Made by a program: the position numbers and the translations under genes | Shown: piece by piece, positions 1-45,273 of the stretch | Position numbering within the stretch: position 1 is the first letter of the stretch | Layout of the letters: each line of letters begins with the position of its first letter | The notes under the pieces: generated by a model | The model's input: only the letters and a program-made list of their open reading frames with translations | Told to the model about the DNA's origin: nothing | Database searches by the model: none | DNA from: Candidatus Moraniibacteriota bacterium | GTDB lineage: Bacteria; Patescibacteriota; Minisyncoccia; Moranbacterales; UBA9337 | DNA length: 45,273 nucleotides | Assembly (NCBI GenBank): GCA_026985555.1 | Contig: JALSQF010000003.1 | Location: 126,605-171,877 of the forward strand | Reading direction: 5' to 3'

Positions 1-1
1 C

Positions 2-511
2 AATACTAAAAGAGAGGAGATAATAAATTATTTACAAAAATATAAAATAGAATACAGAAAAGATAAAAGTAATAAGAGTTTGAAATTTCTACGTAATAAA
101 ATTCGTTGGAAATTGTTACCTTATCTAGAAAAAAATTATAATTCTAAAATTAAAGATAATTTAGCTATTTTAGCTAATAACGTTGCTGATGACTATAATT
201 TTTTAAGAAGAGAAACAGAAAAAATTTTTAGTCAGTGGAAGATTGACTTAAAAAACGAAATAAATGAAATAATTTTTCAAGAAAAAGATTTTTTAAAATT
301 AGATAAAGCTATTCAAAAAATGTTTTTACGTTTAATTTGGGAAAAATTAAGAGGCAGTCTTTTTGATTTTTATAATAATGATATAAATGAAATGTTAAAA
401 ATTATTAGAAGTCAAAAAAATAAAATACATCTTTTTAAAAAACAAAATATAACACTACTTAAAAAAGGAGATAAAATAATTATTTCAAAAGTAAGAAATA
501 AAATTAAATAG
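2..511 (+). CDS. tilS: tRNA(Ile)-lysidine synthase, C-terminal part (5' end outside window)
   Basis: Frame is open from base 2: NTKREEIINYLQKYKIEYRKDKSNKSLKFLRNKIRWKLLPYL, matching the TilS D-x-SN...RN-x-IR pattern. Located directly upstream of ftsH. Confidence 0.8.
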   Translation, partial: NTKREEIINYLQKYKIEYRKDKSNKSLKFLRNKIRWKLLPYLEKNYNSKIKDNLAILANNVADDYNFLRRETEKIFSQWKIDLKNEINEIIFQEKDFLKLDKAIQKMFLRLIWEKLRGSLFDFYNNDINEMLKIIRSQKNKIHLFKKQNITLLKKGDKIIISKVRNKIK

Positions 512-535
512 TAAAATTAATTTTATTAATATTAT

Positions 536-565
536 TTGACAATAAGGAAGAAAAAAAGTTATTAT
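536..565 (+). promoter_or_regulatory. Predicted sigma70-type promoter for ftsH (TTGACA-N18-TATTAT)
   Basis: TTGACA at 536-541, TATTAT at 560-565, in the gap between tilS and ftsH. Confidence 0.6.
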
Positions 566-613
566 GCTTTTAAAAGCAAAATAATTAAATATTTTTAAAA
601 GAGAAATAAAGAC

Positions 614-2491
614 ATGGATAAATTAATGAAAAATACTAGTTATATAATTTTAATTTTCTTGTTAATTGCGGGAATGTTAATTTTATATAATGCTCCTAAT
701 CAAAAAATAAAAGAGGTTCCTTTAAGTGAGTTAGTTACACAAATAAATGAGAACAAGGTAAAAAAAATAGAAGTTGATGGAACTAATTTAAAAATAGAAC
801 TTCAAGATGGAACCAAAGAAAAGGCAGCTAAGGAAATGCAAAGTTCTTTAGGGGAAACTTTAAATGGTTACGGTGTAGATAAAAATAAGTTAAGAGCAGT
901 GGATGTAAAAATAAAACAGCCATCAGTAGCTATGACTTGGGCAGGTATAATATTGCCATTTTTGTTACCCTTTTTATTGATTGCTGGTTTTATCTGGTTT
1001 ATGATGCGTCAAGCTCAAAGAGGAAATTCACAAGCTCTTTCTTTTGGGTTAAGTAAGGCAAGAATGTTAAATCCAAAAGATAAAAAAAGACGTTTAACTT
1101 TTAAGGATGTAGCTGGCAACAAGGAAGCTAAAGAAGAAATGCAAGAGTTTGTTGATTTTTTACGTCATCCTCAAAAATTTCTTAAGATGGGCGCGCGTAT
1201 TCCTAAAGGAATGCTTTTATTAGGTCCTCCGGGAACAGGGAAAACTTTAATGGCTAAAGCTATAGCGGGAGAAGCCAATGTTCCTTTTTTTAATATAAGT
1301 GGTTCTGAATTTGTAGAAATGTTTGTGGGAGTAGGAGCTTCTCGTGTGAGAGATTTATTTAAACAAGCTAAAAAAAATGCGCCTTCTATAATTTTTATTG
1401 ATGAAATTGATGCAGTGGGTCGTCATAGAGGAGCTGGACTAGGAGGAGGACATGATGAAAGAGAACAAACTCTTAATCAAATACTAGTGGAAATGGATGG
1501 TTTTGAAACAGATACTAATGTAATTGTTATTGCTGCTACTAATCGTCCTGATGTTCTAGATCCAGCTTTATTAAGACCAGGTCGTTTTGATAGGCGAATA
1601 ACTTTAGATTTGCCTGATATAAAAGACAGAGAAGCTATTTTAGAAATTCATGCCAAGAATAAACCTTTAGCTAAAAATGTTAATTTAAAAATAATTGCTC
1701 AGAGAACGCCTGGTTTTTCTGGGGCTGATTTAGCTAATTTATTAAACGAAGCGGCTATTTTGGCGGCGCGTAAAGGGAAAAGAGTAGTGCATATGGAAGA
1801 ATTAATTGAGGCTATAGAAAAAGTATTGTTAGGACCAGAAAGAAAAAGTGCGGGCATGAACAAGGAAGAGAAAAAAATAGTAGCTTATCATGAAGCCGGA
1901 CATGCTTTAATTGGAGCTATTTTACCTGAAGCTGATCCTATTCAAAAAGTTTCTATTATTTCTCGTGGCAGAGCGGGAGGATATACTTTAGCTGTGCCAG
2001 AAAAAGATATTCATTTACATTCTAAACTTTATTTCCAATCAGAGATGGCTGTTTTATTAGGAGGTTATGTGGCAGAAAAAGAAATTTTTGGGGAAGAAAA
2101 ATTGACCACAGGAGCATCTAATGATTTAGAGAGAGCTACTCATATGGCTAGAGATTTAGTGACACGTTATGGTATGAGTTCATTAGGTCCAAGAACTTTT
2201 GGTAAAAAAGAAGAATTAATTTTTCTTGGAAAAGAAATCAATGAAGAGAAAGATTATGCGGAGAGCACAGCTGAAAAAATCGATCAAGAAGTTTCTCGTT
2301 TTATTCAAGAAGCAGAAGAAAAAGCCATACGTATTTTAAAGGAAAAGATGTCTATTCTAGAAAAACTAGCTCAAACATTACTAAAGAAAGAAACCATAGA
2401 GAAAGAAGAATTTGATCAAATTGTTTTTGGTGAAAATGAACAAGAAGAAAATTTAGAAGAAAAAAAGAATAATTCAGAAATAAAAAAATAA
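614..2491 (+). CDS. ftsH: ATP-dependent zinc metalloprotease FtsH
   Basis: GPPGTGKT Walker [13 protein letters not shown] Walker [24 protein letters not shown] and HEAGH zinc site; N-terminal TM segments. Confidence 0.98.
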
Positions 2492-2535
2492 AAACATTTT
2501 TTGTTAAATAGTTCAAATACTAATATAAAAATAAA

Positions 2536-3531
2536 ATGAAAGTTAATTTCATTAAAATTATAAAAAATGCTTGGCAAATAACCTGGTATAACAAATACCT
2601 TTGGTGGTTCGGAGCAATTATTTTTTCTAGCGGTATAAGTTTTAATTATACCTTTCCTTTTAGTGAGAATTATAAAAATAAATTAGAATTCAATAAAATT
2701 AAAATTGAAACGATAAAAAATTTCAAAATCGCTTTTTTTCATTATGAGACAATTATAATTTTTTTTGTTCTTCTTTTTTTTCTTTTTATTTTTTTCTTAT
2801 GGATATTAAGCGCTATTGGCCAGGGGTCTTTAATAGGGTCTTTGTATAAATTAGCTCGGGGAGAAGAAGTGAGTTTTAAAAAAGGATTAAGAGAAGGATT
2901 GCATTTTGGAGTGCCTTTATTTTTATTGGGATTATTATTTTTTTTCTTTAATTTAATTTTAATTTTAATTTTATTTCTTCCTGTAACTTGGTTAATTTTT
3001 TCAGCACAATTTATAGCAGGTTTTTTATTGTTTTTTCTAGCCTTACTCATATTATTTCCTTTTATAATTTTTTTCAATTTTCTAAAAATTATAGCCAGTT
3101 TTTATATTGTAATAGGAAAGGTAAAAATAATTGATTCTTTAAATTTAGCCTATATTTTTTTAAAAAAACAATGGAAAAATGTTTTGGTTTTAGCTTTACT
3201 TTTAATGATCATACGAGCAGTTTTTAGTTTTATATTATTAGCTCCATTTTTAATATTTTTCTTTTTAATTTTGTTATTTAGTATTGGTTTAGGACATATT
3301 ATCGCAATACAATATTCTATTTTAATAATTGTATCAATTAGTCTAATTTTAATTTTATTATTATTTAACGGAATACTAAATACTTTTTCTTATGCCAGTT
3401 GGTTTTATTTATTTGTAGAAACTGCTGATAAACAATCCCCAGATGATTTTTCTGAAAAAGATCTTAATTCAGATCTTGAGAAAGATGTTTTATTGCCAGA
3501 AAAAAAAGCGCCCGTAATTAGTAAGAAGTAA
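2536..3531 (+). CDS. Multi-pass membrane protein, function unknown
   Basis: 331 aa ORF with several long hydrophobic segments and a short charged C-terminus. Confidence 0.75.
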   Translation: MKVNFIKIIKNAWQITWYNKYLWWFGAIIFSSGISFNYTFPFSENYKNKLEFNKIKIETIKNFKIAFFHYETIIIFFVLLFFLFIFFLWILSAIGQGSLIGSLYKLARGEEVSFKKGLREGLHFGVPLFLLGLLFFFFNLILILILFLPVTWLIFSAQFIAGFLLFFLALLILFPFIIFFNFLKIIASFYIVIGKVKIIDSLNLAYIFLKKQWKNVLVLALLLMIIRAVFSFILLAPFLIFFFLILLFSIGLGHIIAIQYSILIIVSISLILILLLFNGILNTFSYASWFYLFVETADKQSPDDFSEKDLNSDLEKDVLLPEKKAPVISKK

Positions 3532-3536
3532 TTTTT

Positions 3537-4310
3537 ATGTCTTTAATTAAAACAGAGAAAGAAATAAATCTGATGCGTGCTAGTGGAAAACGTTTAGCTC
3601 AGGTAATGATGGAATTAGAGAAAAATGTTCTGCCAGGAAAAAATACATTATCTCTAGATAATTTAGCGGAAAAATTAATTCTTTCTTTAGGTGGAAAGCC
3701 AGCTTTTAAAAATTATGGAGATCCTGTTAATCCTTTTCCGGCAACAATTTGTGCTTCTCTTAATGAAGAAATAGTGCATGGTATTCCTTCAAAAGAAAAA
3801 ATGTTGAGAGAAGGAGATCTTTTAAAAATTGATATAGGGATGATTTATAAAGGTTATTATTCTGATATGGCAAGAACTTTTCCCGTAGGAAAAATTAGTT
3901 CTGAAGCACAAAAAATAATGGAGGTAGTGCGGAAAAGTTTTTTTTTAGGAATAAAAAGCTTAAAAGAAGGAGCCTGGTTAAGTGATTATTCTAAAGCTGT
4001 GCAAAAATATGTGGAGCAAAAAGGTTTTTCCGTGGTAAGAAATTTAACTGGACATGGAATAGGAAAAGAACTACACGAAGAACCTTCCGTTTATAATTTT
4101 TATGATCAGAAAAACTATAGAGATATGCCTTTGAAAAAAGGAATGACTTTAGCTTTAGAACCGATGATAAATCAGGGAACTTTTGAAACAATTTTAGGGG
4201 AAGATGGTTGGGTTTTTGTTACAGCAGATCGGAAATTAAGCGCTCATTGGGAAAATACAATTTTAATCACAGAAAAAGGAGTAGAAATCTTGACGGAAAC
4301 AAAAAAATAA
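3537..4310 (+). CDS. map: Type I methionyl aminopeptidase
   Basis: INLMRASGKRLAQV, GDLLKIDIGMIYKGYYSDMARTF, LTGHGIGKELHEEPSVYNF and LALEPMIN motifs. Confidence 0.97.
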   Translation: MSLIKTEKEINLMRASGKRLAQVMMELEKNVLPGKNTLSLDNLAEKLILSLGGKPAFKNYGDPVNPFPATICASLNEEIVHGIPSKEKMLREGDLLKIDIGMIYKGYYSDMARTFPVGKISSEAQKIMEVVRKSFFLGIKSLKEGAWLSDYSKAVQKYVEQKGFSVVRNLTGHGIGKELHEEPSVYNFYDQKNYRDMPLKKGMTLALEPMINQGTFETILGEDGWVFVTADRKLSAHWENTILITEKGVEILTETKK

Positions 4311-4352
4311 TTAAAATAATAAAAGTAATAATTAATCTATCTATTTAAACAT

Positions 4353-4631
4353 ATGAGTAACGTAAATATTCAACCATTAGGAGACAATCTTCTTTTAGAA
4401 CCAATTGTTAATGATGAACAAAAAACAGAAAGTGGCATTTATCTTCCTGAAACAGCGGAAGGGGAGAAACCACAAGAAGGGTTAGTTGTAGCCACAGGAG
4501 ATGATGAAAAAATAAAAGTAAAGAAAGGAGACAAAGTAATTTTTAAAAAATTTAGTGAAACGGAAATAAAAGTGGAAAACAAAGATTATTATATTATTAA
4601 AAATGAAGATATTCTAGCTGTGATTAAATAA
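4353..4631 (+). CDS. groES: Co-chaperonin GroES
   Basis: 92 aa; IQPLGDNLLLEPI...ESGIYLPETA...GDKVIFKKFSETEIKV...EDILAVIK. Confidence 0.95.
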   Translation: MSNVNIQPLGDNLLLEPIVNDEQKTESGIYLPETAEGEKPQEGLVVATGDDEKIKVKKGDKVIFKKFSETEIKVENKDYYIIKNEDILAVIK

Positions 4632-4679
4632 TTTTTTCTTAAACAAACTTAATTGTGGATAACTTTAAGATATATTTAT

Positions 4680-4708
4680 TTGACAAGAAACTAAGTTTAT
4701 TTTAAAAT
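4680..4708 (+). promoter_or_regulatory. Predicted promoter (TTGACA-N17-TAAAAT) upstream of surface protein gene
   Basis: TTGACA 4680-4685, TAAAAT 4703-4708, 17-bp spacer; overlaps a 32-bp palindrome. Confidence 0.6.
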
Positions 4709-4719
4709 AAACTTAGTTT
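4688..4719. repeat. 32-bp perfect palindrome AAACTAAGTTTATTTT/AAAATAAACTTAGTTT (possible groES terminator or operator)
   Basis: Both arms read directly as exact reverse complements; followed by a T-rich stretch. Confidence 0.85.
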
Positions 4720-4769
4720 TTGTTTAGATTTGTATTTTTTAAATTTAACTAAAAAATAAAAATAAAAAT

Positions 4770-5918
4770 ATGTTAAAAAAAATATTTTTAGCGTTAGTAA
4801 TTTTAATTGGTATAAGCGCAATCTCTTTTAATGTTGAAGCTGGAAGCAATGATAATGTTAGAGGTTGGTTATGGGCCGGAAGTGATACTAATTTTGGTTG
4901 GATAAGTACTAATAATATTACTGGTGGAGGAAATGTTAATTATGGACTTAATATTCCTGCTAATGATGGTAATGTGACAGGATATGCTTGGAGCGAAAAT
5001 TTAGGATGGATTAATTTTGAGCCTGAAGGTCCTTATCCAGCTGCTCCTAATTATAGCGTTAAAAGAGTAGGTAATAAACTGGAAGGTTGGGCTAGAATAG
5101 TGAGTATTCAAACTGCTAGTTCAATAGGTAATTCTGGCGGTTGGTTGGGTTGGATTAAAATGAGTGGGACAGTTCAAGTTGGAGGTTATTATGGAGTTAC
5201 GATTACCCCTAGTAGTGGTCAGCTAAAGGGTTATGCTTGGTCTGATGAATTAGGTTGGATTGACTTTAGTAGAGCCCAAACTAATCCGACAGTAACACAT
5301 CATTTAAATATTTGTAATATTTGTAGTAGCGGTAATCCTTTGCCAGCATTAACTATGAATATAAATGATACTAGAAATTTAAGAGCTTGTTTAGCTGATA
5401 GTGCTAGTAGTTGTTCGGGAACAGATGTAACTGCTAGTGCTAGCTGGAATGATACAAATAGTCCTCAGGATGCCGTTAGTATTCCTTCTAAAGGAACTGT
5501 TCAAGCTAATAAGGCTGGTAGTGAAAATGTAAATGTTTCATATAATGATAATGGGAATTCTCTAAGTAATAGTTTGCTAGTTAATGTATCAGATAATAGA
5601 AATTTAGTTGTTTGTGAAAATTCTTGTACAGGAGGAACATTAGTAAATACTCTTCAAATGAAAAAAGGAAATACTCAAAATTTAAAAGCTTGTTTAGTTA
5701 CTAACTCTAATAGTTGTTCGGGAATAGATGTAACTACTAGTGCTAGCTGGAATGACACAAATAATCCTCAGGATGCCGTTACTATTCCTTTTAAAGGAAC
5801 TGTTCAAGCTAATAAGGCTGGTAGTGAAAATGTAAATGTTTCATATAATGGTAAAAATACTTCTTTTACAGTTAATGTAACAGGAGGAGTAGATGACTGG
5901 AGAGAGGTAACTCCTTAA
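4770..5918 (+). CDS. Exported surface protein with W-rich GYAWSE.LGWI repeats and two Ig-like (BIG2-like) repeats
   Basis: N-terminal signal peptide; GYAWSENLGWINFE / GYAWSDELGWIDFS; duplicated SCSG-DVT-SASWNDTN-PQDAV-IP-KGTVQANKAGSENVNVSYN. Confidence 0.85.
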   Translation: MLKKIFLALVILIGISAISFNVEAGSNDNVRGWLWAGSDTNFGWISTNNITGGGNVNYGLNIPANDGNVTGYAWSENLGWINFEPEGPYPAAPNYSVKRVGNKLEGWARIVSIQTASSIGNSGGWLGWIKMSGTVQVGGYYGVTITPSSGQLKGYAWSDELGWIDFSRAQTNPTVTHHLNICNICSSGNPLPALTMNINDTRNLRACLADSASSCSGTDVTASASWNDTNSPQDAVSIPSKGTVQANKAGSENVNVSYNDNGNSLSNSLLVNVSDNRNLVVCENSCTGGTLVNTLQMKKGNTQNLKACLVTNSNSCSGIDVTTSASWNDTNNPQDAVTIPFKGTVQANKAGSENVNVSYNGKNTSFTVNVTGGVDDWREVTP

Positions 5919-5962
5919 AATTAAAAACGAGAAAATAAAAATAAATATTAAAAAATAAAAAT

Positions 5963-6541
5963 ATGAAATTTTTAAAAAATAACATAATGACCAATAGAAA
6001 GGTTTTAGGTGTAACTATTGTAATTGTATTAATATTTATTTTGGGTTTAATAATCTTTTTAGGTTTTTTTAAGAAGGAATCTTACGAATATTATTTGTCT
6101 AAAATGAATTTAAATAGATTTAAATTTAAAAATTATAATAAAAAGATTCATAAAGAGGTTGATTTTAACAATACACCTCTTTCTGATAAAGAAAAAGAAG
6201 AAATACGCGTTCTTTTGGAAAAAGAAAAAAATAATTCAAGAAATTCAGATTTAACATCGGATCAAGAAAATGAAAATTTCAAAAAAATTGATTCAATTTT
6301 AAAGAAGAGCTTGGTTAGTAACAGACCTCTTTCTGATAAAGAAAAAGAAGAAATACGCGTTCTTTTGGAAAAAGAAAAAAATAATTCAAGAAATTCAGAT
6401 TTAACATCGGATCAAGAAAATGAAAATTTCAAAAAAATTGATTCAATTTTAAAGAAGAGCTTGGTTAGTAACAGACCTCTTTCTGATAAAGAAAAAGAAG
6501 AAATATGCGCTCTTTTGGAAGAAATTCAAAGAAACCGATAA
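5963..6541 (+). CDS. Membrane-anchored protein with exact 50-aa tandem repeats
   Basis: N-terminal TM (VLGVTIVIVLIFILGLIIFLGFF) then PLSDKEKEEIRVLLEKEKNNSRNSDLTSDQENENFKKIDSILKKSLVSNR x2 plus a partial third copy. Confidence 0.8.
   Translation: MKFLKNNIMTNRKVLGVTIVIVLIFILGLIIFLGFFKKESYEYYLSKMNLNRFKFKNYNKKIHKEVDFNNTPLSDKEKEEIRVLLEKEKNNSRNSDLTSDQENENFKKIDSILKKSLVSNRPLSDKEKEEIRVLLEKEKNNSRNSDLTSDQENENFKKIDSILKKSLVSNRPLSDKEKEEICALLEEIQRNR
6176..6508 (+). repeat. 150-bp tandem repeat, two identical copies (6176-6325, 6326-6475) plus partial third
   Basis: Copies 1 and 2 appear identical base for base; the third diverges after about 30 bp. Confidence 0.95.
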
Positions 6542-6617
6542 AAAATATTATTAATAAGATATAGTGTAATTGAATTTAAAATAAATAATAATTAATTTAA
6601 TTTAATAAACTAAAACT

Positions 6618-7496
6618 ATGAAAAAAGAAATGAAAACCAATCATTGGTTAGGGATAATTATTACGGGAATTATGTTAGGTGCTTCTATCCAATTTGCAAT
6701 GGCTTGGACAGAACCTTCCTCAAAGCCTCCCAAGGGTAATTTGGCTGCACCACTCAATGTGGGGAATAAATTTCAAGAAAAAGCAGGAGGATTGTTTATC
6801 AATAGAGATAATGTATCTGGATTTGGGTTGATGAATAGAAATTATTTAATTAATTATGGTAGTATTATTGCTATGCATGGGGGAAATGTTATTGCGTCAA
6901 AAGATGTACGTGCCTCTGGTGATGTAATAGCTGATGATCAGGTGTATGCAGGAAGCGGTAAGTATAATCTAATATTAGGAACAGTAAATTCTGTTAGTGA
7001 TTATAGAAAAGTAGATAATATAGGTGGTCCTTGGATTTATGCTTTTAATTCTTCTCCTGACGCACATTCTTTAAATGGATCTATAGGAATTAGAGTTCGT
7101 CCTTTAGGTAGCCAGGCTGGATTGGTAGTAGGAAAAGGTAAGGGAAGATGGGCTGATGTATGGGCAAGGACGTTTCATTATACTTCTGATAAAAGATTAA
7201 AAAAAGACATTAAGACAATTAATAATGCTTTAGAAAAAATAACTAAAATTAGAGGAGTAGAATATAAAATGAAAGATGGTAATGTTCCAGGAATGGGGGT
7301 AATTGCTCAAGAAATTGAAAGTCAATTTCCCGCTTTAGTGAGCACTGGTCCTAGTGGCTATAAAACCGTTGAATATAATGGTTTTATAGGTGTTTTTATA
7401 GAAGCTTTTAAAGAGCAGCAAAAGCAAATAAAAGAACAACAAAAAGAAATTGATGAACTTAAACAAGCTCTTCAAGAGCTAAAAAATAGACAGTAG
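6618..7496 (+). CDS. Exported fibre-like protein with C-terminal Peptidase_S74 (intramolecular chaperone) domain
   Basis: TSDKRLKKDIKTINNALEKITKIRGVEYKM...GVIAQEIESQFPALV...KTVEYNGFIGVFIEAFKEQQKQIKEQQKEIDELK is a typical S74 domain with C-terminal coiled coil; N-terminal signal segment. Confidence 0.9.
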   Translation: MKKEMKTNHWLGIIITGIMLGASIQFAMAWTEPSSKPPKGNLAAPLNVGNKFQEKAGGLFINRDNVSGFGLMNRNYLINYGSIIAMHGGNVIASKDVRASGDVIADDQVYAGSGKYNLILGTVNSVSDYRKVDNIGGPWIYAFNSSPDAHSLNGSIGIRVRPLGSQAGLVVGKGKGRWADVWARTFHYTSDKRLKKDIKTINNALEKITKIRGVEYKMKDGNVPGMGVIAQEIESQFPALVSTGPSGYKTVEYNGFIGVFIEAFKEQQKQIKEQQKEIDELKQALQELKNRQ

Positions 7497-7521
7497 AACA
7501 AAATAAATTTCTTTTATAATT

Positions 7522-7552
7522 AAAACCAACCTTTTGGCGAGGTTGGTTTTTA
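7522..7552 (+). terminator. Intrinsic terminator after S74 protein gene
   Basis: AAAACCAACC-ttttggcga-GGTTGGTTTT followed by T. Confidence 0.85.
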
Positions 7553-7718
7553 AAATGGATATTTAAATAGCCAGAAGGAAAAATACTTTTTAAAAATTTA
7601 AAAATATTTTTTGAATTTAAACTTATTGGTTTAAAAATATATAAAATATTTAGAAAATAGAATTAGAAAAAACTATAAATTAAAGAAAAGACTATTAAAG
7701 GAAGTTAATTGTATATCA
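7553..7718. repeat. Dispersed repeat copy A (starts with an exact half of the 48-bp palindrome)
   Basis: aaatggatatttaaatagccagaa (24 bp) followed by about 140 bp closely matching 21772-21913. Confidence 0.85.
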
Positions 7719-7818
7719 TTTTTTAAAAGTTTGAATAGAGTTTTAGATGAATTTTTAAAAAAAGATTTATATAGGAATATGGAGGAATGTTCAAGATGCA
7801 TTCTTTTAATAGAGTTAT

Positions 7819-7847
7819 TTGACAAAAGTTAAAAATTAATTTACACT
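7819..7847 (+). promoter_or_regulatory. Predicted promoter for the rpsF operon (TTGACA-N17-TACACT)
   Basis: TTGACA 7819-7824, TACACT 7842-7847. Confidence 0.7.
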
Positions 7848-7872
7848 AGTAAAGTTAAATAAAATATAATTT

Positions 7873-7963
7873 AAAGTCCCTTTTTATTTCACCTCTAAAT
7901 CTTAAGAGGATAAGATAAAAACGTGCCGATAAAGTAGCAGGCAAGGGTCTTTATCGGTTTTTT
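7873..7963 (+). promoter_or_regulatory. Structured 5' leader of rpsF with terminator-like hairpin (candidate attenuator / S6:S18-type leader)
   Basis: Helix tttttat/ataaaaa (7881-7887 with 7915-7921) enclosing cctct/agagg (7892-7896 with 7905-7909); then CCGATAAAG/CTTTATCGG (7926-7934 with 7949-7957) followed by TTTTTT. Confidence 0.65.
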
Positions 7964-7989
7964 AGTAAGTAAAATAAATTTAAAAAAAT

Positions 7990-8643
7990 ATGGAATATGA
8001 AATTTTGTATTTAATAGGAGAAAGTCAAGAGAATAATTTAGTAACAATTAAAAAAGAAGTAGAAGGTATTATAATTAAACAGGGAGGAAAATTTTTAGAA
8101 GAAGAATGGATAGAGCAAAGAAAATTAGCTTATCCTATTCAGCACGAAAAAAGAGGAACTTATATAGCGCGTCGTTTTGTATTACCTGATAAAGATCAGC
8201 GATTTAAAGATAAGATTAAAAAAGATTTCATTGGTAATATTACTCGTAAATTAAATTTGCAAGATAATATTTTACGTTTTATAATAGTAAAAGCAGAAGA
8301 ATTGCCGCCTTTAGAAAATAAAGAAATTGCAGAAATTAAGCCAGCAAAAGACAAAAAGGAAAATTTAAAAAACAATAAAGAAGAATCAAAGATAGAAAAG
8401 AAAAAAACTGATTCAAAAACGAAAAAAACTGAAACAACAAAACTGAAAAAAGAAGATAAAATAGAAAAAAAAGAAGTTGATAAAAATAAAGAAACTAAAG
8501 CAGAAGTTAAAAAAGATATTCTAGAAGAAAAAGATAAAATGTCTTCTCAAAATACAGAAAACAAGAAAAAAGAAGATTCAACACTAGAAAGTGATAAAGG
8601 TGATGATATTGATAAGAAGTTAGAAGAAATTTTAAACATTTAA
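7990..8643 (+). CDS. rpsF: 30S ribosomal protein S6 with long charged C-terminal extension
   Basis: MEYEILYLIGE...EEWIEQRKLAYPIQHEKRGTYIARRF...RKLNLQDNILRFIIVK; located upstream of ssb and rpsR. Confidence 0.93.
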   Translation: MEYEILYLIGESQENNLVTIKKEVEGIIIKQGGKFLEEEWIEQRKLAYPIQHEKRGTYIARRFVLPDKDQRFKDKIKKDFIGNITRKLNLQDNILRFIIVKAEELPPLENKEIAEIKPAKDKKENLKNNKEESKIEKKKTDSKTKKTETTKLKKEDKIEKKEVDKNKETKAEVKKDILEEKDKMSSQNTENKKKEDSTLESDKGDDIDKKLEEILNI

Positions 8644-8696
8644 TTAAAATTAATTTTTTAATCTTTTTCAATTAAAAAAATTGAAAAAATAAAACT

Positions 8697-9212
8697 ATGA
8701 ATGTTAATAAAGTAATTTTAGTAGGTCGTTTAACTCGTGATCCCGAATTAAGAAATACAAATTCTGGACAACCGGTAGCTACAATTAATTTAGCTACTAA
8801 TCGTTTTTGGACTGATCAATCGGGACAAAAACAAGAACAAACAGAATTTCATCGTGTAGTTATGTTTGGAAGATTAGCAGAAACAGTTAGCCAGTATTTA
8901 ATTAAAGGCCAAGAAGCTTACATAGAAGGACGTTTGCAAACTAGAAGTTATACGGATAAAAGTGGAGTAGAAAAATATACTACAGAGGTAATAGCGAATG
9001 ATATTCAATTTGGAAGTAAGCCTCAAGGATCAAATTCTGGAACATATAATCAAAACATTTCTAATCAAAATCAAGCAGTAGAAAAAAATAACGAAAATGA
9101 TACAAAAAATAATGTATCAGGAGAAACTAAAAATACATCAGAAGAAGAAATACCTACTATAAATTTAGATGAAGAAGATGATGAAATAAAAATTGAAGAT
9201 GTTCCTTTTTAA
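8697..9212 (+). CDS. ssb: Single-stranded DNA-binding protein
   Basis: MNVNKVILVGRLTRDPELR...FHRVVMFGRLAE...GQEAYIEGRLQTRSY; acidic tail ending EDVPF. Confidence 0.97.
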   Translation: MNVNKVILVGRLTRDPELRNTNSGQPVATINLATNRFWTDQSGQKQEQTEFHRVVMFGRLAETVSQYLIKGQEAYIEGRLQTRSYTDKSGVEKYTTEVIANDIQFGSKPQGSNSGTYNQNISNQNQAVEKNNENDTKNNVSGETKNTSEEEIPTINLDEEDDEIKIEDVPF

Positions 9213-9262
9213 TAATAAGATTTAAAGTTAGAATTTATATTTAAATATTAAGAAATAATTTT

Positions 9263-9469
9263 ATGGAAAAGAAAAGTTGTTATTTTTGTCAAAATAAAAT
9301 AGATCATATTGATTATAAAGATGCTTATCTTTTAAGACGTTTTTTGAATTCTCAAGGAAAAATTTATCCTCCTAAACGTTATGGCACTTGCGCTAAACAT
9401 CAACGTCGTTTAACTCAAGCAATTAAAAGAGCTAGAATTATGGCGCTAGTTCCTTTTGTGATTAAATAA
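9263..9469 (+). CDS. rpsR: 30S ribosomal protein S18
   Basis: IDYKDAYLLRRFLNSQGKIYPPKRYGTCAKHQRRLTQAIKRARIMALVPF. Confidence 0.97.
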   Translation: MEKKSCYFCQNKIDHIDYKDAYLLRRFLNSQGKIYPPKRYGTCAKHQRRLTQAIKRARIMALVPFVIK

Positions 9470-9477
9470 TTCTTATT

Positions 9478-10035
9478 ATGTTAGGTATTTCAGAAATTAA
9501 GTCAGGAAAAAATATTGAACTTAATGGTCAGCCCTATAAAGTTCTTTCTCACGAACATTCAAAAATGGGAAGAGCAGGGGCTGTTTTAAGGACAAGATTA
9601 AAAAATTTAAAAACAGGAGCTGTTTTAGAAAAAACTTTTCAAGGAGCAGATAAAGTAAAAGAAGCTGATTTAGAAATTAATCGGGCACAATATCTTTACA
9701 AAGATAATAATGACTATATTTTTATGAATCAGGATAATTTTGAGCAATTTACGATTACTAGTCAAAATTTAGGTGATAGCGCTAATTATTTAATAGAAGG
9801 AACTGAAGTTAATATTTTAATTTATCAAGGAGAACCTATTAACATTGAATTACCGGTTAAAATGAAGTTTAAAGTGGTTGATGCGCCTCCAGGAATAAAA
9901 GGTGATACAGCTTCAGGTGGTAATAAATTAGTAACATTAGAAACCGGAATGAAAATTAGCGCCCCTCTTTTTATAAAAGTTAATGACACAGTGATAATTA
10001 ATACAGAAAAAGGAGAATATGTTTCTAGAGGTTAA
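9478..10035 (+). CDS. efp: Translation elongation factor P
   Basis: EIKSGKNIELNGQPYKVLSHEHSKMGRAGAVLRTRLKNLKTGAVLEKTF...; 185 aa with EF-P C-terminal domain. Confidence 0.95.
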   Translation: MLGISEIKSGKNIELNGQPYKVLSHEHSKMGRAGAVLRTRLKNLKTGAVLEKTFQGADKVKEADLEINRAQYLYKDNNDYIFMNQDNFEQFTITSQNLGDSANYLIEGTEVNILIYQGEPINIELPVKMKFKVVDAPPGIKGDTASGGNKLVTLETGMKISAPLFIKVNDTVIINTEKGEYVSRG

Positions 10036-10072
10036 TTTTTTTTATTTTTCTATTTAATTATTTGAAAAAATT

Positions 10073-11299
10073 ATGGTAGATAGTTTACGTAAAAATAAAG
10101 GCCATAATTTAAAGAGTCAAAAAAAATTTAAAGATAAATATAACAATATATCAAAAGAAAAAAACAAAGGAAAGATAAATCAAGAAACACTTTTTATAGT
10201 CAATAAAATTTCTAAAAAACAAATATTTAAACGTTGGTTAAAACGTTTTTTTCTTTTCTGCTTCATTTTATTTTTTTCAATGTTAATGTTAGCAGGATTT
10301 TTATTATTTAGATTTTCTCAGACGAGCAAAAAGGTGATTATTGTAAAAAATAAGCAAAAGTTTTCACAGTCAGAAAATGTATTTGCTACAGCTAAATTAG
10401 CTTTTAATTTGTTGCAGATTAAAAATAAAAATTTTCAAAATATTGATTTAAAAGGTAAGGAAAGAGAACAAATTAATATTTTACTTTTAGGAATTGCAGG
10501 AAAAGGGAAAGCCGGTACTAATTTAACAGATACAATTATGTTAATGAGTTTAAATTTAAAAAAGAAAAAAATTGCTTTACTTTCTTTACCAAGAGATTTA
10601 TATTATCTTAATCACAACTCTCAAGAAGAAGAATTTTCTGGAGCCAAAATAAACTCCTTGTATCAAAGAGGAATCAATCAACATAAGGGAGCTCAATATA
10701 TCGTGAAAGCCGTGGAAAATGTTACAGGTTTGCCTGTTGATTATTACTTTATTTTAGATTTTGATGGTTTTAAAAAAATTATAGATGATATAGGTGGAAT
10801 AGATATTTATTCTGAAAGAGATTATTATGATACACGTTATCCTGGACCTAATTATAGTTATGAAACATTTCAACTGAAGAAAGGCTGGCATCATTTAAAT
10901 GGAGAAACAGCTTTGAAATATGCTAGAGAAAGACACAGTGATCCAGAGGGTGATTTTGGTAGAGCTAAAAGACAACAGCAAGTGATTCAAGCCGTAAGAG
11001 ATAAAATATTTTCACAAAATTGGTTGAATATTTTTAAAATGAATAAATTATTAGGAAATATAGAAAATAATTTGAAGACCAATGTTGATTTAGATGATAT
11101 AGATGATTTTGTTTTTTTAGCTTATAATTTAGATACAAAAAATATTATCAATAAAGCAGTAGATGCTTGGAAACAGGATAGTTTGTTAAGAGTAGATCAT
11201 TTGAATATGAATGGAATAAGAGCTTTTATTTTAGTTCCTAAAAAAGGTTACGCTGATTATTCAGATATTCATCAATTAACTAAAAATTTGTTTCAATAA
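10073..11299 (+). CDS. LytR-CpsA-Psr (LCP) family protein
   Basis: NILLLGIAGKGKAGTNLTDTIMLMSLNLKKKKIALLSLPRDLYY...INSLYQRG...VDYYFILDFDGFKKIIDDIGGIDI...LNGETALKYARERHSDPEGDFGRAKRQQQVI. Confidence 0.95.
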   Translation: MVDSLRKNKGHNLKSQKKFKDKYNNISKEKNKGKINQETLFIVNKISKKQIFKRWLKRFFLFCFILFFSMLMLAGFLLFRFSQTSKKVIIVKNKQKFSQSENVFATAKLAFNLLQIKNKNFQNIDLKGKEREQINILLLGIAGKGKAGTNLTDTIMLMSLNLKKKKIALLSLPRDLYYLNHNSQEEEFSGAKINSLYQRGINQHKGAQYIVKAVENVTGLPVDYYFILDFDGFKKIIDDIGGIDIYSERDYYDTRYPGPNYSYETFQLKKGWHHLNGETALKYARERHSDPEGDFGRAKRQQQVIQAVRDKIFSQNWLNIFKMNKLLGNIENNLKTNVDLDDIDDFVFLAYNLDTKNIINKAVDAWKQDSLLRVDHLNMNGIRAFILVPKKGYADYSDIHQLTKNLFQ

Positions 11300-11322
11300 T
11301 TAAAAATTTAAATTATATTAAT

Positions 11323-12156
11323 ATGTCTTATGTTTTCTATCAAGGCAAAGTTAGACCTTTGCGACAAATTAAAATTAATCCTTACGATTTAGGATTTTTA
11401 AGAGGCTATGCTGTTTTTGATGTAATGAAAGTAGTTAATCAAAAACCTTTTTTAATCAAAGAACATTGGAAGCGTTTAAAAAATTCAGCTCAACAACTCA
11501 ATATGAAAATGCCATTAAATTGTCAAGAATACAGAGCTAATGTTAAGCAACTTTTAAAATATAATAAATTTTCTTCCGCTATTTTAAGGACGGTTTTAAG
11601 TGGTGGTTTTTCTCAAGATGGATTTACTTATGAAGGTGATACAAATTTTTTAATTTTTTTAGAAAATGCTGAACCATTATTTCCTTCTCATAAAGTTTAT
11701 ACTCAGGGATCTAAAATTATTAGTGTTCATTATAAAAGGGAGATACCTACAGCTAAGGTAACTAATTATCTAGAAGCTTTGCGTTATCAAAAAGAAAAAA
11801 AGAAAAATAAAGCTTTGGAAATAGTTTTTTTCTGGGAAAATTTGGTTTTAGAAGCTTCTACCTCTAATATTTTTATTGTAAAAAAGAGTACAATTATTAC
11901 TCCACGAGAAAATATTTTATTGGGAATTACTAGAAACTTAGTAATTAAATTAGCGCAAAAAAATAAGTTTCTTGTAAAAGAAAGAGATATTAAAATTAAA
12001 GAATTATTTCAAGCTGACGAAGTTTTTTTGACAGCTTCTAATAAAAATATAGTTCCTGTGGTAAAAGTGGATAATAAATTGATTAAAAACGGAAAAGTTG
12101 GAAGAGTAACTCAGAAATTAATGGACATAATGCAAGATTATTTAAAAAAATATTAG
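11323..12156 (+). CDS. Class IV aminotransferase (BCAT / D-amino acid aminotransferase / ADC lyase fold)
   Basis: INPYDLGFLRGYAVFDVMK...KVTNYLEALRYQKEKKKNKALEIVFFWENLVLEASTSNIFIVK...ITRNLVIKLA. Confidence 0.9.
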   Translation: MSYVFYQGKVRPLRQIKINPYDLGFLRGYAVFDVMKVVNQKPFLIKEHWKRLKNSAQQLNMKMPLNCQEYRANVKQLLKYNKFSSAILRTVLSGGFSQDGFTYEGDTNFLIFLENAEPLFPSHKVYTQGSKIISVHYKREIPTAKVTNYLEALRYQKEKKKNKALEIVFFWENLVLEASTSNIFIVKKSTIITPRENILLGITRNLVIKLAQKNKFLVKERDIKIKELFQADEVFLTASNKNIVPVVKVDNKLIKNGKVGRVTQKLMDIMQDYLKKY

Positions 12157-12169
12157 AAATAAGGAGTGT

Positions 12170-12197
12170 TTGACTTATCTTATTTTTAAGTTAAACT
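12170..12197 (+). promoter_or_regulatory. Predicted pnp promoter (TTGACT-N16-TAAACT)
   Basis: TTGACT 12170-12175, TAAACT 12192-12197. Confidence 0.5.
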
Positions 12198-12224
12198 AAA
12201 GATAATTAGTGTAATTTATAATAA

Positions 12225-12318
12225 TAATTATTATAAGAATCTAGCAGACACGCTATTTTAATTAAGCATAAGTATTTGATTAAAATAAAGTGTTTAGTAG
12301 ATGTTCTTATAATAATTA
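12225..12318 (+). promoter_or_regulatory. Long stem-loop in pnp 5' UTR (candidate autoregulatory leader)
   Basis: 15-bp perfect outer stem taattattataagaa (12225-12239) / ttcttataataatta (12304-12318), inner pairings agacac/gtgttt and attttaat/attaaaat. Confidence 0.8.
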
Positions 12319-12326
12319 AAATTTTT

Positions 12327-14450
12327 ATGTTAGAAGAAAAAAAATGGACTCTTCAGTTAGGAGGAAGGGAATTAATAGTAAAGTCAGGATTATTTGCAGA
12401 GCAAGCTAATGGATCAGTTAGAGTGCGTTATGGAGAAACAGAGGTTTTAGCTACAGCGGTAATGAGCGAAAAACCTTCAGCGAATTTAGGATACTTTCCT
12501 TTAATGGTTGATTATGAAGAACGTTATTATGCGGCGGGAAAAATAAAGGGATCTCGTTTTATCAAAAGAGAAGGTCGTCCTTCAGACGAGGCTATTTTAG
12601 CGGGACGAGCGGTGGATAGATCTATCCGTCCACTTTTTAATTCTAGAATGCGTCAAGATGTGCAAGTAATTATCACTGTTCTTTCTTATGATGGCGAAAA
12701 TGATCCTGATTTTATTTCTATAATAGCTGCTTCTTTAGCTTTAACTATTTCTGATATACCTTGGAATGGTCCCATTGGAGCAGTAAAAATAGGAAAATTA
12801 AATGGTGAGTTTATTTTAAATCCTTTAGTTGAAGAAAAGGAAGAGGGAAGTTTAGATCTAACCGTAGCTGGAACTAGAGATAAAATTAATATGATAGAGG
12901 CAGGCTTAAAAGAAACTCCAGAAGAAGAGATTTTAGCCGCTTTAGAATTAGCGCAAAAAAACATTAGTAAGATAGTAGATTTTATTAATGAAATAAAAAA
13001 AGAAATAGGTAAAGAAAAAAGAGAAGTTTTTCTTTTGCAAGCGGAAAAAGAAATAGAAGAAAAAATAAAGGATATTTTAAATAAAACAGAATTAGAAAAA
13101 ATTATTTTTTCTCAGGAGGAAAAACATGTTAAGGATGAGAAATTAAATCAGTTACAGGATAAAGCTAAGAAATATTTAGAAGAAAATTATACAGGAGAAA
13201 AATTAGAAGAATTGCTTCAAATAGTAACTATTCTTTTTGATGAAATGGCTGATGAAATAGTTCATAAAAATATTTTAGAAAAAGAATTACGCCTAGATAA
13301 ACGCAAATTAAATGAATTGCGTCTTATTAGTAGCCAAGTTAGAGTTTTATCACGAACACATGGTTCAGGATTATTTAATAGAGGAAAAACGCAAGTACTG
13401 ACTGTTACTACTTTGGGTGCTCCAGGTGATGAACAAATAATTGATACAATGGAAACGGATTCTAAAAAACGTTATATTCATCATTATAATTTTCCTCCTT
13501 ATTCTGTGGGAGAAGTGAGATTTATGCGAGGTCCAGGAAGAAGAGAAATCGGGCACGGAGCTTTAGCAGAGAAAGCTTTGTTACCAGTTTTACCAGATAA
13601 AGAAGAATTTCCTTATACTATGTTGTTAGTATCAGAGGTGCTTTCTTCCAATGGTTCTTCTTCTATGGCTTCTACGTGTGGTTCCACTTTATCATTGATG
13701 GATGCAGGTGTGCCAATTAAACGTCCAGTAAGTGGAATTGCTATGGGAGTAATTATTGATGAAAAACAGAAAGATAATTATAAAATATTAACTGATATTC
13801 AAGGAATGGAAGATCATTACGGAGATATGGATTTTAAAGTGGCGGGAACAGAAAAAGGAGTTACAGCTTTGCAAATGGATGTTAAGGTGGAAGGAGTAAG
13901 TATAGATATTTTAAGGCAAGCTTTAAAACAAGCGCGAAAAGCGCGGATGGAAATTTTAGAAGTAATGTTAAAAACCATTGACAAACCTCGTTCTGAATTA
14001 TCTCAATATGCTCCACGAATAATTCATATGAAAATAAATCCAAATAGAATTAGGGATGTAATTGGCTCTGGAGGAAAGGTAATTAATGAAATTATAGATG
14101 AAACAGGAGTAGCTATTGATATAGAAGATGACGGTTCTATCTTTATTACTTCTAGTGATGAGGTTAGCGCGCAAAAAGCTAAAGAATGGATAGAAAATCT
14201 TACTAGAGAAATAAAGGTGGGAGAAGTTTTTAAAGCGCGAATAACCAAAATTATGAATTTTGGGGCTTTTGCGGAAATTTTACCAGGACAAGAAGGGTTA
14301 ATTCATATTTCAGAATTAACTGATCACAGAGTAAATAAGGTGGAAGATGTAGTTAAGGTAGGAGATATTGTTCCAGTTAAAGTTAAAGAAATAGATAGTC
14401 AAGGACGTATTAATTTAAGTAGAAAAGAATTACTGAAAACACAAAAATAA
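12327..14450 (+). CDS. pnp: Polyribonucleotide nucleotidyltransferase (PNPase)
   Basis: MLEEKKWTLQLGGRELIVKSGLFAEQANGSVRVRYGET...; two RNase PH domains, KH and S1 domains. ATG 12327 preferred over the listed ORF start 12276, which lies inside the hairpin. Confidence 0.96.
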   Translation: MLEEKKWTLQLGGRELIVKSGLFAEQANGSVRVRYGETEVLATAVMSEKPSANLGYFPLMVDYEERYYAAGKIKGSRFIKREGRPSDEAILAGRAVDRSIRPLFNSRMRQDVQVIITVLSYDGENDPDFISIIAASLALTISDIPWNGPIGAVKIGKLNGEFILNPLVEEKEEGSLDLTVAGTRDKINMIEAGLKETPEEEILAALELAQKNISKIVDFINEIKKEIGKEKREVFLLQAEKEIEEKIKDILNKTELEKIIFSQEEKHVKDEKLNQLQDKAKKYLEENYTGEKLEELLQIVTILFDEMADEIVHKNILEKELRLDKRKLNELRLISSQVRVLSRTHGSGLFNRGKTQVLTVTTLGAPGDEQIIDTMETDSKKRYIHHYNFPPYSVGEVRFMRGPGRREIGHGALAEKALLPVLPDKEEFPYTMLLVSEVLSSNGSSSMASTCGSTLSLMDAGVPIKRPVSGIAMGVIIDEKQKDNYKILTDIQGMEDHYGDMDFKVAGTEKGVTALQMDVKVEGVSIDILRQALKQARKARMEILEVMLKTIDKPRSELSQYAPRIIHMKINPNRIRDVIGSGGKVINEIIDETGVAIDIEDDGSIFITSSDEVSAQKAKEWIENLTREIKVGEVFKARITKIMNFGAFAEILPGQEGLIHISELTDHRVNKVEDVVKVGDIVPVKVKEIDSQGRINLSRKELLKTQK

Positions 14451-14473
14451 TTTAATTATTAAAAATAAAATTT

Positions 14474-14890
14474 ATGATTAAAAAAATAACATCAAAAGGA
14501 AGTGTTTTAGTTTTTTCTTTAATTATTATGTTTCTTATTCTTTCGGTAGTTTTAGGAATTACTAAAGTAGTAGTTACTCAACAACAAACCTCTTCTGTTA
14601 CTAGTAAATCAACTCAAGCTATTCAGATAGCCAATAGTGGATTAGAGAAAGTATTAAATAAGAAAAAAGATACTACTAATACTCAAATACAAGACTTAGC
14701 TGATAAACCTAATGATTGTGAAAATGGAATTATATCTTATAGTTTATTAGGAGGACAAGTGACTATATCTTTTTTTAATAATAATAATTCTATTAATAAT
14801 TGTTCTGGTTCTGTTAGTAATATTAAAAAAATAAAGTCAGTGGGTGAAATTAATGGAATCAAGCGCGCTATACAAGTTACTGTTGAATAA
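14474..14890 (+). CDS. PilX/pseudopilin-like membrane protein
   Basis: MIKKITSKGSVLVFSLIIMFLILSVVLGITKVVVTQQQTSS...QIANSGLEK resembles PilX-N-type N-termini. Confidence 0.6.
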   Translation: MIKKITSKGSVLVFSLIIMFLILSVVLGITKVVVTQQQTSSVTSKSTQAIQIANSGLEKVLNKKKDTTNTQIQDLADKPNDCENGIISYSLLGGQVTISFFNNNNSINNCSGSVSNIKKIKSVGEINGIKRAIQVTVE

Positions 14891-14954
14891 AATAGTTTAG
14901 TTTAAAAATTGAGAAATATTTTAAAAATAAATTAGTTAGTAGATTAATTTTTAG

Positions 14955-17144
<2,190 letters not shown>

Positions 17145-17153
17145 ATAAATTAT

Positions 17154-17182
17154 TTGCTAAAGATGTAAAGATAGTTTATAAT
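17154..17182 (+). promoter_or_regulatory. Predicted promoter (TTGCTA-N17-TATAAT)
   Basis: TTGCTA 17154-17159, TATAAT 17177-17182; ATG at 17215. Confidence 0.55.
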
Positions 17183-17214
17183 AAATTCAAATTTAAAGCA
17201 TTAGTAAAAAATAC

Positions 17215-18699
17215 ATGTGGAGCTTGATTAAAAAAAATAAAAAAAATAAAAAAGAAAGTAGCAGTAAATCGCGTTTATCTAAAGAGGATTATCAAGACTT
17301 GTTATCCCGTGTGCATACGATGCAAGATGATATAAATAGTGTTGTTAGAAAAAAAACGAGTAAGATATATTATAGTGAAAATGGACAAAAGGATAAAAAC
17401 AAAGAATATGATAAAAAACAGGATTTGCCCATTACAGAATCAAATAGTCCTTTTCTAAATGATGTTGAAAATGACGAAACTACCTTTGATAATTTGGATA
17501 AAAAAATAAAGCAAGTAGAAGAAAATAGAAAAGGGCAGAAGAAAACAGAAAATCAATCTCAAGATCAATCTCAGCTTGATATAAAAAATAACACGAAAGA
17601 ACAAATAGAAGAAAAGACTGAAAATACTTATTTGGATAAGTCTAATAAATATTTTGAAAATGAAGAAATAACAGATGATAAAAATTTTACTCAATTGAGT
17701 GAAAAGGACGAATATAATCAAAAAAAATCAGAAAGAGATAAGCAACAAGAAAATAACAATTTATCTTTTGAAAATCCTTATGCTGATATGTGGAAAAAAG
17801 ATGATAATTTACAAAAATCAGCGATTAATCAAGGAGTTACACAAGAAACTAAAAATGAAATTTCTGAATCTAAAAAAAATAATTATTTCTCTTCTCAAGA
17901 TAAGAATAAAATTAAAAAGTCATTTTCTGATATTGCTCCCGCTCCCGAACCAAAAAATCAAAAGAGTTATTCTTTAAAAACAGGCATTGTAGTAGCTATG
18001 CTTGGCATTATTTTAGTAACCTTAGGTTGGGGAGGATATTATTATTGGAAAAAAAATTATTCTTTGCCAGATTATATAAAAGACTATGATACGAAAGCAG
18101 ACAAAAAACAAATAGAAAATAAAAAAGAATTAGAATATTCTTTAACGGGTCCTAATTATTTTTTATTGGATACAGAAACAACTAATAAGGAAAGCATACG
18201 ACAAGAATTAATAAAAATAAGTCAAAAAATAAATCAAACTGATTATAATAATAAATTAGTTAAGTTTATTGTTACAGATAAAAACAATAATCCCTTAGCA
18301 TTTTCTCGCTTCGCTTATTTATTTAAGCTTAATTTAAACAACAATCTAACCAATCTTTTAGATGAAAAATTTTATTTTTGTTTCTTTAATGATAATGGCA
18401 AGGTTCACTCTGGTTTAATAATTAAAATTAAGAAAGATCAAAAGAATAATTTAAATTCAATGTTATTCAAAGATCAAAACAATTTAGTAAAACAGCTTTC
18501 CCCATTATTTTTAAACAAAAAAATAGATTTTAATAAAAAATATGTTTTTAAAGAAAGTTCTTACAAAGATCTAAAAATTCATTATGTTAATATAGATAAT
18601 CAAGATGGTTCATCCATAGACTATACCTTTACTGATAAATATTTTCTTTTAGGCACGAGTAAAAATACATTAAGAAGTATTATAGATAACTTAGAATAA
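17215..18699 (+). CDS. Bitopic membrane protein with long charged cytoplasmic N-terminus
   Basis: About 250 aa low-complexity K/E/N/D/Q segment, one TM (IVVAMLGIILVTLGWGGYYYW), then a folded-looking extracellular domain. Confidence 0.75.
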   Translation: MWSLIKKNKKNKKESSSKSRLSKEDYQDLLSRVHTMQDDINSVVRKKTSKIYYSENGQKDKNKEYDKKQDLPITESNSPFLNDVENDETTFDNLDKKIKQVEENRKGQKKTENQSQDQSQLDIKNNTKEQIEEKTENTYLDKSNKYFENEEITDDKNFTQLSEKDEYNQKKSERDKQQENNNLSFENPYADMWKKDDNLQKSAINQGVTQETKNEISESKKNNYFSSQDKNKIKKSFSDIAPAPEPKNQKSYSLKTGIVVAMLGIILVTLGWGGYYYWKKNYSLPDYIKDYDTKADKKQIENKKELEYSLTGPNYFLLDTETTNKESIRQELIKISQKINQTDYNNKLVKFIVTDKNNNPLAFSRFAYLFKLNLNNNLTNLLDEKFYFCFFNDNGKVHSGLIIKIKKDQKNNLNSMLFKDQNNLVKQLSPLFLNKKIDFNKKYVFKESSYKDLKIHYVNIDNQDGSSIDYTFTDKYFLLGTSKNTLRSIIDNLE

Positions 18700-18768
18700 A
18701 ATATTTTACAATTTTTTTAAAATACCTTATAATAAAATTAAGTTAAAATAACTAACAAAAATAAAATT

Positions 18769-19539
18769 ATGGAGAAAGAAAATAAAAACAAAATTCTTTA
18801 TTTAGTTTTAGCTATCGTTGTTATTATTGGTTTAGTTATTCTTCTAATGATTATGTTTAACAGAAAGACAACTACCAAATCAATATCAAAACCAGCTAAG
18901 GTTACTAAGAATGTTAAGGAAATTAAGAAAGAAGTTAAGGAGGTTAAAGAAGAAATTGATGATAAAGAACCTCGTTTGGAAATTAAAAGTAATAATAATG
19001 AATTTCATGCTGGAAATAGTGGATATTTTAAATTAATTTATACTAACGAAAAAGGAAAAGAAAAAGATGTAACTCAAGAATCTGAGTGGGCGTCTAATAA
19101 TTCAAAAATATTTTCAATTTATAATTTTCCTAAAAATAAAAAAGGTTTTTTCATTCCTCAGCAGATAGGTAAAGCAGAAATTTATGCTGAATATAATGGA
19201 ATATATACTACTTTTCCAGTAGAAGTAAAACCAACTTTATTAGAATTAGGTTGTGATGTTATTCCTATAACACGAGATTTAAACAAAGTAGAAACAAAAT
19301 CAAAAGATGTTATTACAGCTAGAGTTGGTGAGGAGCTTGAATTTATCTTTACTTATATGCAATCAGGAACTCCTTATTATACTTATGAAGCATTTGGTGA
19401 TGATGGCTTGAAAAGTAATCAGCCAATTTTTAGTTTTATTTATAAGAAACCTGGTATTAAACATGTTTATCTAAAAACTACAGATTTTACTGGTCAGACA
19501 GCAGAAGCTGATTGTCCAATAATTAAAGTGGTTCAGTAA
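18769..19539 (+). CDS. Membrane-anchored protein with Ig-like domains
   Basis: N-terminal TM; EPRLEIKSNNNEFHAGNSGYFKLIYTNEKGKEKDVTQESEWASNNSKIFSI...GKAEIYAEYNGI (BIG2-like) and a second beta-rich domain. Confidence 0.7.
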   Translation: MEKENKNKILYLVLAIVVIIGLVILLMIMFNRKTTTKSISKPAKVTKNVKEIKKEVKEVKEEIDDKEPRLEIKSNNNEFHAGNSGYFKLIYTNEKGKEKDVTQESEWASNNSKIFSIYNFPKNKKGFFIPQQIGKAEIYAEYNGIYTTFPVEVKPTLLELGCDVIPITRDLNKVETKSKDVITARVGEELEFIFTYMQSGTPYYTYEAFGDDGLKSNQPIFSFIYKKPGIKHVYLKTTDFTGQTAEADCPIIKVVQ

Positions 19540-19570
19540 TAATTTTATTAATTATTTATTTTTTAAAAAA

Positions 19571-21592
19571 ATGATCAATAAAAAAAGAATATTAATTTTT
19601 GACTTTTGGAAACTGTTAGCTTTATTGTTAATAATTTATACATATTTTGGAGGTGTACAATTAAAAGCTGAAGCCAGGGTTTATTTTACGGAGGGTTCGA
19701 TATCTCCTCAGTGTGGTTCTTGTGATCATCCTAATTATGATTATTTTAAAGAAGTTCATTTTGATTCTCCGTTTCAAGGGCAAATTTTTTATCCTGGTAG
19801 TCCTATACACATCAAAGGTTATATAAAAACAAATGAAAAAGCATCTTATCGTTGCAAAGTAGGGGGTAAGTGGACTTGGGGTAAAGTAACTGGTGCTTTA
19901 TTTAATATGATTTTAGGAAAAGATATAAATGGTGTTAGTAATAATGTTTCCTGTACTACCATATGGGCAACTAAGTGTACCTCTGGTTCTTATCCTCATA
20001 TAGGTATTATAAAAAGAAATGATTATGTTTTAAATTCAGGAGGAGGTAATATTCAACATGTCGGTAACGAAGAATCACATAAAAGTTCCAATGGTCGTAT
20101 ATATTTTGATAAAACTTTTACTATTCCTGTAGATTGGGCTAATAATGATAATAATTCAGAAAAAACAGATTATTTACGAATTTATCCCGTATTTTCAACT
20201 TGTAACAGTCAAGATATTGGAGTAAATATAGGTAGTTTTTATTTACCAATCAATATTAGGCCTAACAAAATTAACGGACAATGTGCTATAGGACATTATT
20301 ATTGTTTAAAAGGAAACTCTATCAATCATCATTACAATTCTTCTTCTAGTACTTATACTTGGCAATGTCAAGGAGTTAATGGAGGAACTACAGCTAGATG
20401 TGTTCAGAGATTAGCTATTAATGGTCGATGCGCCCTTATACATAATCAATGTAATAGGGGTGCTTCACGAGATATTCCTGATACATCAACCCAATGGAGA
20501 TGGCAATGTGTAGGAACAAATGGAGGTTCTAATATTACTTGTTCCGAAGATAAACCAACTTTATCTTTCACTGCTAATCCTAATCCAGTTAATTATAATA
20601 CAGCTTCTAATCTAAGATGGACAACTAGTCATGTGCAAAGTTGTTATGCTTCAGGAGCTTGGCGTGGTTGGAAAAGTAACACCGGAGGAAGCCAATCTAC
20701 AGGTCCTTTAACTTCTAGTAAAACATATTCTTTAGAATGTTGGAATTCTCAAGGAAATAGCACGGGAAGAAAAACGGTTACGGTTAATGTTAATAGAGTC
20801 AATGGTCAATGTGCTTCTAGACATAATCAATGTAATAGGGGTGCTTCTCAAGATATTCCTGATACATCAACTCAATGGAAATGGCAATGTTTAGGAACAA
20901 ATGGAGGTTCTAATATTACTTGTTCCGAAGATAAACCAACTTTATTTTTCACTGCTAATCCTAGTTCAGTTGATTATGGTAAAACTTCTAATTTAAGCTG
21001 GACGACTAGTCATGTGCAAAGTTGTTATGCTTCAGGAGATTGGCGTGGTTGGAAAAGTAACACCGGAGGAAGCCAATCTACAGATTCTTTAACTTCTAGT
21101 AAAACATATTCTTTAGAATGTTGGAATTCTCAAGGAGATAGCACGGGAAGAAAAACGGTTACGGTTAATGTTAATGCAGTCAATGGTGAGTGTAATAATG
21201 AGGATGCAAAAACTTATGATTGTCATGCTACAAGTTTTACCAAAGGAATATTTTGTAATAAAGGAACTCCAAACCCAACTAAACCAATCTTTCCTAATAA
21301 AGGAACTTCTACTACTTGGCAATGCTTAGGATTAAATGGAGGTAATAATGATACTTGTACAGCTTCTGTGCAAGCAATAACTAGTGGTAAATGTGGTTCA
21401 GCTAACGGACAAAGTTTTTATACTAGACCAACTTCAAATTTGTGTAATAATGGTACGCCTTCCACTTTAAATTATAATAGTAACACTTCTAAATGGACAT
21501 GGACATGTTCTGGCAATTGCAAAACTTCCGTTAACTGTTCAGCTAACAAAAAAGAACAAAAAACTGAAGACTGGACAGAAGTAGCCCCTTAA
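19571..21592 (+). CDS. Exported Cys-rich multi-module surface protein
   Basis: Signal peptide; five NG-x-C...C-x-x-G...W-x-WQC-x-G-x-NGG...C modules; two long 127-aa repeats; C-terminus EDWTEVAP. Confidence 0.85.
   Translation: MINKKRILIFDFWKLLALLLIIYTYFGGVQLKAEARVYFTEGSISPQCGSCDHPNYDYFKEVHFDSPFQGQIFYPGSPIHIKGYIKTNEKASYRCKVGGKWTWGKVTGALFNMILGKDINGVSNNVSCTTIWATKCTSGSYPHIGIIKRNDYVLNSGGGNIQHVGNEESHKSSNGRIYFDKTFTIPVDWANNDNNSEKTDYLRIYPVFSTCNSQDIGVNIGSFYLPINIRPNKINGQCAIGHYYCLKGNSINHHYNSSSSTYTWQCQGVNGGTTARCVQRLAINGRCALIHNQCNRGASRDIPDTSTQWRWQCVGTNGGSNITCSEDKPTLSFTANPNPVNYNTASNLRWTTSHVQSCYASGAWRGWKSNTGGSQSTGPLTSSKTYSLECWNSQGNSTGRKTVTVNVNRVNGQCASRHNQCNRGASQDIPDTSTQWKWQCLGTNGGSNITCSEDKPTLFFTANPSSVDYGKTSNLSWTTSHVQSCYASGDWRGWKSNTGGSQSTDSLTSSKTYSLECWNSQGDSTGRKTVTVNVNAVNGECNNEDAKTYDCHATSFTKGIFCNKGTPNPTKPIFPNKGTSTTWQCLGLNGGNNDTCTASVQAITSGKCGSANGQSFYTRPTSNLCNNGTPSTLNYNSNTSKWTWTCSGNCKTSVNCSANKKEQKTEDWTEVAP
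20420..21181 (+). repeat. Two tandem about 381-bp repeats within the Cys-rich surface protein gene
   Basis: cataatcaatgtaataggggtgcttc begins at 20441 and 20822 (offset 381 bp = 127 aa); high nucleotide identity throughout. Confidence 0.9.
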
Positions 21593-21610
21593 AAAACTTT
21601 AAATTTAAGC

Positions 21611-21646
21611 AAAAAACCTGATTTAATTAAAAAATCAGGTTTTTTT
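21611..21646 (+). terminator. Intrinsic terminator
   Basis: AAAAAACCTGATT-taattaaaa-AATCAGGTTTTTTT. Confidence 0.9.
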
Positions 21647-21723
21647 ATTTAAAATAAAATTTTCTATTTTTATTTTTCAATCAACTTAATTAGATTGATG
21701 AAAATAAGAATTTAATTTTATAT

Positions 21724-21771
21724 TTCTGGCTATTTAAATATCCATTTAAATGGATATTTAAATAGCCAGAA
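21724..21771. repeat. 48-bp perfect palindrome, copy B
   Basis: ttctggctatttaaatatccatttaaatggatatttaaatagccagaa equals its own reverse complement. Confidence 0.97.
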
Positions 21772-22082
21772 GGAAAAATAGGTTTTGAAAAATTTAAAAA
21801 TATTTTTGAATTTAAACTTGTTGGTTAAAAAATATATAAAATATTTAGAAAATAGAATTAGAAAAAACTATAAATTGAAAAAATCATTAAAGAAAGTTAG
21901 TTATATATCACTTACAATTTATAAAACCTTTAACTTAATTGAATTCAAAAAATTAGTTTAATAATTAAATAAAAACAACAAAAACATTAAAAAACTTTAA
22001 TTAAAAATGAAAAAACAATTAAAAGGTAGCTCTGTTTTTAAAAAATTTGAAAGGGTTTTAGATGAAAGAATTCTTTAAAAAG
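21772..22082. repeat. Dispersed repeat copy B body, homologous to 7577-7718 and, after an about 110-bp interruption, to about 7719-7760
   Basis: Shared ataaaatatttagaaaatagaattagaaaaaactataaatt; shared ttt(a)aaaa-ttt-gaa-g-gttttagatgaa further on. Confidence 0.75.
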
Positions 22083-22161
22083 CTCATTTTTTAAATATTA
22101 AAAGCAAAAATAGTTAGTAGAATATAATTTTTAAGTTATATTAAAATAAATAAAACAAACC

Positions 22162-22189
22162 TTGACATTTAAACGGAGTTTATTATACT
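22162..22189 (+). promoter_or_regulatory. Predicted promoter (TTGACA-N16-TATACT) for LysM-CHAP gene
   Basis: TTGACA 22162-22167, TATACT 22184-22189; ATG at 22219. Confidence 0.65.
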
Positions 22190-22218
22190 TGTTTTTAGTG
22201 TAAGAAATTAGGGTTTTA

Positions 22219-23496
22219 ATGGATACTTTTCAATTCTTGAAATGGGGGCAAGAAAAGTTAAAATTAAAACTAATAGAAAGGTTAAGCGCTATTAGTAAAC
22301 AAACTAATACGTTAAAATATAAACGTTTCAATTTTAAAAATCTTCAAAAAAAGATTTATCAAATTCAACAACAAATAGCTAACTTTATCAAGAAACGCAG
22401 AACAATTAAATTGTTACATTTGTGGCAAAATTATGCAGCTATGGCAGTAGTTTTTTCTAGCTCTCTTCTAGTTATAACTACTAATACAACAGCGCAAAAT
22501 AGTTCTAGCGGTTTTTTATTTGGATATTGGAAATCAAAAGATGATAAAACAATTTTTTCTCAAAAAAAAGTATTGTCTAGTGATAAAGATAATTTAGCAG
22601 TAATGCCTTTAGCTAAGGCTAATTTAGCTGTTAATGTAGAAAATTTAGAAAGTTTAGAAAAAAATGAAAATCAAGAATCTAATATGGTAATTTCTTCCCA
22701 ACAAGGTTATATGCTAGCTAGCATGAACAAGGGAATGATAATGAAGGATCCTCAAGAAGGAGAAGGGGTAAAAATATACGAAGTGAAAAAAGGAGATACA
22801 GTGGGGAAAATTGCTCAAAATTTTCATGTTACAGTCAATACTATTTTGTGGGCTAATGATATTGAGAATATTAATTCTATTAAACCAGGTGATAAATTAT
22901 TTATTTTACCAGTGGCAGGTTTAATTCATACAGTAAAACAAGGAGAAACTCTAGATAAAATTGCTAAAAAATATAAGGCTAATAAAGATAGAATTATTGC
23001 TTTCAACGACTTACCTGCTAATGGGGAAATTAAAAAAGGAGAAGAAATTATTATTCCTGATGGGCAAAAGGAAACGCCTAAACCAAAAAATAATAACAAT
23101 CGTTTTGGAATTATGCGTCGTTCCTATGCTACTCCTAGCGGTGGAGTAACACGTGTTTCTGGTTGGAAAAAATTAGAGGGTAAGGCTGGCAAGGGTCATC
23201 GCTTTCCTTATGGATATTGCACTTGGTATGTGGCTCAAAAACGTTATGTTCCTTGGGGAGGTAATGCAGGAACATGGCTTTATCATGCTAAGGCCTTAGG
23301 TTACAAGGTGGGAAGAACTCCTCGTAAAGGTGCTATTATGGTAACTTCTGAATCTTGGTGGGGGCATGTGGCTATTGTAGAAAAAGTAAATAAAAAAACC
23401 ATTACGGTTTCTGAAATGAACAGAATAGGATGGGGAAAAGTAAGCAGAAGAACACTTCCTATTAAAAGTCGGGTAATTAAAGGATTTATATATTAA
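22219..23496 (+). CDS. LysM (x2) and CHAP domain protein, putative peptidoglycan hydrolase
   Basis: YEVKKGDTVGKIAQNFHVTVNTILWANDI...IHTVKQGETLDKIAKKYKANKDRIIAFNDL (LysM); FPYGYCTWYVAQKR...GGNAGTWLYHAKALGYKVGRTPRKGAIMVT...WGHVAIVEKV (CHAP). Confidence 0.92.
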   Translation: MDTFQFLKWGQEKLKLKLIERLSAISKQTNTLKYKRFNFKNLQKKIYQIQQQIANFIKKRRTIKLLHLWQNYAAMAVVFSSSLLVITTNTTAQNSSSGFLFGYWKSKDDKTIFSQKKVLSSDKDNLAVMPLAKANLAVNVENLESLEKNENQESNMVISSQQGYMLASMNKGMIMKDPQEGEGVKIYEVKKGDTVGKIAQNFHVTVNTILWANDIENINSIKPGDKLFILPVAGLIHTVKQGETLDKIAKKYKANKDRIIAFNDLPANGEIKKGEEIIIPDGQKETPKPKNNNNRFGIMRRSYATPSGGVTRVSGWKKLEGKAGKGHRFPYGYCTWYVAQKRYVPWGGNAGTWLYHAKALGYKVGRTPRKGAIMVTSESWWGHVAIVEKVNKKTITVSEMNRIGWGKVSRRTLPIKSRVIKGFIY

Positions 23497-23662
23497 AATT
23501 ATAATTTTCTTAAAATATAAAAAATATCAGATAGAATAAGATTATATTATCAGAAACACTTTTTTTAAAATACAAAATTGTTTATGAAGTGATTGTCTTG
23601 TATAAATATTTTCTTTCTTTTTAAAAATAATATATAATAATTATTATAAATAATTAAAAAAT

Positions 23663-24802
23663 ATGAGGTCAAAAAAAATTAGTTCAGCTGTGGCTTTATC
23701 TCAGAAAATAGGTGGAAAAATAGAGATTTGTTCTAAACAAAAATTAACTCCAAAAAATTTAGCTACATTATACACACCTGGAGTAGCTGATGTTTCTTTA
23801 GCTATAGCTAGAGAAAAAAAATTATCTTTTCAATATAGTATAAGGAAAAATAGCGTGGCTGTTATTTCGGATGGTAGTGCTGTTTTGGGGCTGGGTAATA
23901 TTGGTCCAGAAGCGGCTTTGCCAGTTATGGAAGGAAAAGCCTTACTTTTTAAAGAATTAGCCAAGGTGGATGCTTTTCCTTTAGTTTTAAAGACTCAAAA
24001 CGAAGATGAAATTGTAAAAATAATAAAAAATATTGCGCCAACTTTTGGTGGAATTAATTTAGAAGATATTTCGGCTCCACGTTGTTTTGAGATAGAAGAA
24101 AAACTGAAAAAAGAGATAACTATTCCAATTTTTCATGATGATCAACACGGAACAGCTATAGTTGTTTTAGCGGGATTAATAAATGCTTTAAAAGTAGTGA
24201 AAAAAAAGAAAAATGAAATTAAAATAGTAATTTCTGGTGCTGGAGCGGCTGGCATAGCTATTGCAAAACTTTTGATGAAATATGGGATAAAAAATATTAT
24301 TTTAGCAGATAGTCAAGGAATTATTTATGCAGGAAGGAAAAAACTTAACCAAGCTAAACAAGAAATAGCTCTAAAAACAAATCTAGACAGGATAAAAGGT
24401 AAAATACAAAAAGCATTAGTGAAAGCTGATGTTTTTATTGGCGTTTCTGCTCCTAATATTTTAAAAGCGGAAGACATAAGATTAATGAATAAAAATTCCA
24501 TTGTTTTTGCTATGAGTAATCCTGTGCCAGAAATAATGCCACGAGAAGCCAAAGAAGGAGGGGCAAAAGTTGTAGCTACGGGAAGAAGTGATTTTCCCAA
24601 TCAAATTAATAATGTCTTGGCTTTTCCTGGAATTTTTAGAGGTGTTTTAGATAATCAAGTAAGAATTATTACTAGTAATCATAAAATTAAAGTAGCGGAA
24701 GCAATTGCTAGTTTGATTAAAAAACCTACTTCTGCTAAAATAATACCAAGTATATTTAATAAGCAAGTAGTTAAAAAAGTGGCGCAAGTATTTCAACAAT
24801 AA
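23663..24802 (+). CDS. NAD(P)-dependent malic enzyme
   Basis: LYTPGVADVS...VISDGSAVLGLGNIGPEAALPVMEGKALLFKE...FHDDQHGTAIV...ISGAGAAGIAIAKLL...IVFAMSNPVPEI. Confidence 0.95.
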   Translation: MRSKKISSAVALSQKIGGKIEICSKQKLTPKNLATLYTPGVADVSLAIAREKKLSFQYSIRKNSVAVISDGSAVLGLGNIGPEAALPVMEGKALLFKELAKVDAFPLVLKTQNEDEIVKIIKNIAPTFGGINLEDISAPRCFEIEEKLKKEITIPIFHDDQHGTAIVVLAGLINALKVVKKKKNEIKIVISGAGAAGIAIAKLLMKYGIKNIILADSQGIIYAGRKKLNQAKQEIALKTNLDRIKGKIQKALVKADVFIGVSAPNILKAEDIRLMNKNSIVFAMSNPVPEIMPREAKEGGAKVVATGRSDFPNQINNVLAFPGIFRGVLDNQVRIITSNHKIKVAEAIASLIKKPTSAKIIPSIFNKQVVKKVAQVFQQ

Positions 24803-24837
24803 AAACTTTTTGATAATTAACATAAAAACAAAAAAAT

Positions 24838-25278
24838 ATGAAAATTTATAAAAAAGAAATTGTTATTGAAACAAAGAAAGATATAGAGTTTGTTGATATA
24901 ACTGATAAAGTGCAAGAGATTATTGATAATTCTGGAATTAGAGAAGGACAGGTTTTAATTTATATGCCTCATACCACAATGGGTGTAGCGATTAATCATA
25001 ATGAACCAATGCTTTTACAAGATTTTGCTAGAGTACTTTATAGAATTGCTCCTATTGATGATCAATATTCTCATGATCTATTTGAGCTTAAAAAAGCAAC
25101 TAAATCAGATGGAAGAAGCAATGGGCATTCTCATTGTAAGCAAATTATAGTAGGAGGAAGCGAAGTTGTTCCTATAGAAAAAGGAAAAATGTTTTTAACT
25201 GAACGACAAAGTATTTTTGCAGTAGAATTTGATGGTGGAAGAAAACGTAATTTTTTAGTGCAGGTAACTGGTTTATAA
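24838..25278 (+). CDS. YjbQ/UPF0047 family protein
   Basis: GQVLIYMPHTTMGVAINHNEP...NGHSHCKQIIVGGSEVVPIEKGKMFLTERQSIFAVEFDGGRKRNFLVQV. Confidence 0.9.
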   Translation: MKIYKKEIVIETKKDIEFVDITDKVQEIIDNSGIREGQVLIYMPHTTMGVAINHNEPMLLQDFARVLYRIAPIDDQYSHDLFELKKATKSDGRSNGHSHCKQIIVGGSEVVPIEKGKMFLTERQSIFAVEFDGGRKRNFLVQVTGL

Positions 25279-25290
25279 TTTTTTTTAAAT

Positions 25291-25911
25291 ATGAATAGTT
25301 TAGTTAATAGTCTAATTGAGCAGGGATATTTAAAGACAAGTGAAATTATTGATGCTTTTGCTAATATAGAAAGGATAGAATTTGTTCCAGAAGAACTAGA
25401 ATCCGAAGCTAATGTAAATATTCCTCTGCCTATTGGTCATGGTCAAACAATTTCACAGCCACTTACTGTAGCTATCATGTTAGAATTACTTAACCCTCAA
25501 AAAAATCAAAATATTTTAGATGTGGGAAGTGGTTCTGGTTGGACTACAGCTTTGTTGGCTTATATCGTAGGACCTAAGGGAAAGGTAACAGGAGTAGAAC
25601 GTATTAAAGAATTAGCAGAATTAGCTCAACGTAATGTTAATAAATTTGGATTCATAGATGAAGGGAGGGTGGAAATATACAATAGTGATGGTAGTCTAGG
25701 ATTAGAGAAAAATGCTCCTTATGATAGAATTTTAGTTTCAGCTATGGCAGAGGAAGTTCCCCAGGCCCTAAAACGACAACTTAAAATAAAAGGCAAAATG
25801 GTTATTCCAGTGAATAATACTATTTGGTATTTAGAAAAAAAAGGAGAAAATGAATTTTATAAAGAAGAGTTTTCTGGTTTTAATTTTGTTCCTCTAGTGG
25901 TAAAAGGTTAA
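25291..25911 (+). CDS. pcm: Protein-L-isoaspartate O-methyltransferase
   Basis: FVPEELESEANVNIPLPIGHGQTISQPLTVAIMLELLNPQKNQNILDVGSGSGWTTALLAYIVGPKGKVTGVERI. Confidence 0.93.
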   Translation: MNSLVNSLIEQGYLKTSEIIDAFANIERIEFVPEELESEANVNIPLPIGHGQTISQPLTVAIMLELLNPQKNQNILDVGSGSGWTTALLAYIVGPKGKVTGVERIKELAELAQRNVNKFGFIDEGRVEIYNSDGSLGLEKNAPYDRILVSAMAEEVPQALKRQLKIKGKMVIPVNNTIWYLEKKGENEFYKEEFSGFNFVPLVVKG

Positions 25912-25918
25912 AAATAAA

Positions 25919-26950
25919 ATGAAACTAAATTTTTCTAAAAAATTTTTTCAGATTTTAGTAGTACTAATAGCCTTAACATTAAGCTATTTTTTTTATTTAC
26001 AGAAACAACTTTCTTTAAGGCAGGTTAAGAATAAAGAGGTTGTTAATATAACAATAAAAAAAGGAATGAGCTGGTGGGAAATATGTCAAACTTTTAATCA
26101 AAAAAAAATAATTAACCAATATCAATTAGCTTTTTATCTTTGGAAAAATCATTTAACTAATAAAATTATCGCTAATCAATATCAAATTTCTCCTCAAATT
26201 AATTTGGCAGAGTTAGCTTATCTAATTACGCACGATAAGAAAAAAAATAATCAAAGTCTTAAGATAACTTTTCCTGAAGGTTGGTCTACTCAACAAATGG
26301 CTGAAAAATTGAAAAAAAATAATTTAGATTATGTTAATTTTTTAGAATTATCTCAAAATTCTTCCTTTTTTTATAAAAAATATCATTATTCGTTTTTAAA
26401 AGATGTTCCTACAAAAAATACTTTAGAGGGTTTTTTGTTTCCAGATACTTATTTTTTTTCTAATCAAATTTCAGGAGAAGAAATTATTAAAAAAATGTTA
26501 GATAATTTTGACAGAAAATTAGATAATCAAATGAGAGTAGATATTAAAAAACAGAAAAAAAGTATCTATCAAGTCATTATAATGGCTAGTCTTTTAGAAA
26601 AAGAAGTGAGATCCTTTGAAGATAAGAAAAGAGTGAGCGATATTTTTTGGAGAAGAGTTCAAGATCAATATCCTTTACAAAGTTGCGCTACTCTAGCTTA
26701 TATTTTAAAGAAAAATAAAAAACAATTTTCCTATGCGGATACGCAAATAAATTCACCTTTTAATACTTATAAAAATATTGGATTACCTCCAGCGCCCATT
26801 GATAATCCTGGCAAGGACGCTATTTTAGCGGCTATTTACCCAGAAAAAAATAGTTACTATTTTTTTCTGAACAATCCAGAAACAGGAGAAACAGTTTTTT
26901 CACGAACGTTACAAGAACATAATTTAAACAAGAAAAAGAATGGATTGTAA
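25919..26950 (+). CDS. mltG: Endolytic transglycosylase MltG (YceG-like)
   Basis: TM plus FPEGWSTQQMAEKL...LEGFLFPDTYFF...IIMASLLEKEVRSFEDKKRVSDIFWRR...LQSCATLAYIL...INSPFNTYKNIGLPPAPIDNPGKDAILAAIYP. Confidence 0.95.
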   Translation: MKLNFSKKFFQILVVLIALTLSYFFYLQKQLSLRQVKNKEVVNITIKKGMSWWEICQTFNQKKIINQYQLAFYLWKNHLTNKIIANQYQISPQINLAELAYLITHDKKKNNQSLKITFPEGWSTQQMAEKLKKNNLDYVNFLELSQNSSFFYKKYHYSFLKDVPTKNTLEGFLFPDTYFFSNQISGEEIIKKMLDNFDRKLDNQMRVDIKKQKKSIYQVIIMASLLEKEVRSFEDKKRVSDIFWRRVQDQYPLQSCATLAYILKKNKKQFSYADTQINSPFNTYKNIGLPPAPIDNPGKDAILAAIYPEKNSYYFFLNNPETGETVFSRTLQEHNLNKKKNGL

Positions 26951-26966
26951 AAGGATATATTAATAC

Positions 26967-27015
26967 AACTAAACTTAAAAATAAATTTTAAATTTAAAAA
27001 ATAAGTTTAGTTTTT
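26967..27015 (+). terminator. Terminator after mltG
   Basis: AACTAAACTTA (26967-26977) / TAAGTTTAGTT (27002-27012) followed by TTTTT. Confidence 0.75.
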
Positions 27016-27253
27016 TTGCTCTTTTGTGTAAAAATATATTTAATTTCTATTTTTCAACTTTTCTTTTTTTTATTCTTTTATTTTCAATTAGATAAGCTTT
27101 CGTATGCTACTGATCAGTATTTTTTATTAAGAATGATTAGTAAAGATTAGAAGTAGAATAAAGTTTAGAAATATGTTATAATAAAATTAAATATTTATTA
27201 ATGTTGTTTATTTTATTAAAAATAAATAATAAATAAGAGAGGAGGTGTTTTTT

Positions 27254-27940
27254 ATGAATATAGTAGATAATGTTAGTAGCGCAGTTTTTGTTTCCTGGAG
27301 TCAATTATTAACAGAATTTATTAATTTTATCCCAGTTTTTTTAGGTGCCTTATTGGTTTTTGTAGTAGGATTAATAGTGGCTGTTATTTTGGGTAAATTA
27401 ACAACTAAGATCGTAAAATTAACTAGAATAGATACTATAGTTAATGAAGGAAGGTTAGGGAAATATTTAAGAGAGAAAGATTTACAGTTTAATATTTCTA
27501 CTTTATGTGGAGCATTGATTAAATGGTTCTTAATTTTAGTTTCTTTAATGGCGGCAGCAGATATTTTAGATCTTTATCAAGTAACAGAATTTTTGAACAA
27601 TATTATTCTTTATGTTCCTAATATTATAGTAGCAGTTGTAATTTTAAGTATAGCTTTTTTGCTAGGAAATTTTATCTATCGCATAGTTCGTTCTAGTGTT
27701 AAAGCGGCGGGGATAGTCAGCGCTTCTTTTTTAGCTACATTAGCTAAATGGTCAATTATCATTTTTGGATTATTAGCAGCGCTTATTCAATTGGGCATTG
27801 CTAAATCGTTGGCAGAAATTCTTTTTACAGGAATTGTAGCTGCTCTTTCCTTAGCTTTTGGTTTAGCTTTTGGTTTAGGTGGAAAAGAAGAGGCTAGTTT
27901 AATTTTACGTAAAATAAGAGAAGAAATTGAAAAGGATTAA
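27254..27940 (+). CDS. Multi-TM protein with MscS/TM-helix-repeat character
   Basis: FINFIPVFLGALLVFVVGLIVAVILGKLTTKIVKL...AALSLAFGLAFGLGGKEEASLIL. ATG 27254 chosen over GTG 27245 because GGAGG lies 8 nt upstream of it. Confidence 0.75.
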   Translation: MNIVDNVSSAVFVSWSQLLTEFINFIPVFLGALLVFVVGLIVAVILGKLTTKIVKLTRIDTIVNEGRLGKYLREKDLQFNISTLCGALIKWFLILVSLMAAADILDLYQVTEFLNNIILYVPNIIVAVVILSIAFLLGNFIYRIVRSSVKAAGIVSASFLATLAKWSIIIFGLLAALIQLGIAKSLAEILFTGIVAALSLAFGLAFGLGGKEEASLILRKIREEIEKD

Positions 27941-27957
27941 AACTTTTTCTATAAAAA

Positions 27958-27998
27958 ATTCAACTAAAAAATCGGCTCAGCCGATTTTTTAGTTGAAT
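27958..27998. terminator. Bidirectional terminator between convergent genes
   Basis: attcaactaaaaaatcggct-c-agccgattttttagttgaat: near-perfect symmetrical hairpin with T tracts on both strands. Confidence 0.92.
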
Positions 27999-28033
27999 AA
28001 TCAAAATATAAAAATATTAGAAAAATAAAATTT

Positions 28034-28888
28034 TTAATTAGAACTAATTTCTAATCCTTCATTTTTCCATTTTTCTGCGTCAAAACCATCTTGAATAACA
28101 GTAACTAAATTAAATCCTAAATCATAAAGCATTACGCCATATTGAAAAGCTTGTTTACCAGTAGAACTATAAAGAATAATGAAATTATCTAAAGCTATCT
28201 TTTGTCGTTCTTTTTCAAGTTTATAAAAAGGTATATTAATAGCGTCTTTAAGATGGTTTTTTTTATATTCTTGATAATTTCGTATATCAACAAAAGTGGT
28301 AAATTTATTTTTCTTTGCTATTATCTTTTTCAATTCCTCTAGATTTATTTGTTTTACTTTGGATTGATCAACGAAAGATTGTATATCTCCTAAAGAAACA
28401 ACAGGATAAGCATTTTTAATCCAATTGGCTAGACCTCCTTCCAAAATAAAAGTATTTTGTTTTTTTTCAGGATTTAAATTTTCCCAAAGAAGTTTGATTT
28501 CTTTATCATTGGCATAATTAGTGATTAGAACATTTAATTTTTCATTAGAATTATAATTAGGGTTATTATTAAAATCTTGAAAATTAATATTACTAGAATC
28601 TAAAATATGTTCTTTTCTATATTCTTGAGAAGAGCGAATATCCAATAAATTATATTTTAGAACATTTTCTTTTTGAATAGCTTGAAATATTTTTTGAGGA
28701 GAAATAGTGGGGTAATTTATTTTTTTTTCGGTTTTTTGAAAGTTATTTTTTTTAGTTGAGAGAGAGGAAGTGGATCGTAAAAAAATAAAACTAACTATTA
28801 AAATAATCAAAATAAAACCAAATAAAATAATTTTATTGGTATTAAAAGGAGTTTTATTTTGATTAAGATGGTTTTTAGTTTGAAACAT
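28034..28888 (-). CDS. Membrane-anchored tandem rhodanese-like domain protein lacking cysteine
   Basis: N-terminal TM; YNLLDIRSSQEYRKEHILDSSNI...FILEGGLANWIKNAYPV and FVDIRNYQEYKKNHLKDAINIPF...VIQDGFDAEKWKNEGLEI. Confidence 0.85.
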   Translation of the reverse strand: MFQTKNHLNQNKTPFNTNKIILFGFILIILIVSFIFLRSTSSLSTKKNNFQKTEKKINYPTISPQKIFQAIQKENVLKYNLLDIRSSQEYRKEHILDSSNINFQDFNNNPNYNSNEKLNVLITNYANDKEIKLLWENLNPEKKQNTFILEGGLANWIKNAYPVVSLGDIQSFVDQSKVKQINLEELKKIIAKKNKFTTFVDIRNYQEYKKNHLKDAINIPFYKLEKERQKIALDNFIILYSSTGKQAFQYGVMLYDLGFNLVTVIQDGFDAEKWKNEGLEISSN

Positions 28889-28891
28889 ATA

Positions 28892-29866
28892 TTATTTTAA
28901 AATACTGCCAATAAAGTGAGGATAACCGTTGATAAATTCTTCTATCATAAAAGCAAATTTTCCTTCTAATTGCACTTTTTCTAAATAAATTATTCCTTGT
29001 CCGGTTTGAACAGCTATTTTTTGAGTATTTTCTTCTTTAAAAACTTTGCCTAAGGGAAATTTTTCTGAGGGATTATTTTTATTATAAGATATTTTAATGA
29101 ATTTAATTCTTTTTAATGTTTCTCTGTCATTCCAAAAAGCAAAAATTCCTGGCCAGGGATAGAGAGCGCGATATTGATTATAGATTTCTTTAGCTGTTTT
29201 TTCAAAAAATATTCTTCCGTCATTTCTTTCAATTAATTGACAAAGAGTAGCTTTAGACTCGTCTTGTTGGCGCGGTTCTATTTTTTGATTTATCCAAAGA
29301 GGAATGGTTTGAACCAATAAATCTCCTCCTAATTCAGCTAATTTTTGTTCTAAAGTTAAAAATGTATCATATTTACTAATATTTTGTTCTTTTTGAGAAA
29401 CAATATCTCCTGTATCAATATTTTCATTCATAATTATAATAGTAACACCTGTTTTTCTTTTTCCTTTCCAGAGAGCATTTTGAATAGGAGATGGTCCTCT
29501 AAGTTTAGGTAATAATGAAGCGTGAACATTAAGACAATTGAAGGTAGGAATTTCTAATACTTCTGGAGGTAGTATTTTTCCATAATCAGCTACAATGATT
29601 AAATCAGGGGATATTTCTTTTAATTTTTCAATTTCTTGTTTATCAAACTTTTTAGGTTGAAATACTTTTATTTTATTTTTTTGAGCTAGATGTTTAACTG
29701 GAGTAGGGATAACTTCTTGCTTTCTTCCAACAGGTTTATCTATTTGCGTATAAACAGCTGTGATATTATACTCTCTTTCCAAGAGAGAAGCGAGAATTTT
29801 TTTGGCGAAATTAGAAGTCCCCATAAAAACAAGATTAATAGAATTAGGTTTTATTTTGAGTTTCAT
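28892..29866 (-). CDS. fmt: Methionyl-tRNA formyltransferase
   Basis: LVFMGTSNFAKKILASL...VYTQIDKPVGRKQE...PDLIIVADYGKILPPEVLEIPTFNCLNVHASLLPKLRGPSPIQNALWKGKRKTGVTIIIMNENIDTGDIV. Confidence 0.96.
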   Translation of the reverse strand: MKLKIKPNSINLVFMGTSNFAKKILASLLEREYNITAVYTQIDKPVGRKQEVIPTPVKHLAQKNKIKVFQPKKFDKQEIEKLKEISPDLIIVADYGKILPPEVLEIPTFNCLNVHASLLPKLRGPSPIQNALWKGKRKTGVTIIIMNENIDTGDIVSQKEQNISKYDTFLTLEQKLAELGGDLLVQTIPLWINQKIEPRQQDESKATLCQLIERNDGRIFFEKTAKEIYNQYRALYPWPGIFAFWNDRETLKRIKFIKISYNKNNPSEKFPLGKVFKEENTQKIAVQTGQGIIYLEKVQLEGKFAFMIEEFINGYPHFIGSILK

Positions 29867-29890
29867 ATTTTTTGTTATTTTTTATTTAAA

Positions 29891-30394
29891 TTATTTAGAA
29901 TTAGTATAATCAATAAATAGTTTTCCTTGCAAATGATCAACTTCATGTTGGATTATTCTAGCTAGCATTCCTTCAGCCATTAATTTTTTTCTTTTTCCTG
30001 AAACGGTTAAATATTGAAGTGATATTTTATTTGATCTTTTTACATTTAAAAATTTTCCAGGAAAACTAAGACAACCTTCTTCGGCTACGTTTTTTTCTTG
30101 GGAAAAAAACGTAATTTTAGGATTTATAAGAATATAAATTTTATTTTGAAAATCTATCACACATAAATTTTTGGCCTGATTAATCTGAGGAGCAGCTAAA
30201 CCAAGCCCGTTGTTATTTTTCATTGTGATTAACATACTCTGAATAAGTTGTTGAATTTCAGGTTTAGTAGGATCTTTAATATCTTCAGTTTTTTGGCGTA
30301 AAATAGGATGTGGATAAATGACGATAGGTAAAGATTGTTTTATTTTTATTGAAAAAATATTTGAATTATGATTATTAGTAAAAAAGTTATCCAT
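29891..30394 (-). CDS. def: Peptide deformylase
   Basis: NGLGLAAPQINQ, EEGCLSFPG and QHEVDHLQGKLFIDY motifs. Confidence 0.96.
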   Translation of the reverse strand: MDNFFTNNHNSNIFSIKIKQSLPIVIYPHPILRQKTEDIKDPTKPEIQQLIQSMLITMKNNNGLGLAAPQINQAKNLCVIDFQNKIYILINPKITFFSQEKNVAEEGCLSFPGKFLNVKRSNKISLQYLTVSGKRKKLMAEGMLARIIQHEVDHLQGKLFIDYTNSK

Positions 30395-30498
30395 AGAAGA
30401 TTTAAACAGTTTGTAATTTAAAAACTTATTCCATCCTTTAATTTTACTTTAGCATATTTTTAGCATTAAACAAGTTTATTTATTAAATTAAATTTTTC

Positions 30499-30546
30499 TT
30501 CTGGCTATTTAAATATCCATTTAAATGGATATTTAAATAGCCAGAA
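30499..30546. repeat. 48-bp perfect palindrome, copy C
   Basis: Same 48-bp sequence as 21724-21771. Confidence 0.97.
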
Positions 30547-30617
30547 AGTATTTTTAAATTTTTAAACTTAATTTTTTTAAATTTTTTTCAAGAAAAATTT
30601 TTAAAATATGATGTTAG

Positions 30618-30647
30618 TTGGAAATTTAAATTAAAATATGTTATATT
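30618..30647 (+). promoter_or_regulatory. Predicted extended -10 promoter for tpiA
   Basis: TTGGAA-N18-TATATT preceded by TGT; only about 6 nt between the expected TSS and ATG 30660. Confidence 0.5.
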
Positions 30648-30659
30648 AAATTTAAATGT

Positions 30660-31448
30660 ATGTTATTAAAAGATAATAAAAAAATTATCATAGCCAACTT
30701 GAAAATGAATATCCTCTCTCTTAGAGAAAGAGATTTGTTTTGGTCATCATTAACTAAAGAAAGTAAGCTAACAAAAAAACAAATTAAAAATAAAACAGAG
30801 GTTATTATCTGTCCCCCATCTATTTATTTAGAAAGTTTCGTAAAACGATTTAAAAAAAATCAGTGGATTAATATAGGAGCACAAAATATTCATTGGGAGA
30901 AAAAAGGGGCTTTTACAGGAGAAATTTCAGTTCCTATGCTTAAGGGTTTGGACATAAAATGGAGCATAATTGGTCATAGTGAAAGAAGAAAATATTTTTG
31001 TGAGACAGATGAAATAGTTAATCAAAAAATATTAATAGCTTTAAAAAACGATATTTTGCCTATTTTTTGCACAGGAGAAACAGCGAAAGAAAAAGAAAAA
31101 GGAAAAAGAAAAGAAGTTTTAACTAATCAAATAATAAAAGGATTAAATCAAGTTAGTAAAGCTAGAGTAGAGAAAATAATTTTTGCCTATGAGCCAGTTT
31201 GGGCGATTGGCACAGGAGAAACACCTTCTGCAGACGACATATTAGAAGCGCGTTTGTTGATTAAAAAAATAATAGCTAAAAAATACAGTCTTAAAATAGC
31301 TGAAAAAATAAAAATAATTTATGGAGGTTCAGTTGTTTCTAAAAATGCTAACCAAGTAATTCTAAAAAGCCAAATGGACGGTGCTTTGGTAGGAGGAGCA
31401 AGCCTTTATCCTAAAGAATTTTTTAAAATAATTGCAAAGATAGTTTAA
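30660..31448 (+). CDS. tpiA: Triosephosphate isomerase
   Basis: IIANLKMN, IGHSERRKYFCETDEIVN, FAYEPVWAIGTGETPS, IIYGGSVVSKNANQV, GALVGGASL. Confidence 0.97.
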   Translation: MLLKDNKKIIIANLKMNILSLRERDLFWSSLTKESKLTKKQIKNKTEVIICPPSIYLESFVKRFKKNQWINIGAQNIHWEKKGAFTGEISVPMLKGLDIKWSIIGHSERRKYFCETDEIVNQKILIALKNDILPIFCTGETAKEKEKGKRKEVLTNQIIKGLNQVSKARVEKIIFAYEPVWAIGTGETPSADDILEARLLIKKIIAKKYSLKIAEKIKIIYGGSVVSKNANQVILKSQMDGALVGGASLYPKEFFKIIAKIV

Positions 31449-31481
31449 ATTTATTTCCAATAAAAACTAAAATTAAAAAAT

Positions 31482-32030
31482 ATGTTAAAAAATAGAATAA
31501 AAATAATTTTATTGCCTCTATTGTTAGTTGGTTTTCTAGGATTTAATTTTCAAGGAATTTCTCAGGCTGCGAATTATAATTATCATCCGATGGAAAAAAT
31601 TCCAGGCACAGAAGATATTTCTACTTTTCCTAAATATATAGAAGCTATTTTTCGTTTTGCTGTGTGGACTATTGGCATAGCGGCTTTGTTAATGTTAACT
31701 ATAGGAGGCTATATGTATATAACAGCAGCGGGAAATACTAGCACAATAGAAAAAGCTAAAGATATTATTCGGGATGCTATTCTAGGAGTTTTAGCTGTTA
31801 TTTTGGCTTATTTGCTTTTGTTTGTGATTAATCCAGATTTAGTTAATATTGATTTAGGCAGTTTAAGCAGTAGTAATTTAAATTCTTCTAACAACTCTAA
31901 CAACTCTAACAACTCTAATAACTCTAATAACGCTAATAATTCTTCTAATTCTAATAATAACCAAAATAATAATACTAACAATTCTCAATATAATTACTCA
32001 GAAGAAGAGAATTCGTTACCAGGTCCTTAA
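31482..32030 (+). CDS. TrbC/VirB2-like pilin or small integral membrane protein with Asn/Ser-rich tail
   Basis: Signal peptide, then two TM segments (FRFAVWTIGIAALLMLTIGGYMYITAAG; AILGVLAVILAYLLLFVINPDLV) and an SNN repeat tail. Confidence 0.7.
   Translation: MLKNRIKIILLPLLLVGFLGFNFQGISQAANYNYHPMEKIPGTEDISTFPKYIEAIFRFAVWTIGIAALLMLTIGGYMYITAAGNTSTIEKAKDIIRDAILGVLAVILAYLLLFVINPDLVNIDLGSLSSSNLNSSNNSNNSNNSNNSNNANNSSNSNNNQNNNTNNSQYNYSEEENSLPGP
31886..31935 (+). repeat. 9-bp tandem repeat (tctaacaac / SNN codon repeat)
   Basis: aactctaac units repeated with minor C/T changes. Confidence 0.85.
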
Positions 32031-32183
32031 AATGTTAACAATAAGTGTGGTTTTAATATTTAGAAAATATGTTTCGTATAATATTAATAATATAAGTACA
32101 GTAGTTAAAAAAATTTTTTATTTAGTTTTGTTTGTTAGTTAATATCCTCATTATTTTTAATTTTTTCATAATATTTTGTTGAT

Positions 32184-33224
32184 ATGTTTAATTTTAATAA
32201 AGTAATTTGCATTGGTTCACTAGGGAAAGATGTTTTTTTCTCTGTTTCTGAAGGAAAAATTTTAAAAACTCCGCAAGATATTTTGTCGCAAGAGAAGATA
32301 GCTTTTGAGTTAGGAGCTAAATATAAGATTAAATCTTATCAAGAGAGTGTAGGAGGATGTGCGGCTAATGTTTCTCAAGGATTATCAAAATTAGGAATTC
32401 AGTCAGCCTGTTGTTCTGTTATTGGCAATGATGATACAGGCCAATGGTTAATAAAGGAATTAAAAAAGAATAAAGTAAAACTAAACAACATAAAAGCTAT
32501 AAAGAAAATTTCTAGTGATATTTCTATAATAGTAGTTGATGATAAAACCCATGATCATGTTATTTTTTATAATCGTCAGGCGAATGAACATTTAAAAATT
32601 GTTTCTAAAGATTTGAAAAAATATAATTGGATTTTTATTGGATCTTTAAATGGAAATTGGACTAATAATTTAGATAAAATAATAGAAGTTGTTAAAAAAG
32701 ATAAGAGAAAAAAAATAGCCTTTAATCCAGGACAAGGAAACATAAAAGAAAATCCTCAAAAAATTATACGAATGTTAAAATTTACAGAAGTTTTATTAGT
32801 TAATAAAGATGAAGCTATAGAAATAGTAATGCATATGAACAATATTCAAAAAGAGGATCTAAGAAAAATAAGTTTTTTATTGAAAAAAATAAGTCAAAAG
32901 GGAGTGAAGCAAGTTATCATTACAGAAGGAAAGAAAGGGGTAAATTATTACAAAACAGGAGATTTATGCTATTATAAAGTTATTAATACTGAAAAAAATA
33001 ATTTGGTTATTGATACCACCGGAGCAGGAGATTCTTTTAATAGTGGATTTTTAGCTGGAACAATAAAAGGGAAAAATTTCAAAAATAATTTGTATTGGGG
33101 AATGGCCAACAGCGAAAGTGTGATTCAATATTATGGAGCGCAAAAAGGATTATTAAATTCTTCCGCTATAAAAAGAAAAAGTCTCAAAAACAAATATCAA
33201 ATTAAAGAAATCAAATTGAAATAA
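32184..33224 (+). CDS. PfkB family carbohydrate kinase
   Basis: ICIGSLGKDVFFS...GGCAANVSQGLSKLGIQSACCSVIGNDDTGQWLIKELKKNKV...VIDTTGAGDSFNSGFLAG. Confidence 0.93.
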   Translation: MFNFNKVICIGSLGKDVFFSVSEGKILKTPQDILSQEKIAFELGAKYKIKSYQESVGGCAANVSQGLSKLGIQSACCSVIGNDDTGQWLIKELKKNKVKLNNIKAIKKISSDISIIVVDDKTHDHVIFYNRQANEHLKIVSKDLKKYNWIFIGSLNGNWTNNLDKIIEVVKKDKRKKIAFNPGQGNIKENPQKIIRMLKFTEVLLVNKDEAIEIVMHMNNIQKEDLRKISFLLKKISQKGVKQVIITEGKKGVNYYKTGDLCYYKVINTEKNNLVIDTTGAGDSFNSGFLAGTIKGKNFKNNLYWGMANSESVIQYYGAQKGLLNSSAIKRKSLKNKYQIKEIKLK

Positions 33225-33237
33225 AATTTTAAAATAT

Positions 33238-34494
33238 ATGTCATTTTTTAATCTTTTTAAAAAATATCCTAGAATCTTATTGGCTTTAGATATAGGAACG
33301 GAAGTAGTAAAAGCTTTAGCAGTAGAGGTGGATAGTGAAAATAAAAAAGGTGTCGTTGTGGGGGTGGGAAAGGTTTATCAAAAAATAGGTAATATGCAAA
33401 GTGGAGCTGTTTCAGATATTAGCGGAGTAATTGAAAGCGCGCGCAGGGCCATTGAAATTGCTAAAAATAATGCGGAGATAAAAAAAACTCCGGATGTGAT
33501 TGTAGGTATTGCAGGAGAACTAGTAAAAGGAACAACTACTATTGTGCATTATGAAAGAGTTAAGCCAGATGTTAAAATTGATAAAGACGAACTTAAAACC
33601 ATTATAGAAAAGGTTCAACAAAAAGCTTATGAAAAAATTAAGAATCAATTGGCTTTAGAAATAGGTCAGTCTGAAATAGATATAAAACTAGTTAATGCTG
33701 CTATAGCAGATGTAACTATTGATGGATATAAAGTTAGTGATCCTTTAGGTTTTCAAGGTAGAGAAGTTTCTATTGCTGTTTTTAATGCTTATGCGCCTAT
33801 GATTCATTTAGGAGCCTTACAGACGATTGCTAGTAAACTAAATATTAATTTAGTTAGTATTGTGGCAGAACCTTATGCTGTAGCTAAATCAGTAGGTTTT
33901 GAAGATGATCCTGAATTTGGAGCTATTTTTGTTGATGTAGGTGGAGGAACGACAGATATTGCAGTAGTGCGTAACGGAGGATTAGAGGGAACAAAAATGT
34001 TTGCTTTAGGTGGTCGCGCTTTTACTAAGCGATTAGCTAGAGAATTAAATATTAGTTTTCGGGAAGCCGAAAAATTAAAAATTCACTATTCTTTAGGAGA
34101 ATTAGGAAAAGATGTTTCAGCTAAAATTAGAACTATTTTTAGAGAGGATAGCAGGGTTTGGCTAAGTGGAATAGAGTTGTCTTTAGAAGAATTTTCAGAA
34201 AATAATTTATTACCACCAAGAATATTTTTGTGTGGCGGAGGATCAGCTTTGCCAGAAATAAAAAAAGTTTTAGATAAGGGAGAATGGTCAAAGAGGTTAC
34301 CTTTTAGTAAACAACCAGTAGTTAGTTTTTTACAACCTAAAGATGTTTATAGAATTATTGATAAAACGGATAAATTAACTAATCCACAGGATGTTACGCC
34401 TATGGGATTAGCTAGTCTTCTAGTTGATTTTGTAGAGGAAAAGCGAGAAATAGCCAGTATTTTACAGGAAGCAATGGAGAATATTAGTAATTAA
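33238..34494 (+). CDS. FtsA/PilM-like actin-fold ATPase
   Basis: LLALDIGTEVVKALAVEVD, SHS2-like insert, IFVDVGGGTTDIAVVRNGGLEGTKMFALGGRAFTKRLA, IFLCGGGSALPEIKKVL. Confidence 0.88.
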   Translation: MSFFNLFKKYPRILLALDIGTEVVKALAVEVDSENKKGVVVGVGKVYQKIGNMQSGAVSDISGVIESARRAIEIAKNNAEIKKTPDVIVGIAGELVKGTTTIVHYERVKPDVKIDKDELKTIIEKVQQKAYEKIKNQLALEIGQSEIDIKLVNAAIADVTIDGYKVSDPLGFQGREVSIAVFNAYAPMIHLGALQTIASKLNINLVSIVAEPYAVAKSVGFEDDPEFGAIFVDVGGGTTDIAVVRNGGLEGTKMFALGGRAFTKRLARELNISFREAEKLKIHYSLGELGKDVSAKIRTIFREDSRVWLSGIELSLEEFSENNLLPPRIFLCGGGSALPEIKKVLDKGEWSKRLPFSKQPVVSFLQPKDVYRIIDKTDKLTNPQDVTPMGLASLLVDFVEEKREIASILQEAMENISN

Positions 34495-34512
34495 TTTTTT
34501 CTATTTTTTTAT

Positions 34513-36444
34513 ATGGCGAAAGTATTTTATATTGCTGGTGATGAAGAAATTACATCAGTAATTGATAAATTTAGAAGTAGCTCGGTTAAGGAAATAATTT
34601 TTGTAGTTCCTCCAAGAGCTTTAGTTTTGCAAAGTATAGTTAATTTAAAGCTTTTAAAAAGAGAAGCAGATAAATTAAAAAGAAAAATTATTTTAGTTAC
34701 CAAAGATGAAAATGGTAGATCACTAGCTCAAAAGGTGAATATTTTAGTGGTTCAATCCTTAGATGAACTCAGCACCTTAGTGAAAAAGAATGCTATAAAA
34801 GCTCAAATTAAAAAAAATAAATCATTAGCTAAAGTGGTTGCTCTACAAAATAATTCTCAACAATCAAAAAATAGACTAGAAGAATTGGGAAGTGATAAAT
34901 TTTTTCTTCAACCGGCTAGAAAAAAAATAAATAAAATTATTAAAAATAATAGTGATGTTAATAATTCAGTAACTAAAAAAAACATTGTTCCGAGAAAAAC
35001 AATAGAAAAAGAAAGAGAAAAGATTGTAAAAAAAACGAATAATCAAAAGAAAAAAATAATAGATTTTTGGAGAATAACGACAAGAAAAAAAGATAAAACT
35101 TTACAACCAAAAGAAAAAGAAAAATCAAAAGAAAGAAATGAGCAAAAGCTTCACTCAAAATTTTCCTCTAACCATACTAAAGAATTAGAAGAGATTTTTA
35201 GCAAAAGAATATCTCAATCTAATTCTCAATCGCAGGAGAAAACTTCTTCATTTAATTCTCAATTAAAAATTAAAACTGGAGCTAAAAAATATCAAAAAAA
35301 CAAAGTTTCTCTAAAAGCCAAGTTATGGCTAGGAGGATTGTCTTTGTTTTTAGTAGCGTTATCTGTTTTTTTGTTTGTTTATTTATGGTTACCGAAAGCT
35401 TTGGTAAAAATAGATTTAAAGTCCTATGAAAAAGAAGTAGAATTAATTACGCAGTCTTCTATTAAGCCAGTTAATAATGAAATTCCAATGAGAATTATTG
35501 AAGGTGAAGAAGAAATTACAAAAAATTATTTAGCTTCAGGAAAAAGCAAAATAGCAGACAAAAAAGCTAGAGGAGTAGTAACAATTTATAATCAGTCAAG
35601 TAAAAAGCAACCATTAATAGCTACGACACGAATAATGACTAAAGACGGTAAAGTTTTTCGTTTAATAAAGAATGTGATGGTTCCTTCTAAAAATAAAGAT
35701 AATTCTCCAGGAGAAGTTATTGTAGGAGTAGTAGCAGACAAAGCAGGTGAAGATTTTAATATTGGACCGAGTAAATTTACCATTCCTGGATTAGAAGGAA
35801 GTCCGATTTATAAAGATATTTATGCAAAATCTGATAGCAATATGATTGGAGGAGGAGGGGAAACAGAAATGAAGGTGGTTTTAGCTTCAGATATTAAAGA
35901 AGCTCAAGATAAAACCTTAAGACAGTTGATAGATAAGATAGTAAGCAAAGAAAAAGTTAAAATTAAAAAGAATGAAGATTTTACTAAAGATATGCTTCAA
36001 TATGATATTATTGAAAATTTTGCTTTTCCTAGTGAAGGTATGATTACAAAAAGTTTTAGTTATAAGATTAAAGTTAAATATAAATTAGCAGTTTTTGATG
36101 AAGAAATTTTAAAAAAAGAAATTATAAAAAAAGCTCAAGATTTTATTAAAAACAAAAACAATATTGAATGGACGATAAAAGTGAAAGAAATAAATTTTGG
36201 AAAAAATGATTGTGATTATAATAAAAATGTTTGTTTAATTAAAGCCAATGGCAAAATTTCTTTTGATACAGTTTTTGATAAAGATAAATTTAAAAAAGAA
36301 ATTTTAGGAAAGAACGAAAGTGATCTTCAAGGAATAATTAAAAAATATCCTCAAATTCAAAAAATAAAAATTGAATTTTCTCCTAAATATTTACCTATTA
36401 AAATCCCGCTATATTCTAAAAAAGTAGAATTAATTGTTAAATAA
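34513..36444 (+). CDS. Bitopic membrane protein, baseplate-J-like/uncharacterised extracellular region
   Basis: Conserved-looking N-terminus VIDKFRSSSVKEIIFVVPPRALVLQSIVNLKLLKREADKLKRKIILVTKDENGRSLAQKVNI, long charged linker, one TM (LWLGGLSLFLVALSVFLFVYLWLP), beta-rich C-terminal half. Confidence 0.75.
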   Translation: MAKVFYIAGDEEITSVIDKFRSSSVKEIIFVVPPRALVLQSIVNLKLLKREADKLKRKIILVTKDENGRSLAQKVNILVVQSLDELSTLVKKNAIKAQIKKNKSLAKVVALQNNSQQSKNRLEELGSDKFFLQPARKKINKIIKNNSDVNNSVTKKNIVPRKTIEKEREKIVKKTNNQKKKIIDFWRITTRKKDKTLQPKEKEKSKERNEQKLHSKFSSNHTKELEEIFSKRISQSNSQSQEKTSSFNSQLKIKTGAKKYQKNKVSLKAKLWLGGLSLFLVALSVFLFVYLWLPKALVKIDLKSYEKEVELITQSSIKPVNNEIPMRIIEGEEEITKNYLASGKSKIADKKARGVVTIYNQSSKKQPLIATTRIMTKDGKVFRLIKNVMVPSKNKDNSPGEVIVGVVADKAGEDFNIGPSKFTIPGLEGSPIYKDIYAKSDSNMIGGGGETEMKVVLASDIKEAQDKTLRQLIDKIVSKEKVKIKKNEDFTKDMLQYDIIENFAFPSEGMITKSFSYKIKVKYKLAVFDEEILKKEIIKKAQDFIKNKNNIEWTIKVKEINFGKNDCDYNKNVCLIKANGKISFDTVFDKDKFKKEILGKNESDLQGIIKKYPQIQKIKIEFSPKYLPIKIPLYSKKVELIVK

Positions 36445-36454
36445 TTTTATTTCA

Positions 36455-37576
36455 ATGAAAATTGCTTTAGTGCATGATTATTTAGTGCAATACGGAGGAG
36501 CCGAGAGAGTATTAGAGTCTTTTGCTGAAATTTTTCCTCAGGCGCATATTTATACAATAGTTTCTGATAAAAAAATTATTAAAAGATCTTTTAGTTCTAA
36601 AATTATTCATACTTCTTTTTTGCAAAAAAATTTATTAGCGCGTCGTTGGCACAGACTTTTTCCCTTACTAATGCCTTTAGCTATAGAACAATTTGATTTT
36701 TCTCAATACGATATAGTTTTATCCGATTCTTCTAGCTATGCTAAAGGAATCATCACTCATCCTCACACCTTACATATTTCTTATGTGCATACTCCTATGC
36801 GATATGCTTGGGATGATTGTCAAAAATATACTCAAGATTTTGGTTTTCCACGTTGGATTAAAAATATGATTCCTTTTGCTATGAATTATTTAAGAATATG
36901 GGATAGGATTAGTTTTTCTAGAGTAGATAAGGTAATAGCTAATTCTAATTTTGTAGCAAAGAGAATTAAAAAATATTATCATCGTTCAGCTCAAGTTATT
37001 CATCCTCCAGTTAATATAGAAAATTTTTATGTTAATTCTCAACAAAAATCTTATTATTTGATGGTGGGTAGATTAATTGCCTATAAGAGACATGATATTG
37101 CTATAAAAGCTTTTAATCAATTAGGATTACCTTTAAAAATTATCGGTCGTGGTCCAGAATTGAAACGTTTGAAAAAAATAGCTAATTCTAATATAGAATT
37201 TTTAGAGAGAGTATCAGATAAAGAATTACCTCATTATTATGCTCAGTGTCAAGCTTTTATTTTTCCGCAAGAAGAAGATTTTGGAATTGTTGCCATTGAA
37301 GCTATGGCATCAGGAAGGCCCTTAATTGCATTTAAAGGGGGAGATATTGTAGAACATTTAGAAAATAATAAAACAGGTATTTTTTTTGAAAAACAAACAC
37401 CAGAAAGTATTATTAAAGCTGTAAAAAAAAGTCAGAAAATCAATTTTAATTCAGCATATATACATTCCCAAGCGCTTAAATTTGATAAGAAAATATTTCA
37501 AAGAAAAATAAAAAAATATATAGAAAAAGAATTTGAAAAACATATAGACAAAAAAAATAAAGGTGTATTGAATTAA
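36455..37576 (+). CDS. GT4 family glycosyltransferase
   Basis: MKIALVHDYLVQYGGAERVLESFAEIFPQAHIYTI...LMVGRLIAYKRHDIAIKAFNQLGLPLKIIGRGPELKRL...FIFPQEEDFGIVAIEAMASGRPLIAFKGGD. ATG 36455 preferred over the listed TTG 36434. Confidence 0.92.
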   Translation: MKIALVHDYLVQYGGAERVLESFAEIFPQAHIYTIVSDKKIIKRSFSSKIIHTSFLQKNLLARRWHRLFPLLMPLAIEQFDFSQYDIVLSDSSSYAKGIITHPHTLHISYVHTPMRYAWDDCQKYTQDFGFPRWIKNMIPFAMNYLRIWDRISFSRVDKVIANSNFVAKRIKKYYHRSAQVIHPPVNIENFYVNSQQKSYYLMVGRLIAYKRHDIAIKAFNQLGLPLKIIGRGPELKRLKKIANSNIEFLERVSDKELPHYYAQCQAFIFPQEEDFGIVAIEAMASGRPLIAFKGGDIVEHLENNKTGIFFEKQTPESIIKAVKKSQKINFNSAYIHSQALKFDKKIFQRKIKKYIEKEFEKHIDKKNKGVLN

Positions 37577-37833
37577 ATATTTAAAGATTGTATAAATTAT
37601 GTAAAATAAGATATATTGAAAATATATTAAAAAATAAATGGTAAATTAAAAGTATTTAAAAATTTAAGAGAGGAATTTTTTAGACTTAGTTTTTGGAGAA
37701 TTTAAAATTGAAATTAGAGAAGTTAGTTTGAATTTCAATTGAGTAGTTCATTTTAAAAGTAATCATTTTTCAAAAGCTTGCTTACTAAAATAAAATATGT
37801 TATATTAGAATAAATTTAATAATTTAAAAAATA

Positions 37834-37865
37834 TTTTAAATTTTAATTTTTTAAAATTTAAAATT
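37834..37865. repeat. AT-only hairpin (14-bp arms, TTTT loop) just upstream of DUF4870 gene
   Basis: attttaaattttaa-tttt-ttaaaatttaaaat. Confidence 0.7.
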
Positions 37866-37875
37866 TTAGAAAAAT

Positions 37876-38307
37876 ATGGAAGAACAAAAAAATCAAACAA
37901 TAGAAACAGAACAACAGGAATCAAAACAAGAAAATAATGATGTTGAGCAAATGACAATGGAAGCGGATAGTGGAAATAATGCTAGCGATTCTAAAGAAGT
38001 AGATGATAATAAAATTATGGCTATTATTGGTTATATCATTCCTTTGTTGTTTTTTATTCCCTTACTAGATAATGAAAAGAAAAAAATTCCTTTTGTTAAG
38101 TTCCATGCTAATCAACAATTAAATTTATTATTAGCCGGATTTATTGTTAGCACTTTAGGGGGAATTATTCCAGTGTTAGGATGGTTTATAATTTTACCTT
38201 TAGGAATGATAGCTTCATTAGTATTAGCTGTTATAGGAGTAATTAATGCTTCTAAAGGTGAAATGAAAGAATTGCCTCTTATTGGTGGATTTCAATTGAT
38301 TAAATAA
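37876..38307 (+). CDS. DUF4870/Tic20-like membrane protein
   Basis: DNKIMAIIGYIIPLLFFIPLLDNEKKKIPFVKFHANQQLNLLLAGFIVSTLG...VIGVINASKGEMKELPLIGGFQLIK. Confidence 0.85.
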   Translation: MEEQKNQTIETEQQESKQENNDVEQMTMEADSGNNASDSKEVDDNKIMAIIGYIIPLLFFIPLLDNEKKKIPFVKFHANQQLNLLLAGFIVSTLGGIIPVLGWFIILPLGMIASLVLAVIGVINASKGEMKELPLIGGFQLIK

Positions 38308-38323
38308 TTTCTTTCAAATATTT

Positions 38324-38357
38324 AAAAAAGAAACTATTGTTGAATAGTTTCTTTTTT
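38324..38357 (+). terminator. Intrinsic terminator
   Basis: AAAAAAGAAACTATT-gttg-AATAGTTTCTTTTTT. Confidence 0.9.
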
Positions 38358-38425
38358 GTTATACTATTAAAGTTATATAATTTTAAGAATCGTTTTTTTA
38401 TTTATTAAAATAAAAAGATAAAATT

Positions 38426-39856
38426 ATGCAGACTAAAACAAGAATAGTGGCTACTTTAGGTCCGGCGTCAGAAAAAAAAGATATTTTAAAGCAAATGATT
38501 AAAAACGGTATGAGGATAGCACGTTTAAATTTTTCACACGGAAGCTATATTTGGCATCGTAAAGCAATAAAAAATATTCGTGAGTTAGCTAAGGAGTTAA
38601 ATGTTAACATAGGAATTTTAGGAGATTTACAAGGACCAAGAATTAGGGTGCAAATAGCAGAGGATTTAAAAATTGAGAGAGGAGAAAAAATTTTAGTGGT
38701 AGATGGAAGTCAAAAAAAGACGTTTCAACGTTTTGATAGGCCGTTTTTCTTTCTAGATTATCCTCATATTATAAAAAATATCAGGAAGGATAGTGAAATT
38801 TTAATAGAAGATGGTTTAATTAGTTTGAAGGTTCTTGAAAACAGAAAAGAATACTTAGTAACAAAGGTTATAGATGGTGGAATTATACGTAATCATAAGG
38901 GTGTTAATATACCGGGAGTAGATTTAAATATTGATGTTATTACTCAAAAAGACAAGAAGGATTTAGATTTTATTTTAAAAGAAAAACTAGATTTTATTGC
39001 TCTTTCTTTTGTTAGTTCTAGCGAAGATATTCAATATTTAAAACAACTAATTTTCAAAAAAACAAAAAAGAGGGAAAACGTTCCTTGGATAATTGCTAAA
39101 ATTGAAAGACAACAAGCTATTACCAATTTAGGTGAAATTTTGGATGAAGCTGATGGAGTTATGGTAGCGCGTGGGGATTTAGGTATAGAAATGGATGAAA
39201 ATAAATTAGCTGTTTTACAAAAAAGGATTATTGCCGAATCTTTAAAAAGAGCGAAACCGGTTATTGTAGCTACACAAATGTTAGATAGCATGATTAGAAA
39301 TCCTCGTCCTACAAGAGCAGAAGTGAGTGATGTTTCTAATGCTGTTATTGATCATACTGATGCAGTTATGCTTTCAGGAGAAAGTGCTAGTGGAAAATAT
39401 CCTGTAGAAAGTGTTTCTACTATGCAGAAAATTATTTATAGCACGGAAAAATCAATTTGGGACGATGAAAAAGTAAAACCATTAAGCATTAAACTTCAGT
39501 CAGAATATTCTGTTTTAGCTAGAAGCGCTTATGAATTAGCGGAAAGTTTTTCAGCTAAAGCCATTGTAGTAATTAGTTTAAGCGGATTTACGGCGCGATT
39601 AATTTCTCATTTTCGTCCTCAACAAAAAATATTAGTAGCTACTAATAGGCGTAAAACTTTTCATTATTTTTCTTTGTTATGGGGAGTGGAGGCTTATTTA
39701 TTTAAGAAAAAAGAAAAATTAGACTTACTTATAGATAAAACTATTAAGTTAGCCTTAAAAGAAAAATTATTAAAGGAAGGAGATAAAGTGGTTGTTTTGA
39801 TAGGAAGAAATATTAAAGGGAAGAAAATGCGATTAGTTGGAGTAAAATATATTTAA
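38426..39856 (+). CDS. pyk: Pyruvate kinase
   Basis: TRIVATLGPASEKKDILKQMIKNGMRIARLNFSHG...IAKIERQQAITNLGEILDEADGVMVARGDLGIEM...VIVATQMLDSMIRNPRPTRAEVSDVSNAVIDHTDAVMLSGESA. Confidence 0.98.
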   Translation: MQTKTRIVATLGPASEKKDILKQMIKNGMRIARLNFSHGSYIWHRKAIKNIRELAKELNVNIGILGDLQGPRIRVQIAEDLKIERGEKILVVDGSQKKTFQRFDRPFFFLDYPHIIKNIRKDSEILIEDGLISLKVLENRKEYLVTKVIDGGIIRNHKGVNIPGVDLNIDVITQKDKKDLDFILKEKLDFIALSFVSSSEDIQYLKQLIFKKTKKRENVPWIIAKIERQQAITNLGEILDEADGVMVARGDLGIEMDENKLAVLQKRIIAESLKRAKPVIVATQMLDSMIRNPRPTRAEVSDVSNAVIDHTDAVMLSGESASGKYPVESVSTMQKIIYSTEKSIWDDEKVKPLSIKLQSEYSVLARSAYELAESFSAKAIVVISLSGFTARLISHFRPQQKILVATNRRKTFHYFSLLWGVEAYLFKKKEKLDLLIDKTIKLALKEKLLKEGDKVVVLIGRNIKGKKMRLVGVKYI

Positions 39857-39893
39857 TTTTTTATAATAGTTTTAACTGGTGGTTGCTTTATTT

Positions 39894-41279
39894 ATGTCTG
39901 AAATATTAAATAATAATTTATTACTTGTTCAAATAATACATTCGTCTGGGTGGGGTTATGTTTTAGCTTTAGGTGCGTCTTTTTTGGAAACAATTTTGGC
40001 TTTAGGTTTATTTTTGCCCGGTTCTAGTGTAATTATGGTGTTAGGTGCTTTAAGCGCTTATCACTGGCTAAATTTTTATGGGGTGTTAATCTTTGCTATT
40101 ATGGGAGCTGTTTTAGGCGATAATTTAAATTATTATTTAGGAAAAAAATATGCTAGTAGTTATTTGAAAAAAGGTTTTTGGTTTTTGAAACCGGCTTACT
40201 TTAAAAAAGCGCAAATTTATTTTCAAAAACATGGAGGTAAAAGTGTTTTTTGGGGAAGGTTTATCCCTACTTTAAAAGAAGTCATACCTTTTATTGCGGG
40301 TGCCTTTCAAATGTCTCAAAAAGAGTTTATTTTTTGGAATATTTTAGGAGGAATAGGGTGGTCATTAGAATGGGCGGGAGCTGGTTATTTATTTGCTCAA
40401 TCTTTAAATTTAGCTCGGATTTGGTTATCGCGAGCAGGTTTTTTCTTTTTCTTTTTATTTTTATCTTTATCTTTTCTTTTTTATTTGCGTTGGTTAGTGG
40501 CTAAAAGAAAACAACAAGAAAAATATTGGCATTATCCTTTATGGAGATTCGCTTTGAAAATGATATTAAAAAATAAATGGTTACAAAAAAAAGAAAAACA
40601 ATCTCCTCAAACTTTTCTTTTTTTTCGTTCTCGTTTTGATGAAAAAAAGATAACAGGTTTATTTTTGACTTGGACGTTAACAATGTTAATTATTTTAGGG
40701 GGAATAATTATCTGGGGGAAAAAGATTATTTCTCTTCAACAAATTCCATGGTTAGATAAAATTACTATTAACCTAATTCACTTTATTCAAGTTTCAACAA
40801 TAGCTCAATATATAATGATAATAACTTATTTAGGTAAATGGTGGTTTGTTCTAATTTTAGCTGCATTTATTTCTTTATTTTGGTTACGAAAAAAAGAAAA
40901 AATATTTCTTATTCCTTTCTGGATAATTTTGTTAGGAGGGGAGCTTTCCGCTCATTGGATTAAAAAATTAATTGGTCGTCATCGTCCTGAAGCAATTTTT
41001 TCTTTTGAAAAAACCTATTCTTTTCCTAGCGGACACGCTACCTTAGCTATGATTTTTTACGGCTTTTTAACTTACTATTTCATAAAAAAAAGTAAAATAT
41101 GGGAAAAGCAATTAAATTATTTTTGGATAGGAATAAGTTTAATTATATTGATTGGATTTACGCGTCTTTATTTAGGAGTGCATTATTTAAGTGATGTAAT
41201 AGCGGGTTATTTAGTGGGTTTAGTTTGGCTAATATGGGGAATTATTTTAGTTAACTGGCAAATTAAATCAAAAAAATAA
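39894..41279 (+). CDS. DedA-family domain fused to PAP2 phosphatase domain
   Basis: N-term DedA-like FLPGSSVIMVLGALSA...GDNLNYYLGKKY...FWGRFIPTLKEVIPFIAGAFQMSQKEFIFWNILGGIGWS; C-term PAP2 KKLIGRHRPE...YSFPSGHATLA...GFTRLYLGVHYLSDVIAGYLVG. ATG 39894 preferred over GTG 39879. Confidence 0.92.
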   Translation: MSEILNNNLLLVQIIHSSGWGYVLALGASFLETILALGLFLPGSSVIMVLGALSAYHWLNFYGVLIFAIMGAVLGDNLNYYLGKKYASSYLKKGFWFLKPAYFKKAQIYFQKHGGKSVFWGRFIPTLKEVIPFIAGAFQMSQKEFIFWNILGGIGWSLEWAGAGYLFAQSLNLARIWLSRAGFFFFFLFLSLSFLFYLRWLVAKRKQQEKYWHYPLWRFALKMILKNKWLQKKEKQSPQTFLFFRSRFDEKKITGLFLTWTLTMLIILGGIIIWGKKIISLQQIPWLDKITINLIHFIQVSTIAQYIMIITYLGKWWFVLILAAFISLFWLRKKEKIFLIPFWIILLGGELSAHWIKKLIGRHRPEAIFSFEKTYSFPSGHATLAMIFYGFLTYYFIKKSKIWEKQLNYFWIGISLIILIGFTRLYLGVHYLSDVIAGYLVGLVWLIWGIILVNWQIKSKK

Positions 41280-41292
41280 TCAGATTGTAATT

Positions 41293-42183
41293 ATGTTGAA
41301 CTTCTATCAACACCTGCCAGAAAAAATTAATCCTTTAATTTTTAATTTTGATTTTTTTTCTTTGCGCTGGTATTCGCTGATGTTTCTTTTTGCATTATTA
41401 ATGGTTTATTTTTTCTTGAAAAAACAAATATTTTTTCAAGAAAAAAATAAAAAGAATATTGATTGGGATATTTTTTTTATTTATATGGCAATAGGAATTT
41501 TATTGGGAGGACGTTTAGGATATGTTTTTTTTTATGATCTATCTTATTATTTGCACCATTGGCAGGAAATTTTTTGGCCATTTTTTTATGATCAAAATCA
41601 ACAAAAATTAATTTGGCAGGGGATTTCAGGAATGAGTTATCATGGAGGATTGATAGGAGCTTTAATAATGGGTATAATTTTTTGCTATCATTACAAAATA
41701 GATTTTCTTTGGTTAGCTGATCAAATTGCATTAGTAACTCCTTTGGGATATTTTTGGGGAAGAATAGGAAATTTTTTGAATAGGGAATTATATGGAAGAC
41801 CTACTCAAAAATTTTGGGGAATGTATTTTAAGGGAGAAAATTTTTTGCGTCATCCTTCTCAATTATATGAAGCTTTAGGAGAAGGAATATTATTATTTTT
41901 TATTTTATTTTTCATTAAAAATAGATGTTGGCAAAAAAGAAAAAGAGAAAAAAACAGCAGTTTTTGTACTCAAAAAGGTTATCTTTTTTTAAGCTATATT
42001 CTTTTTTATAATTTAATTCGTTTTGGAATAGAGTTTTTTCGTCAATCAGACGAACAGATTGGTTTAATCTGGAATATATTAACCTTAGGTCAGATATTAT
42101 CTTTATTTTTTATAATATTTGCTATTCTATTATTTTTCTTCTTTTTTAATTTTGACAACAATAAGGATAAAAAAGAAAAATAG
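41293..42183 (+). CDS. lgt: Prolipoprotein diacylglyceryl transferase
   Basis: LRWYSLMFLFALLMVYFFLKK...GILLGGRLGYVFFYDL...GISGMSYHGGLIGALIMGIIFC...PLGYFWGRIGNFLNRELYGRPTQKFWGMYF...RHPSQLYEALGEG. Confidence 0.96.
   Translation: MLNFYQHLPEKINPLIFNFDFFSLRWYSLMFLFALLMVYFFLKKQIFFQEKNKKNIDWDIFFIYMAIGILLGGRLGYVFFYDLSYYLHHWQEIFWPFFYDQNQQKLIWQGISGMSYHGGLIGALIMGIIFCYHYKIDFLWLADQIALVTPLGYFWGRIGNFLNRELYGRPTQKFWGMYFKGENFLRHPSQLYEALGEGILLFFILFFIKNRCWQKRKREKNSSFCTQKGYLFLSYILFYNLIRFGIEFFRQSDEQIGLIWNILTLGQILSLFFIIFAILLFFFFFNFDNNKDKKEK
41409..41446. repeat. Perfect 16-bp inverted repeat inside lgt
   Basis: ttttttcttgaaaaaa-caaata-ttttttcaagaaaaaa. Confidence 0.9.
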
Positions 42184-42263
42184 AAAAGTATTTAAAATTT
42201 TTTCAAGCTTTTAATGAGATATAAGTATAAGTTTATAGAATGGTTTACGAGAGGATTATTTTG

Positions 42264-42282
42264 TATAATTTTTTTGTATAAT
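42264..42282 (+). promoter_or_regulatory. Tandem TGTATAAT boxes upstream of mreB
   Basis: TATAAT at 42264-42269 and 42277-42282 within a 13-bp tandem duplication ttttgtataattt. Confidence 0.45.
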
Positions 42283-42356
42283 TTTTTAGACAAAATAATA
42301 TTTTTATGTTAGTTTTTATTTGATAGTTATTTAATGAAATTAAAATTCGTTTTTTT

Positions 42357-43445
42357 ATGATGAATAAGTATAAACAATGGAAAAATAAAATAACTGGAAA
42401 ATTTTTTGGAAATCTTTCTAATGATGTAGGTATAGATTTAGGAACGGCTAACACTTTAGTTTATGTTAATGGTAAAGGTATCGTGATTAATGAACCGTCG
42501 GTTGTAGCTATCAACAAAAAGACTGGTCAAATTTTAGCCATAGGAAAAGAAGCTAAAAAAATGGTGGGCAAAACGCCGGGACATATAGTAGCTATTCGTC
42601 CTTTAGTTGATGGTGTAGTGAGTGATTATGAAACAACACAACAGATGTTGCGTTATTTTATTAATAAAGTTCGTAAAAAATCTTTTGCCTTACTTCCTCG
42701 TCCTAGAGTGTTAGTAGGAATTCCTTCGGGAGTAACAGAAGTAGAAAGAAGGGCAGTAATAGAAGCTACTATTAATGCAGGAGCGCGAGAAGCTTATTTA
42801 ATTGATGAACCTATGGCAGCAGCTATCGGAGCACGTTTGCCTGTTATTAATGCCACAGGAAATATGATAGTAGATATTGGAGGAGGAACAAGTGAAATAG
42901 CAGTGATTTCTTTAGGAGGAGTAGTGGTTTCCAGGAGTTTAAGAATTGCAGGAGATGAGATGAACGAAGATATTGTGCGTTATTGTCGGGATAAATTTAA
43001 TTTATTGATTGGGGAAAGAACGGCTGAGGAAGTAAAGATAAGAATAGGAAGCGCTTATCCTCAAGAAAAAAAAGAAAGAATTGTAATTAGAGGTAGGGAT
43101 TTAGTTAGTGGATTACCAAAAGAAATAAAAGCCAATAATGAAGAAATTGAGGAGGCGCTTTCTCGTTCAATTAGAATTATTGTAAACAATATTAGAACTA
43201 TTATTGAAGAAACTCCTCCAGAACTTATAGCTGACATAATGCAACAAGGGATTATTTTAGCTGGCGGAGGGAGCTTAATTAGAGGCTTAGATAAATTAAT
43301 TGCTAATCAAACAGGTATGCCAGTGAGAATGATGGAGGATCCTTTAACAGCGGTAGTAAGAGGGACAGGAATTGTTTTGAATGATTTGGAACACTTAAAA
43401 GATGTTCTTTTAGAAACAGATAAAATTGAAAAACCGCTACATTAA
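42357..43445 (+). CDS. mreB: Rod shape-determining protein MreB
   Basis: VGIDLGTANTLVYVNGKGIVINEPSVVAINKKTGQILAIGKEAKKMVGKTPGHIVAIRPLVDGVVSDYE...MIVDIGGGTSEIAVISLGG. Confidence 0.98.
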   Translation: MMNKYKQWKNKITGKFFGNLSNDVGIDLGTANTLVYVNGKGIVINEPSVVAINKKTGQILAIGKEAKKMVGKTPGHIVAIRPLVDGVVSDYETTQQMLRYFINKVRKKSFALLPRPRVLVGIPSGVTEVERRAVIEATINAGAREAYLIDEPMAAAIGARLPVINATGNMIVDIGGGTSEIAVISLGGVVVSRSLRIAGDEMNEDIVRYCRDKFNLLIGERTAEEVKIRIGSAYPQEKKERIVIRGRDLVSGLPKEIKANNEEIEEALSRSIRIIVNNIRTIIEETPPELIADIMQQGIILAGGGSLIRGLDKLIANQTGMPVRMMEDPLTAVVRGTGIVLNDLEHLKDVLLETDKIEKPLH

Positions 43446-43489
43446 ATAATAAACAATTCTGTTATTTTTTAAGAAAAAAATAAGAACAT

Positions 43490-44284
43490 ATGGGGATAAA
43501 AAAATTTTTCAATAAAAAACAGAAAATTTTTTGGGTAGGAATAATTATTCTTTTGGTTTTATTTTTAAATTTTTTTCAAGAAAAATTTTTTTTTAATTTT
43601 GTTTTTAGCATAACTTATCCTTTTCAAAAAGTTTTTTATTTAACCTCTCAAAAAGCAAATAATTTTATTTATTTATTTGAAAACATTAGCAAATTAAAAC
43701 AAGAAAATGAAAGACTATATCAAGAAAATATAAGACTATTAGCTAGAAATAATCAATTAGAAAACTTAGAGAAAGAAAATAAACATTTAAGGGAAGAGTT
43801 AGGTTTATTACCTCAAGATAAATTTAAAATAGAAAAAGCGCAAATTATTGGCAGAAGTTCTAATATAAATAACTGGTTATTAATTGATAAAGGAAAAAAA
43901 CAAGGAATTGAGGTGGGTCAACCAGTGGTGATAGCGCAAGGTATTTTTATAGGAAAAGTAAAAAAGGTTTTTCAGTATAGCGCTCAAATTATTTTAATTT
44001 CTAATTCTCAAAGTAATATTAGTGCAATGGATAAAAACACTAATACGAAAGGAATTTTAAAAGGAAAATATGGGTTAGGAGTCTATTTAGATATGGTAAT
44101 GCCCACAGAAGCTATAAATAATAATGATGAAATTGTTACGGTAGCTACGGATAAAACTCCAGAAGGACTTTTAATTGGAAATTTAACCAATATTCATTTA
44201 TCTGATGATCATTTAGTTCAACAAGCGGATGTAGTAATTCCTTATGATTTAAGTAAAATTCATTTTGTGGGAGTTATTAAATAA
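43490..44284 (+). CDS. mreC: Rod shape-determining protein MreC
   Basis: N-terminal TM, coiled coil (LKQENERLYQENIRLLARNNQLENLEKENKHLREELGLL), beta-domain IGRSSNINNWLLIDKGKKQGIEVGQPVV. Confidence 0.93.
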   Translation: MGIKKFFNKKQKIFWVGIIILLVLFLNFFQEKFFFNFVFSITYPFQKVFYLTSQKANNFIYLFENISKLKQENERLYQENIRLLARNNQLENLEKENKHLREELGLLPQDKFKIEKAQIIGRSSNINNWLLIDKGKKQGIEVGQPVVIAQGIFIGKVKKVFQYSAQIILISNSQSNISAMDKNTNTKGILKGKYGLGVYLDMVMPTEAINNNDEIVTVATDKTPEGLLIGNLTNIHLSDDHLVQQADVVIPYDLSKIHFVGVIK

Positions 44285-44301
44285 ATATTATTAAATTATC
44301 A

Positions 44302-45273
44302 ATGGAAAATAAAAGAAAAAAAATAATTGGGATTAATGCTTTTTTTTTAAGCCAGCCGAATACAGGTATAGGTCAAGTAACTGTTAGTCTAATAAATTCT
44401 TTTAAACAGGATAATTTTTATCGGAAAAATAAAACTTTAATTTATCTTCAGGATAGATTAAATAAAGAAAAAATTTTTTCAGATTTTCAAACTACAATCA
44501 TGCATTCTTTTTATCAGAGAAAGGATTTATTGCAAAAAATATGGAAAGAAAAAATTTTATTGCCTCGTAATTTTAAAAAAATTAAAGGAGATATTTTTTT
44601 AAGTTTGTATCAATGTCCGAGTGTGTTTTCTGATGCTTATCATTTAATGATAGTGCATGATATTATCCCTCATCTTTTTTCGGAATATCTAAATAATTGG
44701 CGGAAAAAAATTTATTGGAAACTTACTTTACGAGCTATAAAAAAAGCTGATAAAATTATAGCTGTTTCTTATTCTACTAAAAAGGATTTAATTAGTTATC
44801 TTTCTCTCTCACCTTCTCAAATAAAAGTAATTTATCCAGCTATTCATCCAATTTTTTATCAAGAAATTAGTTTTAAGACAAGGGAAAGAGTGCTTCAAAA
44901 ATATAATCTTTCTCCTGGTTATTTATATTATGGAGGAGGATTAGAAAAAAGAAAAAATATAAAGAGAATATTAAAAGCTTATCAAAAATTAAAAGCAGAA
45001 GATTTTAATTTACCTCCTCTGGTTATTTCAGGAAAACTAATGCCCCATTTAGCGCCTTTAGTGACAGATGCGGAAGATTTAGTGAAAAAAATGTCTTTAG
45101 AAGAAGAAGTAAAATTATTAGACTTTGTTCCGCAAAAGGATCTTCCTATTCTTTACTCTTCCGCCTCTCTCTTTCTTTTTCCCTCTCTCTATGAAGGATT
45201 TGGTCTCCCAGTTTTAGAAGCGCAAGCCTTAGGAACTCCCGTAATCACCAGCAATCTTTCTTCTTTGCCAGAA
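44302..45273 (+). CDS. GT4-family glycosyltransferase, truncated by window end
   Basis: My translation from ATG 44302 found no stop: MENKRKKIIGINAFFLSQPNTGIGQVTVSLINSF...LMIVHDIIPHLF...YYGGGLEKRKNIKRILKAYQKL...FLFPSLYEGFGLPVLEAQALGTPVITSNLSSLPE. Missing from the supplied ORF track, probably because it is open at the edge. Confidence 0.9.
   Translation, partial: MENKRKKIIGINAFFLSQPNTGIGQVTVSLINSFKQDNFYRKNKTLIYLQDRLNKEKIFSDFQTTIMHSFYQRKDLLQKIWKEKILLPRNFKKIKGDIFLSLYQCPSVFSDAYHLMIVHDIIPHLFSEYLNNWRKKIYWKLTLRAIKKADKIIAVSYSTKKDLISYLSLSPSQIKVIYPAIHPIFYQEISFKTRERVLQKYNLSPGYLYYGGGLEKRKNIKRILKAYQKLKAEDFNLPPLVISGKLMPHLAPLVTDAEDLVKKMSLEEEVKLLDFVPQKDLPILYSSASLFLFPSLYEGFGLPVLEAQALGTPVITSNLSSLPE

Follow-up and report, generated by a model that had tools for sequence, protein, structure and literature searches.

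A conserved leader with two exclusive folds precedes rpsF-ssb-rpsR in Moranbacterales and is probably an attenuation-type variant of the S6:S18-binding leader

We analysed a window of 45,273 nucleotides, which is part of a contig of a 741-kb genome of the order Moranbacterales, a group of ultrasmall bacteria. The rpsF-ssb-rpsR operon of this window is preceded by a leader RNA that is conserved in related genomes, and our computations established the covariation of its helices and the mutual exclusivity of two folds that are balanced in energy, one of them ending in an intrinsic terminator. We read the leader as a conserved transcription attenuator of the operon, most likely an attenuation-type variant of the S6:S18-binding rpsF leader, with a probability of about 0.7. 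The position of the leader and its resemblance to known leaders suggest that it is likely to bind the S6:S18 heterodimer, whose subunits are products of the operon itself, and the hairpin presumably terminates transcription in vivo.

The features of the leader and of the operon are collected in Table 1. The promoter is composed of a -35 box TTGACA (7819-7824), a 17-nt spacer and a -10 box TACACT (7842-7847). Promoter-like matches in the AT-rich stretch around the leader are not above chance; the position of this promoter is conserved in relatives. The H2 hairpin is formed by an outer stem (UUUUUAUUU, 7881-7889, with AGAUAAAAA, 7913-7921) and an inner stem (CCUCU, 7892-7896, with AGAGG, 7905-7909), separated by an internal loop with CA (7890-7891) on one side and AUA (7910-7912) on the other. 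The terminator T has a 9-bp stem (7926-7934/7949-7957) followed by T6. The competing helix H1 pairs AAAG-U-CCCUU (7873-7882) with AAGGG-U-CUUU (7943-7952), with one U.U mismatch and the inward extension CCCUU/AAGGG. The H2 hairpin is present in both alternative folds, that with H1 and that with T. The promoter, the two-part helix at 7881-7921 and the terminator-like hairpin with its TTTTTT had all been described in the first-pass annotation, and each was found where it had been placed, with pairs of H2 and arms of T that covary in relatives. Likewise, the TGCC/GGCA pairing is located at 7924-7927/7940-7943, as had been claimed, while the CCCT/AGGG pairing (7878-7881/7944-7947) exists but is only the inner half of the longer, conserved antiterminator helix H1.

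Table 1 Features of the rpsF leader and of the genes that follow it in the window.
Feature	Position	Strand	Basis or remark
Leader RNA, whole	7855..7963	+	3' end is the last T of the tract; start site estimated at ~7-8 nt past the -10 box (inferred)
Sigma-70-type promoter TTGACA-N17-TACACT	7819..7847	+	10/12 consensus matches; equivalent spot kept in relatives
H1 5' strand (antiterminator strand) AAAGUCCCUU; order consensus AGAAAGUCC	7873..7882	+	Pairs with 7943-7952 in the minimum-energy fold
H2 hairpin	7881..7921	+	Folding; two-sided compensatory change at every H2 pair in relatives
H2 internal loop, 5' side	7890..7891	+	CA in the window; CG in 90/91 parsed leaders
Terminator 5' arm CCGATAAAG	7926..7934	+	Its CC sits where known rpsF leaders have the S18-recognised CC(G)
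H1 3' strand AAGGGUCUUU	7943..7952	+	Overlaps the terminator 3' arm
Terminator 3' arm CTTTATCGG	7949..7957	+	Alignment, covariation
Intrinsic-terminator T-tract	7958..7963	+	Sequence
rpsF, ribosomal protein S6, first gene controlled	7990..8643	+	PF01250, 45.3 bits
ssb, single-strand binding protein	8697..9212	+	PF00436, 134 bits
rpsR, ribosomal protein S18	9263..9469	+	PF01084, 85.4 bits
EF-P (elongation factor P) gene	9478..10035		Starts 8 nt past the end of rpsR

Considering how closely the EF-P gene follows rpsR, it may be under the control of the rpsF leader, too. Past its Pfam domain (residues 3-101 of 217), the S6 protein of the window has a tail rich in Lys and Glu and about 115 residues long, and comparably long S6 open frames are found in relatives. 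The gene upstream of the leader (6618-7496) encodes a C-terminal Peptidase_S74 (endosialidase chaperone) domain, which is typical of tail-fibre-like proteins, and a terminator-like hairpin, AACCAACC..GGTTGGTTTTT, lies just past its end at about 7525-7552.

When the window leader was folded as a single sequence, it was only modestly better than its shuffled versions (z -2.04; 7 of 200 shuffles equally good), and the case for it rests for this reason on its relatives. The H1 duplex of the window taken alone did not differ significantly from shuffled sequence (p 0.15). The two folds of the window leader are predicted to be balanced, at -22.2 kcal/mol with H1 versus -22.0 kcal/mol with T, and this leader is the only one of the 91 parsed with CA, not CG, in the H2 loop. 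We regard this copy as functional but drifting, functional because it remains balanced and has kept its terminator.

A search of 142 related genomes for protein S6 (PF01250) found it in 132, and for the majority of these the DNA preceding the gene was compared. Nearly all genomes of the order share one layout before rpsF. Its 5' part consists of the promoter TTGCCA/TTGACA-N17..18-TGNTANNNT, then ACAA, the H1 strand AGAAAGUCC and a hairpin with the internal loop CG/AUA; its 3' part consists of a short A-rich spacer, a terminator arm led by CC, the strand complementary to AGAAAGUCC, the second terminator arm and a U-tract. The distance from promoter to leader is the same in relatives as in the window. 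The rpsF promoter is unusually constant order-wide, with TTGCCA, the extended -10 element TGNTANNNT and ACAA near the expected start, and it could possibly serve as an order-wide promoter consensus for reporters.

A covariance model, R1, built from 22 relatives as seeds with the window left out, matched the window at 7867-7966 with 42.8 bits and an E-value of 7.3e-8, and the leader was its sole match in the genome of the window. Matches to R1 (E <= 0.01) were obtained in 112 of 131 genomes of the order; 9 of the other 19 have no detectable rpsF in the assembly, and in several more a divergent leader is visible by eye. R1 gave no match in genomes of other orders of the class, and in 287 sampled genomes of the phylum (Patescibacteria) it gave two, both belonging to members of Moranbacterales. 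The leader is a conserved element of this order and, in the genomes sampled, is restricted to it. Further R1 matches in relatives (L170-L176) were dismissed as chance, except for an exact duplicate in one genome, G099. There (L169, G099:C27:5500-9400), a 162-bp stretch with promoter, leader and terminator is duplicated exactly, the leader copies lying at 6687-6780 and 8962-9055; one copy precedes rpsF and the second lies 2.3 kb upstream, before a 664 aa PEP-synthase-like gene. Either the entire cassette was transplanted naturally or the duplicate is an artefact of assembly. A pattern search gave matches outside the order at L124, L127 and L129, and a few chance matches are expected for the pattern used.

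The first-pass annotation had proposed that the rpsF upstream regions of relatives be collected and examined for covariation, and this comparison upheld the helices. In 94 aligned leaders all 16 modelled pairs of H2 outer, H2 inner and T change on both sides; 90.7% of the cells are paired and 431 cells are compensatory. The covariation score of this alignment is 0.751, compared to at most 0.183 with the partners slid, where the alignment was fitted to the structure and leans towards it. A structure-blind MAFFT alignment of the 22 seeds gave the same picture (0.456 versus at most 0.155 slid). The core of H1 is nearly invariant across the order, so no covariation is possible there, while its outer positions carry CG, UA, AU, UG, GC and GU pairs. 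In 79 of 101 leaders the H1 5' strand has a downstream partner that is better than those offered by shuffled sequences (p <= 0.05); since the search retains the best duplex, the pair counts are biased towards pairing. For the reality of the leader, this comparative evidence, i.e. the R1 match and the covariation in relatives, is decisive.

Because the 3' strand of H1 occupies the space between the two terminator arms and extends into the stem, H1 and T compete. For 91 leaders, the median difference between the predicted energies of the two folds is 0.1 kcal/mol. In the 77 cleanly parsed leaders the median difference is 0.2 kcal/mol, the spread is smaller than in all 2000 permutations, and the strengths of H1 and T are correlated (r 0.57), a correlation that is partly built in since both share a strand. 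In family f9, a variant that includes L021, L028 and L009, the H1 partner is apparently shifted onto the terminator 3' arm and the U-tract (AAAUAAAGCCC/GGGUUUUAUUU in L028; GAUAAAGCCC/GGGUUUUAUU in L021); mutual exclusion is thereby preserved although the letters have changed, which fits an attenuator. An intrinsic terminator with stem and U-tract is found before the first gene (7926-7963) and covaries in the 94 leaders, and H1 is a conserved competing helix that excludes it. Together with the conservation of both helices and the heavy covariation, these features support the attenuator anatomy that the first-pass annotation had suggested.

According to the mechanism that we propose, the nascent RNA would fold H2 first. 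It would then form either H1 (AGAAAGUCC with GGACUUUCU), leading to antitermination with the genes on, or the terminator T (CCNN..NNGG-U-tract), with the genes off. One strand is common to H1 and T, whose energies are tuned to near equality, so that a bound protein could tip the balance between them. In predicted co-transcriptional folding of 76 leaders, H1 precedes the emergence of the terminator arm from the polymerase in 68; both an ON and an OFF design predict this order, which does not decide the direction of control.

The S6:S18-binding rpsF leader (S6S18CBM, which corresponds to RF02893) was reportedly described by Matelska in 2013 and Fu in 2014, and is also the subject of Babina et al. 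2015. The E. coli leader scores 110 bits with the Rfam model RF02893 (RpsF_leader), whose gathering score is 37 bits. This model had no match on the window and none above its cut-off in 124 genomes of the order. Below this cut-off, it scored best in the order on both copies of the leader in G099, which are identical (22.1 bits, E about 0.01) and align in register with H1, H2 with GACA, and the GAAUAAUCCG bulge, and it is unlikely that the top match would land on a leader of about 100 nt by chance. RF02893 is narrow, matching E. coli only among 14 control genomes, so that missing its cut-off leaves kinship possible; R1 in turn gave no match with the E. coli leader. The first-pass annotation had offered a divergent S6:S18 leader or an unrelated new one, and this in-register alignment favours the former. 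Phe_leader, BTnc060 and other weak Rfam matches in the leader were rejected as chance, being far below cut-off and inconsistent in register.

In E. coli, the S6:S18 complex represses translation and binds the rpsF leader, a binding that requires H1, H2 and two conserved cytosines; a putative Shine-Dalgarno sequence lies within H1 (PMC4647458). Both leaders precede rpsF of an S6-(SSB or PriB)-S18 operon and share an outer helix H1, a hairpin H2 with an internal loop and a 3' bulge before the H1 3' strand, where many but not all of the Moranbacterales leaders have a candidate for the CC(G); GACA and GAAUAAUCCG are aligned in one relative (G099). The H1-H2 architecture upstream of rpsF is present in the order, as seen from the H2 covariation, the H1 duplex and the G099 register. 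CC is found at the aligned bulge place in 73 of the 94 leaders. At 7925-7928, within the bulge that separates H2 from the 3' strand of H1, the window reads GCCG; several of its close relatives, such as L032, L033, L035 and L037, lack CC in the bulge. The pairs made by this CC at the 5' end of the terminator almost never have G as their 5' base, and the third base (CCN) varies freely. The Moranbacterales leader differs from RF02893 in the letters of H1 and in the nearly invariant CG of the H2 loop. Furthermore, its H1 3' strand overlaps an intrinsic terminator rather than a Shine-Dalgarno sequence, and its CC, which is not universal, doubles as the terminator 5' arm.

Positions 719-721 of the E. 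coli 16S rRNA are CCG and are read by S18. In the order, the 16S rRNA has GGAAYACCNAAGG at 713-725, and CC with a free third base is common to leader and rRNA, but the letters of H1 do not follow those of rRNA helix 22. Positions 719-721 are mostly CCA, with G, C or T in some genomes, only the two Cs being constant (L136 2160-2180 and the 16S of relatives). Two proposed resemblances were rejected. The CG of the H2 loop is not a counterpart of the rRNA CCG, with the CA of the window co-varying with rRNA CCA, as the loop stays CG while the rRNA is mostly CCA. Nor is AAAG-containing H1 (AGAAAGU), whose letters are identical in the 16S of the window, a copy of this rRNA helix, which varies order-wide while H1 does not.

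As for the direction of control, we lean slightly, at barely better than even odds, towards autogenous repression, in which excess S6:S18 would lead to termination. The lean has prior grounds only, since characterised ribosomal-protein leaders generally repress. The bound form is OFF in E. coli, where the Shine-Dalgarno sequence is hidden by H1, whereas in Moranbacterales H1 hides terminator letters and CC is the terminator 5' arm, so that a bound form like that of E. coli would be ON. Should S18 read this CC, the RNA could be bound or could terminate, but not both, and simple negative feedback is left unexplained. Repression would then need a different binding, for instance one with H2 and the invariant 5' strand of H1 at its centre, which would keep H1 from forming; otherwise, the loop would be a rare positive one.

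It is conceivable, although we do not hold it probable, that S6:S18 antiterminates: the complex would bind H1, H2 and the CC bulge as in E. coli, free CC from the terminator and turn the operon on, in positive autoregulation or as an assembly-state gate. The fold with H1, H2 and bulge is the one that aligns with RF02893, CC varies less than the other pairs of the terminator stem, of which the next one varies freely, and the third base of CCN is free in the leader, as is position 721 in the 16S rRNA of Moranbacterales. Nevertheless, about one fifth of the leaders, close relatives of the window included, are without CC at this place, a CC at the base of a terminator may simply add to the strength of the stem, and the sign would be opposite to that generally known for characterised ribosomal-protein leaders. 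We suggest tentatively that S6:S18 could be the antiterminator of its own operon, in which the rRNA-mimicking fold would be the antiterminator and the S18-read CC the terminator 5' arm, a repressor site having been rewired to an ON switch.

An unrelated leader of independent origin that would control the same gene in a like manner, with the nearly invariant H2 loop (CG/AUA) and the H1 5' strand as sensor and S6:S18, S18 alone or another factor as ligand, seems to us rather doubtful. The best match of RF02893 in the order falls on the leader in register, with GACA and GAAUAAUCCG in common, which argues for kinship; against this stand the lack of a match at the Rfam cut-off and of any R1 match in E. 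coli, and the fact that the CG of the H2 loop (90/91) and AAG-CC are more constant than the bulge CC. Independent S6:S18 leaders are also known, e.g. in Chlorobi (PMC7247131). That T, the most obvious feature, is an ordinary constitutive or leaky terminator damping a strong promoter without any ligand is improbable, because it leaves unexplained the near-invariant H1 5' strand and H2 loop, the order-wide pairing of H1, its energy balance with T and the re-created H1 of f9. Least probable by far is that the hairpin ends an upstream or antisense transcript unconnected with rpsF control: an upstream gene does end at 7496, but it seems to own the terminator-like hairpin described above, a conserved promoter lies between that hairpin and the leader, and the leader precedes rpsF throughout the order.

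An attenuation-type S6:S18 leader has parallels in other systems. The B. subtilis L10(L12)4 leader works by attenuation where E. coli uses translation control, and the protein binds and stabilises a separate anti-antiterminator (PMC4538822). This rplJL leader resembles the Moranbacterales one in belonging to a ribosomal-protein operon, in opposing an antiterminator to an intrinsic terminator and in coming from a family controlled at translation in E. coli; in contrast, no third structure (anti-antiterminator) was identified in the Moranbacterales leader. The S6:S18 leader candidate of Chlorobi (Eckert and Weinberg 2020), described as unlike the rRNA site, is also lineage-restricted, precedes rpsF-ssb-rpsR and has S6:S18 as its predicted ligand, according to its published description (PMC7247131). 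In architecture the leader is also like ON-type riboswitches with terminators, in which one helix serves both as sensor and as antiterminator and has a strand in common with the terminator. In these riboswitches, such as the pbuE adenine riboswitch, the ligand is a small molecule and not a protein, and the sequences are unrelated.

No earlier description of the Moranbacterales leader was found in Rfam 15 or in the literature searched. Babina et al. 2015 considered other expression mechanisms not unlikely for rpsF leaders in different phyla (PMC4647458), and the leader, with its transcription terminator, offers a concrete candidate, spread over a whole order, for the diversity of mechanisms they expected. 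The R1 covariance model is, in addition, a ready marker for Moranbacterales. RNA regulation in Patescibacteria is hardly known, and the leader adds a candidate case there, in which S6 and S18 probably control their own transcription in Moranbacterales. Should the antiterminator be the site that S6:S18 binds, the classic feedback loop would have its sign reversed.
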